This document shows positions 1 to 64,000 of a DNA stretch of 64,000 nucleotides, in pieces; the stretch's first letter is position 1, and the number at the start of each line of letters is the position of its first letter. Both the position numbers and the translations under genes were made by a program. Source of the DNA: Microcoleus sp. FACHB-DQ6 (GTDB taxonomy: Bacteria > Cyanobacteriota > Cyanobacteriia > Cyanobacteriales > Microcoleaceae); contig JACJNV010000260.1 of assembly GCA_014695175.1 (NCBI GenBank), positions 21,420 to 85,419 on the forward strand. Direction: 5' to 3'. The notes under the pieces are model-generated. The model had not been told where the DNA came from, did not search any database, and saw nothing but the letters and a program-made list of their open reading frames with translations.

Positions 1-345
1 CATATTTTTATCTGTGCCGACCAAACCGTGCCCAAGTGCTGCGACCGGCAAACCAGTCTGGAGGCGTGGAATTACTTAAAAAAACGCTTGCAAGAATTGG
101 GGTTGGACAAGCCAAGTGCCACTCGACCAACCTGCGTCTTTCGCACGAAAGCCAATTGCCTGCGAGTATGCGCGTCTGGCCCGATTATGGTAGTCTATCC
201 AGACGGAGTGTGGTATCGCGACGTTACTCCACCCGTCATTGAGAGAATTATTCAGGAACATCTCCTAAACTCAAAGGTAGTTCAAGAATACGCTTTCTTG
301 ACTCATCCTTTGCCTGTGCCTCGTGAGGCGGAGCCAAACATTTAA
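1..345 (+). CDS. (2Fe-2S) ferredoxin-like protein, 5' end cut by window edge
   Basis: The frame is open from base 1 (H-I-F-I-C-A-D...) so the true start lies before the window; the GTG at 28 is internal. The visible 114 residues look like the cyanobacterial thioredoxin-fold 2Fe-2S protein family: Cys5 in FICAD, the Cys13-Cys14 pair, and a second [10 protein letters not shown] motif supply the expected cluster ligands, followed by the family's [10 protein letters not shown] strand and a [10 protein letters not shown] helix. Such proteins are soluble electron carriers or cluster-binding proteins of undefined partner. The stop is at 343-345. Family assignment is from motif recognition; the partner and pathway cannot be read from the sequence. 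Confidence 0.8.
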
Positions 346-994
346 GTGTAGCGCTGTTTAAAGTACAGGGTTATAGGTAAAGTGTTAAATTTAAGGTTAA
401 GGGTGAGAATTTGAGACACTTTGGCGTCCGGGCGATCGCACCTGCTACAGTTCAATAAAACTGTAGTTAGGTTGTTGTCTTCCTTGTGCGGCTTCCCGTG
501 TTCCTTGTGTTTCTCAAAAGGTACAGTAAAAAAAATCGATCCGAGGAACTGTGAAATTTTGTGCAAAAATTTCTCAGTGGCAGACACTCAGCAGGTTGCC
601 AAACTACACTAGAAACAGTTAAATACGTAAGTAGGGAGTCTGCTTAAATTTCTCTATATCAGAAGTACCATTTAAAACCGGGGCATTAACCTGAAATTGA
701 ACCGATCGAGATTAAATATTTAACTTGGGCTCTGTTACGGAGTCTCCAATCAATCAAGGCTGATCTTGATAGGGCGATCGTGAATTACAGGTTTGGGCTG
801 CATTCGAGGTCGTAAGACACTCACAAACAGCCGTCAATTATAGGTTGGAAAGCGGTAATACCCGCCCCGCTTTCCCTCACCGCCATCCCTTCAGCCGATC
901 GTCGTCCTCCACCCCCAGCCTGGTGGCGGGGGACTGACGGAAAAAACAGAAGTGAAAACAAGGAAGCGTGCGGGATACTTTAGCGGGAATAAAC
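346..994. other. 650-bp non-coding stretch with two hairpins near its 3' end
   Basis: No convincing reading frame is seen. The last 150 bases, directly before the response regulator, contain a perfect 9-bp stem (GGAAAGCGG 847-855 with CCGCTTTCC 867-875) and a second GC hairpin (CCCCC 912-916 with GGGGG 928-932). They could form a structured 5' leader or a small RNA, but there is no motif I recognise; either hairpin could also terminate upstream transcription, although neither is followed by a T-run. Confidence 0.4.
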
Positions 995-1645
995 ATGACA
1001 AAGGATAATAATTCAGGAGAGCAAAAACGGCTGATGCTGGTTGACGACGACCCCAACTTGATCTTGCTCGTCAAGGACTACTTGGAGTTTCGGGGTTACA
1101 ACGTCATTACAGCAGAAAACGGCAGAGACGCTCTGGAAAAACTAGAACAAGAAGTTCCCGACTTGATTATCTGCGATGTGATGATGCCGGAAATGGACGG
1201 CTACACTTTAGTCAAACACATCAGAGAAGACCCTCGCACTAACTGGATTCCGGTTCTTTTCTTGTCCGCAAAAGGTCAAAGTTCAGACCGAGTAAAAGGC
1301 TTGAGCACTGGGGCTGACGTTTATATAGTCAAGCCTTTTGAACCAGAAGAACTGGTAGCCCAAGTGGAATCTTCTCTGAAAGCAGCATCCCGCTTGATTC
1401 GCCACTCAAATCCCGGTATGGAGAGTGGCCCAAAAATTAAGGCGCGCCGCAATGTCGAATTGACTCCCACTGAGTTAAAGGTGGTACAGTTGCTAGCCCA
1501 GGGTATGGCTAACCGCCAGATCGCAGACGTGATGAATGTCAGCCAGCGGACTATCGAAAGCCACGTCAGCAATATGCTGGGCAAAACAGGTCTGCACAAC
1601 CGGACAGAGTTAGCTCGCTGGGCTCTTGAAAGCAAAAAGGCTTGA
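995..1645 (+). CDS. NarL/FixJ-family response regulator
   Basis: A 216-residue two-component response regulator: receiver domain at residues 12-130 with the acidic pocket Asp17-Asp18-Asp19, phosphoacceptor Asp61 (IICDVMMPEMDG), and conserved Lys113 (IVKPFEPEEL); a short linker; then a LuxR-type helix-turn-helix at about 155-210 (LTPTELKVVQLLAQG...NRQIADVMNVSQRTIESHV). It is therefore a phosphorylation-controlled DNA-binding protein. ATG 995 is preferred over the GTG at 968 because the receiver begins about 11 residues after it and the extra nine residues have no family support. No histidine kinase is adjacent, so it is an orphan regulator; its kinase and targets cannot be inferred. Confidence 0.9.
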   Translation: MTKDNNSGEQKRLMLVDDDPNLILLVKDYLEFRGYNVITAENGRDALEKLEQEVPDLIICDVMMPEMDGYTLVKHIREDPRTNWIPVLFLSAKGQSSDRVKGLSTGADVYIVKPFEPEELVAQVESSLKAASRLIRHSNPGMESGPKIKARRNVELTPTELKVVQLLAQGMANRQIADVMNVSQRTIESHVSNMLGKTGLHNRTELARWALESKKA

Positions 1646-1982
1646 GCGGAGGTAGTCTGCGCTATGAAATCAGGGGAGCAAAATCTACTGCTATGCGCTT
1701 CGGTATGCCTGCTTGGCGGTAGGGCGGTGGGCGCGGTAGTTTGAAGGCGCCATTAACCTTGACACGGCAGCCGGTATTGAGTTAGTAGGCGTATATTTTT
1801 TGAGGGCACCTCGCTCAAATGCAAGCATGGTTAAAAGAACCCTCTGGCGGTAGAGCCGAAAATATGAAATACTGGGGAGATGGAGTTTTCTGAAGTCTAA
1901 TCTATTGCCTCAGTTAGCTCCATGTTGCTAAAATGTGATATTTAGATTAACTTCTTTCTACAATTATTAGGTCTAAGTTTCT
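1646..1982. other. 337-bp intergenic stretch, nothing recognised
   Basis: The stretch lies between the response regulator and the NYN protein. It is GC-rich in its first half and AT-rich near 1920-1980, where the promoter of the NYN gene is presumably located. I see no open frame with family resemblance, no tandem repeat and no strong hairpin. Confidence 0.3.
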
Positions 1983-2504
1983 ATGACAAACTTAATGAAC
2001 CGCCTTTCTATTTTTGTGGACGGGAACAATATGTTCTACGCTCAACAAAAGAACGGCTGGTTTTTTGATCCTCGCAGGGTGCTCGAATATTTCAAAACTT
2101 CGCAGCCGAATGTCATCTTAATCAATGCTTTCTGGTATACGGGTCTGAAAGACCCCCAAGATCAAAGGGGATTTCGAGATGCTTTGATCAGTCTGGGTTA
2201 CACGGTTCGCACTAAAATTCTTAAGGAATATTACGACGATGCTTCGGGCAGATATTCTCAAAAGGCTAATTTAGACATAGAGATTGTGGTTGATATGTTT
2301 AATACCGTGGATCAATACGACCAAGTTGTGCTGTTTAGCGGGGATGGGGATTTTGAGCGGGCGATCGAGCTGCTCCGCTCGAAAAATACTCATATTACTG
2401 TGGTATCAACCGAAGGAATGATTGCTAGAGAGTTACGAAATGCTACAGATAGGTATATAGACCTAAATGAAATTAGGGAACATATCGAGAAGATGGATTA
2501 TTAG
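1983..2504 (+). CDS. NYN domain protein, LabA-like (DUF88)
   Basis: A 173-residue single-domain protein of the LabA/DUF88 NYN family, a PIN-like fold. Visible acidic signatures are IFVDGNNMFYA near residue 11-21, NLDIEIVVDMF near 98-108 and LFSGDGDFERAIELL near 117-131, the three blocks that build the metal-binding pocket in this family. NYN proteins are predicted ribonucleases; in Synechococcus the paralogue LabA acts in negative feedback of KaiC-driven circadian output. Several paralogues are common per cyanobacterial genome, so equating this copy with LabA itself would be unsafe. ATG 1983 is followed in frame by a second ATG five codons later; either could be used. Confidence 0.85.
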   Translation: MTNLMNRLSIFVDGNNMFYAQQKNGWFFDPRRVLEYFKTSQPNVILINAFWYTGLKDPQDQRGFRDALISLGYTVRTKILKEYYDDASGRYSQKANLDIEIVVDMFNTVDQYDQVVLFSGDGDFERAIELLRSKNTHITVVSTEGMIARELRNATDRYIDLNEIREHIEKMDY

Positions 2505-2591
2505 TCAGTAGTCATTAGTCATTAGTTATTAGTCATTAGTCATTAGTTATTAGTCATTAGTCATTAGTCAGCAGTCATTAGTCAGTAGTTA
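2501..2591. repeat. STRR heptamer array (TAGTCAT and variants)
   Basis: About twelve copies of the heptamer TAGTCAT, with TAGTTAT and TAGTCAG variants, begin within the stop codon of the NYN gene and run 3'. This is a class of short tandemly repeated repetitive sequence known in filamentous cyanobacteria. The array supplies the TAG stop of the upstream gene. Confidence 0.85.
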
Positions 2592-2704
2592 TGGGTGAGG
2601 GGTTATTAATTATTCGTTATTGGCGCGAGACAGGGGACTGGTGACTGGAGGCTAAAATCCAGGAAAACGGACAAGTAAAAATCAGGAAAACACTTTTTAG
2701 AGCT

Positions 2705-4345
2705 ATGAAAACTCAACCAAGTCAAGACCGGATTATTATTTTCGATACGACTTTGCGGGACGGAGAACAATCTCCGGGTGCATCTCTGAATGTGGATGAA
2801 AAGCTGACGATCGCTCGCCAGTTAGCGAGATTGGGCGTGGATGTGATTGAAGCGGGTTTCCCTTTCACCAGCACGGGAGATTTCGAGGCAGTCCAAAAAA
2901 TAGCCCGATCGGTTGGCACGGAAGATGGCCCGACAATTTGCGGTTTAGCACGGGCGAGAAAGCAGGATATTAAAACAGCAGCAGAGGCTCTGAAACCAGC
3001 AGCCAATGCGCGAATTCATACGTTTCTGGCTACGTCTGATATTCACTTGGAGTATAAGCTGAAAAAGACGCGGGCTGAGGTTCTGGAAATTGTGCCGGAA
3101 ATGGTGGCTTACGCTAAGTCTTTTGTGGATGATGTGGAGTTTTCGCCGGAAGATGCTTGTCGTTCGGAACCGGAGTTTTTGTATCAGGTTCTGGAAACGG
3201 CGATCGCCGCGGGTGCGACTACTGTTAATATTCCCGATACGGTCGGCTACACGACTCCGAGCGAATTTGGGGCTTTGATTCGCGGAATTAAGGAAAATGT
3301 GCCGAATATCGATCGCGCAATTATTTCGGTTCACGGTCACAATGACTTAGGATTGGCTGTTGCTAACTTTTTGGAAGCTGTGAAAAATGGCGCCAGACAG
3401 TTAGAATGCACGATTAACGGGATTGGCGAACGGGCGGGAAATGCGGCTCTGGAAGAGTTGGTAATGGCGCTTTACGTGCGGCGCCAATATTATAATCCGT
3501 TCTTGGGCAGGCCTGCGGATTCTGAGGAACCGCTGACAAATATTGACTCGCGCCAAATTTACAAAACTTCGCGCTTGGTTTCCAATTTGACGGGGATGTT
3601 GGTGCAGCCAAATAAGGCGATTGTCGGGGCAAATGCTTTCGCTCACGAGTCGGGAATTCACCAAGACGGAGTGCTCAAAAATAAGCGGACATACGAGATT
3701 ATGGATGCCGAGTCGATCGGCTTGACAGAAAATCAAATCGTCTTGGGCAAATTGTCGGGGCGCCACGCTTTTCACACTCGCTTGAAAGAGTTGGGTTTTG
3801 AAATGGCCGACGATGAGCTAAATAAGGCTTTTGTCAAGTTCAAAGATTTAGCAGACAAGAAAAAAGAGATTACGGATTGGGATTTAGAGGCGATCGCCAA
3901 TAACGAAGTGCACCAAGCACCGGAACTTTTCCGCTTAGAATTGGTGCAAGTTTCTTGCGGCGACAAATCTCGCCCGACAGCAACTGTCACTGTGCGGAAT
4001 CCGGCGGGCGAAGAATTGACCGATGCTGCGATCGGCACTGGGCCTGTGGATGCGATTTACAGAGCAATTAACCGGGTGGTAAACGTACCCAACGAGTTGA
4101 TCGAGTTTTCTGTACAGTCGGTGACAGCGGGAATAGATGCGATCGGCGAAGTAACAATTCGCTTGCGCCACGAAGGCAAAGTATTTTCCGGTCACTCGGC
4201 AAATACCGACATTATCGTAGCCTCCGCAGAAGCATACATCAGCGCTTTAAATCGCCTGTATCAGGCATTGCAGCATAGTGCTGAAAAATCCTCCGAACAG
4301 CCAACTCCGATCGGAAATCAAGTTGTTGCAGAAGCACAGCGCTGA
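2705..4345 (+). CDS. leuA: 2-isopropylmalate synthase
   Basis: First committed enzyme of leucine synthesis: condenses acetyl-CoA with 2-oxoisovalerate to 2-isopropylmalate in the cytosol. The 546-residue length fits the bacterial LeuA class. The HMGL-like TIM barrel starts with [16 protein letters not shown] (residues 13-28), the metal-binding HxH motif appears as SVHGHNDLG, followed by [18 protein letters not shown] and [16 protein letters not shown]. The C-terminal leucine-sensing dimer domain (from about residue 400, [12 protein letters not shown]...) is complete, so end-product inhibition by leucine is expected. A short divergent tail follows. It stands alone; hisC, a second amino-acid gene, is 2 kb away on the other strand. 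Confidence 0.97.
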
Positions 4346-4376
4346 TAAATTTCTTGTCAGCCATTTTTCTTGAAAC

Positions 4377-4465
4377 AAACCGCAGACGAACCCAGATCGA
4401 AGCAGATAACTCTCAATTAATCTGCGTTAATCCGGGTTCATCTGCGGTTTAAAAGTATTTTTTTT
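4377..4465 (+). terminator. Long inverted repeat with T-run after leuA
   Basis: Arms 4377-4396 and 4431-4450 are complementary over 20 bases with two mismatches, an inner stem GCAGAT/ATCTGC (4402-4407, 4420-4425) extends the fold, and a run of eight T follows at 4458-4465. Position 30 bp after leuA makes it a plausible factor-independent terminator. The arm sequence (ATCTGCG...) also resembles a dispersed repeat seen at 7255-7300, so it may be a repeat that doubles as a terminator. Confidence 0.55.
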
Positions 4466-4487
4466 ACTAAGAACCAACTCTTGAAAA

Positions 4488-5288
4488 ATGCAAGACGAAA
4501 CCTTAAAAAAAGAGCGGCAATTCCACGATGCTTGGGCATCCACAATCGATATTGACGGCATTCGAGTCAATGATTACTTTGAAGCTTGCACCGCCCCAGA
4601 AAATAGATTTATCGTCCAGCAAATGGGCGATATTACGGGTAAACGCCTGTTAGATTTAGGCTGTGGCGCGGGAGAAAATAGCGTTTATTTTGCTAAAAAA
4701 GGCGCAGATTGTGTGGCTGCCGACTATTCTCAAGGCATGGTAGAAGTTGCTCTGAAATTGGCAGAGAAAAACGGCGTCAAAATAGAAGGCTGCACGGTGA
4801 ATGCAATGGCTATGGATTTCCCCGACAACAGTTTTGATATTGTTTACGCTTCTAATTTGCTGCACCATTTGCCGGAACCTGAAAAGGCAATTCGCGAAAT
4901 GCACCGGGTGCTAAAGCCTGGGGGAAAAGCTTGTTTTTGGGACCCGATGAAGCACAATCCGGTGATTAATGTTTACCGCAGGATGGCGACTGAGGTGCGG
5001 ACGGAGGATGAAACTCCTTTGGACATTAATATTGTGAATTTGGTCAAGTCTTTGTTTTCGGAGACGGCTTACGATACGTTTTGGCTGACATCGCTGTGGA
5101 TTTTTTTACGCTTTTATTTGATCGAAAAAGTGCATCCAAATGAGGAGCGTTATTGGAAAAAGATTATCATTGAACAAGAGAGATTGAAACCGGAATACTC
5201 TCGGTTGGAAGGGTTGGATGGGTTTTTGAAGAAGTTGCCTTTGATGAAGCGCTTGGCTTGGAATTTAGCTGTTGTGGCAACGAAGTAA
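4488..5288 (+). CDS. Class I SAM-dependent methyltransferase
   Basis: A 266-residue methyltransferase of the UbiE/Methyltransf_11 type. Motif I is LLDLGCGAGENSVYFAKKG (about residues 54-72), the acidic ribose-binding position follows in VAADYSQGMVE, and the post-II region reads FDIVYASNLLHHLPEPEKAI with the usual HRVLKPGG segment. The C-terminal 90 residues contain a hydrophobic stretch (FWLTSLWIFLRFYLI) that may touch membrane or bind a lipophilic substrate. The substrate is unknown. It is not overlapped with leuA and is separated from it by a terminator-like repeat, so it is probably transcribed on its own. Confidence 0.85.
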   Translation: MQDETLKKERQFHDAWASTIDIDGIRVNDYFEACTAPENRFIVQQMGDITGKRLLDLGCGAGENSVYFAKKGADCVAADYSQGMVEVALKLAEKNGVKIEGCTVNAMAMDFPDNSFDIVYASNLLHHLPEPEKAIREMHRVLKPGGKACFWDPMKHNPVINVYRRMATEVRTEDETPLDINIVNLVKSLFSETAYDTFWLTSLWIFLRFYLIEKVHPNEERYWKKIIIEQERLKPEYSRLEGLDGFLKKLPLMKRLAWNLAVVATK

Positions 5289-5334
5289 TTAAAAAAAGTA
5301 CAATAAGTCAAAGCATTTAATTAAGAGGCTAATT

Positions 5335-5652
5335 ATGCCAGAAACTATTACTGCTATCTACGAAAATGGGGTTTTGCGTCCCCTGAGTCCTTTGTCATTG
5401 AATGATGGGGAAACGGTGCAAATCAAAATTGTAACGGAAGTGTCGCCGGAAGAACTCAAGGGCGATCGCGAAAAGGCGATTAAGTTGATGGATGTACGGG
5501 GATTGGGGCGTTTGCCAAAAAAACAGGGTAAGCTCGATCGAGCCGAATTAATCAAGCGCGCGCAGCAGTGGCGCGAATTGATGCAAAAAATGGAACCGCT
5601 ACCAGGTAAGCCTCTCTCAGAAATCGTTATCGAGGATCGCGGCCCGTGGTAA
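5335..5652 (+). CDS. DUF104/AF2212-like antitoxin
   Basis: A 105-residue protein whose first 35 residues match the DUF104 (AF2212-like) antitoxin pattern: ITAIYENGVLRPLSPLSLNDGETVQIKI. The remainder is charged and probably disordered, forming the toxin-wrapping tail. Its last codons overlap the downstream PIN gene by 7 bp, the usual arrangement of a type II pair in which the antitoxin is translated first. The N-terminal domain would be expected to bind the operon promoter and the tail to neutralise the PIN RNase; both are inferences from the family. Confidence 0.85.
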   Translation: MPETITAIYENGVLRPLSPLSLNDGETVQIKIVTEVSPEELKGDREKAIKLMDVRGLGRLPKKQGKLDRAELIKRAQQWRELMQKMEPLPGKPLSEIVIEDRGPW

Positions 5653-6116
5653 ATGCTTATTTTCTGGATACTAGCGCTTTAGTCAAACGATACGTGCCTG
5701 AAATAGGCAGTGACTGGATTTTATCGATTACCGATCCTGCTACAAACAGCGATTTAGTTATTAGCCAGATTACTTGGGTGGAGGTACACAGCGCTTTTGC
5801 ACGCCGTCTGCGGGATAGAAGTTTGTCTGCGGAGCGCTTTGATTTAATTGGGCAAAAAGTTAGGGAGGATTTTGAAAATGAATACCGAGTCATAGATGTC
5901 GATCAAACTTTGATAGAAACAGCCACCGAATTGGTGATGCAACATCCGCTGCGCGCTTATGATTCTGTACAGTTAGCCTCGGCTTTGCGTTTTCAATCTA
6001 CTACTCTCCTTTCCCAGCCAGAAACTCGGCTGATTTTTGTTTCGGCGGACAACAGATTGCTGGATATTGCTCAGTCTGCAGGGTTGGCGACGGATAATCC
6101 TAATAATTATCAGTAA
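5646..6116 (+). CDS. PIN-domain toxin (VapC-like RNase)
   Basis: A 156-residue PIN domain protein. The acidic catalytic residues are present: Asp8 (FLDTSALVKRY), Glu46 (TWVEVHSAF), Asp106 (RAYDSVQLASAL) and Asp135 (FVSADNRLL), so it should be an active Mg-dependent ribonuclease, by family a tRNA- or mRNA-cleaving toxin. The start is GTG 5646, lying inside the end of the antitoxin frame; no ATG is available before the PIN motif. The gene ends before a hairpin shared with convergent hisC. Confidence 0.88.
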   Translation: MVNAYFLDTSALVKRYVPEIGSDWILSITDPATNSDLVISQITWVEVHSAFARRLRDRSLSAERFDLIGQKVREDFENEYRVIDVDQTLIETATELVMQHPLRAYDSVQLASALRFQSTTLLSQPETRLIFVSADNRLLDIAQSAGLATDNPNNYQ

Positions 6117-6128
6117 TCAAGATGTTTG

Positions 6129-6179
6129 TAGTGAGGAATGCCAGTCTCCCTAAAAATCATAGGACTAAAGTCCTCACTA
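6129..6179. terminator. Hairpin repeat between convergent genes
   Basis: TAGTGAGGA (6129-6137) pairs with TCCTCACTA (6171-6179), and the right half also contains the small palindrome AGGACTAAAGTCCT. It sits between the converging PIN toxin and hisC, where it could end transcription from both sides. The GGACTAAAGTCC core looks like a dispersed cyanobacterial repeat rather than a gene-specific site. Confidence 0.45.
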
Positions 6180-6205
6180 GAAACTAATTTTAGTGCGATC
6201 GTTAT

Positions 6206-7252
6206 TTAGAGAATTTCTTTCAAAGTTTTAAGTAATATTTGATTCTGTTCCTCCGTACCTACACTAATCCGCAATTTGTCTTCTAATCGCGGCTGATTGA
6301 AGTATCGAATCAATATTCCCCGTACTTTGAGTGTTTGATAAATTCTTTCAGCATCGCCTTTTGGCGGCCTAACTAACAAAAAGTTGGTTTGCGAGGGCGA
6401 AACTTCAAAGCCTAATTCCTGGAAACTAACGGCTAGTTTTGCTCGCGAGGCCTTAATCTTTTCGGCGTTGGCTATTTTGTGGTCTTGATCTGCGATCGCA
6501 GCCGCCCCCACTGCATAGGCTAAAGCATCCACATTATAGCTGTCTTTGATTTTATTTAATTCTGCCAGCAGCGCCGGATTTGCTATACCAAAACCCAGCC
6601 TCAATCCGGCCAGGGAATAACCTTTTGAAAGCGTCCTCAAAACTATAACATTACTGTACTTTTTTGTCAAGGTCAAAGCATTTTCTTCGGCGAAATCTAC
6701 ATAAGCTTCGTCGATCACAAGAATGCCCGATAACTCTTTAGCCAGTTTCTCCAAATCTTCAACCGATATGGCTGTTCCCGATGGACTGTTTGGCGAAGCT
6801 ACAAATGTCACTGCACCCTGGGCTGCTATTAGCAAATCGACTGGTAACTTGTAGTCGTCGGGATAAGGAACTTCGACAAATTCTGCATCTTGAATTTCTG
6901 CCAAAGTGCGGTACAATACATACGTAGGCGCGGGACAAACAATCTGTTTCCCAGATTCGCCCACAGCGCGAACTATCAAGTTTAATAAATCGTCGCTGCC
7001 GTTACCTACAACAATCCAATCGTCAGCCACTCCCAAAACTTGACTAGCAGCAATACGAAAACTTTTGCCAGTTGGATCTGGATAGCGCCGCAGAATTTCT
7101 CCGTCTATTTCCTGAAGCACTTTTAAGGCTTTGGGAGAAGGCGGATAGGGATTTTCATTAGAATTTAGTTTAATAATTTTTGTGCCTAGCGGTGGCTGTT
7201 CTCCCGGCACATAGCCAGACATTTCGTGGATGCTTTTGCGAAAGTAATTCAT
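6206..7252 (-). CDS. hisC: Histidinol-phosphate aminotransferase
   Basis: A 348-residue class I/II PLP aminotransferase of HisC length, interconverting histidinol phosphate and imidazole-acetol phosphate in histidine synthesis. Visible signatures: IIKLNSNENPYPPSP near residue 27, VVGNGSDDLL (81-90), FVASPNSPSGT (150-160), IDEAYVDF (180-187), and the PLP lysine Lys210 in VLRTLSKGYSLAGLRLGFG. C-terminal FLLVRPP and GILIRYF segments are typical of HisC. It begins 52 bp downstream of the GDPD gene on the same strand and might be co-transcribed with it, but the gap holds a repeated ATCTGCGTTT motif. Confidence 0.93.
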   Translation of the reverse strand: MNYFRKSIHEMSGYVPGEQPPLGTKIIKLNSNENPYPPSPKALKVLQEIDGEILRRYPDPTGKSFRIAASQVLGVADDWIVVGNGSDDLLNLIVRAVGESGKQIVCPAPTYVLYRTLAEIQDAEFVEVPYPDDYKLPVDLLIAAQGAVTFVASPNSPSGTAISVEDLEKLAKELSGILVIDEAYVDFAEENALTLTKKYSNVIVLRTLSKGYSLAGLRLGFGIANPALLAELNKIKDSYNVDALAYAVGAAAIADQDHKIANAEKIKASRAKLAVSFQELGFEVSPSQTNFLLVRPPKGDAERIYQTLKVRGILIRYFNQPRLEDKLRISVGTEEQNQILLKTLKEIL

Positions 7253-7304
7253 CTATTATCTGCGTTTATCTGCGTTTATCTGCCTTCCTCTGCGGTTAAA
7301 AATA

Positions 7305-8018
7305 TCATATCAAACAATTAGTGACTATCCGCGTTATACCCAAATCAATTAACTTTTGCATATCCGCTCGATCGTCCACCGTCCAGGCCACAATGTCAAC
7401 TCCCTGACTCCGGCTTTCTTGAATTAGTGCGGGGTTTTCCAGCAACACGCGGTACTGGCTGCTAATCAAATTATCCCGATGCGTCACAGCTTGAGCAAAT
7501 TGATTTTTGTAAGCTTCTAGATTAGCAACAATGTGTCCGATCGCCAAATCGCCCGATAGCCGCCGCACTTGTTCCAGAAATCCAGCGTTAAAAGAGGTAA
7601 TAACGCATTTGTGTTGGATTTCTTCGCCCTTCAAACAGTTGACAAAACCCGCGACATCTGCGTCAGACCACTCGCAGTGAGGTTTGACATCAAAATAAAG
7701 AAATTGACCAACATTTTTGAGTATGGTTAATGCGGCTTTTAAAGTAGGGATTTTTTCTTGTGAAAATTCATCGCTAAACCATTTTCCCGCATTAAGTGTC
7801 TGCAATTCAGACAGGGTTGTTTCCCTAACTTTGCCAGAAACTCCAGTGATTCTATCCAGTGTTGCGTCGTGAAAAATCACTGGTACGTTGTCGGCGGATA
7901 GCTGGATGTCAAATTCGATCGAATGAGCTCCACGGGCGATCGCCAGTTCAAAAGCTGCTAAAGTATTCTCGGGGGCGATCGCCGAAAATCCCCGATGTGC
8001 GATAATTTCTAAATTCAC
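7305..8018 (-). CDS. Glycerophosphodiester phosphodiesterase
   Basis: A 237-residue GDPD-fold enzyme that hydrolyses glycerophosphodiesters to an alcohol and glycerol 3-phosphate. Key residues are visible: His8-Arg9 in IAHRGFSAIAPENT, Glu35 and Asp37 in SIEFDIQLSADNVPVIFHD, and His50. No signal peptide is seen, so it should be cytosolic, probably recycling phospholipid head groups. Its ATG overlaps the stop of the upstream alpha/beta hydrolase by 4 bp, indicating translational coupling. Confidence 0.92.
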   Translation of the reverse strand: MNLEIIAHRGFSAIAPENTLAAFELAIARGAHSIEFDIQLSADNVPVIFHDATLDRITGVSGKVRETTLSELQTLNAGKWFSDEFSQEKIPTLKAALTILKNVGQFLYFDVKPHCEWSDADVAGFVNCLKGEEIQHKCVITSFNAGFLEQVRRLSGDLAIGHIVANLEAYKNQFAQAVTHRDNLISSQYRVLLENPALIQESRSQGVDIVAWTVDDRADMQKLIDLGITRIVTNCLI

Positions 8019-8869
8019 TGTCTTGTGCCCTCTAAAAAATCTGCCACAGTTTGATTAAAAGTTTCCGGTTCAGTCAAAAAAGACCAGTGATTTCCAGGTA
8101 TTTTTGCAACCGTAAGATTTTTCAAGTATCTATTGTATGGCTGCATTTGCCAAGCCATGCGATTTACGCCTTTTTCCGGCTGTACAAACAAAGTCGGTAT
8201 CTCAATATTTTCAGTTAACCCGGCAACTTTCATCACTTCTGCAAATATCTGATTTCTGGCGGCAATCGCAAATTTACTGCCCCAAGTTCCGTCGGATTTT
8301 TGTTCGATTTGGTGTTGGAATACCATTTGCTGCACCTCACTCCAATCCGCGTATTCTCCCGATTGTTTTGCTGCTGCTTCTGCTTGGGATAAAGTCGCAA
8401 ACGGGCCCACACATTTGAGACAGTCTAATTTTCGGTAAACAATTGGCAAGGTGAGTTTCATCGCGGCGGGCAGTTTGGTGATGAAGATGGGGTCTACTAA
8501 AATCATACTGCAAAAGCGATCGGGATTTTGCCTCGCCCAAATCGCGGCTAGTTTTCCCGTCCAAGAATGTCCTAAAATGTGGGCGTCTGGCCAGTTGAGA
8601 TGTGCCATCAAAGCTTCTAAATCTGCGATCGCACTTTCAAAAGTATAGCCTGTTTTCGGTTTGCTACTTTCTCCGTGACCGCGCATATCTGGCGCTACAA
8701 TATGATAGCGGTTGGACAAGTAATTGCCCAAGTTAGTCCAGACACACGCACTATCTGCTAAACCGTGCAGCAGCAGCAAACGCGGAACTTTTTCTGACCC
8801 ACTTTCTGGCTGCCATTCTAGGTAGGAAAGTTCGATGTCTGGTAAGTGCAAAGTATTACGAGTTGGCAT
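8015..8869 (-). CDS. Alpha/beta hydrolase
   Basis: A 284-residue alpha/beta hydrolase. The oxyanion region LLLLHGLADSACVW (31-44), the nucleophile elbow GHSWTG with Ser102, and a C-terminal PGNHWSF motif holding the likely catalytic His are all present; VAPDMRGHGESSKP is the typical strand-4 loop. The substrate is not predictable. Coupling with the GDPD gene (4-bp overlap) suggests a joint role in ester or lipid turnover, which is inference. No signal peptide is visible. Confidence 0.85.
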   Translation of the reverse strand: MPTRNTLHLPDIELSYLEWQPESGSEKVPRLLLLHGLADSACVWTNLGNYLSNRYHIVAPDMRGHGESSKPKTGYTFESAIADLEALMAHLNWPDAHILGHSWTGKLAAIWARQNPDRFCSMILVDPIFITKLPAAMKLTLPIVYRKLDCLKCVGPFATLSQAEAAAKQSGEYADWSEVQQMVFQHQIEQKSDGTWGSKFAIAARNQIFAEVMKVAGLTENIEIPTLFVQPEKGVNRMAWQMQPYNRYLKNLTVAKIPGNHWSFLTEPETFNQTVADFLEGTRQ

Positions 8870-8928
8870 AATTAGGGTATTTTATAGTTAAATAAATTTT
8901 ATTTCACCTCATTTATACTGTTTTTATG

Positions 8929-9001
8929 AACAGGCAAGATGCCTGTTCCACAAAGAGTGAATTTTATTCTACTGTTTTGATCGACAGGCAAGATCCCTGT
9001 T
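8929..9001. repeat. Two AACAGGCA hairpin repeats
   Basis: AACAGGCA-AGA-TGCCTGTT (8929-8947) is a perfect 8-bp hairpin with a 3-base loop; a second copy with one mismatch lies at 8984-9001. Each is followed by CACAAAGA. The same unit recurs at 50491 and 50539, so this is a dispersed repeat family. Confidence 0.8.
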
Positions 9002-9059
9002 TCACAAAGAATAAATCTTCTTGTGGGGTGGGCCGTTGCTCCTAGCCCGCCCTTATTAC

Positions 9060-10343
9060 CTAACCTTTGCCCTTCAAGCTAAATAAAAGAAACTGAGTTT
9101 TCTGCGCTTCATCAAAATTGTCGTCACTGACCAAAACTACACTTTTGCTGCCATCTGGCAACTGTGGCCCGAGGGTCATTCCCTCTAAATTGTACAGCGG
9201 AATCCCGAGTTCGCTTAAGTCTAGCAACAACTTTTTCTTAACAGGTTCGACCATTGTCACTGGCCCTTTAAAACTCTGGATTCTCGAAGTATCTGTAGCC
9301 GCCCCAAGCGCTACTTGATAAATCCTAGCACTGTATCCAGACAGCCCAAAAGAACGTTCTAAACTCAAAATCTGACCGCCACCGACAGTTATTAATTCTG
9401 TTAAACCGTTCAAAACAGTCAGGGGAACTTGGTCTAAGTTGTAAAGATTTTCCGATACTAATTGCGGCGTTTTATCGACGATGACATAATGTAAAAGACG
9501 GAGTTTGCTTGCCTGTTCCGGGTCTAAATCTTGCATTAATGGCGCTTCCGTAGCTGCGAACAAACGAAACGGATCGAGACCGCCCGGACTAAAGGTTTCT
9601 GGGTCAATGCTTAAAGATTCAAAACCTAAATTTTCCCGCACTCCTTGCTGCTGTTTTTCATCGCTCGCATCGGGGATATAGCGCTTTGGAAGCGGCAAAT
9701 TTCCCTGCAATTTCCCGGTTTTGAGATCGAACTCTCCTACAAAAGGAGGGATGCCAGCATGAGTGACGCCTTCGTTGGCGACAAATACTGAATTGCGGGG
9801 AGAAAGGGCGATGCCTTCGGGATTGATCGAGCCCCAAGAGAAGGTTTCACCGTCTGCTTTTTTGAGGGAGGTAACGCCTTCAACGGCAACTTTTTTCAGG
9901 CGAATATTTGCTGGGTCGCTCGATGTGATATCGAGTCGGAGACTGTAAAATCTGGCTTCTCCGTTTTCGCTGGGGTCGTCGGAAAGAGCGTAAAAGCGAT
10001 AAGCTTTGGAAGTGACTGCGCTAATACCTTTGGGGTCGTAGGTAATTCCTGACAAACCGCCGACTGGTGCTCCTTCAAAATTCATTTTGGGCAATTGGTA
10101 CTCGCCCAAAAATTCTAGGGACATTTCTGGAAAAGAGCGGTCTCTAGCAACTGCGGGAGGGGGGGCGCAAGCTGTGCAAACAGTTAAAAGTATTAGGGCT
10201 AGACTGAATAAGCGTAAAATACGTTGGCGAAGCCCTCGAAGAGGATCGCCCAGCGTCTTTAAATCCTCATAATTGCTCAGTGCGGTAGTTTTTATTTTGT
10301 TGCTCTTGTTGAACAGTTTGCTTTTGTGCCATCTTTGTGACAT
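9060..10343 (-). CDS. Esterase-like activity of phytase family protein
   Basis: A 427-residue protein of the PF13449 esterase-like (beta-propeller phytase-related) family, seen in GGLSGITYDPKG, FYALSDD, GEARFYSLRLDI, NPEGIALSPRNSVFVANEG, FESLSIDPET, and LEGMTLGPQLPDGSKSVVLVSDDNF. Residues 41-61 form a hydrophobic export segment (ILRLFSLALILLTVCTAC) ending in a Cys that could be a lipoprotein site with a poor lipobox, so the protein is probably exported. The first 40 residues contain a repeat-derived insert (see the repeat at 10224). Its start is only 21 bp from the start of the divergent TPR gene, so the promoters must overlap or lie within coding DNA. Substrate unknown. Confidence 0.8.
   Translation of the reverse strand: MSQRWHKSKLFNKSNKIKTTALSNYEDLKTLGDPLRGLRQRILRLFSLALILLTVCTACAPPPAVARDRSFPEMSLEFLGEYQLPKMNFEGAPVGGLSGITYDPKGISAVTSKAYRFYALSDDPSENGEARFYSLRLDITSSDPANIRLKKVAVEGVTSLKKADGETFSWGSINPEGIALSPRNSVFVANEGVTHAGIPPFVGEFDLKTGKLQGNLPLPKRYIPDASDEKQQQGVRENLGFESLSIDPETFSPGGLDPFRLFAATEAPLMQDLDPEQASKLRLLHYVIVDKTPQLVSENLYNLDQVPLTVLNGLTELITVGGGQILSLERSFGLSGYSARIYQVALGAATDTSRIQSFKGPVTMVEPVKKKLLLDLSELGIPLYNLEGMTLGPQLPDGSKSVVLVSDDNFDEAQKTQFLLFSLKGKG
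10224..10250 (-). repeat. Dispersed repeat inside the 5' coding region
   Basis: This 27-bp stretch encodes Gly-Asp-Pro-Leu-Arg-Gly-Leu-Arg-Gln-Arg just before the export signal. Its GGCGATCCTCTTCGAGGGCT core looks like a cyanobacterial interspersed repeat that often turns up near protein N-termini. It has been absorbed in frame. Confidence 0.5.
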
Positions 10344-10364
10344 AATTTATACCGTTTTGTAGAT

Positions 10365-11699
10365 ATGCAAAACTTGATGTTTCCAGAAGAGATGCCGAAT
10401 CGCGGCAACCAAATTTTGAGACTGAGAAGTTCTGTGCCAATTGGGTGCTTGCTTTTCTTGTGGCTGTGTGCTGGTTCTATTGCTAGCGCCCAAACTAATC
10501 CACCAGGCCTCGATCAATTTTCCCCTAATCCTCTAGAAATTACCACACCCGATCCCCTAACTCCCGCTAATGAATCTTTGAGCAGCACTCAGCGGGACGA
10601 ACTGACAGCGGCTTTGGAAGAGTTAAACTTAGAAGCAGCGGCTAAACTGGAAGCTGGAGACGGCGCGGGTGCTTTTGAAATTTGGTTCCGAGAATTGCGG
10701 CTGCGGAGGTATCTGGGCCCGGCGGCCGAAATTGCTGCTTTGAGTCGGGTGGGAAGTGTTGCTTGGAGTAACGGTAAAAACCTAGAACTACAGCTTATTA
10801 CCAAACGGTTGCAAGCAATTCAAAAAGAAGTCAAATCCCAAGTACCACTTAATACTGAGTTGCTCCCTGCCTTCGCTGCGGCTTTTCAGCAGGTGCGCGC
10901 TAAAGGCCCGACTGTAGAAGTTTACCAAGAAATTCTCGAAAATGCGCGCCAAAACCAAGATATATTGGCCCAAGGTCAGATTTTGAAGGCGATCGGGCTA
11001 ATTCACATCAATTGGTTGAGTTACGATAAAGCTGCTCCCGTTTATGAGGAATTGGCTACTTTAATTCAGGAAAACCGCGATTTATTTGCTGCTAATTCTG
11101 CTGTACAAAATTCTGCTGTTGTTGCGGGAAACGGCGCGCCGCCGCAGCCTGTAACTCCTCCAACGGAGGTAGATACCCTGAGACAGTTGGCCTACGTTTA
11201 CCAGCAGTCGAAACAACCCCTAAAGGCGATCGCAGCCAGGGAAAAACTAGCATCTGTGTATTTGAACCTGCAAAATCCCAGCGCTATACCACCGCTCAAA
11301 ATTGCGATCGCCAGTGATTACCAAACCATAGGTCAAATCAATTTAGCAGCTCAATACTATCAGGAAGCCTACAATTTAGCCGTCCCCATTCAACAGTATG
11401 GCCAAGCTAGTGAAGCTTTGGAGAAATTAGCTTTACTTTATCGAGGGCAAAAGCAATGGGAGCCGACTTTGCGGATTTATCAAATGCAGTTGCTGTTAGA
11501 AGAGCGGGCTTACAATTTCTACGGATTGATGAACGCTTACGACAATATCGGTCAAGTTTATCAGGAGATGAAGGCTTACGCTAAAGCTTTGGAATCGTAT
11601 CAACAAGGGTTGGAAGTGGCTAAAAAATTAGGTCACAGACAAGAGTATTTTGCTAAGAAAATTCTCAAGGTGAACAAGCAATTGCAAAGAACTTCGTAG
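10365..11699 (+). CDS. Exported TPR-repeat protein
   Basis: A 444-residue protein with a Sec-type signal (PIGCLLFLWLCAGSIASAQ, about residues 25-43, cleavage after ASA), then a proline-rich linker and helical repeats from residue 70 on. Recognisable TPR units include YQTIGQINLAAQYYQEAYNLA, EALEKLALLYRGQKQWEPTL and YDNIGQVYQEMKAYAKALES. TPRs mediate protein contacts; the location should be periplasm or thylakoid lumen. ATG codons at 10365, 10377 and 10392 are all possible starts; the signal peptide works with any. It diverges from the esterase-like gene. I do not recognise a more specific family. Confidence 0.75.
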   Translation: MQNLMFPEEMPNRGNQILRLRSSVPIGCLLFLWLCAGSIASAQTNPPGLDQFSPNPLEITTPDPLTPANESLSSTQRDELTAALEELNLEAAAKLEAGDGAGAFEIWFRELRLRRYLGPAAEIAALSRVGSVAWSNGKNLELQLITKRLQAIQKEVKSQVPLNTELLPAFAAAFQQVRAKGPTVEVYQEILENARQNQDILAQGQILKAIGLIHINWLSYDKAAPVYEELATLIQENRDLFAANSAVQNSAVVAGNGAPPQPVTPPTEVDTLRQLAYVYQQSKQPLKAIAAREKLASVYLNLQNPSAIPPLKIAIASDYQTIGQINLAAQYYQEAYNLAVPIQQYGQASEALEKLALLYRGQKQWEPTLRIYQMQLLLEERAYNFYGLMNAYDNIGQVYQEMKAYAKALESYQQGLEVAKKLGHRQEYFAKKILKVNKQLQRTS

Positions 11700-11752
11700 G
11701 TGTCAGCAGGCAATAATGACAAATTGCAATGTGAGTAACTTAAATGCAGTAA

Positions 11753-11769
11753 GGTGTGCAATGCACACC
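11753..11769. terminator. Palindrome between convergent genes
   Basis: GGTGTGCA-A-TGCACACC forms a near-perfect palindrome immediately beyond the stop of the acetyltransferase and 50 bp after the TPR gene. It could act for both strands, though no T-run follows; the flanks resemble a widespread cyanobacterial repeat. Confidence 0.4.
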
Positions 11770-12291
11770 CTACAAAACTACGGTTGACTCGTAGGTTTCT
11801 CGCGAGATAGAGTAATATAGTACATCGGTTTCGTAATAACGAGCATTTTTTTCATATTTCATGCCCACTTTCTGTATCACCCGCTGGGAGGCGATATTTT
11901 CTGGTCGGGCGATCGCAACTATTTTATCCAAATTTAATATTTTAAATCCATAATTTAGACTAGCAAAAGATGCTTCTGTCGCCAATCCTTGATTCCAATA
12001 AACTTTGTCGAGCGCATAGCCCAGCTCAACTTCCGGTGTCTGATCCAGAAAAGCCAGTCCGCAGCGACCAATCATTTTACGGTCTATTTTATGTACTAAA
12101 GCCCACATTCCGAAGTTGTTTTCTGCCCAACGTTTGAGCATGGTATGAATGGCGAGTTCTGTTTCTTCTCGAGTTTTAACTCCTCTCAAGTATTTCATTA
12201 TTTCTGCATCACTGTAAATACGGTACAGCTCATCTAAGTCGTCGGGCGTAAATTGTCTCAGATACAATCGGGCTGTCTCTATTTCTTGCAT
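11770..12291 (-). CDS. GNAT family N-acetyltransferase (RimJ/RimL type)
   Basis: A 173-residue Acetyltransf_3 protein. It begins with the family's ETARLYLRQFTPDDLDELY segment, has the SDAEIMKYLRG block, IGRCGLAFLD strand, and the acetyl-CoA binding region VELGYALDKVYWNQGLATEAS, then IVAIARPENIASQRVIQKVGM with the C-terminal KY element. It would transfer acetyl from acetyl-CoA to an amine, possibly a ribosomal protein N-terminus or a small molecule; the acceptor is unknown. It is monocistronic. Confidence 0.88.
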   Translation of the reverse strand: MQEIETARLYLRQFTPDDLDELYRIYSDAEIMKYLRGVKTREETELAIHTMLKRWAENNFGMWALVHKIDRKMIGRCGLAFLDQTPEVELGYALDKVYWNQGLATEASFASLNYGFKILNLDKIVAIARPENIASQRVIQKVGMKYEKNARYYETDVLYYSISRETYESTVVL

Positions 12292-12736
12292 AAGTTATAA
12301 GCAAAAAGTCTAATACACTTTCCTTGGGGCAACGGTTAAATGTAAAATCAATCTCTTCAATGCAGTGAACTGCATTTTGAAAACCCAGCATTTGACACAA
12401 TAACTAAAACCCGTGGTAAACTCTATGTCTAAAGGCATAAAGTGGCAAGTAGCGCCTATCCGCAATTGTAATAAATATGGGTAACTGAGCGCTGTCTGGT
12501 TCGATAATTTGCTGGCTCTGTAGAAGATTTCCTAATTTGACTGACTCTATTTGCTACAATTATTAGTTGGATATATTGTACAGCTTTTTTGTTAAAAGCT
12601 GAGCGAACCGATCTCGCCCGCCCGCCCTACAAGCCGCGCAGCGAAAAAAAGCTCGATATCCTCAGAAAAAGCCGCCGAATTTAGCAGCATAATAGCTTCT
12701 GCAATCTAAAATCTAAAATCTAAAATCTAAAATCGG
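12292..12736. other. 445-bp intergenic stretch upstream of the ABC exporter
   Basis: Divergent promoter region between the acetyltransferase and the ABC exporter. No coding frame is convincing. The 3' end is a heptamer array described separately. A rather GC-rich block at 12600-12680 has no strong hairpin. Confidence 0.3.
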
Positions 12737-12738
12737 AT
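12703..12738 (+). repeat. STRR heptamer array ending at a start codon
   Basis: Four tandem ATCTAAA units followed by ATCGGAT; the ATG of the exporter gene begins at 12737, inside the last unit. An identical 36-bp sequence in the same orientation lies at 14969-15004 on the other side of that gene. Confidence 0.85.
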
Positions 12739-14788
12739 GACAATTTCCTCACCAGTAGCAGACACCAAAAACAAATCCGGCCAGGAAACAGACTGGCGCT
12801 TATTCATGAGGTTGGCATCTTACGCAACCCGCAGCAAACGCTTGCTGATTATTTCGATCGCACTATTAGTACCGCTAGCAGTCTCAGGAGCAATTCAACC
12901 CATTCTCATCGGACAGGCAATTTCGGTAATTCGCTCGGAACCTACCTACGAATTCTTGCGGGGAGTGCCTCTATCTGCTGCGTTGAATATTTTGGCTATT
13001 TTGCTCATGCTAACTATAACACTTAGATTAGCACTGCAATCAGTTCAAGGCTATTTAGTCACGAAAGTAGGGCAAATAATTACTACAGATATTAGAAATG
13101 ATTTGTTCGCCCACGTCACATCGCTAGCAGTTAGATTTTTCGATCGCACTCCTGTCGGTAAATTGATGACTCGCCTCACCAGCGATGTAGAAGCTTTGGG
13201 AGAGGTTTTTTCTTCAGGGGCGATCGGCATTGTCAGCGATTTATTTTCAATTTTAGTAATTGCCATTTTCATGTTTACCATGCAGTGGCAACTAGCTTTA
13301 ATGTTAGTGCTGATGATGATACCAATTACCGGAGTCATAGTTTATTTCCAGCATCAATATCGCCTAGCAAATTACACTACCAGAGAAGAACTTTCCGATC
13401 TCAACGCACAACTGCAAGAAAACCTGACGGGTATTGGCGTAGTGCAGCTATTCCGCCGCGAAAGATTCAACTCCGAATTGTTTCGCGTGACCAATAAACG
13501 CTACATTAAAGCAGTTGACAAAACTATATTTTACGACTCAGCCGTATCTGCGACATTAGAATGGATTGCGTTAGTGGCGATTGCAGCCGTTTTGTGGATG
13601 GGCGGTCAAAGGGTTTTAGCAGGTAATCTTAACTTCGGTACTCTCTCTGCATTCATTTTATTTGCTCAGCGTCTCTTCGATCCGCTGCGGCAATTTGCCG
13701 AAAAATTCACTGCAATTCAAGCAGGATTTACCGCTGTCGAACGGATTAGCGATATTCTCAACGAACCGATTGAGATTAAAGATCCAACTAGCGGGAAGAA
13801 GGAAGAGGGAAGAGGGAAGAGGGAAGAAGGAAGAGGGAAGAGGGAAGAAGGAAGAAGGGCAGGTTATTCACCGTTGTTGATAACTGGACATCCAGAGGCA
13901 ACTGCTTACAACTTGTCTCAGTTCGATCGACAATTGGGAGATAATCATCAAAATCCAGCAAGTTCAGAATATCGTTTATTGCCTAACAATTCCCAATCAC
14001 CCCCCGCCAACCCCATCTTGCTAAGGGGGGGAGAAAATGCCAAATCGCAGAATTCTGAATCGGGAGAAATCCAATTTGACAACGTGTGGTTTGCTTACAA
14101 AAAAGACGAATATGTCCTGCAAAACCTCAATTTCACCATCAAATCCGGCGAAAAAGTAGCATTAGTTGGCCCCACCGGTGCAGGCAAAAGTTCGATTATC
14201 CGTCTCCTGTGCCGCCTTTACGAACCTAGCCGAGGACGGATTCTGGTTAATCATGTCGATATTCGGGATTTGCCTCAAGCAGAGTTACGCAGGCACATAG
14301 GCGTGATTATCCAAGATGGCTTTCTATTTGCTGGTGACGTGAAGAGCAATATCAGCCTGGGAGAAAGTTACTCGATTGAGGAAATTCAAGCAGCAGCAGA
14401 AAAGACAAATGTTGCCCGTTTAATCGAACAGTTACCTCAAGGTTACGACACGCAATTGCGGGAACGGGGAACCAATCTTTCGGGGGGACAAAAGCAATTA
14501 TTAGCGTTTGCTCGCGCCGCCATTCGCAATCCCAGTATCTTAGTTCTAGACGAGGCAACTGCTAGTTTGGATGTGGGGACGGAAGCTTTAATTCAAGAAG
14601 CTCTAGAGCGTTTGATGGCTGACAGAACGGCGATAATTATTGCCCACAGGCTCTCGACTATCCGAAATGTCGATCGCATTTTAGTACTCAAACGCGGGCA
14701 GTTAGTAGAGTCGGGCAGCCACGAAGAATTGTTGCAGCAAGAAGGGTTGTATGCCAGTTTGTACAAGTTGCAAATGCTGGGAAGTTAA
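12737..14788 (+). CDS. ABC transporter, fused permease and ATPase (MdlB/MsbA-like exporter)
   Basis: A 683-residue half-transporter. The N-terminal transmembrane domain (about residues 20-335) has several hydrophobic helices, for example LLIISIALLVPLAV and IGIVSDLFSILVIAIFMF, with the coupling-type DLFAHVTSLAVRFFDRTPVGKLMTRL segment. The ATPase domain starts near residue 447: Walker A GPTGAGKSS, Q-loop VIIQDGFLF, signature LSGGQ, Walker B SILVLDEATASLD and H-loop IIAHRLST. It should work as a dimer exporting a lipid or hydrophobic compound. Unusually, the linker between the domains (about residues 352-446) is roughly 90 residues long and contains repeat-derived sequence. The RBS is replaced by a heptamer array, so initiation may be weak. 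Confidence 0.92.
   Translation: MTISSPVADTKNKSGQETDWRLFMRLASYATRSKRLLIISIALLVPLAVSGAIQPILIGQAISVIRSEPTYEFLRGVPLSAALNILAILLMLTITLRLALQSVQGYLVTKVGQIITTDIRNDLFAHVTSLAVRFFDRTPVGKLMTRLTSDVEALGEVFSSGAIGIVSDLFSILVIAIFMFTMQWQLALMLVLMMIPITGVIVYFQHQYRLANYTTREELSDLNAQLQENLTGIGVVQLFRRERFNSELFRVTNKRYIKAVDKTIFYDSAVSATLEWIALVAIAAVLWMGGQRVLAGNLNFGTLSAFILFAQRLFDPLRQFAEKFTAIQAGFTAVERISDILNEPIEIKDPTSGKKEEGRGKREEGRGKREEGRRAGYSPLLITGHPEATAYNLSQFDRQLGDNHQNPASSEYRLLPNNSQSPPANPILLRGGENAKSQNSESGEIQFDNVWFAYKKDEYVLQNLNFTIKSGEKVALVGPTGAGKSSIIRLLCRLYEPSRGRILVNHVDIRDLPQAELRRHIGVIIQDGFLFAGDVKSNISLGESYSIEEIQAAAEKTNVARLIEQLPQGYDTQLRERGTNLSGGQKQLLAFARAAIRNPSILVLDEATASLDVGTEALIQEALERLMADRTAIIIAHRLSTIRNVDRILVLKRGQLVESGSHEELLQQEGLYASLYKLQMLGS
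13793..13860 (+). repeat. In-frame GGAAGAG repeat inside the exporter gene
   Basis: Nine or so units of GGAAGAG/GGAAGAA encode a Gly-Lys-Arg-Glu-Glu-rich low-complexity tract between the permease and ATPase domains. The same units occur in the intergenic repeat at 14797, 1 kb downstream. The frame is preserved through to the ATPase domain. Confidence 0.85.
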
Positions 14789-14796
14789 TATCTGAA

Positions 14797-14912
14797 GGAA
14801 GAGGGAAGTTCGGCAACGGATTCTGTAACGGATGTAACGGATGTAACGGATGTAACGGATGTAACGGATGTAACGGATGTCAGGAAGAAGGAAGAGGGAA
14901 GAAGGAAGAGGG
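14797..14912 (+). repeat. Composite GGAAGAG / GTAACGGAT repeat
   Basis: The block is GGAAGAGGGAAGTTCGGCAA, then six exact tandem copies of the nonamer GTAACGGAT (14825-14878), then a return to GGAAGAA/GGAAGAG units. Two related copies occur in the window, at 50305 and, inverted and in coding DNA, at 32291-32372. Confidence 0.85.
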
Positions 14913-14930
14913 AAAATTCTCGGAATCCCA

Positions 14931-14963
14931 AGATACCCGACTTCTTCAAGAAGTCGGGTATCT
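14931..14963. terminator. 33-nt perfect palindrome, likely bidirectional terminator
   Basis: AGATACCCGACTTCTT (14931-14946) and its exact complement (14948-14963) are separated by one base. It lies between the 3' ends of the exporter gene and the convergent small membrane protein gene. The ACCCGACTTCTT arm is a common cyanobacterial dispersed hairpin; a dedicated terminator role is an inference from position. Confidence 0.6.
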
Positions 14964-14968
14964 AAAAG

Positions 14969-15004
14969 AATCTAAAATCTAAAATCTAAAATCTAAAATC
15001 GGAT
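14969..15004 (+). repeat. STRR heptamer array, second flank of the exporter gene
   Basis: Four ATCTAAA units plus ATCGGAT, identical to 12703-12738 over 36 bp and in direct orientation. Its last base is the first base of the stop codon of the minus-strand gene. Confidence 0.85.
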
Positions 15005-15222
15005 CACTTGCCCGAAATCATTTTCCCTAGAGTTTCCGGCAGGTGAATTATATGTTGAAAAAGCTGGTTTGGCCCGATGCCAAATAATAACTGCATCGTC
15101 AGCACAATTGCTGCTAAACCAATCGCTGTCCCGATGCTGGCTTTCAACACTTTAAAAGCCCAATTAAACACTAGCCAAGATACAAGTAACGAAGCAATTA
15201 AGATAATTAGTTCTATTGGCAT
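15004..15222 (-). CDS. Small two-helix membrane protein
   Basis: A 72-residue protein with two hydrophobic helices: about residues 4-22 (ELIILIASLLVSWLVFNWAF) and 30-50 (GTAIGLAAIVLTMQLLFGIG), ending in an amphipathic tail IIHLPETLGKMISGK. I recognise it only as a conserved hypothetical type found in filamentous cyanobacteria. The charge pattern suggests both ends on the same side of the membrane. No functional neighbour helps: the exporter converges on it and the NurA-like gene lies upstream on the same strand, 145 bp away. Confidence 0.65.
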   Translation of the reverse strand: MPIELIILIASLLVSWLVFNWAFKVLKASIGTAIGLAAIVLTMQLLFGIGPNQLFQHIIHLPETLGKMISGK

Positions 15223-15366
15223 ATAACATTTTTAACTCTATTTTTACTCTACATAAATTACGTATCAATACCAAAGAAACCGGGTTTTTTATCTGTGTTA
15301 AAGGCCGGGATGCAGTATTTCCGTAAACACCAGGTTTCTACGTCAAGGACTACTCTACTTATTACT

Positions 15367-16584
15367 TTAAGCAATACTGCCGCGCTTCCGTGTTTCCTTA
15401 TAAGAAATTCCCACATTTTTTAAGCCGGCTTTAATCATTTGCTGCTCTAACAAAGCGAAAAAGCGACTTCGATCGCCTCCCGTGACTACCGCTTGATTGT
15501 GAGCTTCTGCTAGCGTCACCGGATACCCGCCGCCTTTGTGTACCTGAGCGAGCATCATTCCCAATGCTAAATCTAGCTGTGCTGTATCTTGTGCTACCCA
15601 TTCCGGCACTTCTATTCTAGCAATTTCTGTGCCGACGTGAACGTAACAGAAATAGACGGAATTAACGCCGTACAAATCTAAAATTCGAGCTTGGGATTTC
15701 CACAAAGGACTCCTTTGTCCGGGGGACAGGATTGTTGCCCACAATATGGCATCCCGCAAAGGTTCAAATTCTTGACAAGGTGCTTTTTCGGCGAAAGAAA
15801 TTGTGGCAGCAAATCCGACGTTGGGGCAATTTGTCATGCAGTCTGGTACTTCGTGGGTGCAAGCTTCAAACCGCAAAAAAGATAAGCTTTCGCTGCTGCG
15901 AGAAGCGCTTAAGTATCCTAACAGGGGAATTCCTGCTAAACGCAACTTGTCCCAAGCTTCTAAAATTGGCAGCAAAATTTGATCGCGCGCATCGGTGGGT
16001 AACTGTTCCAAAAACCAATAAATCAGGGAACCGTCTACCATTGCTAAAGCTGGCGCGGGCAATTTATTGTCGTTAACTTTTGCCCAATTGCAGCCCATTT
16101 CTGCTAAGGCAATTGCTTCGGAAACTGCTCGCCGGTATCCCATCCATTCTTCGGTTCTAATTCCCCACTGCCGCGAACCGTACAAGTCTTCGGGTTTGTA
16201 GAAAACTTCGGGTACGCTGTCTAAAACTGGGTGGCGGCTTTGTCCGTAGTGCAGCATGACTGTGCCGACGTTTAGCAGGTAGCAGTAGGCTATTTCGTGA
16301 TGGTTGGGGGAAATTTGCGAGCCGTCTGTGGCAAAGACTGTGTGAGCTGCGGGGGGTGCGGTGATGTAGCTGCGATCGTCTAACGGCTCGATCGGCGTGG
16401 CAGCATTGAATAAAGTGCGATCGCGCCAATTCTCTTGCAATTCCACCAATTTTTCCTGTTCCGCTGCAGCCTTTACCAGCAAATTCTGAGCCACTTCCAA
16501 ACGCTGGCGAGCGGCCTGAGCTTCCACATTCAAATGTTGGCTCATTCCCTGCATTGCCTTGGCTGCTTTAGTTAAATCGAGCAT
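15367..16584 (-). CDS. NurA domain-containing DNA nuclease-like protein
   Basis: A 405-residue protein with a NurA fold. Family NurA enzymes are Mn-dependent 5'-3' nucleases working with the HerA translocase in DNA end resection. The two metal-binding aspartates are visible: Asp87 in VFATDGSQISPNHHE and Asp184 in LAMVDGSLIYWFLEQ; a third conserved block is the C-terminal HKGGGYPVTLAEAHNQAVV. The first 60 residues form a coiled coil (MQGMSQHLNVEAQAARQRLE). No HerA gene is next to it in this window, so the partner must be elsewhere. Cyanobacterial copies are often annotated simply as NurA domain proteins. Confidence 0.8.
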   Translation of the reverse strand: MLDLTKAAKAMQGMSQHLNVEAQAARQRLEVAQNLLVKAAAEQEKLVELQENWRDRTLFNAATPIEPLDDRSYITAPPAAHTVFATDGSQISPNHHEIAYCYLLNVGTVMLHYGQSRHPVLDSVPEVFYKPEDLYGSRQWGIRTEEWMGYRRAVSEAIALAEMGCNWAKVNDNKLPAPALAMVDGSLIYWFLEQLPTDARDQILLPILEAWDKLRLAGIPLLGYLSASRSSESLSFLRFEACTHEVPDCMTNCPNVGFAATISFAEKAPCQEFEPLRDAILWATILSPGQRSPLWKSQARILDLYGVNSVYFCYVHVGTEIARIEVPEWVAQDTAQLDLALGMMLAQVHKGGGYPVTLAEAHNQAVVTGGDRSRFFALLEQQMIKAGLKNVGISYKETRKRGSIA

Positions 16585-16993
16585 GGGTTTTAAGTCTCAA
16601 TATTAGAAAACTTTCAAGCTGAGAAATTATCAAAACACTTTTCAATTTTTTGGTTCCGAAGCTTGTTTTTTTGTCATACAGGCGGTTTGATCGACTAAAA
16701 CACTTCGTGCGCGCCCCCATAAATAATAAAATAACCTGGTTTTTGAGGTCAAGATTACCTGCAATAGTCTATGAAAAAAAACATTTTTTTTGTCGATAGC
16801 CTTGCTTTTTTGAGGAGATTCTGTTATATTTATCTTATAATGGGATGGTGGCAAAAATATTATTTTTGCCACCATCCCATTCTATTAAAATACCATGTCT
16901 GCGCCACAAAAGTCAACAAAAAAGATGTAAAATTGTGTGATTTTTTTTGACTTTGAAAAGCGAAAAAAATCACAAGTGTAAACAAATCTAACA
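16585..16993. other. 409-bp AT-rich intergenic stretch with a large palindrome
   Basis: Located between the start of the NurA-like gene and the stop of the HAD gene. It is AT-rich with several A- and T-runs and holds the perfect palindrome at 16839-16881. I see no coding frame with family resemblance. The segment just beyond the palindrome (GATGTAAAATTGTGTG, 16924-16939) resembles one beyond the related palindrome at 45366. Confidence 0.4.
16839..16881. repeat. 43-nt perfect palindrome
   Basis: Arms of 21 bp (16839-16859 and 16861-16881) are exactly complementary around one central base; the core reads GGGATGGTGGC...GCCACCATCCC. Outside the arms it shares ATTAAAATA..CCATG with the palindrome at 45366-45437. 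It could be a tiny MITE-like hairpin element or a terminator for the minus-strand NurA-like transcript's upstream neighbour; no T-run argues against the latter. Confidence 0.8.
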
Positions 16994-17788
16994 TCAATAG
17001 TCGATCGGCAGCCAATCTGCAAAATCTCCGGCAAACTGCGACAGAGAAAGCAATTGAACTGGGGGATTTTGAGCCACAGATTCCCGTTCTGGCAAAGTAT
17101 TGTAACCCCAATCAGCTAAAAATAACCTCACCTGAGATAAATCCGGCTGCTGCTTCACCGACAGCAAAGTTTTTAACCGATCTTCCACAAACCAAATAGT
17201 CGAATCTTTGCCAGAAGCTGCCAAAAATTCCCGCAAAGTTTGGTGTTTCGGCTTGTTGTATTCCTTGCCAAAAATCAACTCGGACGGCATTTCTACGCCT
17301 GCTAGCTGCAAAAGTTCCCGCACAAAACGGCCTTCCTTCGTAGTGACGATCGCCACTTTCACCGAACTATCCTGCAAGGAGTGCAAGCGATCGGCTACCC
17401 CTGGATAAAAGCGGTGCAAAGACAGCCACCCAACTAAATCCTCAGCAATCCAATTATCGCGCAAGCCGTCCAACATAGCGCCCACCGACTGCGCTTTCAA
17501 ATTATTTTCTGTCAATAAATGCGGTACTATATTAGGCCACTCCAGCAAAATTTGCTCTGGGGAAATTCCTGTCAGTAGTGCGCGGATCAGCAGCGGCATT
17601 TCCCAACCGGTTTCGATGGCGGGCCGCACTCGGTAAAAATTCAAAGCTAAATCTGGATCGGGCACTGTTTCGACTGGTTTCCAGATTTGACAGTAGGTAA
17701 GCCAAGCGGTTTGGAAATATTCGATTAGTCCGTCACAAATCACACCGTCAAAATCAAGAGCTAGAATTGTCGGAAAATTATTAGCCAT
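16994..17788 (-). CDS. HAD-superfamily phosphatase
   Basis: A 264-residue HAD hydrolase with motif I ALDFDGVICDG (nucleophile Asp12, acid Asp14), motif II VTTKEGRF (Thr149/150), a lysine in KPKHQ (Lys180-Lys182), and motif III FVEDRLKTLL (Glu202-Asp203). The insertion between motifs I and II is the alpha-helical C1 cap, as in phosphoglycolate-phosphatase-like enzymes. The substrate is unknown. ATG 17788 is chosen because the in-frame extension to 17854 is translated from a heptamer repeat (17797-17830) and has no family support. Confidence 0.85.
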   Translation of the reverse strand: MANNFPTILALDFDGVICDGLIEYFQTAWLTYCQIWKPVETVPDPDLALNFYRVRPAIETGWEMPLLIRALLTGISPEQILLEWPNIVPHLLTENNLKAQSVGAMLDGLRDNWIAEDLVGWLSLHRFYPGVADRLHSLQDSSVKVAIVTTKEGRFVRELLQLAGVEMPSELIFGKEYNKPKHQTLREFLAASGKDSTIWFVEDRLKTLLSVKQQPDLSQVRLFLADWGYNTLPERESVAQNPPVQLLSLSQFAGDFADWLPIDY

Positions 17789-17796
17789 CAGTGAAT

Positions 17797-17830
17797 CGAT
17801 TTTAGATTTTAGATTTTGGATTTTGGATTG
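17797..17830 (-). repeat. STRR heptamers in the 5' leader of the HAD gene
   Basis: Units of ATTTTAG/ATTTTGG, reading CTAAAAT on the transcribed sense, sit 9 bp upstream of the start codon. The same heptamer family flanks 12737, 15004, 30783 and 56226. Confidence 0.75.
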
Positions 17831-18006
17831 AAGAATTGAAGAAAGCAACCTCACGGATCAATCCTGGGACTGGTTATCGGATACTATTTTTTGGTTGTGC
17901 CAGGATAGAGACGGGGGCTTGTACCCTGGCTGCTTTCGGTCGCTGGATTGAAGAATTGAAGAATTGACTATGCAAACACTCAGCAATGATTGGTGAACAG
18001 TCGTTA

Positions 18007-18741
18007 TTAAAAAGACTGAACTAGCGGTTGAGCGGCAATCGATTCTAGTCCTTGGGACTGCAACAATTGCGTCCACTCGGTCGTCAGCCGCGAATCATCG
18101 GGTGCGAGGCGCCGCATTTCGGCTAGAGTAGCAAGAGCTTCATACCAAATCCCATTTTTAGCATAAGCAATCACCTTAGCCATAGGGTCGGGATTTGCCA
18201 AATCCTTCTTGAGAGTTGCCTGCGGTTCAATTCGCTGCATCCATCCTTTAACAATATAATCTCCGGAACGCTCCAGAGGATCGCAAGCTAGTGCAAACGA
18301 CCACACATATCGCTTACCAACCTCAATATTTTTTGTCTTGCCTTTCTCAGAAAGGCTAACTCCCACAATTCCGGCTTTGTCATTTTTGATAGTAGTTTCG
18401 TAGACTACTTCGGATTCATCTTCATTTAGCAAAACAAACTCTACTTGAGCTGCGGGTTGAGAAACATATACAAAAAATGTTGGCGATTCGGTTAGTGTTA
18501 AACCAATATTGGTTTCAGGTATTAAGGGAGTAATGGATAGACCTTCCCGCAACTGACAGCCTCGATGCGTCCCCCCTTGCCTGTTGTCGGGGGCTGTGAC
18601 ATCTGGGGGTTTGAAATTAACATTCTGACTCAGCAGAATGGGTGCAGGCACAGCCTGCATCGGTGTAAGCAAACTCGGGAGAGTAACGGCGATCGCCAAT
18701 ACAGTCATCGCCAGTGCAGTAAAATCTATAAAACGTTTCAT
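18007..18741 (-). CDS. DUF928 domain protein, copy 1
   Basis: A 244-residue protein with a Sec signal (residues 1-30, FTALAMTVLAIAVTLPSLLTP, cleavage near MQA) and a DUF928 domain. Diagnostic segments: NVNFKPPDVTAPDNRQGGTHRG, LSITPLIPETNIGLTLTESPTFFVYV, and a C-terminal GIWYEALATLAEMRR...WTQLLQSQGLESIAAQPL. DUF928 proteins are cyanobacterial, exported, and of unknown function; they are often near CHASE2 and TPR genes, as here (CHASE2 at 21570). It is a tandem duplicate of the gene at 18883. Confidence 0.9.
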   Translation of the reverse strand: MKRFIDFTALAMTVLAIAVTLPSLLTPMQAVPAPILLSQNVNFKPPDVTAPDNRQGGTHRGCQLREGLSITPLIPETNIGLTLTESPTFFVYVSQPAAQVEFVLLNEDESEVVYETTIKNDKAGIVGVSLSEKGKTKNIEVGKRYVWSFALACDPLERSGDYIVKGWMQRIEPQATLKKDLANPDPMAKVIAYAKNGIWYEALATLAEMRRLAPDDSRLTTEWTQLLQSQGLESIAAQPLVQSF

Positions 18742-18882
18742 TTTTCCACCAACTTGTATAAATATTTATAGACCGAATCTCTAATGTTAACCCGGAGTTT
18801 TAGCCCCGGGCGCGATCGAGTAAATCGGTCAATTTTCACATCGCCATGGGAAGACCGACCAAACTTCAAGAAATATCGAGAT

Positions 18883-19620
18883 TTAAAGAGGCCCAACCAG
18901 TGGTTGAGCTGCAACTGATTCCAGTCCTTGGGACTGCAACAATTGCGTCCACTTGGCTGTCAGCCTCGCATCCCCTGGTGTCTGGCGCCGCATTTGGGCT
19001 AAAGTAGCGAGAGTTTCGTACCAAATCCCATTTTGAGCATAAACGTTGAGCCTGGTCATCGGGTCGGGATTTGCCAAATCGCTCTTGAGAGTTGCCTCGG
19101 GTTCAATTCGCTGCACGAACCCTTTAACAACTACATCCGCCGATCGGTCTTCGGGGTCGCAAACTAGCGAAAATGACCACACGTATCGCTTACCAACTTC
19201 AAGGGATTTGTTGTTGCCCGTAGCGGGAATGGTAACTCCAACAATCCCAGATTTGTCAAGTTTAAATGTTTTTTCGTAGACCACTTCCTCTTCCTTGTCG
19301 TTGAGCACAGTAAACTCTATTTTTGCCGAGGTTTGAGGAACATATACAAAAATTGTGGGAGAATCTGTTAGGGTTAAACCGATATTAGTTGGAGGCACTA
19401 AAGGAGTAATAGATAAACCCGCTGGACAAAGCTTGTTGCCGCGATGTGTCCCTCCTTGTCGGTTGGCGGGGGCTGTTACGTCGGGAGGCTTGAAATTAAC
19501 ATTTTGACTCAGCAGAAGCGGCTGAGATTGTGCGCGCATCGGTGCAAGTGAACTGGGTAGGGTAGCTGCGATGGCAGATACGGCGACCGCAAGTGTAGCC
19601 CGATGTATAAAACGTTTCAT
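18883..19620 (-). CDS. DUF928 domain protein, copy 2
   Basis: A 245-residue paralogue of the gene at 18007, with the same signal peptide (MKRFIHRATLAVAVSAIAATLP) and domain layout (PPDVTAPANRQGGTHRG, NIGLTLTDSPTIFVYV, NGIWYETLATLAQMRR). ATG 19620 is preferred: it aligns with the MKRF start of copy 1, while the 30 upstream in-frame codons are unmatched. Copy 2 differs mostly in the middle (KEEEVVYEKTFKLDKSGIVGVTI), where the beta-rich part of DUF928 lies. The 141-bp spacer between the two genes has no clear terminator, so they may be co-transcribed. Confidence 0.9.
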   Translation of the reverse strand: MKRFIHRATLAVAVSAIAATLPSSLAPMRAQSQPLLLSQNVNFKPPDVTAPANRQGGTHRGNKLCPAGLSITPLVPPTNIGLTLTDSPTIFVYVPQTSAKIEFTVLNDKEEEVVYEKTFKLDKSGIVGVTIPATGNNKSLEVGKRYVWSFSLVCDPEDRSADVVVKGFVQRIEPEATLKSDLANPDPMTRLNVYAQNGIWYETLATLAQMRRQTPGDARLTAKWTQLLQSQGLESVAAQPLVGPL

Positions 19621-19869
19621 TTTGTTGTACCTTTCACTATAATTGCAAACACAGGCATTCGCTGATGGTGACAAATATTTTTGAGCTGCTAGTCGAGGCC
19701 GCAGATACACAATTTAAACCTTGACATATCATCAATAACATTAATTAATTCGAGCGGCAAGTGGATTCTCTGTCGGACAAATCAGGTTGCCTAGGTCGCA
19801 AGTATCATTGGATACAGTTGCTCGCCACGTACTGTAAATTTTTGTAACAAAGTGGTCGGAGTTTCCGAG
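19621..19869. other. Intergenic stretch upstream of the IscB element
   Basis: Promoter side of DUF928 copy 2 and the DNA just outside the presumed left end of the IscB element. By the IscB model the guide would be copied from flanking DNA at the element's left boundary, so the exact limit in this stretch or in the next 30 bases matters. I cannot place it from one copy. The stretch contains no reading frame I can support. Confidence 0.35.
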
Positions 19870-20195
19870 TGTTCTAAGATGGAGGAAGTCTCCAGCAGGC
19901 GGGAAAGGTGAAACAACTGCTGTTCCAGAAACGAGTCAAACTTTTATGCTCGGATAGTAAGCAACCCCGGTCTAAAGACACGAGGCTTCAGCAAACAAAC
20001 TGAAGCCGTGCTTACCAGCCTAAGTTTTAATTAACTCCGTTTCGGGGGTTACGACACCAGTGGATGCGTAGCTAGTCTCCTGCTCTGTCGTTTGCAGTTA
20101 AACAGTTTTAAGGTCACTGAAACAGTGCTGCAAACCTAACAAGCCCTCAAAACTTTGGCGAAGCTAACATTACGAGAAATCGAAGAGACACAACA
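19870..20195 (+). ncRNA. Candidate omega-RNA of IscB
   Basis: The 325 bases before iscB are non-coding but highly structured. Stems: CAGCAG/CTGCTG (19893-19898, 19917-19922); GTAAGC/GCTTAC (19957-19962, 20010-20015) enclosing GGCTTCAG/CTGAAGCC (19984-19991, 20000-20007); TTTGCAG/CTGCAAA (20091-20097, 20128-20134) enclosing CACTG/CAGTG (20115-20119, 20123-20127). AACCCC at 19963-19968 can pair with GGGGTT at 20045-20050, crossing the first stem to form a pseudoknot. Known IscB omega-RNAs lie immediately 5' of the gene and carry a guide at their 5' end. Exact ends are not determinable here. Confidence 0.65.
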
Positions 20196-21482
20196 ATGTC
20201 TATTCTAAAACCCAACTACGTCTTTGTTCTAGATACCAAACACAAACCACTAACACCATGCAAACCATCATTAGCACGTAAACTGTTAAAGGTTGGTAAA
20301 GCTAAAGTTTTCAGGATGTACCCTTTCACAATAATTTTGAGGAAGGAGGTAGCTGACGACCCGCGACCCATGATCTTAAAAATTGACCCAGGTTCAAAAG
20401 TTACTGGATTAGCTATACTTTTAGGTTCTGATATAATTTGGGTAGCCCAATTAACCCATCGCGGTCAAGCAATTAAGGCATCGCTAGATTCACGTCGTTC
20501 CCTACGGCGCAGTCGCAGAAGTCGGCACACAAGGTATCGTCAAGCGAGATTTCTAAACCGGACACGTCCCAAAGGTTGGTTGGCTCCTAGCCTTCGACAC
20601 CGTGTAGAAACAACTTTAACTTGGGTCAAAAGATTATCAAGACTTGCACCAGTCAGAACAATCTTTCAAGAATTAGTCAGATTCGATCTAGAGCAGATAG
20701 AAAATCCAGAGATTTCAGGTGTCGAGTACCAGCAGGGTGTATTAGCTGGTTACGAAGTCCGTGAGTATCTGCTCAATAAATGGGACAGACGATGCGCTTA
20801 TTGTAGTGCAGAAAACGTACCGCTACAGGTCGAGCATATTCAGCCAAGAGCATCGGGGGGAACTAACAGGGTATCTAATTTGTGTTTAGCTTGTGAGCCT
20901 TGCAATACCAAGAAAGGTACTCAGGATATCAAGATATTCCTAGCAAAAAAACCTGATGTTTTGAAGAAAATCTTGGCACAAGCCAAACGCCCATTAAAAG
21001 ATGCCTCTGCTGTCAATTCAACTCGATGGACATTGTTTAATCGCCTAAAAGAAACAGGTAAAGTAATTGCCACGGGTTCAGGTGGGTTAACCAAATTCAA
21101 CCGCATACGGTTGGAATTACCAAAAACCCACTTCTTTGATGCTGCTTGCGTTGGTGATACGCCCTCTATTTCTGTACTAGCAAATCAGCCCCTAAACATC
21201 AAAGCGACGGGGCATGGTTCAAGGCAGATGTGTCGCACAGATAAGTTTGGGCTTCCTTCTCGGTATGTTCCTAGATTCAAGTTTGTCAAGGGTTTCCAGA
21301 CAGGCGACATTGTAAAAGCCGTTGTTACTTCGGGCAAGAAGGTTGGAACTTATACAGGTAGGGTCGCTGTTCGCTCATCTGGTAGTTTTAATGTGTCAGC
21401 AGTCCAGGGATTAATTCAAGGAATCAATCACAAATATTGTTTTTCTATTCATCAAAAGGATGGGTATAACTATGGATTTTAA
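20196..21482 (+). CDS. iscB: IscB, OMEGA RNA-guided nuclease
   Basis: A 428-residue IscB, the family from which Cas9 descended. In order: N-terminal PLMP-like domain (residues 8-48, here PLTPCKPSLARKLLKVGKA); RuvC-I with Asp64 (ILKIDPGSKVTG); arginine-rich bridge helix (100-122); RuvC-II with Glu159 (TIFQELVRFD); HNH domain with zinc-type Cys200/Cys203 and Cys233/Cys236, catalytic His214 (VEHIQPRASGGTNRVSNL) and CNTKKG; RuvC-III with His312 and Asp315 (HFFDAACVGD); and a C-terminal target-adjacent-motif-reading domain (about 355-428). Every nuclease residue is intact, so two-strand DNA cutting guided by the upstream RNA is predicted. ATG 20196 follows a purine-rich CGAAGAGACACAAC. Length matches compact IscBs. 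Confidence 0.95.
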   Translation: MSILKPNYVFVLDTKHKPLTPCKPSLARKLLKVGKAKVFRMYPFTIILRKEVADDPRPMILKIDPGSKVTGLAILLGSDIIWVAQLTHRGQAIKASLDSRRSLRRSRRSRHTRYRQARFLNRTRPKGWLAPSLRHRVETTLTWVKRLSRLAPVRTIFQELVRFDLEQIENPEISGVEYQQGVLAGYEVREYLLNKWDRRCAYCSAENVPLQVEHIQPRASGGTNRVSNLCLACEPCNTKKGTQDIKIFLAKKPDVLKKILAQAKRPLKDASAVNSTRWTLFNRLKETGKVIATGSGGLTKFNRIRLELPKTHFFDAACVGDTPSISVLANQPLNIKATGHGSRQMCRTDKFGLPSRYVPRFKFVKGFQTGDIVKAVVTSGKKVGTYTGRVAVRSSGSFNVSAVQGLIQGINHKYCFSIHQKDGYNYGF

Positions 21483-21492
21483 GAGTATTGAC

Positions 21493-21517
21493 GGGACACT
21501 CAAGTACCCCGTGTCCC
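21493..21517 (+). terminator. Hairpin with T-run at the right end of the IscB element
   Basis: GGGACAC (21493-21499) pairs with GTGTCCC (21511-21517), followed by TTTT. Twelve bases on, GGCTAAAGCC forms a second small inverted motif. It may be a terminator for iscB and also part of the subterminal hairpin that Y1 transposases recognise. Confidence 0.55.
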
Positions 21518-21569
21518 TTTTCCTGCCACGGCTAAAGCCACTGGGTTTCCAATCTACCGTGAGGTTTCT

Positions 21570-23357
21570 ATGAGTAAAATATCTAACAAAATTCGATCGG
21601 CAGCGGCTCAATTGAGTCAAATGTATAAACCATCACTAGCATTGGCTAAGTCTGTATTAATTGCCAGCGCGGCAGTAACATTATCATTGATGGGAGCCAG
21701 ACAGCTAGGAATACTCGAACCAGTAGAATTAAGCGCTTACGACCAAATGGTGAGGTGGCGTCCCCAAGAACAGCCAGACTCGCGTTTGCTAGTTGTGGGG
21801 ATTACCGAAGCAGACATTCAGAAACTGAAACAGTGGCCGATATCCGATCGCAAAATAGCTGAAATCTTACAAAAACTCGACAAAATGCAGCCGGCAGTCA
21901 TCGGTTTAGATGTACTGCGAGACGTACCTTTAGGAGACGGGCGCGAGGAATTAACTAAAGTTTTACAAAAAAGCGATCGAATTATCGGGGTATGTTTAGT
22001 CACCGACGGAAGCCCGGACAATCCCGGTTCTCCGCCTGCGCCGGGGCTGCCACAAAACCGGGTGGGATTTGCAGATTTCGGAGTCGATCCGGGTGGCATA
22101 CTCCGCAGGGCTTTATTATTTATGAAACCGCCGACAATAGAGGGCAAATCCTCGGCCCAAAAACATCTTTGCAATGACAATTCTCAAGTTTTAGCTTCCT
22201 TCAACCTCCAGCTAGCACTCCGCTACCTGCAAGGGCAAAAAATCTATCCGCAACTGGCACCTGATCAATCTTTATGGCTGGGAAAAACCCAATTAAAACA
22301 ACTAGCAAGCAATGACGGAGGATATACAAATATCGATGTCAGGGGATATCAAATATTAATTAACTATCGTTCCAAGCAACAAGTCGCAAACCAAGTCAGG
22401 ATTACTGATGTTTTAGAAGGGAAAGTTGACCCAAATTTAGTTAAAGATAAAATTGTTCTCATCGGGTACACCACAGAAACTGTTAAAGATTTGTTTTATA
22501 CTCCTTACAGTGGGCGACAGCAAAAAAACCAATTCATGCCGGGGATCGTGGCACACGCACAAGTAGTCAGCCAAATTCTGAGTGCAGTTTTAGACAACAG
22601 ACCGATGTTTTGGTTTTGGCCGGAATGGGCAGAAATCTTGTGGATTTCGGGATGGTCAATTGTGGGAGGAACCTTGGCATCGCGGATGGCTCACCCAGCG
22701 AAGTTGACGGTGACATTCGGAGCAATGCTGTCCGGGTGCTGCGCGATCGGCTTTGGGATTTTTCTGTTAGGAGGGTGGGTGCCTGTGGCAGCGCCAGCCT
22801 TAGCATTAATCTTAACTGGCGGTAGCATTGTATCAGCAGAGAGATTTAATAAAGCCGGATACGGGAAAGCAATTAGCGATCGAGTAAAACAAGTCTTCAA
22901 AATCGAAATAGACCAAGCCAAAAAAGAACAGCAAGTCGCAGAAATCACAGAATCTGATTTCTTTAAAGAATTGCAGCAAAAGAAAGATAAACTGAGAATT
23001 AGCAAACAAGAAACCTCTGAAAAAGTACCTTCCGAACCCCAAGAAATAACTGCAAGTACCCCAGAGCTTCCCAAGGCCGAAAGTCAGACAGACGAATACC
23101 TAGCTCAGTTGCAGGAAAAAGCCAAACAGCATAAGCAGCGCGTCGCCGTGACTGAATCGGAAAGCGGCTCTCAAACGGGTGCGATCGATGCGGGCGGCGG
23201 TGCTAGTTCAGCCGAAACCAAACCGGATGACGAGTTCAGCGATTTGCAAGCCAAAGCCAAACAGATGCGGCAGCGCAGGGGCGCACAAAAGAGCATAAAA
23301 GATGAAAAAATTGATAGTTTAACTGACAAGGAGGATTTGGGGGGCAAGGAAGAATGA
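21570..23357 (+). CDS. CHASE2 domain membrane protein with coiled-coil tail
   Basis: A 595-residue sensor-like protein. One N-terminal TM helix (about 24-42) leads into an extracytoplasmic CHASE2 domain (about 50-335; typical LSAYDQMVRWRPQEQPDSRLLVVGITEAD, AVIGLDVLRDVPLGDG, KIVLIGYTTETVKDLFYTPYSG, MPGIVAHAQVVSQIL), then two or three closely spaced helices (about 345-425, WIVGGTLASRM..., GFGIFLLGGWVP...). The final 165 residues are cytoplasmic, charged and coiled-coil, with a repeated DEYLAQLQEKAKQHKQR / DEFSDLQAKAKQMRQR motif. No kinase or cyclase output domain is attached, so the signal must pass through the tail, perhaps to the ParA-like ATPase encoded 74 bp downstream. Confidence 0.9.
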   Translation: MSKISNKIRSAAAQLSQMYKPSLALAKSVLIASAAVTLSLMGARQLGILEPVELSAYDQMVRWRPQEQPDSRLLVVGITEADIQKLKQWPISDRKIAEILQKLDKMQPAVIGLDVLRDVPLGDGREELTKVLQKSDRIIGVCLVTDGSPDNPGSPPAPGLPQNRVGFADFGVDPGGILRRALLFMKPPTIEGKSSAQKHLCNDNSQVLASFNLQLALRYLQGQKIYPQLAPDQSLWLGKTQLKQLASNDGGYTNIDVRGYQILINYRSKQQVANQVRITDVLEGKVDPNLVKDKIVLIGYTTETVKDLFYTPYSGRQQKNQFMPGIVAHAQVVSQILSAVLDNRPMFWFWPEWAEILWISGWSIVGGTLASRMAHPAKLTVTFGAMLSGCCAIGFGIFLLGGWVPVAAPALALILTGGSIVSAERFNKAGYGKAISDRVKQVFKIEIDQAKKEQQVAEITESDFFKELQQKKDKLRISKQETSEKVPSEPQEITASTPELPKAESQTDEYLAQLQEKAKQHKQRVAVTESESGSQTGAIDAGGGASSAETKPDDEFSDLQAKAKQMRQRRGAQKSIKDEKIDSLTDKEDLGGKEE

Positions 23358-23431
23358 CAGACAACTCGACTGCATCATCGAGAATTGCATCATAATGGGT
23401 TCTCGCCGTTTCTTACCCTCATACGCAGATC

Positions 23432-24190
23432 ATGTCCAAAATCATCTCTGTCCACTCTTACCGGGGCGGAACTGGCAAATCGAACACGACAGCAAACCTG
23501 GCATCTATTATCGCTCGCGACGGAAATCGGGTCGCCATTGTGGACACAGACATTCAATCACCGGGGATTCACGTGCTGTTCGGTTTCAGCGAGAGCAACA
23601 TGGATCACTGCCTGAACGATTACCTGTGGGGCCGGTGTCCGATCGCGGATACGGCCTACAATGTGAGTTCGCTGCTGCCCAAATTAGCCAGTAACGGCAA
23701 TCTCTACCTGATTCCTTCGAGCATTAAAGCAGGGGAGATAGCGCGAGTTTTGCGCGAAGGCTACGACGTGGGACTGCTTACCGACGGCTTTCAAGAACTG
23801 ATCGACGTTCTGAACTTAGACTACCTATTTATCGACACGCACCCGGGGCTCAACGAAGAAACCCTCCTCAGCATCACCATTTCCGACATCCTGCTGCTGA
23901 TTCTGCGTCCGGATCAGCAAGATTTTCAGGGAACGGCTGTCACGGTAGATGTGGCCCGCAAATTAGAAGTTCCCAAGATTTTGATGACGATCAATAAAGC
24001 CCCAGAATCCCTGGATTTCGAGGATTTGAAGCAGCAAGTAGAGAGTATTTACAACATCCCAGTGGCAGGGGTACTGCCCCACAGCGACCAGATGATGCTG
24101 CTCGCCAGCAAGGGAGTGTTTGCGCTGCACTTCCCTAACGACCCTCTAACTAAGGTTGTGGAAGGGATTGCGAAACACATTGTGGGATAA
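23432..24190 (+). CDS. ParA/MinD-like ATPase
   Basis: A 252-residue deviant-Walker ATPase. Walker A is YRGGTGKSNTTAN (residues 10-22), A' is IVDTDIQSPGIHVLFG, Walker B is LFIDTHPGLNEETLL. The signature lysine that normally precedes GG (KGGxGK) is Arg11 here, which would weaken or alter the trans-activating contact in the dimer. No C-terminal amphipathic helix like that of MinD is obvious (it ends GIAKHIVG), so membrane binding is uncertain. Such proteins position cargo or act as switches. Its closeness to the CHASE2 gene, same strand, no terminator between, suggests a pair. Confidence 0.88.
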   Translation: MSKIISVHSYRGGTGKSNTTANLASIIARDGNRVAIVDTDIQSPGIHVLFGFSESNMDHCLNDYLWGRCPIADTAYNVSSLLPKLASNGNLYLIPSSIKAGEIARVLREGYDVGLLTDGFQELIDVLNLDYLFIDTHPGLNEETLLSITISDILLLILRPDQQDFQGTAVTVDVARKLEVPKILMTINKAPESLDFEDLKQQVESIYNIPVAGVLPHSDQMMLLASKGVFALHFPNDPLTKVVEGIAKHIVG

Positions 24191-24365
24191 TTTGTGCAGC
24201 GAATGCCGATCGCCCGCCCAGGAATTTCGCTTTCGCTCTCAATTCTTGCGGAGCGATGTCCTCCTGCATATCCCGAATATTTGGTTAAAGAGTCAAGAGA
24301 ATGGTGACAAAATGAGATACAAATAGATTATGAGAATTTGTTAAAAAACTTTAGGAGGAGAACTC

Positions 24366-24491
24366 ATGGAATTTGACTTCCGCATACTAATAGTATTGAT
24401 GCCCGTATTGTTGGCGGGCGGCTGGGCTGCTTACAACATCGGCAGTATAGCTGTCAAACAAGTGCAGAAATTTTTGAACAAGCAAGCTTAA
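24366..24491 (+). CDS. psbY: Photosystem II protein PsbY
   Basis: A 41-residue protein starting MEFDFRILIVLMPVLLAGGW, with one TM helix (about 5-27) followed by the basic amphipathic tail IAVKQVQKFLNKQA. This matches the cyanobacterial PsbY pattern (a short D-R-I-L-V-V-L-x-P-V-L-L-A-x-G-W helix and AVKQVQK tail). PsbY is a small peripheral subunit next to cytochrome b559 in photosystem II. A strong Shine-Dalgarno AGGAGGAG lies seven bases upstream of ATG 24366, supporting the start and high expression. The gene stands alone, 174 bp after the ParA-like gene. Confidence 0.93.
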   Translation: MEFDFRILIVLMPVLLAGGWAAYNIGSIAVKQVQKFLNKQA

Positions 24492-24954
24492 ACTCAGCCT
24501 CTTTTCAGGTAATTCCGCAGCCGACTGTTTTTTGAGATACAAAAACAGCCGGCTGATTTGTGCATGGGCTCTGCAGAAGCGATGGCTGATTTTTGGCGGG
24601 CAATTTACTACTGCAGAGAGATAGGGCGAAAGCGAAAGAAAAGTTATCTTCAAAACTTAGGCAGAAACCAGGTGCGATCGACCAAACTACTTGGTTGCAG
24701 CCAACGCGCTTGGGTAAAAAAACCTAGTTGCTAAAGCGAGGCGATCGCGTAACTCTGGATTGTGATCTTTTGGGTTCTACTCAGGAGTTTTGAGTAGAGT
24801 GCCATAAAATATTTGGCAAGTACCTTCTTGCAGAAAATATGAGACAATCACAAAAGTATTTGCCCTGACAATCGCCCTCAAAACTGCGAAGTTTAACTTG
24901 TAGGGAATATCGGTCAAATTGTCAATGTTTAATTCCTATATCTTTAGATAGATT
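24492..24954. other. 463-bp intergenic stretch after psbY
   Basis: No supported gene. An inverted pair close to psbY (CAGCCGACTGTTTTT...AAAAACAGCCGGCTG, 24520-24557) forms a long A/T-centred hairpin and is the likely psbY terminator. The rest presumably contains the malQ promoter. Confidence 0.45.
24520..24557 (+). terminator. Hairpin downstream of psbY
   Basis: GCAGCCGACTGTTTTT at 24519-24534 is nearly complementary to AAAAACAGCCGGCTG at 24540-24554, with the T and A runs forming the top of the stem. It begins 29 bp after the psbY stop and would suit a terminator of a highly expressed small gene. Confidence 0.5.
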
Positions 24955-26463
24955 ATGCTTTTTCCCCGATCGAGCGGCATTTTACTCCACCCCACATCCT
25001 TTCCCAGTCGATTTGGCATGGGAGACATGGGAATAGAAGCATATCGCTTTATTGACTTTTTAGTAGAGAGCGACCAGCAATACTGGCAGGTACTGCCGCT
25101 GGGGCCGACAGGATACGGCAATTCTCCTTATTCGTGCTATTCAGCAATGGCGGGAAATCCGCTGCTGATCAACCCAGAACTGCTGCGGGACGAGCAATTG
25201 CTCGCAGATGAAGACTTCGCTAATTTGCCAGAATTTCCGCTGGATTATGTAGACTTCGAGCGGGCGATCGCCCTGAAAGTGCCTTTGCTCAAAAAAGCTT
25301 GCGAAAACTTCAAAGCCAAAGCATCCCCTATCCAGCAAAAAGAATTCTCAGCTTTTTGCGAAAGCAAAGAGAATTGGCTGGAAGATTACGCCTTATTTAT
25401 GGCACTAAAAGACAACTTTGGCGGTGTTAGCTGGAACAACTGGGAACCAGAAATTGCCCGTCGAGAACCCGAGTCTCTAGAGAAGTGGCGCCAGCAGCTA
25501 AATGCTGAGATTTATTACTACAAATACGTCCAGTTTGAGTTTTTTCGCCAGTGGACGGAGTTGAAACGCTATGCTAACCTGCGGGACATTAAAATTATTG
25601 GCGACATTCCGATTTATGTAGCTCACGACAGCGCGGATGTGTGGTCTCATCCAGAAATATTCTGCTTGGATGAAGCCACCGGAGAAGCAGCTTTAATGGC
25701 TGGAGTTCCCCCTGATTACTTCAGCAGTACAGGTCAATTGTGGGGCAACCCAGTCTACAATTGGGAGAAGTTGCAAGCCAATAATTTCGAGTGGTGGGTG
25801 CAGCGTTTTGAAGCGATTTTCGCTTATGTAGACGTGACTCGGATCGACCACTTTCGAGGATTTGAGGGTTACTGGGCGGTGAAGCGCGGGCAAGAAACTG
25901 CTATGTACGGAGAGTGGATTAAAGCGCCGGGAACAGCTTTGTTGGATGTAATTAACGAAAAGTTTGGCAACTTGCCGATTATCGCTGAGGATTTAGGGGT
26001 AATTACTCCAGAAGTGGAAGCTTTGCGCGATCGGTTCGAGTTTCCGGGAATGAAGATTTTGCAGTTTGCTTTTAACTCAGGCCCGGGCGAGCCTTTTTTG
26101 CCTTTCAATTACGATCGCAACTGCGTAGTTTACACCGGCACTCACGACAACGACACGACTGTCGGATGGTTCAATCAACTGCAACACTACGAAAGAGATG
26201 ACGTTTATCGTTATTTGGGCTGCATCGATCCCCAAGGAATTCACTGGTCTTTAATCCGCATGGGTTGGATGTCTGTTGCTAATTTGGCAATTGTGCCGTA
26301 TCAAGACTTGTTGGGTTTGGATACAGACGCGCGGATGAATTTTCCTGGGAAAGCAGAGGGAAATTGGGGATGGCGGTATCGACCTGAAGCTTTGAATTGG
26401 GAAGTGCGCGATCGGCTCAAAACCATGACTTACATCTCCGGGCGCGCTCCTAATAAACATTGA
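24955..26463 (+). CDS. malQ: 4-alpha-glucanotransferase (amylomaltase)
   Basis: A 502-residue GH77 enzyme that transfers alpha-1,4-glucan segments during glycogen and maltooligosaccharide metabolism. Family signatures: RSSGILLHPTSFPSRFGMGDMG at the N-terminus, WQVLPLGPTGYGNSPY, GDIPIYVAHDSADVW, AGVPPDYFSSTGQLWGNPVYNW, the nucleophile region TRIDHFRGFEGYW, acid/base IIAEDLGVITPEV and YTGTHDNDTTVGW. Length is typical of bacterial and plastid types (about 500 residues) without the long N-terminal extension of E. coli MalQ. Cytosolic. Monocistronic by context. Confidence 0.97.
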   Translation: MLFPRSSGILLHPTSFPSRFGMGDMGIEAYRFIDFLVESDQQYWQVLPLGPTGYGNSPYSCYSAMAGNPLLINPELLRDEQLLADEDFANLPEFPLDYVDFERAIALKVPLLKKACENFKAKASPIQQKEFSAFCESKENWLEDYALFMALKDNFGGVSWNNWEPEIARREPESLEKWRQQLNAEIYYYKYVQFEFFRQWTELKRYANLRDIKIIGDIPIYVAHDSADVWSHPEIFCLDEATGEAALMAGVPPDYFSSTGQLWGNPVYNWEKLQANNFEWWVQRFEAIFAYVDVTRIDHFRGFEGYWAVKRGQETAMYGEWIKAPGTALLDVINEKFGNLPIIAEDLGVITPEVEALRDRFEFPGMKILQFAFNSGPGEPFLPFNYDRNCVVYTGTHDNDTTVGWFNQLQHYERDDVYRYLGCIDPQGIHWSLIRMGWMSVANLAIVPYQDLLGLDTDARMNFPGKAEGNWGWRYRPEALNWEVRDRLKTMTYISGRAPNKH

Positions 26464-26600
26464 TAGTGGAGAAGGGGCAGTTGGTAATGGGTAAGGGGTA
26501 AGGGCTAAGAAGTCAATAAAGACGGACATTCTTATTAAAAGCTGTGGACTGCCAGCTATTACCTATTCCCGATTACCCCTTAACAATTACCACTTAACAC

Positions 26601-27482
26601 TTACCCTTCATTCTTTGGCGGTGCTGAAGGCTTGAGTTCGTTTGCTTTAAAAACAACTTCTTTGGCGACTCCAGGATCTCCAAGTTGTTCGGCTTGTCCG
26701 TTATTAACAGCAACCATTACCCCACCAGCGTTACCTGCTACTACTACCAATTGCTTTTGAGCCCCCCAGGTGCGAACAGTCCCTGAAGGCAAAGTTCCCT
26801 CAAACTCTGTTTTACCATCGACTTCAACCTGCATCCACGATTCTGCTTTAAAAGTGACGTTAACCATGACTGGTTTATTGCCAGATTTATTTAAATTTTG
26901 ACCTGTTCTTACTGCTTCGACAGCCTCGTAACTATCCGGTTTCTGATTGTGTGAGGATCTCGATGCCTCAGCAGCTAAACGAGCTTGTTCTTGTTGCCCA
27001 AGCGCTAGTTCTTCGGCTCCCCTACCGTTTTTTGCGGTAACAGAACCGCTCATCAACTGAGATAAGACATTGACCGAACAGATAATTAGAAATGTGTAAA
27101 AGAGGTAGAGGTGCATCGGTCGCAACTGAGGCCCATCTTGCCAGGATAGCTTCGTTCTCGATCGGGCCGGCGGTTCGATCGGGAAAAAGTCGGCAAACTG
27201 AGTTCCGTCCAAACCCATTGCTTCAGCGTAGCGCTTGATCAAACCCTGAGTGTAGACGGGTTCGGGAAGTTGGTCGAGTTGACCGTCCTCAATGGCTTGC
27301 AGCAGATTCCGCCGAATCATTGTTACCACGGCTACTTTGTCCAAACAAATCGAGTGCTGTTCGCGGTACTGGCGGAGTTGAGCCCCAATTTCCGCTAGCT
27401 TCTTCTGAGCTGGTTCGGGATCTTGGGAATATAGTTTATTCTTAGTTGTTTTGAAGAATAAAAACAATAAATTCTTTGTCAT
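26601..27482 (-). CDS. RodZ-like helix-turn-helix membrane protein
   Basis: A 293-residue RodZ-family protein: cytoplasmic HTH_25 domain (about 29-95; IGAQLRQYREQHSICLDKVAVVTMI, LEDGQL..LPEPVYTQGLIKRYAEAMGLD), one TM helix (about 123-143, MHLYLFYTFLIICSVNVLSQL), a variable linker, and an extracytoplasmic DUF4115 beta domain (about 205-275, VNVTFKAESWMQVEVDGKTEFEGTLPSG). RodZ links MreB to the cell-wall elongation machinery; many cyanobacterial homologues are less certain. ATG 27482 is selected since it overlaps the upstream stop as ATGA; the extension to 27542 would run into the previous gene. Confidence 0.88.
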   Translation of the reverse strand: MTKNLLFLFFKTTKNKLYSQDPEPAQKKLAEIGAQLRQYREQHSICLDKVAVVTMIRRNLLQAIEDGQLDQLPEPVYTQGLIKRYAEAMGLDGTQFADFFPIEPPARSRTKLSWQDGPQLRPMHLYLFYTFLIICSVNVLSQLMSGSVTAKNGRGAEELALGQQEQARLAAEASRSSHNQKPDSYEAVEAVRTGQNLNKSGNKPVMVNVTFKAESWMQVEVDGKTEFEGTLPSGTVRTWGAQKQLVVVAGNAGGVMVAVNNGQAEQLGDPGVAKEVVFKANELKPSAPPKNEG

Positions 27483-28273
27483 ATGCTGTGCTCCTGGGAA
27501 TTTACTGGCACGCTTATTGATGTTAGGTTGACTAGATTCCATAAATAAATAATTTCCGCATCTTCTAGGGGTCGGCAGCAGCCTGGTGGCAATATTGGCG
27601 AACCGGGCCGCTGCAATTGAATCGGGCCGATGGCTGTGCGGTGCAGGCGCACCACGGGATATCCCAACAGCTCGGCAGTTCGCCGAATCTGGCGGTTTCT
27701 GCCTTCTGATAGAATGACTTCTAACAGAGTTTCGTCAAGCGCGCGATCGATAACTTTAACTTTCGCGGGCAAAGTTTTCCTGCCGGACAAGATGATGCCC
27801 TGACGCCACGTTTGTAGTATGCGTTCCGGGGGATCGCCCCGTACCCACACCTGATAAGTTTTGGCGATCGAGTGACGCGGATGGGTCAAACAAAATGTCA
27901 GCTTACCATCATTGGTAAGCAAGAGGGCGCCGGTGGAATCTGCATCTAAGCGTCCTACGGGGTGGATGCCTTGACCGGAGCGCAGTTGGGGTGGCAGCAA
28001 GTCGAGAACTTTCGATCGGGCCCTGGGATCGCTGCAAGTTGAAACTACGCCTGCCGGTTTGTTGAGCAACAGATAGACCTTTGCGGGTCGCTCCGTTGGT
28101 TTCACCGGGACTCCATCGACTTGGATGAGATCGCGATCGGGATTCGCTTTTTCTCCTAAGCGAACAATATTGCCATTAACTCGGACTCGTCCAGCTACAA
28201 TCATCTGTTCTGCAAGACGGCGAGAGGCAATGCCCCACTGGGCGAGGATTTTTTGCAGCCTTTCATCAGACAT
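27479..28273 (-). CDS. RsuA/RluB-family rRNA pseudouridine synthase
   Basis: A 264-residue pseudouridine synthase. An N-terminal S4 RNA-binding domain (residues 4-55, RLQKILAQWGIASRRLAEQMI) is followed by the catalytic domain with VYLLLNKPAGVVSTCSDP, the catalytic Asp110 in HPVGRLDADSTGALLLTNDG, and LEVILSEGRNRQIRR. It isomerises a uridine in rRNA; RluB (23S U2605) is the most probable identity, with RsuA-type 16S modification as alternative. ATG 28273 starts MSDERLQK, as in the family; the 16-codon upstream extension is unsupported. The 3' end overlaps rodZ by 4 bp. Confidence 0.9.
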   Translation of the reverse strand: MSDERLQKILAQWGIASRRLAEQMIVAGRVRVNGNIVRLGEKANPDRDLIQVDGVPVKPTERPAKVYLLLNKPAGVVSTCSDPRARSKVLDLLPPQLRSGQGIHPVGRLDADSTGALLLTNDGKLTFCLTHPRHSIAKTYQVWVRGDPPERILQTWRQGIILSGRKTLPAKVKVIDRALDETLLEVILSEGRNRQIRRTAELLGYPVVRLHRTAIGPIQLQRPGSPILPPGCCRPLEDAEIIYLWNLVNLTSISVPVNSQEHSI

Positions 28274-28890
28274 GACGGGAGTGTGGAAATCCCCAACGAG
28301 CCAACGGTGGGGAGGAAACACGACACGGTTAATTGATTAACCGTACTAGCAATGCTCAATTCCTGCTTGGGAATAAATTATAATGCTGACCAATTATTAC
28401 AGGACGCCCGACAAGAGTGCAGATTGTCCTTGTGCCCGGTGCAGATTGTCCTGATGGCATTACCCTGAATGCTGTGCAAAAACTACGAGGAAAAGACTCG
28501 CGGCAGGCACAGGTTTGCACCGTTGGTTGCGGCCGGTTTGAAAGGTTTGGGTCTGACCCGACCATAAACCAACACTACCATAAATCCCGTACTCCTGGTT
28601 AAATTTATACGCTCGATCGCGAATTTTTCAGCGGGATCGCACAACTCGTGAATTACCCCAATATCCCAAGGGGGAAAAGGTGAGAAGTTTTCTGCTTCTG
28701 GCGTTGCCGATCCCAGATTTCTGCTTGGTTTTGGAGTTAATCGGACTTGTGTTCATCAACCCGGTTTCTAAGGAAAATCAGAGGTTGACAGCGGTCTATC
28801 TGTGCAGAAACCGGGTTTTTGAGGCCGGATGTGCAAGTTCTAGTTAAATTTCTGTGCTTGAATATTAAGGTTTATATTCTGAAATTGTTT
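28274..28890. other. 617-bp stretch with a dispersed repeat and no firm gene
   Basis: Divergent spacer between the pseudouridine synthase and the DUF2993 gene. It contains direct copies of GTGCAGATTGTCC at 28417 and 28439, and the AACCCGGTTTCT inverted repeat at 28758-28817. A 61-codon GTG-started frame at 28417-28602 is open but resembles nothing I know and lacks an RBS. Confidence 0.4.
28758..28817. repeat. AACCCGGTTTCT inverted repeat
   Basis: AACCCGGTTTCT (28758-28769) and AGAAACCGGGTT (28806-28817) are exact inverse complements, followed by TTTT. Related pairs occur at 43593-43678 and 49060-49087, and a single arm at 15277. Confidence 0.8.
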
Positions 28891-29682
28891 ATGACTGTCG
28901 ATCGAAACTCTCTTCAATTTGACAATAGAGATGGGGCTGGTGGGTCTGGTGGGACTGTTAATCTCGGCGAGGAGCCGGGGAAACCAACGCCTAGTCAAGG
29001 CAGCCGGATCGCGAGCGCGGTTCTGTCTCCGGCGGTGCAGTTGTGGCTGCGATCGCAAGTTCAGCAGGTGGACGAGTTGAAGGTGAAAATTGAGGGGAGC
29101 GATCGACAAATCTTCAGCGGTGCGATCCCCAAGGTCACGGCTGCCGCTCGCGGTGCTGTGTATAAAGGACTACATCTAACTGAAGTGGCGATAGAGGGCT
29201 GCGGCATTCGCATCAACCTCGGTCAAGCTCTCAAAGGCCAACCCCTGCGCCTCCTGGAATCCGTTCCCGTGACAGGCGTTTTGAGGCTCAGCCAAGCGGA
29301 TTTGAATGCGTCACTGAAAGCGCCTTTGCTTGCTGATGCTTTGAGCGAATTTTTGCTGCCAATGCTGCCACTGGCAGATAGGGAACAGTCGCTGAAGTTG
29401 CAAAATTCGCAGATTGTAATTGAGGCGGGTTTGTTGACGCTTTCGGCGGCAATTTTGCGCGCTGGCGGTAGGCAAATTCCTTTTGTATTGCGGACTGGTT
29501 TGCGGATAGCCAGCGGTCGCGAATTGATGTTTGAAGAACCAGAAATCGAAATGGATGGAGAATTAAAGAGCAGTGATTTCAATGGTTTTAAAATTGATTT
29601 TGGGCCGGAAGTTGAGATAGAAGAGTTGATTTTGAGTCCGGGGGAGATTGTTTGTCGGGGAGGAATTAGAGTGTTGCCTTAG
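28891..29682 (+). CDS. DUF2993 (LmeA-like) protein
   Basis: A 263-residue protein of the DUF2993 family, related to mycobacterial LmeA, which binds phospholipid. Typical segments: [86 protein letters not shown]-like C-terminus. No signal peptide is visible with ATG 28891, so in cyanobacteria it may be cytosolic or peripheral. ATG 28891 is chosen because the 24 upstream codons (from GTG-like 28819) overlap a dispersed repeat arm. Function unknown in cyanobacteria; a lipid-related role is inference, mildly supported by convergent cdsA. Confidence 0.82.
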
Positions 29683-29689
29683 TTCGTTA

Positions 29690-29741
29690 ACAGTTGACAG
29701 TTGACTGTTGACTGTTGACTGTTGACTGTTGACTGTTGACT
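29690..29741. repeat. STRR array TGTTGAC
   Basis: Seven or so tandem TGTTGAC/AGTTGAC heptamers follow the DUF2993 stop. The inverse form (GTCAACT) recurs at 31228-31260 and 43078-43108. Confidence 0.85.
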
Positions 29742-29782
29742 TTAACCTGATTCCTCGGCAGATCCTGGGAATACATACCCCA

Positions 29783-29868
29783 CGCCCATGCCCAATTCCC
29801 AATGCCCAATTCCCAATTCCCAATTCCCAATTCCCAATTCCCAATTCCCAATTCCCAATTCCCAATTA
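29783..29868. repeat. STRR array CCAATTC
   Basis: About eleven tandem copies of CCCAATT(C) run up to and provide the stop codon (TTA, read as TAA on the minus strand) of cdsA. A GGGCATT relative is present at 55807. Confidence 0.85.
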
Positions 29869-30783
29869 CCGATTAATTAAAAAAGAGTCGATCGCGGGCA
29901 AAAATAAAGTCACAAAATAGTAGACTAAGGGCGCGGTAAAAACATAACTGTCGGTACGATCGAGAATGCCACCGTGACCGGGGATCAACTGTCCCGAATC
30001 CTTAACACCGGCGTCTCGCTTCATCATCGACTCAGTTAAATCTCCCAACAGGCTAGCAACGCCAATTAACAGACCAAAAGCAGCCCCAGTATACGGCCAC
30101 CCCGGCCAGTGTAAATACCAAGACCCAACGACGGCCACGGCGATGCTGCCGCAAACTCCAAATACGGCACCTTCAACAGTCTTTTTGGGGCTGATGTGGG
30201 ATAGGCTAGTGCGCCCGAAGAATTTGCCGACAAAATAAGCCCCAATGTCAGCGGCCCAGATGCAGAAGAAAGCCAGCAGCAGCGAAGTCAATCCTAAAGA
30301 TATGTGGCTGGAATTTGTCCAAGATGGGGACGGGTAAATGTTAACCGGCAAATTGCTTGCTACTGCTTGCGAAAGTTGGGTTGTAGCAAGATTGGCTGGG
30401 TCGAGGCCGACTCGCAGCCGTATCCAATAGCTGGGCAAATAACCGCCGTAGAACAATCCTAAAATTGAGGAGGCAATATCGGCGATCGTCGATAATTTAG
30501 GTTGGAATAACAGGTAGAAACAGATTAAGGTTCCCGCTAAGGGGAACATGGCATCTACGAGTTCCGGTGCTAGGGCGGCAGTAATTAATAGCCCTTGACT
30601 GACAGCTAAGGTAGTTTTGGCAGCGGGTGCAATGCCTTTAGCCCTGGCTAATTGAAAATATTCCAATTGGCCTAGGTAGACGATGACTCCAAAGCCGACG
30701 GTGAAGTACCATCCGCCCATAATAATCATTCCCAAAGCAAGGGCGATCGCAACTATTCCACTCAGGATACGAGACCAAGGCAT
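29866..30783 (-). CDS. cdsA: Phosphatidate cytidylyltransferase
   Basis: A 305-residue polytopic membrane enzyme that makes CDP-diacylglycerol from phosphatidate and CTP, the precursor of phosphatidylglycerol. The C-terminal CDS signature is complete: [21 protein letters not shown] followed by [10 protein letters not shown]. About eight hydrophobic helices are visible, among them [41 protein letters not shown] and [19 protein letters not shown]. Length agrees with cyanobacterial CdsA. The ATG follows a heptamer array by about 37 bp; the stop codon lies in another array, so both borders of this gene have been invaded by repeats. Confidence 0.95.
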
Positions 30784-31263
30784 AAAATGAATTTCTCTTG
30801 CAGACGGCGGTGGGTAATTCGATTTTAGATTTTAGATTTTAGATTTTAGATTTTAGATTCTAGATTTACTCCACAGATGAATCTGGGAGATTGAACTAGG
30901 GTCTAAAATTTTGGGTGGCTCACGACGATTGTCGGCGGCTTGTATCCGTTTTTGGGCGGTGTCATTCGACGCAAGGATGCCAGGATGTAAGGATTATTAG
31001 GGTACGTTTTCCTCCCTTGCACAGCCAAGCCCAATACCCAACTGGCGATGATCCAAAATCTCAACTCAGGGGGTCAATCCAGCTAGGGTCGCCCTTATTC
31101 TAAGTATGAAGGTTAATTGAACGTAAAAAAGGTTAAGAATTACATTTAGGAATGGGCATAGGGCCTAAAAGCATGGGACATGGGGCATTGGAGGCAGACC
31201 TTGGAAGGGGATTGGTAACAAATAACCAATAACAACTGTCAACTCTCAACTGTCAACTAACTT
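30784..31263. other. 480-bp stretch between cbiT and cdsA with heptamer arrays
   Basis: Contains an ATTTTAG array at 30820-30871 just 5' of cdsA and a GTCAACT array at 31228-31260 just 3' of cbiT. No open frame is convincing. The size and repeats make co-transcription of cbiT and cdsA doubtful. Confidence 0.5.
30820..30871 (-). repeat. STRR heptamers in the 5' leader of cdsA
   Basis: Seven units of ATTTTAG (CTAAAAT on the transcribed sense). Same family as 12703, 14969, 17797 and 56181. Confidence 0.85.
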
Positions 31264-31857
31264 CTAATCGAGCTTTTCGCCACTGAGAATAAATATGGGA
31301 TTGACGGCGGCAAAGGTTTGACTCAGGCCGCGAGTCTCCAAGCGGTTGACGGCGGACTGGACTACTTCGATGTTCCGGACTTGTAACTCGGCGAAGCCTT
31401 CGGAAAGGGCGTAAAGATTTTCTAAATTCGAGGCTGTGGCGACCACTCTACCGTGGGGTTGCAAGTACCGCCAGACTTCTTGGAGAATGGCTTTAATGGG
31501 GCGACCTCCTTCGATGCAGACTCGGTGAGGGGTTTGGGGCAGGTTTTCCAGGCATTCCGGGGCACTGCCTTCTATGACTTCTACGTTGTCGAGCTCGAAT
31601 CGATCGCAATTTCTGCGAATCAAGCTTGCTACTTCTTCGTCCCTTTCGACGGCAATAATCCGACCTTTGGGACACAGCAAACCTGTTTCTACGGCGATCG
31701 TACCAGTACCTGCACCGATGTCCCACACCACTGAATCTGCTTGCAGCCGCAAGTGGGAGATTAACAGCAGTCGGACTTCTCGCTTACTCATGGGAATTCC
31801 CGGTAAACGTTCAAATAAGTCATCCGGGATGCCTGGAGTGACGTAGGGCCAAAGCAT
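31264..31857 (-). CDS. cbiT: Precorrin-6Y C15-methyltransferase, CbiT type
   Basis: A 197-residue SAM methyltransferase resembling CbiT, the decarboxylating C15-methyltransferase of corrin-ring synthesis. It starts with PGIPDDLFERLPGIPMSKREVR, the family's conserved N-terminus, then VVWDIGAGTGTIAVETGLLCP (SAM motif I), IIAVERDEEVASLIRRN and VCIEGGRPIKAIL. In many cyanobacteria CbiT is separate from CbiE, as seems to be the case here since no CbiE domain is fused. I looked for a cobalamin riboswitch in the 102 bp upstream and saw none; instead ATTTTTG heptamers (31865-31886) lie directly before the start. Confidence 0.9.
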   Translation of the reverse strand: MLWPYVTPGIPDDLFERLPGIPMSKREVRLLLISHLRLQADSVVWDIGAGTGTIAVETGLLCPKGRIIAVERDEEVASLIRRNCDRFELDNVEVIEGSAPECLENLPQTPHRVCIEGGRPIKAILQEVWRYLQPHGRVVATASNLENLYALSEGFAELQVRNIEVVQSAVNRLETRGLSQTFAAVNPIFILSGEKLD

Positions 31858-31959
31858 AGTTATATTTTTGATTTTTGATTTTTGATTGAAGCAAGACGGC
31901 AGTTGGAACTCGTGGAAGAATTAGTAGAAATTCTGCCAATTTCCCCCAAGCCTTAATAT

Positions 31960-33522
31960 TTACTGTCGCACAACCTTGAGAGTTTGGAGGTTTCTATCGC
32001 TACAACCTGTGATTTTGCCGCCGGCGGCAAGGATTTGTTGCAGGTAGTCAACGGCTTCTGGGGTAATGATTTCACCGGGCATCAGGACTGGTATTCCTGG
32101 GGGGTAGGGACATATGAGTTCGGCGCACAGGCGATCGACTGCTTTATCTGCGGGTACTGTTTCCGCTGGGAAAAAGAAGGCCTCGCGGGGGGAGAGGAGA
32201 GGGGGAGAGGGGGAGAGTGGGAGAGTGGGAGATTGGGCAAATCTTCCATGGGACATCGGACTTCTTCTCTCGGACTTCTTCTTTCGGACTTCTTCCTTCT
32301 TCCTGACATCCGTTACATCTTGTACAGTGCTCGTTGCCGAACTTCCTTCTTCCTTCTTCCTTCTTCCTTCTAAAAGAGTACAAGCTTTAACTAAATTGTC
32401 AATATCTAATTCTGTATTTCCCAAGCTGATAATAAATGTTAGATGTTGGGGCATGGGAAGTTCTGCGGTGACGGCGAGTTGAGAGTGCAGAATTTCATCT
32501 GCTGCAAATCCTGTGATTCCTAAATCTGATACTTTTACTGTTAGCCTGGTGCGGTCTAATGCTGCAAAACCAGGTGTATTTAACGGTTCTAAAACTGATA
32601 AGCCGGGAATTTGACTGATGCGCGATCGCGCTTTTTCGGCTAGCAGTAAAGTTTGGGTCATTAACTGTTCGCCGTGGAGTGCGATTTGTTGGCGGGCTGC
32701 GTCTAGGGATGCTAATAGTATGTAACTCGGACTGGTAGATTGTACTAGCTGCAATGCTCTATTTAATTTTTGGATATCTATGCGAGATCCCTTGACGTGC
32801 AGCATCGATGCTTGTGTCATTGCACCGAGGGTTTTGTGGATTGATTGTACTGTTAAATCGGCGCCTGCTGATAGTGCGGGTTCTGGCAAGTTTGGATGAA
32901 AGTTAAAGTGCGCGCCGTGGGCTTCGTCTACTAATAACGGTATGTTGTATTGATGGGTAATTTTGGCGATCGCCCGCAAATTCCCGCAGACGCCGTGATA
33001 GGTTGGGTAAACCATCATTACTGCTTTGGCGTCGGGATGTTGTTCTAATGCGGAGGCTGTGGCTTCTGGGGTGATGCTGTTGGCAATATCCCAAGTGCGA
33101 TCGTACTCGGGATTGACAAAAATCGGAATTGCACCGGATAAAATTAAACCTGAAATCGCCGAGGAGTGGATATTTCGAGGTAGGATAATTTTATCTCCTG
33201 GGCCGCAAGTCGCTAAGATGGCAGCGATAATTCCGCAAGTCGAACCGTTGGCCAAAAACCGAGTTGATTTTGCTCCAAATGCTTCGGCTGCTAAGTCTTG
33301 AGCTTCGGCAATTGCACCTTCAGGATTAAAGAGATTGTCTAACTCCGGCAATTCCGGCAAATCCGAGCGAAATACTGTGGCACCGAATAAGTCAACTAGC
33401 GGCCCTGAAATTCCTTGTCCGCCTTTGTGTCCTGGGGCGTAGAATGGGGCGTGCGGATGATTTGTGCGATCGCGCAAAGCATCTAATAGGGGAGTTTTTG
33501 TTTGAGAGTTTGCTGGTGACAC
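31960..33522 (-). CDS. Orn/Lys/Arg decarboxylase-family PLP enzyme with in-frame repeat insert
   Basis: A 520-residue fold-type I PLP enzyme of the ornithine/lysine/arginine decarboxylase family (speA/cadA-like short form). Visible: PFYAPGHKGGQG near residue 26, LANGSTCGIIAAIL (90-102), VYPTYHGVCGNL, VDEAHGAHF, and the PLP lysine Lys230 in VQSIHKTLGAMTQASML. The C-terminal domain resumes at REAFFFPAETVPADKAVDRLC and CPYPPGIPVLMPGE. Between them, residues 386-446 are translated repeat (Lys/Glu- then Ser/Pro-rich) absent from the family. GTG 33522 (VSPANSQTKTPLLDAL) is taken as start; the 44-codon upstream extension is unsupported. Substrate (Arg, Lys or Orn) cannot be told; polyamine synthesis is the usual role. 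Confidence 0.85.
   Translation of the reverse strand: MSPANSQTKTPLLDALRDRTNHPHAPFYAPGHKGGQGISGPLVDLFGATVFRSDLPELPELDNLFNPEGAIAEAQDLAAEAFGAKSTRFLANGSTCGIIAAILATCGPGDKIILPRNIHSSAISGLILSGAIPIFVNPEYDRTWDIANSITPEATASALEQHPDAKAVMMVYPTYHGVCGNLRAIAKITHQYNIPLLVDEAHGAHFNFHPNLPEPALSAGADLTVQSIHKTLGAMTQASMLHVKGSRIDIQKLNRALQLVQSTSPSYILLASLDAARQQIALHGEQLMTQTLLLAEKARSRISQIPGLSVLEPLNTPGFAALDRTRLTVKVSDLGITGFAADEILHSQLAVTAELPMPQHLTFIISLGNTELDIDNLVKACTLLEGRRKKEEGSSATSTVQDVTDVRKKEEVRKKKSERRSPMSHGRFAQSPTLPLSPSPPLLSPREAFFFPAETVPADKAVDRLCAELICPYPPGIPVLMPGEIITPEAVDYLQQILAAGGKITGCSDRNLQTLKVVRQ
32185..32367 (-). repeat. Repeat-derived 61-codon insert in the decarboxylase
   Basis: On the coding strand this reads GGAAGAA units, GGAAGTTCGGCAACG, TGTAACGGATGTCAGGAAG, a GAAGAAGTCCGA array, and CTCTCCCACTC heptamers. 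The first part matches the intergenic repeats at 14797 and 50305. Length is 183 bp, a multiple of three, so the frame survives. Confidence 0.85.
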
Positions 33523-33880
33523 GATTAATCTTGATGGCTGTATTTGATATCTAAGTAGAGCGATATGAAAAAACCATAATATCTTGTAGGGACGGGTTGA
33601 GCGAGTACATTTACTCTCAGGCAGTTTCTTGCTGTACTCACGCGCCCTCCCCATCTAATGTTTATTTGTAACCCCCTACTTAGTTTAATGGCCCCGGTAG
33701 AATTTTATGCTGAGTTAATAGTTAATTATAGCTATTTAGATAGATGTGTCCGCCGCAATCTTTAGTTTAAAATTATGAGATAAAACAATACCACAACTCA
33801 GTTATTTTTGTTTACAGATATAGCTAGAAGTGGCGACCAAATGTTTGTGGAACATCTCTATTAGCGAGCAAAACACTAAG
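33523..33880. other. 358-bp intergenic stretch
   Basis: Between the decarboxylase start and the proline-rich frame. AT-rich around 33710-33830. Nothing recognised beyond a GCGAGTACATTTACTCTC-like imperfect inverted segment. Confidence 0.3.
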
Positions 33881-34129
33881 ATGATTTTTCCCAACCCTAG
33901 TCCGTTTCCAGGCCCGCAGATTCCCAGTACCGAACCGGGGCTGCCGACTATACCCGCATCGCCACCAGTGCCGGGTCCCGTACCCGAACCGATTCCCGGG
34001 ATAGTACCGGAACCGGTACCTGCGCCAATTCCGCAGCCAATTCCCGAACCGGTGCCGGAAACTGTACCCTCTCCGATTCCTCAAACAGTGCCGGAACCTA
34101 TTCCTCAGACAATCCCTGAACCTGTGTAA
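33881..34129 (+). CDS. Proline-rich PEP-repeat small protein
   Basis: An 82-codon frame from ATG 33881 whose product is almost entirely P-E-P/P-x-P repeats (for example PVPEPIPQTIPEPV at its end). Third codon positions vary among the repeats (CCG, CCA, CCC, CCT; GAA constant; ATT/GTA/GTG alternation) while the peptide pattern is kept, which favours a translated gene over simple DNA repeat. No signal peptide or RBS is obvious; GTG 33830 is an alternative start. Function unknown; a structural or envelope-associated spacer is possible. Confidence 0.45.
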   Translation: MIFPNPSPFPGPQIPSTEPGLPTIPASPPVPGPVPEPIPGIVPEPVPAPIPQPIPEPVPETVPSPIPQTVPEPIPQTIPEPV

Positions 34130-34261
34130 ATTATGTTTTAGCCGATCGCGAAATTTAAGATTGTTTGTGAGGTCGATCGCAAAAACCGGTTTCTCTAAAG
34201 TCCCCAATCATTTTGTTGAATATCAGACTTGAAAAAACTCGGTTTTTGCCTAAATTATCGA

Positions 34262-34618
34262 TTAATTGAAGTTGAGCGCAGTCTCTTTACAGAGGTCAAC
34301 AGAAGGCAAATCAGTGGATTTGCCGTCAGAGTATTCGGCCCTGACATCAAAAACACAGCCCGCCTCCGACCCACCGTAGTCAGCTTGATTCCACTCAAAA
34401 TCTGCCTTTTCCCGATCGGCAATGGGGGCCTCTAGCTCGTTTTCTCCCCAAGTATCCTTATCGGGAGGAGACATATAGACGGCTGTCATCGTCTTGCCGC
34501 TGTTGTTAACCACCGAAATTTTGACCATCTGAGCGAAAACGCTAGCTGCTGTCAGCGCTAACAGGGGCAGGGACAGCCCCGCAGCGATCGTTACTTTGCT
34601 TAACAACTTGTTAATCAT
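34262..34618 (-). CDS. Small secreted protein of unknown function
   Basis: A 118-residue protein with a clear Sec signal (residues 1-29, LSKVTIAAGLSLPLLALTAASVFA, cleavage after VFA-Q). The mature part has VKISVVNNSGKTMTAVYMSP and KDTWGENELEAPI, then two cysteines (GCVFDVRAEYSDGK and VDLCKE) that could form a disulphide in the periplasm. The VNNSG...YMSP...WGEN pattern recurs in small cyanobacterial secreted proteins without assigned function. No neighbour suggests a role. Confidence 0.72.
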   Translation of the reverse strand: MINKLLSKVTIAAGLSLPLLALTAASVFAQMVKISVVNNSGKTMTAVYMSPPDKDTWGENELEAPIADREKADFEWNQADYGGSEAGCVFDVRAEYSDGKSTDLPSVDLCKETALNFN

Positions 34619-34739
34619 TTAGCCATCTACCTCAAGTTCGATATTTATTCAAGCTTAGCTTTAGAAGTTAGAAGGGACAAGTCAGATATATTGCTATTGC
34701 TTATGATATTTTGAAACAGTGATATGTTTCTAAATAGCT

Positions 34740-35831
34740 ATGCTTACTGCCGGAATTGTCGGACTGCCTAATGTTGGCAAATCTACTTTGTTTAATGCTC
34801 TGGTTGCTAATGCCAAGGCGACTGCTGCTAATTTTCCTTTCTGTACGATCGAGCCAAATACGGGTATCGTGGCAGTGCCAGACGAACGGTTGAAGGTGCT
34901 GAGCAATATTTCCAATTCCGTGCAAACTGTGCCGACGCGGATGGAGTTTGTGGATATTGCGGGTTTGGTGAAGGGGGCGAGTCAGGGTGAAGGACTGGGA
35001 AATCAGTTTTTGTCTCACATTCGGGCTGTAGATGCGATCGTCCACGTTGTCCGCTGTTTTGAGAATGACGATATCATTCACGTTGCGGGTTCTGTCGATC
35101 CGATCCGAGATATTGACATTATCAATCTCGAATTAATTCTAGCAGATTTAGCTCAAATTGAACGCAGGCTCGATCGCACTCGCAAGCTAGCCCGCAACAA
35201 TAAGGAAGCTCAGGGCGAAGTGGATGTGCTCGAAAAATTAGTCGTGGTTTTGAATGCGGGGAAACCGGCGCGGCACTACAATTTCACAGATGAAGAAGCT
35301 GAATTAGTTAAAGGTTTAGAATTACTGACCAACAAACCAATTATCTATGCTGCGAACGTATCTGAGGACGATTTAGCAACCGGAAATAGCTATGTCAAAC
35401 AAGTGCAGGAAGTAGCAGAAGCAGAAAATGCTAAGGTTGTCATAGTTTCGGCGCAAGTTGAGTCAGAATTGGTGGAGTTATCCGAGGAAGAACGAACGGA
35501 TTTCCTAGAATCTCTGGGGGTAAAAGAAGGGGGCCTGAAATCTCTGATTCGAGCTACTTACGAATTATTGGGTTTGCGGACTTATTTTACTAGCGGGCCA
35601 AAGGAAACTCGCGCTTGGACGATTATCGCCGGAATGTTAGCACCGCAAGCTGCGGGGGTGATTCACTCGGACTTTGAACGGGGTTTCATCCGGGCCGAAA
35701 CAGTGAGTTATGAAGATTTGGTTGCTACGGGCGCGATGAATGCGGCTAAGGAAAAAGGCTTAGTTCGCAGTGAAGGAAAAGAGTATATTGTACAAGAGGG
35801 GGATGTGCTGTTGTTCCGATTTAATGTTTAG
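34740..35831 (+). CDS. ychF: Redox-regulated ATPase YchF
   Basis: A 363-residue Obg-family P-loop protein, YchF, which prefers ATP and associates with ribosomes. P-loop GIVGLPNVGKSTLFNAL (residues 5-21), switch region ANFPFCTIEPNTGIV, G3 VDIAGLVKGASQGEGLGNQFL, a helical coiled-coil insert (IERRLDRTRKLARNNKEAQGE), and the C-terminal TGS domain with LRTYFTSGPKETRAWTI and GDVLLFRFNV. Length is exactly typical. In bacteria it restrains the oxidative stress response. Followed 21 bp later by a small membrane-protein gene on the same strand. Confidence 0.97.
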   Translation: MLTAGIVGLPNVGKSTLFNALVANAKATAANFPFCTIEPNTGIVAVPDERLKVLSNISNSVQTVPTRMEFVDIAGLVKGASQGEGLGNQFLSHIRAVDAIVHVVRCFENDDIIHVAGSVDPIRDIDIINLELILADLAQIERRLDRTRKLARNNKEAQGEVDVLEKLVVVLNAGKPARHYNFTDEEAELVKGLELLTNKPIIYAANVSEDDLATGNSYVKQVQEVAEAENAKVVIVSAQVESELVELSEEERTDFLESLGVKEGGLKSLIRATYELLGLRTYFTSGPKETRAWTIIAGMLAPQAAGVIHSDFERGFIRAETVSYEDLVATGAMNAAKEKGLVRSEGKEYIVQEGDVLLFRFNV

Positions 35832-35852
35832 CTTTTTTAAGGAGATTGGCAC

Positions 35853-36218
35853 ATGGATATCATTTCGCTGGTAATTGCTTGGCTGGTTACTTCTGTGAGC
35901 TTTTTTATTATTTCCAAGTTGCCCATCGGGGTGGATATTGACACTTTTGGAAAAGCGATGATTTCGGCGGCGGTTTTTGGATTGCTAAATGCTTTGGTGC
36001 GGCCGCTTTTTGTGGTTTTGGGTTTTCCATTTGTGTTGGTAACTTTTGGCTTATTTATGATTGTGATCAATGCTGCTATCTTTGGATTAGCGGCTTGGCT
36101 AGTGGATGGATTCCGCTTGCGGTGGGGAATTTGGAGTGCTTTGCTGGGGGCGATCGCCCTCGGTTTTATTAACTCTCTTCTCTATCAGGTGTTGAGTACG
36201 CTGCCTAGTGTAAGGTAG
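35853..36218 (+). CDS. Phage holin family (superfamily IV) membrane protein
   Basis: A 121-residue protein with four hydrophobic helices (about 4-22, 33-53, 58-80, 88-112) and the family's central ALVRPLFVVLGFPFVLVTFGLF motif. Despite the family name these chromosomal proteins are common in bacteria and are not phage genes. The Shine-Dalgarno AAGGAGAT lies 6 bp before ATG 35853. It probably shares the ychF transcript. Function unknown. Confidence 0.85.
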   Translation: MDIISLVIAWLVTSVSFFIISKLPIGVDIDTFGKAMISAAVFGLLNALVRPLFVVLGFPFVLVTFGLFMIVINAAIFGLAAWLVDGFRLRWGIWSALLGAIALGFINSLLYQVLSTLPSVR

Positions 36219-36246
36219 ATAAAGATAGGGCGTGGGCGAGTTTACT

Positions 36247-36313
36247 TGTAGGGTGCGTCGCTGGGATATTTTCAAGTTTCAGAAGTAGATAGTTGATGGC
36301 GACGCACCTTACA
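36247..36313. repeat. Inverted repeat TGTAGGGTGCGTCGC
   Basis: TGTAGGGTGCGTCGC (36247-36261) pairs with GCGACGCACCTTACA (36299-36313) with a single mismatch. It is placed after the ychF/holin transcript, and related GTAAGGTG/CACCCTAC pairs occur at 11748-11772, so it is a dispersed hairpin that may serve as terminator. Confidence 0.6.
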
Positions 36314-36506
36314 GTATTCAGTTGTAATTAGTTGTAGTTGTCGGTTGGGCCCAGGAACGAACCATCCGTTTCACTTCGCCCAACTTGTTAGCCCCAACAA
36401 AGATTTCTGGACATACCTCAATTAACGATCGCACATTTAAAGAATATAAAGTTATCGTAATGATTTGATTAATGGCGATCGTTTATAGCGGGTATTCCGT
36501 ACTTAT

Positions 36507-36908
36507 CTATTCTGGTTCAGTTTCCAGTGGATTAGGAAACGAACACTCTACTGTAATTTTGAGATTACTTTCTGCTGTTCCTTTTGTTACGTAGGGAATG
36601 CCTGTTTCACCGCCAATTTTGATGCCGAATTCTAGAGTAACTTTATCTACGTTAGCGATCGCAACCTGTTTAAACGCATTTAAGGTGTAATTGGTATAAG
36701 CGCGAATTGTACTTTGAATCGCCTGAAAATTTTTCACCGCTTGCTTTTGCATCGCAGAAGGACTCAACTCCCCTTTGCCACTCAGTCCCTCTTCTTCCTC
36801 TTCCTCTGTAGGTTCTGTAACTTCAATTGGGGCGGTTGTGACATCCTCTGCGGCTTCAATCCAAATAATTGTACCGTCATCCAGCTCGATCGGTGTAATT
36901 TCGGTCAT
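36507..36908 (-). CDS. Trypco1 (CU044_2847-type) small protein
   Basis: A 133-residue protein starting MTEITPIELDDGTIIWIEA, then an acidic linker (PTEEEEEEG) and a helical-beta C-terminal region (QAVKNFQAIQSTIRAYTNYTLNAFKQ, VDKVTLEFGIKIGGETGIPYVTKG, NLKITVEC). This fits the trypsin-co-occurring domain 1 family, whose members occur next to trypsin- or caspase-type effectors in predicted conflict systems. It is transcribed away from the caspase-STAND-WD40 gene that begins 119 bp away, so the two promoters share this gap. ATG 36908 is chosen over the ten-codon-longer form because of its GGAG sequence (CCCGGAGTTTACTT). Role unknown. Confidence 0.75.
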   Translation of the reverse strand: MTEITPIELDDGTIIWIEAAEDVTTAPIEVTEPTEEEEEEGLSGKGELSPSAMQKQAVKNFQAIQSTIRAYTNYTLNAFKQVAIANVDKVTLEFGIKIGGETGIPYVTKGTAESNLKITVECSFPNPLETEPE

Positions 36909-37027
36909 AAGTAAACTCCGGGAAGTGCAAGTAATCAATAATTCCCAGCACTCAGTAAGTCTCTCCGGATAACAAGTATAAATTCTGTATCGGTGAGTAA
37001 TATATTTGAGACAGAAGACTTGTTGCT

Positions 37028-40000
37028 ATGAGCCGAGACGCCCTGGTAGTTGGGATTAATACATATCAATTCGATCGATTAGCGAACTTGCCAGCGCCTT
37101 CCGAAGACGCCGAAGCGATCGCGCAACTTCTAGAGAGATACGGAGACTTTAAAGTAACGCGACTACCTGCAGTCAAGGATAAACCAAATAATACCCCTTG
37201 CGTCGGTAAGAAAACCGAAGTCACGCTGTCGCAGCTAGAAGAAGCGATTGTCCAACTGTTTAAGCCAGAGAGTCGGCAGATTCCCGATACCGCACTGTTG
37301 TATTTTTCCGGACATGGACTGCGGAAAAATCGAGGCATTCAGGAAGGGTTTTTGGCGACTAGCGATGTGAATCCGGATTTAGGAAACTGGGGTTTATCTT
37401 TGCGATGGTTGCGCGAACTGCTGGAAAAAAGTCCGGTGCGACAGCAGATTATTTGGTTGGATTGTTGCTATAGCGGGGAAATCCTCAATGTTGGTGAAGC
37501 CGATCCGGGGTATGCAGGGAAAGCGCGCGATCGCTGTTTTATTGCCGCCTCGCGGGCGTATGAGCAGGCGTTTGTAAAAATTGGCAGCAACCATAGCGTG
37601 CTAACAGCAGACTTGCTCAAAGGGCTAGAACCCCTGGCAAATCGATGGGTGACGAACCACAGTTTGGCAGATTTCTTGAATCGGCAACGTCACGCTTTTC
37701 CGCAGCATCTGATTTGTCACAACTCTGGTGAAGCAATCAATTTCACTCGCAGCGATAACCCACCAATTACAGAGAAAGAACCTCCACCTGGGATCTGTCC
37801 TTACAAGGGATTGGCTTATTTTGACTGTAAAAAAGAAGATGCCGAGTATTTTTACGGACGAACCGATCTCACAGATCGGCTGTTAGATAAAGTGCGCTCC
37901 GGGAATTTTCTCGCTGTTGTGGGGGCTTCTGGAAGTGGCAAGTCTAGTGTTGTCAGAGCCGGGTTGCTGTATCAGCTCAAGTTGGGACGGCGGTTATCAG
38001 GAAGCGATCGCTGGCGCATCCATATTTTTACCCCCGGTGAGCGTCCATTTGATAATTTAGCCAAGGCATTTATCGATCTAAATCTATCACAAGCAAATCG
38101 CGCCACGGAATTAGCCAAGCTCCAGCTATTGTTCAAAAAGAACCCCTTAGAAGGATTAGGATTCCTGATTACAGCCACCCAAGCCGAGCGGATAGTGTTA
38201 GTGGTCGATCAGTTTGAAGAAGCATTTACCCTGTGTAATAACAGCGAGTTACGACAGCAGTTTTTCGTATGTTTGCTGAATGCTTTAGAACGATCGGATA
38301 ATAAACTTTGTCTGGTACTAACAATGCGGGCAGATTTCTTTGGCAAGTGTGCAGAGCAAGAGTACGCAGGACTTGCAAGCAAAATTCAAGAACATTTGGT
38401 CACAGTAATGCCGATGGCACAGAAGGAGTTAGAGGAAGCAATTACTAAACCTGCTGAACAAGTGAAATTAAAAATCGCTCCGGGATTAGCCGCCTGCATG
38501 ATTAATGATATGGATGGCGCTCCGGGAAGCTTGCCTCTCCTGCAATACACGCTGACCGAATTGTGGGCTAAGCGGCATGAAAACACATTAACAATTGCCG
38601 CTTATACAAAACTGGGCGGGGTGAAGGGAACGCTACAAAAACGTGCCACCGAGGTTTATGAATCTTTTTCACCAAATGAGCAAAAAATGGCAAAGCAAAT
38701 TTTTCTGGAACTGACGCAACTAGGAGAAGGAACAGAAGATACGCGCAGGCGGGTTTTGCAAAAGGATTTAGTCACATCCCAGCAATCGGCGGCTTTAGTG
38801 AATCAAGTGGTGAAAAAATTGGCGGATGCCAATTTAGTAGTCACCAGTACCTTACTGGAGAAAGGAGCGGAATCGAGTCAAATCCCGGTAGTCGATATTG
38901 CCCACGAGAGCCTAATTCGCCATTGGTCACAACTGCGCGAGTGGGTAAATGAAAGCCGAGATGCAATCAGAATCGAACGCAAAATTGAACAAGCTGCCAA
39001 AGATTGGGAATTTTATGGCAAGCCTAGAGATCTGGCTTTTCTGTTGCAAGGAGCGAGATTAATCGAGGCGGAGAATTTCTTGGAGAATGATGCTGATGCG
39101 GTGATATTTTCTGATGTTGCTAGAGAATTGATTGAAGTGAGCAAAGTAGAGGGAGAAGCAAGGAGAAATCAAATCCTAAAAGAAGGCAAAGCTGCTCGGA
39201 CAAAAACCAACGTTGCGATCTTTTCTACAGTTTTGGTAAGTCTAGTAGCTTGGGTTGCCTTTAACCAGGGCAAGCAAGTCCAAACGCTCTACGAGAATAC
39301 CATACTCAGCAAAGACATCGGAGCAGCGAATGGAATGTCGCAACTCGACAGACTCATCCGACACTTAAAAGTAGGGAAAAAACTACCGGAGTTAATCAAG
39401 TCGGGCAAACTAGAACCTGACACCCAGATGGAGGTATTAACAGCTTTATCCCAGAGTGTGTACGACGTAAAAGAGCAAAACCGTTTCATTGGGCATGACA
39501 ATACAGTTACTGACATCAGTTTCAGCCCCGATGGCAAAACAATTGCTTCTGCAAGTAATGACAAAACTGTCAAACTTTGGAGCGTCAGCGATCGCAAGTT
39601 GATTGCTAACCTCTCTGGGCATGAGGAGGGAGTGATTGACGTCAGTTTCAGCCCCGATGGGCAGACAATTGCTTCTGCAAGTAATGACAAAACTGTCAAA
39701 CTTTGGAGAGCGAGCGATCGCAAATTGATTGCTACCATTAACTCACATAGCGCTGAAGTGAATGCCGTCAGTTTCAGCCCCGATGGCAAAACAATTGCTT
39801 CTGCAAGTAATGACAAAAGTGTCAAACTTTGGAGCGTCAGCGATCGCAAGTTGATTGCTACCATTAACTCACATAGCGCTGAAGTGAATGCCGTCAGTTT
39901 TAGCCCCGATGGCAAAACAATTGCTTCTGCCAGCAGCGACAAAACTGTCAAACTTTGGAGCGTCAGCGATCGCAAGTTGATTGCTAACCTCACCGGGCAT

Positions 40001-41890
40001 GAAGATACAGTTTTGGCAGTCAGTTTCAGCCCGGATGGGCAGACAATCGCTTCTGCAAGTAATGATAAAACCGTCAAACTTTGGAAACTGGATGGTAGCT
40101 TGATTACCACCCTCTCTGACCATAGCAATGGAGTTAATGGCGTCAGTTTCAGCCCCGATGGACAGACAATTGCTTCTGCTAGTGGGGACGGAACCGTCAA
40201 ACTTTGGAAACGGGATGGTAGCCTGATTACCACCCTCTCTGGGCATAAGAATTCGCTTACAGACGTTAGTTTCAGCCCGGATGGGCAGACAATCGCTTCT
40301 GCAAGTAATGACAATACCCTCAAACTCTGGAAGTACGCTCAAAGCTTAACTACCACTCTCACTGGGCATAGTAACTTTGTTAAGGAACTCAGTTTCAGCC
40401 CCGATGGGCAGATAATGGCTTCTGCAAGTCATGACAATACTATCAAACTCTGGCAGCGAGATGGCACTCCAATTACCACCCTCACCGGGCATCAAGCTGA
40501 GGTTTGGACAGTTAGTTTCAGCCCGGATGGACAGACGATTGCTTCTGCAAGTAATGACAAAACAGTTAAACTTTGGAGCGTCAGCGATCGCAAGTTAATT
40601 ACCACCCTCACAGGACATACCGATCAAGTTTATGATGTTAGTTTTAGCTCTGATGGGCAGATGATTGCTTCTGCTAGTAGGGACGGAACCGTCAAACTTT
40701 GGCAGCGAGATGGCAAGTTAATTAGGACTCTCAAAAAGCAGAAAGATTCGGTTCTTGGCGTCAGTTTCAGCCCGGATGGGCAGACAATTGCTTCGGCAAA
40801 CTGGGACAATACCGTCAAAATTTGGAAGGTTAGCGATGGCAACTTGATTAGAACCCTGAAGGGGCATACCAATGTGGTTGAGAGCATCACTTTTAGCCCC
40901 GATGGGCAGACGATTGCTTCTGCCAGTTGGGACACTAACGTTAAACTCTGGAGAGTCAGCGATGGCGAACTGATGAGTACCTTACCTGGGAATGCCAGTT
41001 CAGTTACGAACATCAGTTTTAGTGCTGATGGGCAGATGATTGCTTATGCCAGTAACGACAATACCGTTAAACTCATGAAGCTTGATGGCCGCTCGATTTT
41101 TTACCTCACTGGGCATACCAACAAAGTAAATGCTGTTAGCTTTAGTCCCGATGGTAATATGCTTGCTTCTGCAAGCGATGACAATACTGTGATTTTGTGG
41201 AATTTGAATCTCGATGATATGTTGAAGCGCAGTTGCGATTGGGCGCGGGTTTACCTGAAAAACCCGAGTAACGGTATGGCAGCAGATGACCCCGATCGCC
41301 AAATTTGCGATGACGTTCAACCTTCGGCTTCTTTTCTAGTAGATCTAGGCATAAATTTGGCCAAAAAAGAGAATATTGTGGGCGCAGTCGCTAAGTTTCA
41401 AGAAGCCCAACAACTCGATCCGAGTTTAAACTTCGATCCACAAGCAAAGGCAGAAATATTCGCAGCTTCATCTCTTCTTGCCAAAGGAGAAAGCCTTGTA
41501 AGGGAGGGCAAAGTTAAAGAAGCAATAGCTGCTTATAAACAAGCCCAAAAACTCGATCCCACTCTAAAAATTCCAGCCAATTCTTGGGGTAACTCTCTTT
41601 GTTGGCGCGGTAGCCTGAATGGCTATGCCAAAGACGTAATGTTTGCCTGTGAAAAGGCAGTGACACTCGATCCTGAAAATGGATGGATTCGCGATAGCCG
41701 GGGTGTTGCCCGGGCGCTAACGGGTAATAATAAAGGAGCGATTGAAGACTTTGAGGCATTTCTTAAGTGGGCTGACAAAAATGAAAGATATAAGGATAGT
41801 AAACCCCGGCGTCAAAGCTGGATTGATACCCTCAAAGCTGGGAATAATCCTTTGACACCTGAAGAAATGAAGAAGCTACTTAATCAGTAG
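37028..41890 (+). CDS. Caspase-STAND NTPase-WD40-TPR protein
   Basis: A 1620-residue multidomain protein. Residues 1-240: peptidase C14 caspase with catalytic His96 (YFSGHGLRK) and Cys147 (WLDCCYSGE). Residues 255-650: nSTAND-type NTPase starting CPYKGLAYFDCKKEDAEYFYGR, Walker A GASGSGKSS (299-307), Walker B LVVDQFEEAF with Asp394. A TM helix lies at about 726-744 (VAIFSTVLVSLVAWVAF). Fourteen WD40 repeats fill about 820-1397, enough for two seven-bladed propellers. A TPR-containing C-terminus (to 1620; EGKVKEAIAAYKQAQKLDPT) ends it. By family logic the propellers and TPRs sense a ligand, the NTPase oligomerises, and the caspase is activated. Immune or cell-death role is inference. Confidence 0.93.
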   Translation: MSRDALVVGINTYQFDRLANLPAPSEDAEAIAQLLERYGDFKVTRLPAVKDKPNNTPCVGKKTEVTLSQLEEAIVQLFKPESRQIPDTALLYFSGHGLRKNRGIQEGFLATSDVNPDLGNWGLSLRWLRELLEKSPVRQQIIWLDCCYSGEILNVGEADPGYAGKARDRCFIAASRAYEQAFVKIGSNHSVLTADLLKGLEPLANRWVTNHSLADFLNRQRHAFPQHLICHNSGEAINFTRSDNPPITEKEPPPGICPYKGLAYFDCKKEDAEYFYGRTDLTDRLLDKVRSGNFLAVVGASGSGKSSVVRAGLLYQLKLGRRLSGSDRWRIHIFTPGERPFDNLAKAFIDLNLSQANRATELAKLQLLFKKNPLEGLGFLITATQAERIVLVVDQFEEAFTLCNNSELRQQFFVCLLNALERSDNKLCLVLTMRADFFGKCAEQEYAGLASKIQEHLVTVMPMAQKELEEAITKPAEQVKLKIAPGLAACMINDMDGAPGSLPLLQYTLTELWAKRHENTLTIAAYTKLGGVKGTLQKRATEVYESFSPNEQKMAKQIFLELTQLGEGTEDTRRRVLQKDLVTSQQSAALVNQVVKKLADANLVVTSTLLEKGAESSQIPVVDIAHESLIRHWSQLREWVNESRDAIRIERKIEQAAKDWEFYGKPRDLAFLLQGARLIEAENFLENDADAVIFSDVARELIEVSKVEGEARRNQILKEGKAARTKTNVAIFSTVLVSLVAWVAFNQGKQVQTLYENTILSKDIGAANGMSQLDRLIRHLKVGKKLPELIKSGKLEPDTQMEVLTALSQSVYDVKEQNRFIGHDNTVTDISFSPDGKTIASASNDKTVKLWSVSDRKLIANLSGHEEGVIDVSFSPDGQTIASASNDKTVKLWRASDRKLIATINSHSAEVNAVSFSPDGKTIASASNDKSVKLWSVSDRKLIATINSHSAEVNAVSFSPDGKTIASASSDKTVKLWSVSDRKLIANLTGHEDTVLAVSFSPDGQTIASASNDKTVKLWKLDGSLITTLSDHSNGVNGVSFSPDGQTIASASGDGTVKLWKRDGSLITTLSGHKNSLTDVSFSPDGQTIASASNDNTLKLWKYAQSLTTTLTGHSNFVKELSFSPDGQIMASASHDNTIKLWQRDGTPITTLTGHQAEVWTVSFSPDGQTIASASNDKTVKLWSVSDRKLITTLTGHTDQVYDVSFSSDGQMIASASRDGTVKLWQRDGKLIRTLKKQKDSVLGVSFSPDGQTIASANWDNTVKIWKVSDGNLIRTLKGHTNVVESITFSPDGQTIASASWDTNVKLWRVSDGELMSTLPGNASSVTNISFSADGQMIAYASNDNTVKLMKLDGRSIFYLTGHTNKVNAVSFSPDGNMLASASDDNTVILWNLNLDDMLKRSCDWARVYLKNPSNGMAADDPDRQICDDVQPSASFLVDLGINLAKKENIVGAVAKFQEAQQLDPSLNFDPQAKAEIFAASSLLAKGESLVREGKVKEAIAAYKQAQKLDPTLKIPANSWGNSLCWRGSLNGYAKDVMFACEKAVTLDPENGWIRDSRGVARALTGNNKGAIEDFEAFLKWADKNERYKDSKPRRQSWIDTLKAGNNPLTPEEMKKLLNQ

Positions 41891-42033
41891 TGGGGAAATC
41901 AAAGCCTGTATTTTTGTAAATCAAGTGCGATTCGGGGGCGGAAAGCTACGCTAACGCCCCTTTGTTTTGGAGATGCGATCGCACTTCTTATGCAGACGGA
42001 AATGCGATCGATCGGCCTGACAATTTCATCAAA

Positions 42034-42864
42034 TTATTGAATTTCCGACTGCCGCGCCTCCAGCCAAGCCAGCAAATCCTCCCCAGTAGCAAAATCCAAC
42101 AGCGCCTCACTCAAATCTTCGAGTACCGGCAAGGGGAGATTGGCAAGGCGCGATCGTATTTCCTCAGATACTTCCTGCTGTAACCGACGAGTCCATTGTC
42201 GGACAATTAGCGCACAGGCTTCTTCCTGTCTTCCTTCCTGTCGTCCTTCCTGTCGTTCTTCCGCCTTAGCTTCTTGATAGAATCTCGTTTCCTGTAGTGT
42301 AATTCCCAACATTGACTCCACCTCGGCTCGACTTAACTGTGTAAATTTGTATGACATAATATTTGCTAATATTTCTCTTATGTCACGATTGGCTTCTGAT
42401 GCAACTTCTTGCTGCACTCTGCTCAGCAAATACCTTGCTTCTTCTGGTGCTTGAGTCTCCTCGACAGTCGTCAACACCATCAGCGCAATTCCCAAAGGCA
42501 AGGCGCGAATATCCCCCAACTCATCTAAGCACACCCGATGCACTTGATTGCTGTTGAGCACAGCTCGATAAGGATAAACATCGCTTTGTTCAATACTGCG
42601 AGATGGATAAATCACCACAGCTTGCCAATCGCTATAACGACTGCGATTGCGGTAAAAATATAAAAACGATTCGCCAAACAACCGTTCGTAAAGTTGTTCA
42701 TCTTTCTGAAACTGAACTTCATAAAAATAGACGCTCCCTGCACCATCTGATTCTGGTGGCAAGAATACGCCGTCAATTTCAAATTTAGGTTCTTTGACTG
42801 CCACCGAGTCAAAGCGATAATTGGCAGCATTTGCTGGAGTTGTAGCCAGTAGATCGAACAGCAA
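42034..42864 (-). CDS. Rpn/DUF2887 family nuclease-like protein, start codon unclear
   Basis: A PD-(D/E)XK-type Rpn (recombination-promoting nuclease)/DUF2887 protein. Core: FDSVAVKEPKFEIDGVFLPP, VYFYEVQFQKDEQLYERLFGESFLYF with the E-x-Q nuclease motif, then helical C-terminus with an EERQEGRQEGRQEE tract. The annotated start here is TTG 42864, but the frame continues upstream through D-S-I-F-Y-K-L-F-G-Q-A-P-T (to 42903), which is the usual N-terminus; the expected ATG position reads AGG (42910-42912) and no ATG or GTG precedes it. The gene may use a weak start or be decaying. Function of cyanobacterial copies, often numerous, is unknown. Confidence 0.75.
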   Translation of the reverse strand: MLFDLLATTPANAANYRFDSVAVKEPKFEIDGVFLPPESDGAGSVYFYEVQFQKDEQLYERLFGESFLYFYRNRSRYSDWQAVVIYPSRSIEQSDVYPYRAVLNSNQVHRVCLDELGDIRALPLGIALMVLTTVEETQAPEEARYLLSRVQQEVASEANRDIREILANIMSYKFTQLSRAEVESMLGITLQETRFYQEAKAEERQEGRQEGRQEEACALIVRQWTRRLQQEVSEEIRSRLANLPLPVLEDLSEALLDFATGEDLLAWLEARQSEIQ

Positions 42865-42982
42865 AGTTGGCGCTTGCCCGAACAGTTTGTAGAAGATTGA
42901 ATCTCGTCTCCTGAAAGATTTGCACTTAAAGAGATCGATTATAGCCTTTTTCAGTTAGGTGAGATCCACCCGCTAATTTGTA

Positions 42983-43066
42983 ATATCATGTCCGGTAGAT
43001 CGACCACGCTCAAACCTTATCGATCGCGGGCGAAGCGAAGCGGAGGGAATCGATCGGACATGATAT
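42983..43066. repeat. Inverted repeat ATATCATGTCCG
   Basis: ATATCATGTCCG (42983-42994) and CGGACATGATAT (43055-43066) are exact complements, with extra pairing in the GATCGA-type bases inside. The 60-base interior contains GCGAAGCGAAGCGGAGGGAA. A dispersed hairpin element, not a gene. Confidence 0.7.
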
Positions 43067-43077
43067 AATTGGTAATA

Positions 43078-43108
43078 GTCAACTGTCAACTGTCAACTGT
43101 CAACTGTT
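43078..43108. repeat. STRR array GTCAACT
   Basis: Four tandem GTCAACT heptamers immediately after the NUDIX stop (minus strand). Inverse orientation of the array at 29690. Confidence 0.85.
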
Positions 43109-43114
43109 ACTGCA

Positions 43115-43546
43115 TCAGCCTTCGCAGTAGTCGATAAATTGCTCTGGAACTAGGCGCAATTCGCCCGATCGAAAGCGATCGATCGGTATCCAAAATGCAG
43201 TATGTTCCCCATCTCCGTCTGCAAAATCCAGACTATCCAATTCATAAAATTTGGAATCGACAAAATCGCACTGGTAGAGTTGTATTAATTCGTGTCCGCC
43301 TTTGCCATTATAAACAAAGAAGTTTTCCAAACAAGCCAAATATTTGATATTTGTTAACTCGGCTTTAATTTCTTCTTGAAACTCTCTTTGCAAAGCGTCG
43401 ATGCTGTGTTCTCCGAATTCTATGCCACCGCCCAGAGCTCGGTAAAATGTGTCTTTTTTGACCGGATCTTCGCATTCTGACACGAAAATGCGATCGCCCG
43501 ATCGAATTAATCCTAAAACAATTACGCGAATTATACCTCTTTGCAT
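43115..43546 (-). CDS. NUDIX hydrolase
   Basis: A 143-residue NUDIX protein. The Nudix box is GGIEFGEHSIDALQREFQEEI (about residues 40-60) with the REFQEE metal-binding core intact, so a pyrophosphohydrolase acting on a nucleoside diphosphate derivative is expected. The rest (IRVIVLGLIRSGDRIFVSE; AFWIPIDRF) is typical of single-domain Nudix enzymes. Substrate not predictable. It appears monocistronic between repeat elements. Confidence 0.9.
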   Translation of the reverse strand: MQRGIIRVIVLGLIRSGDRIFVSECEDPVKKDTFYRALGGGIEFGEHSIDALQREFQEEIKAELTNIKYLACLENFFVYNGKGGHELIQLYQCDFVDSKFYELDSLDFADGDGEHTAFWIPIDRFRSGELRLVPEQFIDYCEG

Positions 43547-43592
43547 AATTAGTTATCAGTTATCAGTCATGACGCATCAACACCAAAACAAA

Positions 43593-43678
43593 AGAAACCG
43601 GGTTCCGACTTCGCCCAACCAGCAGGTTTTTTGCCGTTGATGCAGGCTGTAACGAAGTATGATGCAAAAAACCCGGTT
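43593..43678. repeat. AACCCGGTT inverted repeat pair
   Basis: AGAAACCGGGTT at 43593-43604 and AACCCGGTT at 43670-43678 are inverse copies separated by 65 bases; the inner bases GATGCA recur. Member of the family at 28758 and 49060. Confidence 0.7.
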
Positions 43679-43764
43679 CATTACTACCCGTGCGTAAGTT
43701 TTATATTACTCAGCAATCATCACTCATTATCCGTGTATCCGTGTCATGCCTGTCGTGTCAAGGG

Positions 43765-44217
43765 TTAATTATCAGCAGCAAAAGCCTCTCGACGGCGAGT
43801 GTTGTCAACGGGCCAGTCTGTATTTTCCCCGCCAATAATGAGTTTTTCAATCGTTACGAATTCTTTGCTGAGTTGCTGGAAAACATTAATCAAAACATCG
43901 AGGCCAATTGCATCGCTAGTACCCAAATCAAACCAGCAGCGAGCCCAAGAACCTTGATACTCCATTTCTCCCATATTGTGCATCAAAGCCATCATGCTTT
44001 GGTCGGCTAGATTAACATCGTAATTCATCTGACTGATATCTAAACCTTCATCTTGAACTTGCAAATTTTCCGCATTAAATCCTCCCAGTTTTCCCAAGAA
44101 AAACCAAGAGTCAAACACTTCTTCAACATACTGTTTTTCACCGTTTGAAGGCACGTTGCTGAACTTCAGCCAAATCCAGAGGTCAAAGGGGTTAAACTCG
44201 CGAAACTCTACTTGCAT
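43765..44217 (-). CDS. DUF3531 family protein
   Basis: A 150-residue protein starting MQVEFREFNPFDLWIWLKF, with the conserved VEEVFDSWFFLGKLGGFNAENLQ and MEYQGSWARCWFDLGTSDAIGLDVL segments of DUF3531. The family is conserved in cyanobacteria and plastid-bearing eukaryotes, which hints at a photosynthesis-linked or organelle-conserved role, but no activity is known to me. No signal peptide or membrane helix. It lies 15 bp after the Sll0314-type TPR gene on the same strand, so both are probably on one transcript. Confidence 0.9.
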   Translation of the reverse strand: MQVEFREFNPFDLWIWLKFSNVPSNGEKQYVEEVFDSWFFLGKLGGFNAENLQVQDEGLDISQMNYDVNLADQSMMALMHNMGEMEYQGSWARCWFDLGTSDAIGLDVLINVFQQLSKEFVTIEKLIIGGENTDWPVDNTRRREAFAADN

Positions 44218-44232
44218 AGTTTTTTGGTGTTT

Positions 44233-45255
44233 TTATAGTGGTGGTAAGGCTGCCGGCCCCCAGACTCCATCTGCATCTCTAATTTTATCGCGCATGGGGT
44301 CGCAGGCGCGAGATTTGCTGTCGAGACGGTTACGGGTTCTGCACTGCTGAAAGAAGATTTCGGCTACTAAACTGCGGGGCAGTTGGTCTGGTTTTGCTAA
44401 GGCGGCGTCGAAGTTTTTTCGGGCTTCCTCAAGTAAGGTTTTGTTGCTGTCTTTCCCCTGGGATTGGGAAAACAAGATTTGTCCTTTTAGATAGAGAACT
44501 TCGGGATTGTTGGGCGTTTCTGCTAGGGATTTGTTGGCAAATTCTAAAGCGCGATCGTACTTTTTCAAGTCTCGATAGCCGACGGCCACCCCACGATAAG
44601 CTAAGTAGCGGGGAGAGGCTTTTTGTTCGAGTCTTTGAATTGCTTCGTTGGGGTTGGAAAAGGGCAGGTTTGTGGCTAACATTAAGTCCATGTAGCCTTT
44701 GATCAGGTTGAGTTCGGGGTCATTGGGAGCTATTTTGTCGGCGGCCTCTAGGTATTGAAATACTACTCGCAATTTACTCACAGCTTGGGGCGCGCCTTTT
44801 GCTGTTCCTTCTTTGGCTATAATGTTCGCCCCTTCTAGAAAGTGACCTGCTGCTGTGTAGATGTTGCCGCGCAGTGGGTTGGTTTTGCTTAATTGTTCGC
44901 CGACTTCGCGGGTTTTTTGCGCGTAGGAATTCATCGATTTGAAGTCTTTTTCGATGTATGATAGCGAGGCTGCCATCGCATAGACTAGCGGTTCGTTTGG
45001 TTCGGCTGATAGTGCTTGTTGAACTTGAGTTTTTGCTTGTTTGTAGTTTCCTTGCTGAAACATTGTTTTGAAAGCGGTTTCGGTATTGGGCCCGATCGCC
45101 TGCGGGTTGCTGGTGCGAAAGGGATCGCCCGCTAATGCGGAGTTAATGCAGAGGCTGAGGGCGATCGCGAGTGCAGGAGCGATCGCCCGCACTGTCTGTT
45201 TAGAACTTAACATTTGCTTGCCAAGCGATGCTAAAGGGGTTTTCGTCATTGTCAA
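44233..45255 (-). CDS. Sll0314/Alr1548-type TPR protein
   Basis: A 340-residue exported protein: signal peptide to about residue 43 (AIAPALAIALSLCINSALAG), then DPFRTSNPQAIGPNTETAFKTMFQQGNY, the family's N-terminal signature. TPR-like helices follow (YKQAKTQVQQALSAEPNEPLVYAMAASLSY; YDRALEFANKSLAETPNNPEVLYLKGQILF). A terminal CRTRNRLDSKSRACDPM segment has two cysteines suited to a periplasmic disulphide. Cyanobacteria-specific; function unknown. Located 15 bp upstream of the DUF3531 gene. Confidence 0.87.
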   Translation of the reverse strand: MTMTKTPLASLGKQMLSSKQTVRAIAPALAIALSLCINSALAGDPFRTSNPQAIGPNTETAFKTMFQQGNYKQAKTQVQQALSAEPNEPLVYAMAASLSYIEKDFKSMNSYAQKTREVGEQLSKTNPLRGNIYTAAGHFLEGANIIAKEGTAKGAPQAVSKLRVVFQYLEAADKIAPNDPELNLIKGYMDLMLATNLPFSNPNEAIQRLEQKASPRYLAYRGVAVGYRDLKKYDRALEFANKSLAETPNNPEVLYLKGQILFSQSQGKDSNKTLLEEARKNFDAALAKPDQLPRSLVAEIFFQQCRTRNRLDSKSRACDPMRDKIRDADGVWGPAALPPL

Positions 45256-45623
45256 TTCTCTGAGTGGAATATACTGTAAACTAGAAACAAGAGAGTTAAA
45301 TTCTCAAACTCTCGGGCCGCGACCAAAAAAAGAGTGAAATTTGCTTGATTTTTTGTAGTTCTTGAGGTATATTTTAATAATGGGAGTGTGACTTGTATAA
45401 TATATTAAAGAACAGATTTCCCTTATTAAAATATACCATGAAAAAACCGAAAAATCAAACACCAATCCTGAAAAAAAAGGAAATCGTTGTAAAGATTTAT
45501 GTAAAATAATTGTGTGCGATCGGCCCCAGCTAGAAACAAATCGCTGAGGCTGGATAATTAATCCGTGTATCCTTGTCAAAATTCGTGTAGTGCCTTCCTT
45601 CTCCCCAATTACCAATTGCGTTA
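45256..45623. other. 368-bp divergent spacer with a palindromic element
   Basis: Between the divergently transcribed TPR gene and the ABC ATPase gene. It contains the inverted repeat at 45366-45437 and, 40 bp beyond, TATGTAAAATAATTGTGTG, similar to a segment near 16930. No gene recognised. Confidence 0.45.
45366..45437. repeat. 72-bp inverted-repeat element
   Basis: GGTATATTTTAATAA (45366-45380) and TTATTAAAATATACC (45423-45437) are exact complements; GGG/CCC extend pairing inward. The outer arms resemble those around the palindrome at 16839 (ATTAAAATACCATG versus ATTAAAATATACCATG), suggesting one family with different cores. Confidence 0.7.
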
Positions 45624-46289
45624 ATGCTTTATCTAAAAAACTTAGTATATCATCCTACCGCCTGTCCGAATCCTATTCTGAAAAATATTAACTTAGAACT
45701 GCCCTCGCAGCAAATGGGACTGATTGTGGGCCGCAGCGGTTCAGGCAAAAGTACGCTATTAGAAATATTAGCAGGTTTAGCGGAAAAAACTAGCGGCGAC
45801 ATCCGCTGGCGCGAACAGGAATTAACACCGGAACACTTGCAACAGTTAGGAGGTTTAGTGTTCCAGTTTCCAGAAAGGCATTTTTGCGGAGGCACAATTT
45901 TAGAAGAATTGCGGTTGGGACATCCTGAATTGGGACAAGAACAAATTAACTCAGCAATGGCAGAAGTGGGACTCGGACATTTGCCGCTGCGCGCTTCCCC
46001 CCACGCTTTGAGCGGTGGACAACAGCGGAGGGTAGCCCTGGCAGTGCAGTTAATTCGGCAGCCGCATTTGCTACTTTTGGACGAACCGACGGCGGGTTTG
46101 GATTGGTCGATGCGGCGGCAGTTGGTAAGCTTGTTGAGTAAGTTGAAAAGTCACTGGACTTTGTTGATAGTTACTCACGATGCTAGCGATTTGTTGAGTG
46201 TAGCCGATAAATTTTGGACTTTAGACCACGGGGATTTGCTGGAGGTCGATCGAGCTAAGTTAGAAGCTAAGGAAACGAGTTGCGTTTGA
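45624..46289 (+). CDS. ABC transporter ATP-binding protein
   Basis: A 221-residue stand-alone ATPase: Walker A GRSGSGKST (about residues 36-44), Q-loop VFQFPERHF, signature LSGGQQRR, Walker B LLLLDEPTAGLD and H-loop VTHD. The Q-loop with FPExxxF resembles the energy-coupling factor (EcfA/CbiO-like) ATPases, but no ECF permease or substrate component is adjacent. The annotation should stay generic: cytoplasmic motor subunit of an importer of a vitamin, metal or similar. A plant-plastid-related non-intrinsic ABC type is an alternative. It is followed after about 100 bp by rsmG. Confidence 0.85.
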   Translation: MLYLKNLVYHPTACPNPILKNINLELPSQQMGLIVGRSGSGKSTLLEILAGLAEKTSGDIRWREQELTPEHLQQLGGLVFQFPERHFCGGTILEELRLGHPELGQEQINSAMAEVGLGHLPLRASPHALSGGQQRRVALAVQLIRQPHLLLLDEPTAGLDWSMRRQLVSLLSKLKSHWTLLIVTHDASDLLSVADKFWTLDHGDLLEVDRAKLEAKETSCV

Positions 46290-46391
46290 TTTTTATGGCG
46301 TTTCCAAGGGTTGGCCGGCGAAGAGAATTCGCGTCTATACAAACGAAGTCCGCCTATGCGGACAGAAAGAAAAAAGTGAGAATAGAACTAG

Positions 46392-47138
46392 ATGATAAAT
46401 GAGATTAAAATGTCTGTGTTGCCCCAGATGAACGAGTTGTGGCAAAAAACGCTGAATTGGCAGCCGGATGAGTCGCAGCAACAACTATTTCAGCGACTTT
46501 ATGAGTTAATTGTCGAGGGGAATCGCTCCTTGAATTTAACTCGAATTACTGAGCCGATGGAGTTTTGGGAAAAACATTTGTGGGATTCTCTGCGGGGAAT
46601 TGCCAGACTGCTGCCCGCTAATCACAATTCGGCGGAAAATCCAGAATTGGCCGCCGAGTCGGTGCAGAAAGTTATTGATATTGGGACGGGTGGGGGTTTT
46701 CCGGGTCTGCCGATCGCGATCGCCCTGCCGCAACTATCAGTTACTTTGCTCGATTCTACGCGCAAGAAAATTGATTTCTTGGAAACAGTTTTGCCGTCTT
46801 TAGGCATAGAAAATGCTGTGACTTTGTTGGGCAGAGCCGATGAAATTGCCAGAGCGCCACAGCACAAACAAGCTTACGATTTAGCCGTTCTCCGAGCAGT
46901 GGGAGCCGCTCCTCTCTGCGCTAAATCCGCGCTGCCTCTGCTGAAAAATGGCGGTTTGGCGGTACTTTACCGTGGGAATTGGACGGTGGAGGAAGAAACG
47001 GAGTTGCAAAGGGCGATCGAGCATTTGGGCGGCACAGTTGAGTCAGTCGAAGCATTCACAACGCCGATGAGTCAGGGGGCGCGGCACTGCGTTTACTTGC
47101 GGAAAGTTGTACAGCAGTTCGAGCGTCCCGTGCGCTAG
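46392..47138 (+). CDS. rsmG: 16S rRNA (guanine-527-N7)-methyltransferase
   Basis: A 248-residue RsmG (GidB). Signatures: NRSLNLTRITEPMEFWEKHLWDSL, SAM motif I VIDIGTGGGFPGLPIAIALP, LLDSTRKKIDFLE, and GRADEIA; the C-terminal RHCVYLRK is typical. It methylates N7 of G527 in 16S rRNA; loss gives low-level streptomycin resistance in other bacteria. ATG 46392 is followed in frame by ATG 46410; both are possible. Its last 32 bp overlap the only possible canonical start of the SDR gene. Confidence 0.95.
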   Translation: MINEIKMSVLPQMNELWQKTLNWQPDESQQQLFQRLYELIVEGNRSLNLTRITEPMEFWEKHLWDSLRGIARLLPANHNSAENPELAAESVQKVIDIGTGGGFPGLPIAIALPQLSVTLLDSTRKKIDFLETVLPSLGIENAVTLLGRADEIARAPQHKQAYDLAVLRAVGAAPLCAKSALPLLKNGGLAVLYRGNWTVEEETELQRAIEHLGGTVESVEAFTTPMSQGARHCVYLRKVVQQFERPVR

Positions 47139-47949
47139 CTATAGCCGTTTTTCAATACTAACTATCCTTGCCAATAAGATTGCACTTGTCACAGGTAGCT
47201 CGAAAGGAATTGGTGCTGGCATCGCCCTTGAATTAGCCAAATCTGGTGCCGATGTTTGTGTCAACTATTGCGGTTCTCCAACATCTGCGCGAGAAATAGT
47301 CAACCAGATTCACTCTCTCGGGCGTCGCGCTATCGCGATTCAAGCAGATGTCTCCCAGCGCGATCAAGTGGAAAGGATGGTGGATACGTGCGAGCAAGAA
47401 CTCGGTCAAATCGATATTCTAGTGACAAATGCGATCGCTAGCGTCCGAAACACCTTGCTGGAAACTAAATTTGAGGATTTACAGCGGACACTAGAAATAG
47501 GGGTGTATGGTGTGTTTCACGTATGTCAAATAGTCGCCCGCCGTATGGTGGAAAGGAAGGCACTCGGCTCGATTATCCATATCTCATCCCCGCACGCTCA
47601 TTTTCCCTATAAGGGTGCGATTGACTACAACACCACCAAAGCAGCCTGTCATCACCTCGTTCTTTCTATGGCCAATGAACTGATGTGGCACAAAATTCGG
47701 GTCAACATTCTAGAGCCTGGGTGGACTGATACTCCGGGTGAGCGACGCTGGTACAGCGACGAATTGCTTGAGTCGTTCGGCAACCGAATGCCTCTTGGTC
47801 GGATGGGATTCCCGGAAGACTTAGGCAAAGCAGCAGTTTTCCTGGCATCTGATGCAGCTAGCTACATCACGGGCAGCGTGTTAAAGGTAGATGGTGGACT
47901 GTACATTGAGGGCAGCCCGAGTTTGACAGCAGAATCTCAAGATAAGTAG
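47107..47949 (+). CDS. Short-chain dehydrogenase/reductase
   Basis: A Rossmann-fold SDR: NAD(P)-binding ANKIALVTGSSKGIGAGIA, DILVTNA, catalytic Ser in HISSPHAH and Tyr-x3-Lys in DYNTTKAACHHL, C-terminal EPGWTDTPGE and GSVLKVDGGLY. It is classical SDR length (about 255 residues from ANKIALV). The start is a problem: reading upstream from ANKIALV gives ...RFSILTIL with no ATG or GTG, and the first possible codon is TTG 47107, inside rsmG. Either that TTG, a non-standard ATA (47155), or a lost start explains it. Translational coupling to rsmG is plausible. Substrate unknown; glucose-1-dehydrogenase-like enzymes are nearest in pattern. Confidence 0.82.
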   Translation: MYSSSSVPCASYSRFSILTILANKIALVTGSSKGIGAGIALELAKSGADVCVNYCGSPTSAREIVNQIHSLGRRAIAIQADVSQRDQVERMVDTCEQELGQIDILVTNAIASVRNTLLETKFEDLQRTLEIGVYGVFHVCQIVARRMVERKALGSIIHISSPHAHFPYKGAIDYNTTKAACHHLVLSMANELMWHKIRVNILEPGWTDTPGERRWYSDELLESFGNRMPLGRMGFPEDLGKAAVFLASDAASYITGSVLKVDGGLYIEGSPSLTAESQDK

Positions 47950-48126
47950 GTAGGCGGCATTAAACGAACCATCTAACAGTATGGAAACAGGGCTAAGTCA
48001 GCCACGCTTAAGGCTCAGGATATTTTACAATCATTTACTTAATTGCGTTTTACAGCGCCTACCTACTTAAAACAGAGTTTGTTGTTGGGCTGTCTTCGCT
48101 CGATCGCAACAACAAACTTTGTGGAA

Positions 48127-48882
48127 CTAGGCGCTCGCCTGTTCGTAGCGCTTGTTAATTGCCGCCCAATTAACAACATTCCACCAAGCTTTTAAGTAGT
48201 CGGCGCGAAGGTTTTGATATTTGAGATAATAAGCGTGTTCCCAAACATCGTTACCCATAATTGGATAATTTCCCTCCATGAAAGGCGTGTCTTGATTTGC
48301 CGTAGTTGTAATCTCCAGTTTGCCAGCTTTATTGCGGACTAGCCAAACCCAACCGCTGCCAAAACGCTTGGCGCCGGCATCGTTAAATTTTGTTTTAAAA
48401 TCGTCAACACTGCCGAAAGTTTGCTTAATTGCTGTTGCAATTGCCCCTGTGGGTTCGCCGCCGCCGTTGGGACCCATGATTTCCCAAAACATACTGTGAT
48501 TTAGGTGTCCGCCGCCATTGTTACGCACGGTTGTGCGAATATCTTCCGGCACTTTGCTCAAATCTCGCAGCATATTTTCAGCACTCACGTTTTTGAGTTG
48601 CGGGTATTTGCTGACAGCATCGTTGAGGTTTTTAACGTAGGCGGCGTGGTGTTTGTCGTGGTGAAATTGCATTGTCCGCGCATCGATGTGCGGTTCTAAA
48701 GCATTGTATTCGTAGGGCAGAGGTGGCAGTGTAAAAGGCCCCGGAGTTTGGGCTATTTTTGGACTTTCTGCAACTGGACTTGCTTGCGTTACATTATTTC
48801 CTGACGCTTGGCAAGCACCTGCGGTAATAGCTCCGACGGTGGCAGTCACCAAATACAAGAAATCTCGGCGTTTAAGAGTCAT
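48127..48882 (-). CDS. sodA: Exported Mn-type superoxide dismutase
   Basis: A 251-residue Fe/Mn-SOD with an N-terminal export region. Domain begins [20 protein letters not shown]; metal ligands are His74 (MQFHHDKHH), His129 (HLNHSMFW), Asp212 and His216 ([10 protein letters not shown]). Gln197 in the ANQDTP motif is the second-sphere residue typical of the Mn form. The leader has a twin-arginine-like KRRDFLYL (residues 4-11) and ends at AGAC with Cys24, a good lipobox, so the enzyme is probably a lipoprotein facing the periplasm or thylakoid lumen. It converts superoxide to peroxide. Filamentous cyanobacteria have a membrane-attached MnSOD; this fits. Confidence 0.93.
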
Positions 48883-49059
48883 AAAAAGTACCTAAGTGAA
48901 TTATTAACTGTTTTATCTCAGATTAAAGCAAAATGGGAGTGAGTTGAGAAAAAAAGTTGTATCGCCCGAATGGATGAGACGGATGGGCGATGGTTGTGAG
49001 AGTTTCTCAAGTATAGGCTAATTGTGTGCGCGTAACTAACTCACGTGCTCCGGTTCACC

Positions 49060-49094
49060 AACCCGGTTTCTGTCTTGAAACCGGGTTTTTTTTT
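49060..49094 (+). terminator. AACCCGGTTTC hairpin with T-run
   Basis: AACCCGGTTTC (49060-49070) and GAAACCGGGTT (49077-49087) form an 11-bp perfect stem with a 6-base loop followed by ten T. The shape is ideal for a terminator on the plus strand, but no plus-strand gene ends here; it is next to the stop of the minus-strand aldo/keto reductase. More likely a dispersed repeat copy that can function as a terminator. Confidence 0.6.
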
Positions 49095-49096
49095 GA

Positions 49097-50284
49097 TTAT
49101 TCTTGGGACAAGCGCTGGATGGCTTCGCCTCCAAAAAGCCGATCGGCTGCTTGGAGAATACCGGGAATTTTAGCAGCGTGGGGACTGTGGGCTAGACAGC
49201 GCCGCAAGTCTAATTCATCGAGGCGATCGGCTTTTTGGCCGGGGAACCAGTGACTGGCATTACCTAAGAGGTTGTAGCGCATCTTGCAATAGTCGATCGT
49301 ATCGTAAGCCTGCGCCAAATTCCACAGCCACAGAATCACATAAATATTAATACCTCCGGGAGTATTTTCTATAGTTGGTAAACCCACGTGCCAAGTCTTA
49401 AACCAATCTTCTCCTAATTTATCAATAGCTGCTTTTTCTAACTTTTCTAATATAGGAGGCAAAATTTCATCGGCTCTATCTAACAATTCTACAGCTTTAA
49501 GATGTTCGTTAAAATCTTCAGGTTTGGCTGCGCCTAAACTTAAAGTGTGTACTTGCGGATGCGACAAACAAAACAAATCATTAAACACCATCGGACTCAG
49601 CGGATAGCACAAGTCTACCAATTTTTGTGGCGGCCTGTAAAGCTGACCGCCTTTGTCGGAAGGACTGATAATAAAAACGCCCATATCGTGACGTTTAGCA
49701 GCTTCAATTGCCTGCCAATTAATTTGATTGATGTAGTACCAGTGCAAGTTAAGATAATCAAATTGATTAGTTTCAATTGTTTTGACAATCACATCTGTCG
49801 GGCCGTGAGTTGAGAAACCAATAAACTTAACTTTCCCTTCTGCTTGCAACTTTCTCGCCACATCCATGCAGCCGCCCCGACGCATAGACTCCTCTAGCAA
49901 TTCCCATGTATTAATGCCGTGCAGCGACAGTAAATCGACGTATTCTAGTTGCAAATAAGCTAAGGATTTTTCAAAGTCTTCGCGGAACTCTTGGGAGTTC
50001 GGTTTGGGACTAACTTTCGTTTGCACTATCAACTTTTCGCGGGGAAAACTCTGGAAAATCCACCCCAATTGCATCTCGGAAGTGCCGTAACCGCGAGCAG
50101 TTTCTATGTGATTTATGCCGCATTCAACCGAGTAGCGAATCGTCGCTTCTACATTTTGTTGATTGTCTGGGGGAATTTCATTTGCTGGCACGTCTTGCCA
50201 TTTGTACTGATATCTCATGCCACCGCAGGAAAAGACGGGCATGGATAATTCTGTGCGACCGAATCTGCGATATTGCATCATCAT
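49097..50284 (-). CDS. Aldo/keto reductase
   Basis: A 395-residue NADPH-dependent aldo/keto reductase. YRRFGRTELSMPVFSCGGMR opens the barrel; the catalytic tetrad is seen in NHIETARGYGTSE (Asp replaced by Glu in this block, Tyr retained), VQTKVSP (Lys) and LLSLHGI (His). FIGFSTHG and LSLGAAKPEDFNEH are also typical. The C-terminal 110 residues (PPILEKLEKAAIDKLG..., WLWNLAQAYDTIDYCKMRYNLL) form a helical extension seen in a cyanobacterial subgroup that lacks a ferredoxin-like iron-sulfur motif. Three ATG codons in a row (50284, 50281, 50278) leave the exact start open. Substrate unknown. Confidence 0.87.
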   Translation of the reverse strand: MMMQYRRFGRTELSMPVFSCGGMRYQYKWQDVPANEIPPDNQQNVEATIRYSVECGINHIETARGYGTSEMQLGWIFQSFPREKLIVQTKVSPKPNSQEFREDFEKSLAYLQLEYVDLLSLHGINTWELLEESMRRGGCMDVARKLQAEGKVKFIGFSTHGPTDVIVKTIETNQFDYLNLHWYYINQINWQAIEAAKRHDMGVFIISPSDKGGQLYRPPQKLVDLCYPLSPMVFNDLFCLSHPQVHTLSLGAAKPEDFNEHLKAVELLDRADEILPPILEKLEKAAIDKLGEDWFKTWHVGLPTIENTPGGINIYVILWLWNLAQAYDTIDYCKMRYNLLGNASHWFPGQKADRLDELDLRRCLAHSPHAAKIPGILQAADRLFGGEAIQRLSQE

Positions 50285-50304
50285 AATTAAAGTCAAAGCT
50301 ATAG

Positions 50305-50367
50305 CAGAAGGAAGTTCGGCAACGGATTATGTAACGGATGTAACGGATGTCAGGAAGAAGGAAGACT
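50305..50367 (+). repeat. GGAAG / GTAACGGAT repeat, second intergenic copy
   Basis: GAAGGAAGTTCGGCAACGGA, then TGTAACGGATGTAACGGATG and TCAGGAAGAAGGAAGA. Two nonamer units instead of the six at 14825. It lies just 5' of the aldo/keto reductase start, so it may sit in that gene's promoter or leader. Confidence 0.85.
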
Positions 50368-50473
50368 GAACAATCGCAAGGGTTTCACTGATTAAGAAAT
50401 TCTTAATAGTCTTGTAGGTTGCTATAGGGTAAGAAACCTTATTTTTGGTATTTTTGCGGGTTGTAACGGCCCT

Positions 50474-50569
50474 ATTGCAGCATCCTCCTGAACAGGCAAG
50501 ATGCCTGTTCTACAAAGAGTTATTGCAGCATTCTCCTGAACAGGCAAGATGCCTGTTCCACAAAGAGTC
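50474..50569 (+). repeat. Tandem 48-bp duplication carrying AACAGGCA hairpins
   Basis: Two direct 48-bp units (50474-50521 and 50522-50569) differ at only a few positions and each contains the perfect hairpin AACAGGCAAGATGCCTGTT (50491-50509, 50539-50557) followed by CACAAAGAG. The same hairpin is found at 8929. Confidence 0.85.
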
Positions 50570-50595
50570 TTTGACCACCCGTGGGGCAGTTTTGA

Positions 50596-51312
50596 CTATT
50601 TAGAAATCTCCCGTACTACTGGTTTTCCGTCTGTGATTTCGCCGACTAAAACCAAATCTGTACAGTTTACAAACAAACCATTTTCTAACACACCGGGAAT
50701 GTTATTCAAGCTTTTTTCCATTTCGCCGGGGTTGGCAATGTCATCAAATTTGACATCGATTACCATATTACCTTGGTCGGTAATTACTGGCCCTGCTTTT
50801 TTCACACCCATGCGGAGTTCTGGTTGGCCGCCCAATTTTTCAATGGCGCGCATCACTGGTGTTAATGCCATCGGTATAACTTCGATGGGCACGCGAAAAG
50901 TCGAACCCAATTTATCTACGATTTTGGAACTGTCAACTACTACAATAAACTGAGTTGCAAGGTAATCGACTACTTTTTCGCGGGTGTGGGCGGCGCCGCC
51001 ACCTTTAATTAAGTTGAGGTGGGGATCTACTTCATCAGCGCCGTCAATAGCCACATCAATTCTGTCAATTTCATCTAGTGTTGTCAGCGGTACTCCGTAC
51101 TGTTTGGCTAACACTTCTGATTGAAAAGATGTCGGCACTCCCTTGATATCTTTGAGTTCACCTGATTTTATGCGATCGCCCAATGCTTGAATAGTATAAG
51201 CTGTAGTTGACCCCGTGCCAAGTCCGACAATCATACCAGATTGTACGCGATCGGCAGCAGCAAAGCCGACCTGCTGTTTCATCAATTTTACGGGATCTTG
51301 TTCTGTGGTCAT
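50596..51312 (-). CDS. rpiA: Ribose-5-phosphate isomerase A
   Basis: A 238-residue RpiA, interconverting ribose 5-phosphate and ribulose 5-phosphate in the Calvin-Benson and pentose phosphate cycles. Signatures: [45 protein letters not shown] and [11 protein letters not shown]; catalytic Glu lies in the AHTREK loop. Length is standard. It diverges from the giant glycosyltransferase gene with 39 bp between the two start codons, so the promoters overlap. Confidence 0.97.
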
Positions 51313-51351
51313 GTTCGGTACTCCTCAATAGTTTTAAGATTATACCATTTA

Positions 51352-54300
51352 ATGAAAATCGGATTTCTCGATACTTATACTTGGGATTACAACATTGAAA
51401 CTCCTTACCGCGAACCTTTGGGTGGCACTCAGTCGGCTATTTGTTACTTAGCTGAGGCGTTGGCTGCACAGGGAAACGAGGTATTTTTGCTCAACAATAC
51501 TTCCGAGCCGGGGATGTCGCGCGGCGTTGATTGCAGGCGGCGCGTGGGGGACAAATCTAATTTAGAATTGCTGCGATCGCTCGATTTTTTAGTTATAGTC
51601 AATATACTCGGCAAAGCGGTGGAAGTTAAGCCGCTTTTGGGAGAACAAACTCAATTAATTTTGTGGATTCATAACGAGCCGGGCTTTGTATTCCTCGAAA
51701 ATTTTAAAAATGAGCGAGAAATCAATGCTTGCGATGCCTTTGTATTTGTCAGCGACTGGCAGCGCGAGCAATTTCATAGACGCTTTGGGATTGACTCCAA
51801 TCGCAGTTGTGTTTTAAGAAATGCGATTGCACCTTGTTTTGCTAATATTTTCCCCGATAATTTTCCTATCCTCTCTCATAAATCTCGACCGCCCATTCTA
51901 GCTTACACCAGCACTCCATTTCGCGGACTCGATATTTTGTTAAAAGTCTTTCCCGAAATTCGTCAAGCTGTCCCGGGAACCAGATTAAAAGTATTTTCAA
52001 GCATGAAAGTACACCAAATAGACGACAATGATAACAAGCTTTTTTTCGGTCAACTTTACCGCCAGTGTCAGGAAACAGAAGGCGTCGAGTACATCGGTTC
52101 TGTACCCCAACCCGAACTCGTCCGGCAACTGCGTTCAGTCGCGGTTTTAGCTTACCCGAATACCTATTTAGAAACCTCATCTATTGCCGTGATGGAGGCA
52201 ATGGCCAGCGGTTGCCGGATTGTGACGAGTGAATTGGCAGCTTTGCCGGAAACAACTGCTGGATTTGCCCGTCTAGTTTCAATGTCAGGGGTGGAAAATT
52301 TTGCATCGATAACTAATTGGAAGCGGGCGGGTAAGCCAGATTGGGAGGGATATACAAGGCGGTTTTTAGAGGCGATAGTCGGAGTTTTAAATGAGGGCAC
52401 GGGTGCGGGCGGCGCAACTGCTGAAAATCATCTGAGGCAGCAGGTAGAATATATAAATCGAGGGTGTACTTGGTCTGTGCGATCCCGAGAGTGGGTAGAA
52501 TGGTTGAATATTATTAGAGTAAAAACTGTAAGAGTGGCAGAGCAAATGATAACGGAGTCGTTGGTGGATTCAGAAGCAGCTCAAGCATATTTTGTAAAGG
52601 GAAATCGGCTGAAAGATGCAGGTGATCTCGGTGGCGCTATCGAGAATTATCAGAAAGCTTTAGAGTTAAATCCAGGAGATGCGGAAGTTCATAAAAAGTT
52701 GGCGGAAGTTTATGTTTTGCAAGGAGAATTTGAAAAGGCGATCGCCTCTTGCAATCTCGCGATTAAATTCAAACCTGATTTTGCGGCAGCTTACTTGACA
52801 ATGGGCAATGCCCAGCACGCTCAAGGCCAACTGGAAATGGCAATTCAAGGTTACTTGCAAGCTTTAGAAATTCAGCCAAAATTTGCCGAAGCTAGCGCGA
52901 ATCTCGGCAGTATGTATTACAAGTTAGGGCAATTGGAAGAGGCGGCAACTTCTTACCAAAAAGCTCTTGCGATTAATCCTAAATTGTCTTCGGTCAATCT
53001 GATGTTGGGCAGCGTTTTGCAGCAGCAAGGAAAGTTAGATGCAGCAATTAGTTGCTATCAAAAAGTGCTGCAACAGCAACCGGGAGATGCCAGCGCTGCT
53101 GAGAAACTATCGAGTTTGCTCGCACAAAAACAGCGGGAAACTACCGACAGCAACTTTATCGAATTAGAAACAGAATCTGGCGAAGCGCAACCAGTATCTG
53201 TGAATAAAGATGAAGGCTACGGCTTGCAGCCTTCGAGCATCAATTTGCCGCCAGCGCCCGCCACGGAGACTTTAAATACACCCTTTACAAACCCTGCCGA
53301 ACTTTCCGAACAAGTTACCTCCCTCAATGTTCCAGATAGCGGACAAGTTGCCAATTTTCAAGAAGTAGAACCCTACAAAAAACTGGCAGAAAAGTTTTTA
53401 GTTGAAGGTAAAATTAAAGAGGCGATCGCAGCTTGTCAGCAAGCGATAAAAATCCGACCGGATTTCATCCACGCTTACGTCACTTTAGGCAATGCTTTGC
53501 AAGCAGAAGGCAAAAATGAAGCTGCGATTCGATCGTATTCTCAAGCCCTAGAATTGCAGCCAAACTTTGCGGAAGTGCGGGCCAATATCGGCAGTATGTA
53601 TTTCAAAATGGGGCGTTTGGAAGAAGCGATCGCCCATTACCAGCAAGCGATTGCCCTCAGTCCTGATTTAGCGGGAGCTCACTGGAATTTAGGGAAAGTA
53701 TATCAGCAACACGGCAACATTGAAGCAGCGATCGCCTGTTTTAAAAGAACATCCGAACTCAACCCGCAGCTAGTCGGTGCAGACTTCCACTTTAACTTAG
53801 GTAATCGACTTTTCAGCCAAGGAAAGCGCGACGAAGCCATCGAATGCTACGAAAAAGCGATCGCCATTAAACCGGACTGGGCTGAAGCTTACGGTAACAT
53901 CGGTAGCGTGCGATCGCAACAAGGCAATCTCGACGCCGCCATCGCTTACTATCAGAAAGCTGTAGCTTTAAAGCCGCACTTAGAAGTTTTGCACTTCAAT
54001 ATAGCCAATTCTTTTTTACAGCAAAACAAGTACGACGAAGCAATTACTAATTACCGAAATACTCTGAAAATCAAGCCCGACTGGCCGGAAGTTCACGCTA
54101 ACCTCGGCAATTGTTTTTCGATGCAGGGGCGGCTGGAAGAAGCTTTAGCCAGCTATCAGCAAGCCCTGGCATTAAAACCGGATTGGGCAGAGGTTTACTG
54201 CCGCATGGGACACATTCAGAAACAAGATAAGCCGTTGGAGGCGATCGCCAATTTTGAAAAAGCGATCCAATGCAACCCCAAATATAGCGAAGCCTACCAA

Positions 54301-55803
54301 CAATTGTGCGACTTGCTAAGCCATTCCACCAACCTCGCCGGAGCCCGCAGCGTAGCCGACAAATACTGCGAAAACTGCGGCGAAAATGCCCTAGTCATGT
54401 CAGCTACAGCCTATGTCTTTTCCTACCTACAATCAGGTGTCAGCAAACAGGCAATTCAGAAACTCGAAGAAATCGAAAACCTCTGCTACGAAAAGATCGA
54501 AAGTTTTAGCGTAATGGAACTAAAACTCCTCTACGAAATCTTCTTGTTTGCAGTTTCTCACCTGCGAGACAATCGCGAAAAAAATGCCAGTTTCTACAGA
54601 CTCATTGCCAAAGAATACTACCAAAAAGCCGTTCCGCAGCGCCAGCAAGTTAACAGAAGCAACCTAGCCAATTACCGAACAAAAGAACAGCGTCATTTAA
54701 AAATCGGCTTCCTTTCCAAACACTTCCGCCGTCACTCAGTAGGCTGGTGCAGCGAAGCTTTAATTCGCGAACTAAGCCACATCACCCCCCACGTTCACCT
54801 TTACGTCACCGGGAAACTCCACCGAGATGAGGTTACGCAGCGGTTTGAAGACATGGCGGGCAAGTTTTACTGGCCTAAAAAATATCCAAACGGCTTTGCT
54901 GATGGCGGTGAAATCTTCGCCGAAGTAGCGCAAGACAACTTGGATGTTTTGATAGACTTAGACTCTATGACAGTGCCAACAAATGTCGAAGTGCTGTATC
55001 AATATCCTGCGGGGATTTGCGTATCTTGGCTGGGATTCGACGCCCCCTACATTTCAGATAATCACTACTTTCTCTGCGACGAACACACCCATCCCCCTGG
55101 TGTGGAAAAAAATTACTTAGAACAGTTAGTAAGATTGCCTGTTTGTTCCGTAGCCATTGGCGCACTGCAAAGCATTCCTGTGAATCGAGAGGCGATTAGA
55201 AATGCTCTCGGAATTGGTTTAGAGCAAATGACTTATCTGTGCGTTGCCCCCGGAAGAAAAACCAATCCCGAAATGGTACGAGCTCAAGTTACAATTCTTA
55301 AGGAAGTACCAGAGAGTGTGTTAATCCGCAAAGGTCAAGGCGACCCGGATGTTATTCACAGCACTTACCGCCAAGAATGCGAAATTCAGGGAGTAGATTT
55401 TGGTCGGATTAAGTTTATAGGGCAAACCAGAAGTGAAGAAGAGCACCGCGCTATTTATTATGTAGCCGACGTGCTTTTAGATTCCTATCCTTACAACGGC
55501 GGGACTCACAATTTAGAGGCTTTGTGGGCGAATTTGCCAGTGGTAACTCGCTCCGGCGACCAATATCTTTCGCGCATGGGTTACGCTTTTCTCAAAAGTG
55601 CAAATCTTGATGTTGGTGCGGCGTGGACTTGGGAGGAATATACGCAGTGGGGAGTTAAGTTTGGCCGCGATGCTGGTTTCAGAAATGCGGTGAAAGAGCA
55701 TTTAATAAAATCTAAACAGCCAGAACATCTCGCACCTTTGTGGAATCCTAAAAAGTTGGCTGAGGATATGTATGAGGTGTTTCAAAAACTGTTAGCTAAA
55801 TAG
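51352..55803 (+). CDS. GT4-TPR-GT41 (SPINDLY/OGT-like) fusion glycosyltransferase
   Basis: A 1483-residue fusion. Residues 1-390: GT4-like GT-B glycosyltransferase (MKIGFLDTYTWDYNIETPYR, QLILWIHNEPGF, FVFVSDWQREQF, YLETSSIAVMEAMASGCRIV with the acidic E-x7-E-like motif). Residues 415-590: five TPRs. A polar linker follows, then nine more TPRs (about 680-1010, for example EEAIAHYQQAIALSPDLAGA). Residues 1115-1483: GT41 O-GlcNAc-transferase-like catalytic region (LKIGFLSKHFRRHSVGWCSEA, VSWLGFDAPYISDNHYFLCD, LLDSYPYNGGTHNLEALWANLPVVT). TPRs of OGT enzymes bind protein acceptors, so protein glycosylation by two chained transferases is plausible. ATG 51352 is preferred over extension into rpiA. 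Confidence 0.92.
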   Translation: MKIGFLDTYTWDYNIETPYREPLGGTQSAICYLAEALAAQGNEVFLLNNTSEPGMSRGVDCRRRVGDKSNLELLRSLDFLVIVNILGKAVEVKPLLGEQTQLILWIHNEPGFVFLENFKNEREINACDAFVFVSDWQREQFHRRFGIDSNRSCVLRNAIAPCFANIFPDNFPILSHKSRPPILAYTSTPFRGLDILLKVFPEIRQAVPGTRLKVFSSMKVHQIDDNDNKLFFGQLYRQCQETEGVEYIGSVPQPELVRQLRSVAVLAYPNTYLETSSIAVMEAMASGCRIVTSELAALPETTAGFARLVSMSGVENFASITNWKRAGKPDWEGYTRRFLEAIVGVLNEGTGAGGATAENHLRQQVEYINRGCTWSVRSREWVEWLNIIRVKTVRVAEQMITESLVDSEAAQAYFVKGNRLKDAGDLGGAIENYQKALELNPGDAEVHKKLAEVYVLQGEFEKAIASCNLAIKFKPDFAAAYLTMGNAQHAQGQLEMAIQGYLQALEIQPKFAEASANLGSMYYKLGQLEEAATSYQKALAINPKLSSVNLMLGSVLQQQGKLDAAISCYQKVLQQQPGDASAAEKLSSLLAQKQRETTDSNFIELETESGEAQPVSVNKDEGYGLQPSSINLPPAPATETLNTPFTNPAELSEQVTSLNVPDSGQVANFQEVEPYKKLAEKFLVEGKIKEAIAACQQAIKIRPDFIHAYVTLGNALQAEGKNEAAIRSYSQALELQPNFAEVRANIGSMYFKMGRLEEAIAHYQQAIALSPDLAGAHWNLGKVYQQHGNIEAAIACFKRTSELNPQLVGADFHFNLGNRLFSQGKRDEAIECYEKAIAIKPDWAEAYGNIGSVRSQQGNLDAAIAYYQKAVALKPHLEVLHFNIANSFLQQNKYDEAITNYRNTLKIKPDWPEVHANLGNCFSMQGRLEEALASYQQALALKPDWAEVYCRMGHIQKQDKPLEAIANFEKAIQCNPKYSEAYQQLCDLLSHSTNLAGARSVADKYCENCGENALVMSATAYVFSYLQSGVSKQAIQKLEEIENLCYEKIESFSVMELKLLYEIFLFAVSHLRDNREKNASFYRLIAKEYYQKAVPQRQQVNRSNLANYRTKEQRHLKIGFLSKHFRRHSVGWCSEALIRELSHITPHVHLYVTGKLHRDEVTQRFEDMAGKFYWPKKYPNGFADGGEIFAEVAQDNLDVLIDLDSMTVPTNVEVLYQYPAGICVSWLGFDAPYISDNHYFLCDEHTHPPGVEKNYLEQLVRLPVCSVAIGALQSIPVNREAIRNALGIGLEQMTYLCVAPGRKTNPEMVRAQVTILKEVPESVLIRKGQGDPDVIHSTYRQECEIQGVDFGRIKFIGQTRSEEEHRAIYYVADVLLDSYPYNGGTHNLEALWANLPVVTRSGDQYLSRMGYAFLKSANLDVGAAWTWEEYTQWGVKFGRDAGFRNAVKEHLIKSKQPEHLAPLWNPKKLAEDMYEVFQKLLAK

Positions 55804-55806
55804 GTG

Positions 55807-55844
55807 GGGCATTGGGCATTGGGCATTGGGCATTGGGCATTGGC
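55807..55844 (+). repeat. STRR array GGGCATT
   Basis: Five tandem GGGCATT heptamers starting 4 bp after the giant gene's stop. The rest of the 422-bp gap to 56226 holds a hairpin-like GCGATCGC...GGGCGATCGC pair near 56068-56102 and the array at 56181. Confidence 0.85.
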
Positions 55845-56067
55845 ATAGCAATCCCTCATCATTTGTGAACTCCTTTCTTACTCTCTTCTCTTCCTCTGTG
55901 CCCTCTGCGCCCTCTGCGGTTCAATAAAAAAAGAGATATCAGGTAGAGAAAAGCGATTTCTGGATATTTTTACCCAACGCCCAGTAAAGTTTTGTAAAAA
56001 AATCCGTGGAAATGCGTAAAAATTCCGCGCCGAGTCTGATAGATAAATAGCTGATTCATAGTACCGC

Positions 56068-56112
56068 GATCGCACTAACTTTATGCCAGTTAGGGCGATC
56101 GCTTTTTTTGTG
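56068..56112 (+). terminator. GCGATCGC hairpin with T-run
   Basis: GCGATCGCACTAACT (56068-56082) pairs with AGTTAGGGCGATCGC (56089-56103) with one bulge/mismatch; TTTTTTT follows. It lies 265 bp beyond the giant glycosyltransferase and is the best plus-strand terminator candidate in that gap. Confidence 0.6.
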
Positions 56113-56180
56113 GTGCAAGTTTGAAAAAAGAATGCAACTGTAGACAAGCTCCAAACGACCAGCTTCATCAGTCATTCCCA

Positions 56181-56212
56181 ATTCTAAAATCTAAAATCTA
56201 AAATCTAAAATA
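56181..56212 (+). repeat. STRR array ATCTAAA near the cyclase stop
   Basis: Four units of ATCTAAA lie 14 bp beyond the stop of the minus-strand cyclase gene. Same heptamer family as 12703. Confidence 0.85.
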
Positions 56213-56225
56213 ACCTGACTACTGA

Positions 56226-59200
56226 CTAATCACTAATAGCCACTCGATCGCGCCCGCCAGACTTAGCTCCATAAAGCGCCTTATCAGCAGCTTCAATCAG
56301 CATTTTCGGCGAGTTTTGACCTTCAAAAATCGTCGCCACCCCCATGCTGAGAGTCACCCAATCGCTGACAACAGACTTAATGTGGGGAATTGCTAAGGCT
56401 TTGACGCGGCTGCGGATTCCCTCAGCAACAGCCTGTGCAGCCACGATATCCGTATTTGGCAAAATTACCGCAAATTCCTCGCCGCCGTACCTAGCAGCCA
56501 AATAGAGGCGTTCTGGGGGTGCGCTTGTGCAAGCATCCCCGATCGCCCGCGCCACTTGCTGCAAACAAGCATCCCCGGCTTGATGGCCGTAGTTGTCGTT
56601 GTAAAGTTTAAAACAGTCAATGTCGCACATAATCAAAGATAGCGGTTCCAAAGAGCTCGAGTGCTCCCATTCGCGGTTGATCACCTCGTCAAAACGGCGG
56701 CGGTTAGCTAGTTGAGTCAGACTGTCCAAATTCGCCAACCCGTCCAGTCGCTGGTTGGCAGCAGCTAGCTGCTGGTAAAGTAAAGATTGTTCGATCGCGA
56801 TCGCAACTTGAGTACCCAACTGACTCAGCAAATCCACGTCAAACTGCTGCCACTGGCGGGGTGCCGAACAGTGGTGGGCAATCAGCAAACCCCACAACTT
56901 CGGCACTTGACAAGAACCGTTACCTTCCCTAGGTTCTATTCCCTGCTGGACAATCGGCACCACCAAATTTGCCTTCACCTGACAAGCCTCCAAAAAATTA
57001 ACGTGACACTCGCTCAAATTAGAAGTGTTAATATCCTCTATGGCGCGAATGCGGCCCTTTAAATACTGTCCGATGTAAGTAGTGGCAAAACAGCAATCCT
57101 CAATTCCCATCCCCTTCAGTGGCATCCATCCTTCTCCAACCGACTCCACCACCACATCTCCGTTCCAGTCTGGTCGGAAGCGGAAAACCAGCACGCGATC
57201 GGTTGCCAAAAACTCCCGCACTTCCGCTACTGTAGTGTTGAGAATATCTTGTAGATCCAGAGAAGAACGGATGCGCGATTGAATCTGTGCGATCAGGCGT
57301 TCCCGTTCTATTTGTTGCCGCAGCGCGACTTGGGCTTGCTTACTTTTAGTAATGTCCCGACCTTCGGGCAGCAGCAATACTATTTTGCCAGTTTCATCCG
57401 CGACAGGTTTGAGAGAAAAATCAATAATTGCCGTCCGATTTACACCTTGAACTTCCACTTCATAGCGGACAAATTCACCTTTTGCCGAGCGAGAAATTGC
57501 CTCTTGCAACTGTTCCTGAACTTCCTCCGAATCTCCCCACCAAGGCAACAGCCAAAACGGTTTATTTGCCACATCCCGCAGCTTAATTCCCGCGAAATCC
57601 AGAGAAGTTTGGTTAGCTTCCAGCAGAGTGCCGTCCGGTTTCAACAAGCTCACAAATTGGAAAGAAGAATCAAAAATTGCCCGGAAGCGCCTTTGAGAAT
57701 CTCCCAACATTGCCGTCACCTTTTCGCGAGAGGTAATATCGCGGAAGCGCCACACCCTACCAATAATATTTTGTCCGACTCGAATTGGCTGCGTGTAGCG
57801 CTCAAAAGTGCGGCCGTCTTTAAATTCTAGAATATCGCAACCTTCCGACTCCGCATCCCTATAAAATTCTTTAACTCTCTGCAAAAAAGCTTTCGGATCT
57901 TTGACTTGCTTAGTGAGGAATGCCAGCCGCACCGTTCTATCCATTGAGTTTCTAACTTCTTCATAAATCCCCCACATTTGAACTAACTTTTCGTTATAAC
58001 TAATCATTTCTCCGGCGGTAGTAACGGCGAGAATGCCGTCGGCCGTTGCTTCTAAGGTAGCGTGCAGCAAAGACCGCGATCGCTCTAATTCTGCTGCGGT
58101 CAATTTGCGTTCTGTGAGGTCTCGGACTGCTTTCACCTGGACTAAACGACCTTCCCACAATACGAATTTGCTGCGAACGTCAGCAGGAAAAGCAGTTCCA
58201 TCTCGCTTAAGAAAAATAGCTTCACAGACTGTATTGCTGGCTGCCGAAATCATTTGCGGGGCCTGTTTGTAAGATTTCGGCGACAGTAGTTCCAGCAAGC
58301 TCATTCCGGCCATTTCCGCAGGTTCGTAACCGAAAAGTTCGGCAAAATTACTGCTGACACTCAAAATTGTGTCGCGGTCAGCCACGGCGACTGCTTCAAA
58401 ATAAGCTTCGCATTCGAGCAACCGCGCTGCTGAGTGGCTGCTGCCATTTTCCCCCGAGGAGTAGCTGTTGTTAATTAACTGTTGCAGTTGCGTATTTGCC
58501 GAGTACAAAGCGGTCATGGCTTGCCTGTACATAGCAGTACGTTTCTCGACTTTTTCTGCGAGGCGATCGCGATATTCTCGCAGTTCTTTTTCGACTTTAA
58601 TTAAATCCGTAATATCTACTGCAAAGACGATTACACCAGCGACTTTACCTGTTTCATCCCGGTAAGGTATTTTATCTGTCCGCACCCAGCATTTTTGACC
58701 GGAGGCTGTTGGTAGCAATTCGACTTGGCCTTGTTTGGGAAGGCCAGAATGGATTACTTCCAAATCTTCTAAATAATATTGCTCTGCTTCGTCTGGATAG
58801 ATTTCATAAAAAGATTTACCTTCTAATTGAGCTGCGGGCAAACCTCTCGATGCAGCGGCGGCTTGATTAATTCGCAGCAGGCGACTTTCGGTATCTTTGA
58901 GCCAAATCATCGCCGGCACGGAATCAAAAATAATTTGCTGTTCTTGTTGCTGCAGGCGTAGTTCTGCTTCTGCTTGTTTTCTTTTAATTATTTCTTGTTG
59001 CAGTTTTTGGTTAGCTTTTTTTAGTTCAGCCGTGCGTCTTTCTACTCTTTCCTCTAGTTGATCGTAGTATTTTGTCAGCAAGTTTTGCTGCTGTTCGTGC
59101 CGCAGTGCTTCTAATTTTAACTTTTCGCTAGCTGACAAACTTGAGGATACAAAATCTGCTAATATTTGGGTAAATTCGTGTTCTTCTTCCGTCCAATCCC

Positions 59201-60179
59201 CGTCGGAACCGTGCCGTTCTGCGCTGACTATTCCCGCCATTTGACCTGCTAGCACAATCGGTACGTTTAACAGGGAAGTCGTGCCCTGATCGAGCAAATA
59301 AAGACCTACAAGTTCTCGCGTTCTGGGGTCATTTTCTGCGGTCACAGTAGCGATCGCGCTTGCCGATTTTAAAGCTTGAAAATATGCCGGACAGTCGGAT
59401 GCTGTGATGATTATTTGTACGGAATGGAGTTTAGTATTTCGTTCGTAAAGGTCGATGCAGTGAAGCTGCGTTTTTTCTTCGCCATACAGCCAAATACTAG
59501 CTCGATCGCAGTTGACAATACTGACAGCGGTTTCTGTTACTTCGCGGATAAAGTCTTCTATATTGTTGCGTTCTTTAAGTTGACTTTTGGCTAATTTTGC
59601 GATCGCTAAAGTTGGACTGCGCCAATTTGCTCTCTGGTTGAGCGACGTGGGTGACTGCGAAGCAGCCTTAATTTCTTCGCAAACTAACAGTACAGCCGGC
59701 CGTTGGAAATTGGCAATGGAACGACCATGAGTATTTTCCTCTATTTTCCAATCTACCGCCGGCATTGGGCGCGCGGTTGCTTTTACCCTAATAATCCTGC
59801 CGTCTTTGCAAGTCAAGCAGCCCTCCCAACAGGCTATTTTTGGAGTTGGCGTACCGTTTTCCGGCTGGGCCAATCCGGCAAATTCTGCCTGCATTTTGCC
59901 TTGCTCTTGGCAGTAAAATATGTTAAAAATTGAATGACAAATTAATTCCTGCGGTTTGTAGGCAAGGCGAGACGCGCCGAATTGATTTAGCGAAAAAACT
60001 CTTCCCAAAGCGTCGAGAACGAAGTAAATGCCCGGAAAATTCTCATAAAGAGTTCCATACCAATCTTGTTCGACTTGGTGGCTGCACGAAAGTTTTGCTG
60101 TCGCGAACTCGCCGTCGGTGTCGAGCAAGTGAGAATAGTTGGTTTCGGGGTTGCTTGAATGACTTTTTTTAGCAAACAC
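56226..60179 (-). CDS. Diguanylate cyclase with multiple PAS and GAF domains
   Basis: A 1317-residue soluble signalling protein. In order: PAS (about 38-130, LYENFPGIYFVLDALGRVFSLN), GAF (about 215-355, IWLYGEEKTQLHCIDLY), coiled coil (360-410), PAS (about 415-535), coiled coil, three further PAS domains (about 595-950, with SVSSNFAELFGYEPAEMAGMS and LLEANQTSLDFAGI), GAF (about 965-1140, with EDCCFATTYIGQYL and a phytochrome-like FRFRPDWNGDVVVESV), and GGDEF (about 1150-1315). The active-site motif is GGEEF (1232-1236), so c-di-GMP synthesis is predicted. The upstream inhibitory RxxD site is missing (residues there read E-R-L-Y). The GAF lacks an obvious bilin Cys pair check. Start is GTG 60179. 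Confidence 0.92.
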   Translation of the reverse strand: MFAKKSHSSNPETNYSHLLDTDGEFATAKLSCSHQVEQDWYGTLYENFPGIYFVLDALGRVFSLNQFGASRLAYKPQELICHSIFNIFYCQEQGKMQAEFAGLAQPENGTPTPKIACWEGCLTCKDGRIIRVKATARPMPAVDWKIEENTHGRSIANFQRPAVLLVCEEIKAASQSPTSLNQRANWRSPTLAIAKLAKSQLKERNNIEDFIREVTETAVSIVNCDRASIWLYGEEKTQLHCIDLYERNTKLHSVQIIITASDCPAYFQALKSASAIATVTAENDPRTRELVGLYLLDQGTTSLLNVPIVLAGQMAGIVSAERHGSDGDWTEEEHEFTQILADFVSSSLSASEKLKLEALRHEQQQNLLTKYYDQLEERVERRTAELKKANQKLQQEIIKRKQAEAELRLQQQEQQIIFDSVPAMIWLKDTESRLLRINQAAAASRGLPAAQLEGKSFYEIYPDEAEQYYLEDLEVIHSGLPKQGQVELLPTASGQKCWVRTDKIPYRDETGKVAGVIVFAVDITDLIKVEKELREYRDRLAEKVEKRTAMYRQAMTALYSANTQLQQLINNSYSSGENGSSHSAARLLECEAYFEAVAVADRDTILSVSSNFAELFGYEPAEMAGMSLLELLSPKSYKQAPQMISAASNTVCEAIFLKRDGTAFPADVRSKFVLWEGRLVQVKAVRDLTERKLTAAELERSRSLLHATLEATADGILAVTTAGEMISYNEKLVQMWGIYEEVRNSMDRTVRLAFLTKQVKDPKAFLQRVKEFYRDAESEGCDILEFKDGRTFERYTQPIRVGQNIIGRVWRFRDITSREKVTAMLGDSQRRFRAIFDSSFQFVSLLKPDGTLLEANQTSLDFAGIKLRDVANKPFWLLPWWGDSEEVQEQLQEAISRSAKGEFVRYEVEVQGVNRTAIIDFSLKPVADETGKIVLLLPEGRDITKSKQAQVALRQQIERERLIAQIQSRIRSSLDLQDILNTTVAEVREFLATDRVLVFRFRPDWNGDVVVESVGEGWMPLKGMGIEDCCFATTYIGQYLKGRIRAIEDINTSNLSECHVNFLEACQVKANLVVPIVQQGIEPREGNGSCQVPKLWGLLIAHHCSAPRQWQQFDVDLLSQLGTQVAIAIEQSLLYQQLAAANQRLDGLANLDSLTQLANRRRFDEVINREWEHSSSLEPLSLIMCDIDCFKLYNDNYGHQAGDACLQQVARAIGDACTSAPPERLYLAARYGGEEFAVILPNTDIVAAQAVAEGIRSRVKALAIPHIKSVVSDWVTLSMGVATIFEGQNSPKMLIEAADKALYGAKSGGRDRVAISD

Positions 60180-60475
60180 TTTTAGCTTAACTCGACTGTA
60201 ATTAATTTTACTTTCTGGAATTTAACTTTTTTGTGAAACTAAATTAAACCTGTTGTTTGAAAAAAGTTACAAGTTGTAACAAAAATACCACTTGTCCAGC
60301 CTCCTGGTTTTCGCTTCCCCATCCAACCACTGTGTTTGTTTCTAGTTGGTACACGGTCTGCAGACGCTATTTCCCGCTAGTTGCAATGCCAGCAGGTTTA
60401 GCTGCAATTACCCAGTCTGTACTTTTAGCATCCTAGACAATAAAAAAAACCGATAATCACTGGTTTTAAGTATAT
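60180..60475. other. 296-bp spacer, nothing firm
   Basis: Divergent spacer between the cyclase gene and the permease remnant, AT-rich near both ends. It contains a TTTGAAAAAAGTTACAAGTTGTAAC stretch (inverted GTTACAAGTTGTAAC centre at 60264-60278) that may be an operator or promoter-associated palindrome. Confidence 0.3.
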
Positions 60476-60702
60476 ATGATAACACTCAAATACCTAGTAT
60501 TGGAACTGACCTACTTCGGATTCGGTTTGGGATATTTGCCGGGGCGGCGGATGAACCGGGTGGCGGTTGCAATTATCGGGTCAGCTTTTGGGGTGGCTTT
60601 GGGGATACTCGACCTGAAAACTGCTTGGGAGGCGATCGACCCCAATACGAGCGTTTTGTGTTGGGAATGACGATCGTGAATACAGTTAATTTGACAGCTT
60701 AA
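60476..60702 (+). pseudogene. 5' remnant of an SLC13/ArsB-type permease
   Basis: The 64-codon frame reads VLELTYFGFGLGYLPGRRMN and then VAVAIIGSAFGVALGILDLK-TAWEAIDPNT, which resembles the N-terminal part of SLC13/arsenite-permease-like membrane transporters (normally about 400 residues). It then breaks: in frame it ends SVLCWE-stop at 60670, but shifting the frame at about 60650 restores F-V-L-G-M-T-I-V-N-T-V-N, as expected for such proteins, before a second stop at 60702. No more of the gene follows. A frameshift plus 3' deletion is the simplest reading. A real 64-residue protein is the alternative. Confidence 0.6.
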
Positions 60703-60817
60703 TAAATATTTGCAATAATTAAGTTAAGTAAATCTTATAATGCCCAATCGGTCACGGGCTTTAGTCCTAGACTTTATACTTAATCTTGTCCAGCAAACGC
60801 TAAGGAGGTAAGGAAGA

Positions 60818-61405
60818 GTGAGTACCCAACCCGCTGCGAAACCCAGACTTAATTCTGCGTTCAAACAACTGATGTCTCTACACTGGGCTATGTCAGCTTG
60901 CTATTTAGTGGTGTTTATTACCGGTACTTCTATGGCTCGATTGCCAGGAGAATTGTTTATTCGAGGCCCCCTTTACGATTTTCACAAATCCGTAGGGGTG
61001 CTGACAATGGCTTTGCTGACTTTGCGGATTTTAACTCTGCTGCGGGTATGGTGGAAAAAATATACGAAACGCCTGCCAAAGTTTACAAAGGAATGGTACA
61101 AAAATTTTGCTCTGCACGCAACTTTGTACGTTTTTATGTGGCTAGTTCCCGTTGGTGGTTTCTTGCTTTCTAACTCTTACAAAAGTAACAATGTGAAATT
61201 TTTCGGAATTGTTTTGCCGGATATGTTTCCGCAGAATTCCGCAATGGTTGAGGTGGGAAGGAGTTTGCATTTTTGGCTTGGTTACACGTTTTTAGCGTTC
61301 GTAATTTTGCATATTATAGATCAGAAGAAAGTTGTGAGAGCTAATTGGCGCAGGTTGGCAAATTTTGTTCGCATTAAGTTCGCAAAGTCTCAAAAGGTTG
61401 GATAA
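60818..61405 (+). CDS. Cytochrome b561-like membrane protein
   Basis: A 195-residue diheme b561-type protein with four TM helices (about 18-40, 53-75, 97-118, 150-172). Histidines placed for heme b are in SLHWAMSACY, DFHKSVGVL, ALHATLYVF, SLHFWLGYTF and VILHIIDQ. It would shuttle electrons across or within the membrane, perhaps from quinol. The start is GTG 60818, with a strong AAGGAGGTAAGGA Shine-Dalgarno 6-8 bp before, so GTG is well supported. It ends 15 bp before the convergent alpha-mannosidase stop. Confidence 0.9.
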   Translation: MSTQPAAKPRLNSAFKQLMSLHWAMSACYLVVFITGTSMARLPGELFIRGPLYDFHKSVGVLTMALLTLRILTLLRVWWKKYTKRLPKFTKEWYKNFALHATLYVFMWLVPVGGFLLSNSYKSNNVKFFGIVLPDMFPQNSAMVEVGRSLHFWLGYTFLAFVILHIIDQKKVVRANWRRLANFVRIKFAKSQKVG

Positions 61406-61420
61406 ATGGGCGATGAGGTA

Positions 61421-64000
61421 CTATATCTCAATTGGTATTGATAAATTTACAGCAAAACTCGCTATTTTCCAGGGTGATATTCTGAAACTTCTCCCATCGT
61501 CTGACTTCTGGGGCAAATTTATAGGTTGTTCTAATAAATCGACAGGCTGACTAATCGCCAAACCCAAATCGCTCTTTAATTCCAACTTCGCCTCTTCACC
61601 GTGACACTCGTAACACCGCAAAATCCACACATTAGAATCGTCTTCCGATTGTTTGAAAGCCATCAGCACTAAATTTTCGGCGGACAAATCCAAAAACTTG
61701 CCAACTGCGGGCAGAGTCTTGTGGCCATTTTCCTCTAACTTGGGTAACACCTTTACTAGCAGTGGTAAATTCAACTCGTAACCCTGTCGAACAGTACCTG
61801 CCTCTTGCCAATTCCCAGCATGGGGATACACTGCACAAGTAAATTCGGAAACTCCTACATCTGCTTGTTCATCCGGCCAAGTCGAGCCCCGAAGCAATGT
61901 CAGCCGAATTTGATTTGGTTGAATGTCGCAACCGTATTTGCAATCATTGAGCAAACTCACTCCAAAACCGTCATTGCTGATATCAGTCCAGCGCAAAATC
62001 GGCACTTCCCATTTGGCTTTTTCGGCTGGTGTTTGCGGTTTAGTTGTGCGTGCGAGCGCACCGCCGGGAATTTCGCAAGTTGCAAAATCTGCTTCTACAT
62101 TTAACCCAAAGGCTGCTTTTACTAAAACGTGAGTTTCTTGCCAATCTGCAACTGTCTTGATTTTCAGCAGCGGCGAACCTATTTCTACTATATAATCTTG
62201 GCAAAACTCCGATTTGCCAATTTGTCGGACTACGCGCAAACTCTGCCGTATTTCTCCCTGTGCTATCCAGGAAATATCTTTGAGTTTCGCCGCGGGTAGT
62301 TGATGTTTTTCATAATTTGGATCTATGTTCCAAGCATCCCAATATTGGCCGCTGTCTTGAAATGCTTGCAGTTGATTGCCGCCTGCTACATTCAGGACTT
62401 CTCGGTTATTTACTTTATCCCAAATGCTGGATAAATCCCCGGTTTGTCCGTCTACTGTTGCCCGAATAAATTCATTTTCTAAAACCATTTGTGCGGCTGC
62501 AAAAGGCGTTTCTTGACTAACTGTGTTTTTTTGTGCTATACCGTATGTAAGTTTTGATAACTCTGTCTTTTTTTCTGTTTCTGGACTCGCGGACGCATTA
62601 TCCACAGTTTGAGCGTCTTCGCGACACAGCCAAAACACCTGGTAGCCAACGGCGGGGAGATTATTTGCCCAAAATAACAGTGTAGATTGCGATTGCGGTC
62701 GATCGCCCCTGAGAATCTGTGAAGCCAATCGCCGTCGGGAAAAATCGTAAATTTGCCAAGCTGAGTCAGCGGAATCGGGAAGCGGTACGGCGACAACCTC
62801 AGAGCGCGACCAATTGAGGGTATTGAAAATCAAAATTGGTTGAGCCTCGGGCGGCGGAGGATTCGGCAGAGAAATTTGAGCCGAGATTGCATCCAAAGAT
62901 TTTAGCAGGATTTCCCGACAAGTGCGATCGACCTCGGCAAAGGCTATATTAGCATCCGCGTAAACTTGGGCGATCGCAGAACCGGGCAAAATATCGTGAA
63001 ACTGGTTAAACAAAATTTGTTTCCAAGCTGATTCTAATTCGGATTTCGGATAAACCGCACCAGTACAAATCGTTGCCAGCGAAGACAGCAACTCCGCTTG
63101 GTAGAGTAATTCTTCGCAGCGGCGGTTTTGGCGTTTTTGGTCGGCGCGAGTCGTGTAGCAGCCCCGGTGGAATTCTAAATAAAGTTCGTCTTTCCAAACA
63201 GGGAGACTGGGGGGAATAGTTTTGAGTTGTGACCTGGGAGGATTTGCATCCGAAATTGCCGATAAGTTTGAAAATTCTAGCGCCCGCAAATTCTCCTGAT
63301 TGTCGGATTCTGGAACATCACTTTCTGGCCTAGCTGTCGCAACTTCCGGCAAAAACTGACTCTCAATCAAAGACAAATAATCAACCGCTTTCGCAAACTC
63401 CAACCTGGGGAAAAAAGGCGACATTTTCCAGCGTTTCGCCACCTCCAACATATCACGAGTCGGGCCACCGCCGTGGTCGCCAACCCCAGGCAACCAAAGA
63501 GCATCTTGCAAACCAGTCTTAACTTGCCAGTCAAAAGCATAACTTGCCATTTTCACAGATTCTATGCCTTCACCAATTGGAGGAGACATCATGCTAAATA
63601 TTTTAGTACCGTCCAACCCTTCCCACCAAAACACACCGTGGGGAAATTCCGTTGAATCGTTCCAGCGCAACTTTTGTGTTACAAAATAGTCAACTCCGCC
63701 TTGCCGCAAAATCTGAGGTAATTGCCACCCAAAACCGAAAGTATCCGGTAGCCAAGCTACCCGCATCAATTCCCCAAATTTTTCTTTTGCGTAGCGCTGT
63801 CCGTAAAAAACTTGCCGCACCATTGATTCAGCGGAAATCAAGTTTAAATCCGGTTCTACCCACATCCCGCCGACAACTTCCCAACAACCCGCCGCCACCT
63901 GTTTTTTAATTGCAGCAAATAAGTCCGGCCGATGTTCTTCTATCCAAGCATAAAGTGCCGGAGTTGAATGGCAGAAAATCAAATCGGGAAACTCCGATTG
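61421..64000 (-). CDS. GH38 alpha-mannosidase, N-terminal part beyond the window
   Basis: The frame is open to base 64000 (reading Q-S-E-F-P-D-L-I-F-C), so the start lies outside; 859 residues are visible. GH38 signatures: EVVGGMWVEPDLNLISAESMVRQ-like acceptor region, the nucleophile Asp in WLPDTFGFGWQLPQI, QKLRWNDSTEFPHGVFWWEG, GDHGGGPT, and KQILFNQFHDILPGSAI. The middle and C-terminal beta domains follow (ENEFIRATVDGQTGDLSSIWDK; GFGVSLLNDCKYG). The enzyme removes alpha-mannosyl residues; no signal peptide can be judged. Zinc is the usual cofactor. Role probably in turnover of mannose-containing glycans. Confidence 0.93.
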   Translation of the reverse strand, partial: QSEFPDLIFCHSTPALYAWIEEHRPDLFAAIKKQVAAGCWEVVGGMWVEPDLNLISAESMVRQVFYGQRYAKEKFGELMRVAWLPDTFGFGWQLPQILRQGGVDYFVTQKLRWNDSTEFPHGVFWWEGLDGTKIFSMMSPPIGEGIESVKMASYAFDWQVKTGLQDALWLPGVGDHGGGPTRDMLEVAKRWKMSPFFPRLEFAKAVDYLSLIESQFLPEVATARPESDVPESDNQENLRALEFSNLSAISDANPPRSQLKTIPPSLPVWKDELYLEFHRGCYTTRADQKRQNRRCEELLYQAELLSSLATICTGAVYPKSELESAWKQILFNQFHDILPGSAIAQVYADANIAFAEVDRTCREILLKSLDAISAQISLPNPPPPEAQPILIFNTLNWSRSEVVAVPLPDSADSAWQIYDFSRRRLASQILRGDRPQSQSTLLFWANNLPAVGYQVFWLCREDAQTVDNASASPETEKKTELSKLTYGIAQKNTVSQETPFAAAQMVLENEFIRATVDGQTGDLSSIWDKVNNREVLNVAGGNQLQAFQDSGQYWDAWNIDPNYEKHQLPAAKLKDISWIAQGEIRQSLRVVRQIGKSEFCQDYIVEIGSPLLKIKTVADWQETHVLVKAAFGLNVEADFATCEIPGGALARTTKPQTPAEKAKWEVPILRWTDISNDGFGVSLLNDCKYGCDIQPNQIRLTLLRGSTWPDEQADVGVSEFTCAVYPHAGNWQEAGTVRQGYELNLPLLVKVLPKLEENGHKTLPAVGKFLDLSAENLVLMAFKQSEDDSNVWILRCYECHGEEAKLELKSDLGLAISQPVDLLEQPINLPQKSDDGRSFRISPWKIASFAVNLSIPIEI

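What the first reader, a model, noticed from the sequence alone, without database searches (positions are those of the whole stretch)
19870..21545. IscB nuclease with intact active sites and a structured upstream RNA region
The 428-residue IscB keeps all three RuvC blocks (Asp64, Glu159, His312/Asp315), the HNH His214 with two Cys pairs, the bridge helix, the PLMP-like N-terminus and the C-terminal target-reading domain, and is preceded by 300+ non-coding, hairpin-rich bases. This is the layout of an OMEGA RNA-guided system. An intact system in a cyanobacterial chromosome with no TnpA beside it is a good candidate for an immobilised or repurposed nuclease.
Basis: partly seen in the sequence, partly recalled or inferred. 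Interest (0 to 1): 0.85.

Follow-up and report, generated by a model that had tools for sequence, protein, structure and literature searches.

The report
Mobile IscB element at start codon
This is a complete, recently inserted IscB/HEARO mobile element (an RNA-guided DNA-cutting enzyme with its guide RNA) sitting directly before the start codon of a Microcoleus gene; the kind is already known, and the less ordinary part is that its host also carries 14 similar guide-RNA loci with no enzyme beside them.

Summary
Window 20196-21482 encodes an IscB with all catalytic residues intact. The "hairpin-rich region" is a full HEARO/omega RNA (RF02033, 158.7 bits, 19957-20173). Empty sites in sister Microcoleus genomes fix the element at 19957-21569, inserted without target duplication between a flank that should act as the guide (...CTTTTATGCTCGGATA) and an ATGA that is the start codon of a CHASE2 gene.

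"Immobilised or repurposed" is not supported. The insertion is unique to this genome. Close relatives sit at other sites before ATGA. The nuclease is under purifying selection (dN/dS about 0.11). Lack of an adjacent TnpA is the rule: no IscB listed in the genus has one.

So this is a new member of a known kind. Three points are less routine. (1) Only 3 of 17 HEARO loci in the genome have an IscB; the orphans keep compensatory base pairs and still move. (2) 21 of 39 scorable insertions lie at likely start codons, against 8% of background ATGA. (3) One 404-bp orphan element is 100% identical at the same site in two genomes whose flanks differ by about 4%, as homing by a trans IscB would predict. 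RNA expression, cleavage and mobiliser are untested.

The parts
19941..19956 (+). predicted 16-nt guide: host DNA left of the element (CTTTTATGCTCGGATA)
   Evidence: Left flank equals sister empty sites except one base, C at 19951 (6th from the TAM) where the closest sisters have G; guide position inferred from known IscB systems (PMC9640706).
19957..21569 (+). whole IscB/HEARO mobile element, 1613 bp, no target duplication
   Evidence: Sister genomes align up to about 19956 and again from 21570 with nothing between.
19957..20173 (+). HEARO / omega RNA scaffold
   Evidence: RF02033 158.7 bits, model 1-211 of 211; fold z -3.36.
19970..19979 (+). left-end hairpin GTCTAAAGAC, also the first hairpin of the omega RNA
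   Evidence: Same CTAAAG...G[CT]TTC module as the right end.
20196..21482 (+). iscB, 428 aa, RuvC and HNH nuclease
   Evidence: NF040563 458 bits; closest PDB folds are IscB and IsrB, Z 16-21; dN/dS about 0.1.
21493..21517 (+). hairpin GGGACAC...GTGTCCC followed by TTTT; possible iscB terminator
   Evidence: Kept in the three closest relatives; the whole tail is not more stable than shuffles, so weak.
21530..21549 (+). right-end hairpin GGCTAAAGCC plus GGGTTTC
   Evidence: Found near the right end of about 40 related elements, followed by ATGA or GTGA.
21561..21564 (+). GAGG inside the element, 5 nt before the ATG; possible ribosome-binding site for the downstream gene
   Evidence: GTGAGGTTT[TC]T|ATGA in four sub-lineage copies; function inferred.
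21570..21573 (+). ATGA: presumed target-adjacent motif and start codon of the CHASE2 gene
   Evidence: Present at the same place in the sister empty sites.
21570..23357 (+). CHASE2-domain gene, ORF intact, cut off from its native 5' leader
   Evidence: Pfam PF05226 247 bits.

Best explanation
A complete IscB/HEARO (OMEGA) element that inserted recently before an ATGA. A single-strand (IS200/605-like) transposase supplied from elsewhere probably moves it, reading the two matching end hairpins [inferred]. A transcript starting in the left flank carries about 16 nt of host sequence as guide, followed by the HEARO scaffold [inferred]; IscB binds it and cuts DNA matching the guide with ATGA on its 3' side, that is, the empty allele restored by excision, so that repair copies the element back [inferred from published TnpB/IscB work]. 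The element does not cut itself because its left end puts GTAA where the TAM would be [sequence shown, consequence inferred]. Insertion, ends, intact nuclease and omega RNA are shown; expression, cleavage and mobiliser are not.
For: HEARO hit 158.7 bits. IscB equivalog 458 bits. Catalytic residues invariant. IscB/IsrB top fold matches. Clean empty sites in sister genomes with ATGA at the junction. Same ends at other loci. dN/dS 0.10-0.12. The only guide+TAM-like site in the genome is the element's own left junction, with GTAA in place of ATGA.
Against: No RNA or cleavage data. No promoter-like site upstream of the guide in a sigma-70 scan. No cognate transposase identified; the genome has one near-full Y1 TnpA, in a TnpB-type element without these ends, and two fragments. 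The guide differs from the closest sister alleles at position 6 from the TAM; in OgeuIscB, mismatches at positions 1-14 abolish cutting (PMC9640706), so it may not cut sister alleles.
Confidence: 0.9

Rival explanations
1. Immobilised element whose nuclease has been taken over for a host role, such as defence or regulation of the CHASE2 gene.
For: No adjacent transposase; nuclease intact and under purifying selection; position directly before a start codon could affect the gene.
Against: The insertion is found in one genome only, the sub-lineage is mobile, and lack of TnpA is general in the genus. The guide with TAM has no exact match in viral contigs and no other site in its genome. PADLOC hits cover only the HNH domain.
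Confidence: 0.05
2. A nuclease supplier for guide RNAs in trans: this IscB mainly works with the orphan HEARO RNAs of the genome, and its own guide matters little.
For: 3 IscB against 17 HEARO loci in the genome. Six orphans are 69-77% identical to this HEARO but at most 65% to the two other cis HEAROs. Orphans keep compensatory pairs, also within an orphan-only clade.
Against: No binding data; orphans could have lost iscB recently; the omega-RNA tree mixes cis and orphan copies. Not exclusive of the best explanation.
Confidence: 0.3
3. A dead relic: intact by recent arrival but neither expressed nor active.
For: No promoter-like site found; guide mismatch to sister alleles.
Against: Purifying selection along the lineage and complete RNA and protein.
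Confidence: 0.12

Closest known systems
HEARO (RF02033) RNA and ORF; IscB OMEGA systems (PMC9755519, PMC9640706)
   Same: RNA family, RuvC/HNH nuclease, order of RNA before ORF, C-terminal TAM-interacting fold, TnpA rarely adjacent (PMC9755519). Insertion next to ATGA/GTGA and trans omega RNAs are recalled from the literature, not read here.
   Different: 428 aa, shorter than OgeuIscB (about 495); TAM inferred as ATGA rather than NNRR; motif PLTP instead of PLMP.
IS200/IS605 single-strand transposons with TnpB (PMC8612924, PMC11870625)
   Same: End hairpins, no target duplication, fixed tetranucleotide at one junction, nuclease guided by the flank.
   Different: No tnpA in the element; guide 5' of the RNA; nuclease of the IscB type.
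IsrB nickase (8dmb)
   Same: Fold (Z 20.2) and omega RNA.
   Different: This protein has an HNH domain.

Membership tests
IscB (OMEGA) | RuvC catalytic residues (Ogeu D61, E193, H340, D343) | tested here: met
   D64, E159, H312, D315; invariant in 25 homologues; aligned with PDB IscB.
IscB (OMEGA) | HNH domain with catalytic His (Ogeu H247) between RuvC-II and RuvC-III | tested here: met
   H214, N228, N237, two Cys pairs; Pfam HNH 41 bits.
IscB (OMEGA) | N-terminal PLMP domain and Arg-rich bridge helix | tested here: met
   NF040563 matched 1-314; RRSLRRSRRSRHTRYR at 100-115; motif reads PLTP.
IscB (OMEGA) | C-terminal TAM-interacting domain | tested here: met
   Model aligned to 8csz and 7xht over residues 6-423, Z 20.6 and 17.9; 339-361 of low confidence, so the C-terminal part is moderate evidence.
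IscB (OMEGA) | omega RNA directly upstream | tested here: met
   RF02033 at 158.7 bits, ending 22 nt before the ATG.
IscB (OMEGA) | guide from flank, TAM on the far side of the empty site | tested here: met
   Empty sites join the flank to ATGA; that the flank is used as guide is not shown.
IscB (OMEGA) | RNA-guided DNA cleavage | not testable with these tools
   Needs biochemistry.
IS200/IS605-like element | subterminal hairpins at both ends, no target duplication | tested here: met
IS200/IS605-like element | encodes TnpA (Y1) | tested here: not met
   None in the element; one near-full Y1 gene and two fragments elsewhere in the genome. It is at most a non-autonomous derivative.

The most novel reading that the evidence does not exclude
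Short (about 300-450 bp) transposase-less and nuclease-less omega-RNA elements form a selected, mobile class in Microcoleus that uses IscB proteins such as this one in trans, not only to stay in place but to home into the same allele of other strains. Full elements and orphans land before start codons (ATGA), some with a right end that replaces the ribosome-binding site, so the hit gene can still be translated.
Probability: 0.3. Interest if true: 0.65.

Novelty: new member of a known kind. Interest (0 to 1): 0.38.

Why it matters
It turns a vague 'repurposed nuclease' into a well-bounded natural OMEGA element with its empty site, presumed guide and TAM known, ready for a direct test. The genus offers about 440 HEARO loci, mostly without nuclease, at known sites in 30 genomes: a natural experiment on whether omega RNAs work in trans and drive homing between strains.

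Tried and rejected
A search for end hairpins of this type beside Y1 transposases found no clear match in 15 loci (the first script was too strict and missed even the window's own ends). Exact guide+TAM in viral contigs: none. Altae-Tran 2021, Meers 2023 and Weinberg 2009 are not held, so statements resting on them are recalled. A defence role via PADLOC was rejected: only the HNH domain matches. The stability of the right-end tail is no better than shuffles. An IscB search hit at G000:C42 is a different RuvC-only protein.

Full report
OBSERVATION. The window lies in a draft genome of 6.7 Mb in 402 contigs. Assignment to Microcoleus rests on named relatives: contigs that match genomes of the same genus are recorded as Microcoleus and Tychonema. 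ORF 20196-21482 is an IscB: NCBIfam NF040563 458 bits against a cut-off of 175, Pfam RRXRR and HNH, and PDB IscB chains as best sequence matches. An AlphaFold model (mean pLDDT 70.6) has IscB and IsrB structures as its best matches, Z 16-21, spanning residues 6 to 423.

OMEGA RNA. One Rfam family is found in the 64-kb window, and it is HEARO at 19957-20173, 158.7 bits, full length. The strand folds at -66.3 kcal/mol against -51.9 (sd 4.3) for shuffles. Expression is not tested.

BOUNDARIES. The sequence of the downstream CHASE2 gene was found at this locus in 28 related genomes besides this one. In at least 23 the left flank aligns to about 19947-19964 and the right flank resumes at 21570 or a few bases later with no insert; three more have only short unaligned leaders; two (L070, L084) have other sequence of about 0.9-1.4 kb there. 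The junction reads ...CTTTTATGCTGGGATA|ATGAGTAAAATATC in several of the closest sisters and ...CTTTTATGCTCGGATA|element|ATGAGTAAAATATC here. So the element is 19957-21569, with no target duplication, and its right junction is the start codon of the CHASE2 ORF, which stays intact. The genus set holds one genome per species, so variation within the species is not seen.

ENDS. Both ends carry the same module, a CTAAAG hairpin followed by G[CT]TTC: at 19970-19979 (also the first hairpin of the omega RNA) and at 21530-21549. Among related loci 45 candidate right ends were found; 41 are followed by ATGA or GTGA within 38 nt. Three of the other four look like chance matches inside coding sequence and one has an extra insertion in the hairpin. 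Chance would give roughly a quarter.

START CODONS. Of 39 sites where an ORF could be judged, 21 have the ATGA or GTGA as the start of an ORF of 60 or more codons with no in-frame ATG upstream, against 8% of ATGA in the window. The binomial tail is about 2e-13, but the loci are not independent, and selection against insertions into genes explains at least part of it. The sub-lineage of this element ends in GTGAGGTTT[TC]T|ATGA at four different sites, which would place a GAGG 5 nt before the start codon. That it serves as ribosome-binding site is inferred; it could equally be a transposase recognition sequence.

MOBILITY. IscB copies 90% (L169), 91% (L149) and 86% (L131) identical lie at different sites. 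L169 and L149 differ by dS 0.02 yet have different flanks, so the lineage moved recently. dN/dS between the window and these is 0.10-0.12: the nuclease is kept under purifying selection. No transposase is encoded in the element. In the listed results for 30 genomes, 94 IscB and 89 Y1 transposase matches never lie closer than 26 kb (on coordinates; the weaker Y1 matches were left out). This agrees with the literature, where TnpA is rarely adjacent (PMC9755519). The mobiliser is unknown; a Y1 enzyme acting in trans is inferred.

GUIDE. The 16 nt before 19957 plus ATGA occur nowhere else in the genome within three mismatches except at the element's own left junction, where GTAA replaces ATGA. That is the expected self-protection. 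The guide has C at 19951, the sixth base from the TAM, where the closest sister alleles have G. For OgeuIscB such TAM-proximal mismatches abolish cutting (PMC9640706). Either the strain's empty allele already had C, or the guide has decayed; this cannot be told here.

ORPHAN OMEGA RNAs. The genome has 17 HEARO matches (11 over the gathering score) but 3 IscB genes. Thirty genus genomes hold about 440 HEARO matches (summed) against 94 listed IscB matches over the cut-off. In my sample of 46 loci, chosen by score, 10 have an IscB in cis; one of the 36 others (L042) ends too close to a contig end to judge, and the strands of L055-L057 were guessed (L057 probably wrongly, since an IscB lies beside it), so a few may be misassigned. 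In 28 orphans 32 of 59 predicted pairs show double-sided compensatory changes. An orphan-only clade of 8 (support 0.87) still shows 13 of 69. This suggests selection on the RNA while it works in trans, though earlier cis ancestry cannot be excluded. Two 404-bp orphans in this genome, L004 and L006, are 99% identical at different sites before ATGA, and relatives show empty sites for both.

A HOMING-LIKE CASE. At the L006 site genome G029 carries the same element, 404 of 404 identical, while the flanks differ at 47 of 1500 bases on the left and 64 of about 1300 on the right; the nearest differences are 36 and 68 bases away. At about 4% divergence some 16 differences would be expected in the element. 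Seven other genomes examined there are empty, and G021 has a related element (82% identical) at the same place. Homing guided by an IscB in trans would give this, and so would any short recombination tract between strains. It is one locus.

VERDICT. An ordinary, well-preserved member of the IscB/HEARO kind, recently mobile rather than immobilised. The orphan RNAs, the start-codon preference and the homing-like case are the parts worth following. Trans omega RNAs have, as I recall, been noted before in Ktedonobacter (Altae-Tran 2021; not held), which lowers their novelty.

Noticed in passing
L192 (G028:C1:5034000-5039500); also L193, L194 of G001: A group II intron (RF00029 57.5 bits; 580-aa reverse transcriptase/maturase ORF) sits inside an iscB gene between codons equivalent to window residues 194 and 195, just before the HNH domain. 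Two G001 iscB pieces break at the same codon near contig ends.
   Followed up: partly
L021:1498-2517 (G000:C42) and most genus genomes: A 339-aa protein with PLMP-like and RuvC parts but no HNH domain (95 bits on guided_IscB, below cut-off), present across the genus; IsrB-like and a better candidate for a domesticated relative.
   Followed up: no
L006:1501-1904 and L208 (G029): A 404-bp orphan omega-RNA element 100% identical at the same site in two genomes with about 4% flank divergence; a related element at the same site in G021.
   Followed up: partly
window 18007-18741 and 18883-19710, minus strand: Two adjacent DUF928 genes, apparent tandem duplicates, diverge from the element's insertion site.
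   Followed up: no
L026 (G000:C229): Apparently truncated Y1 transposase next to a TnpB-like ORF, the only near-full Y1 gene in the genome; its ends do not match the HEARO ends.
   Followed up: partly
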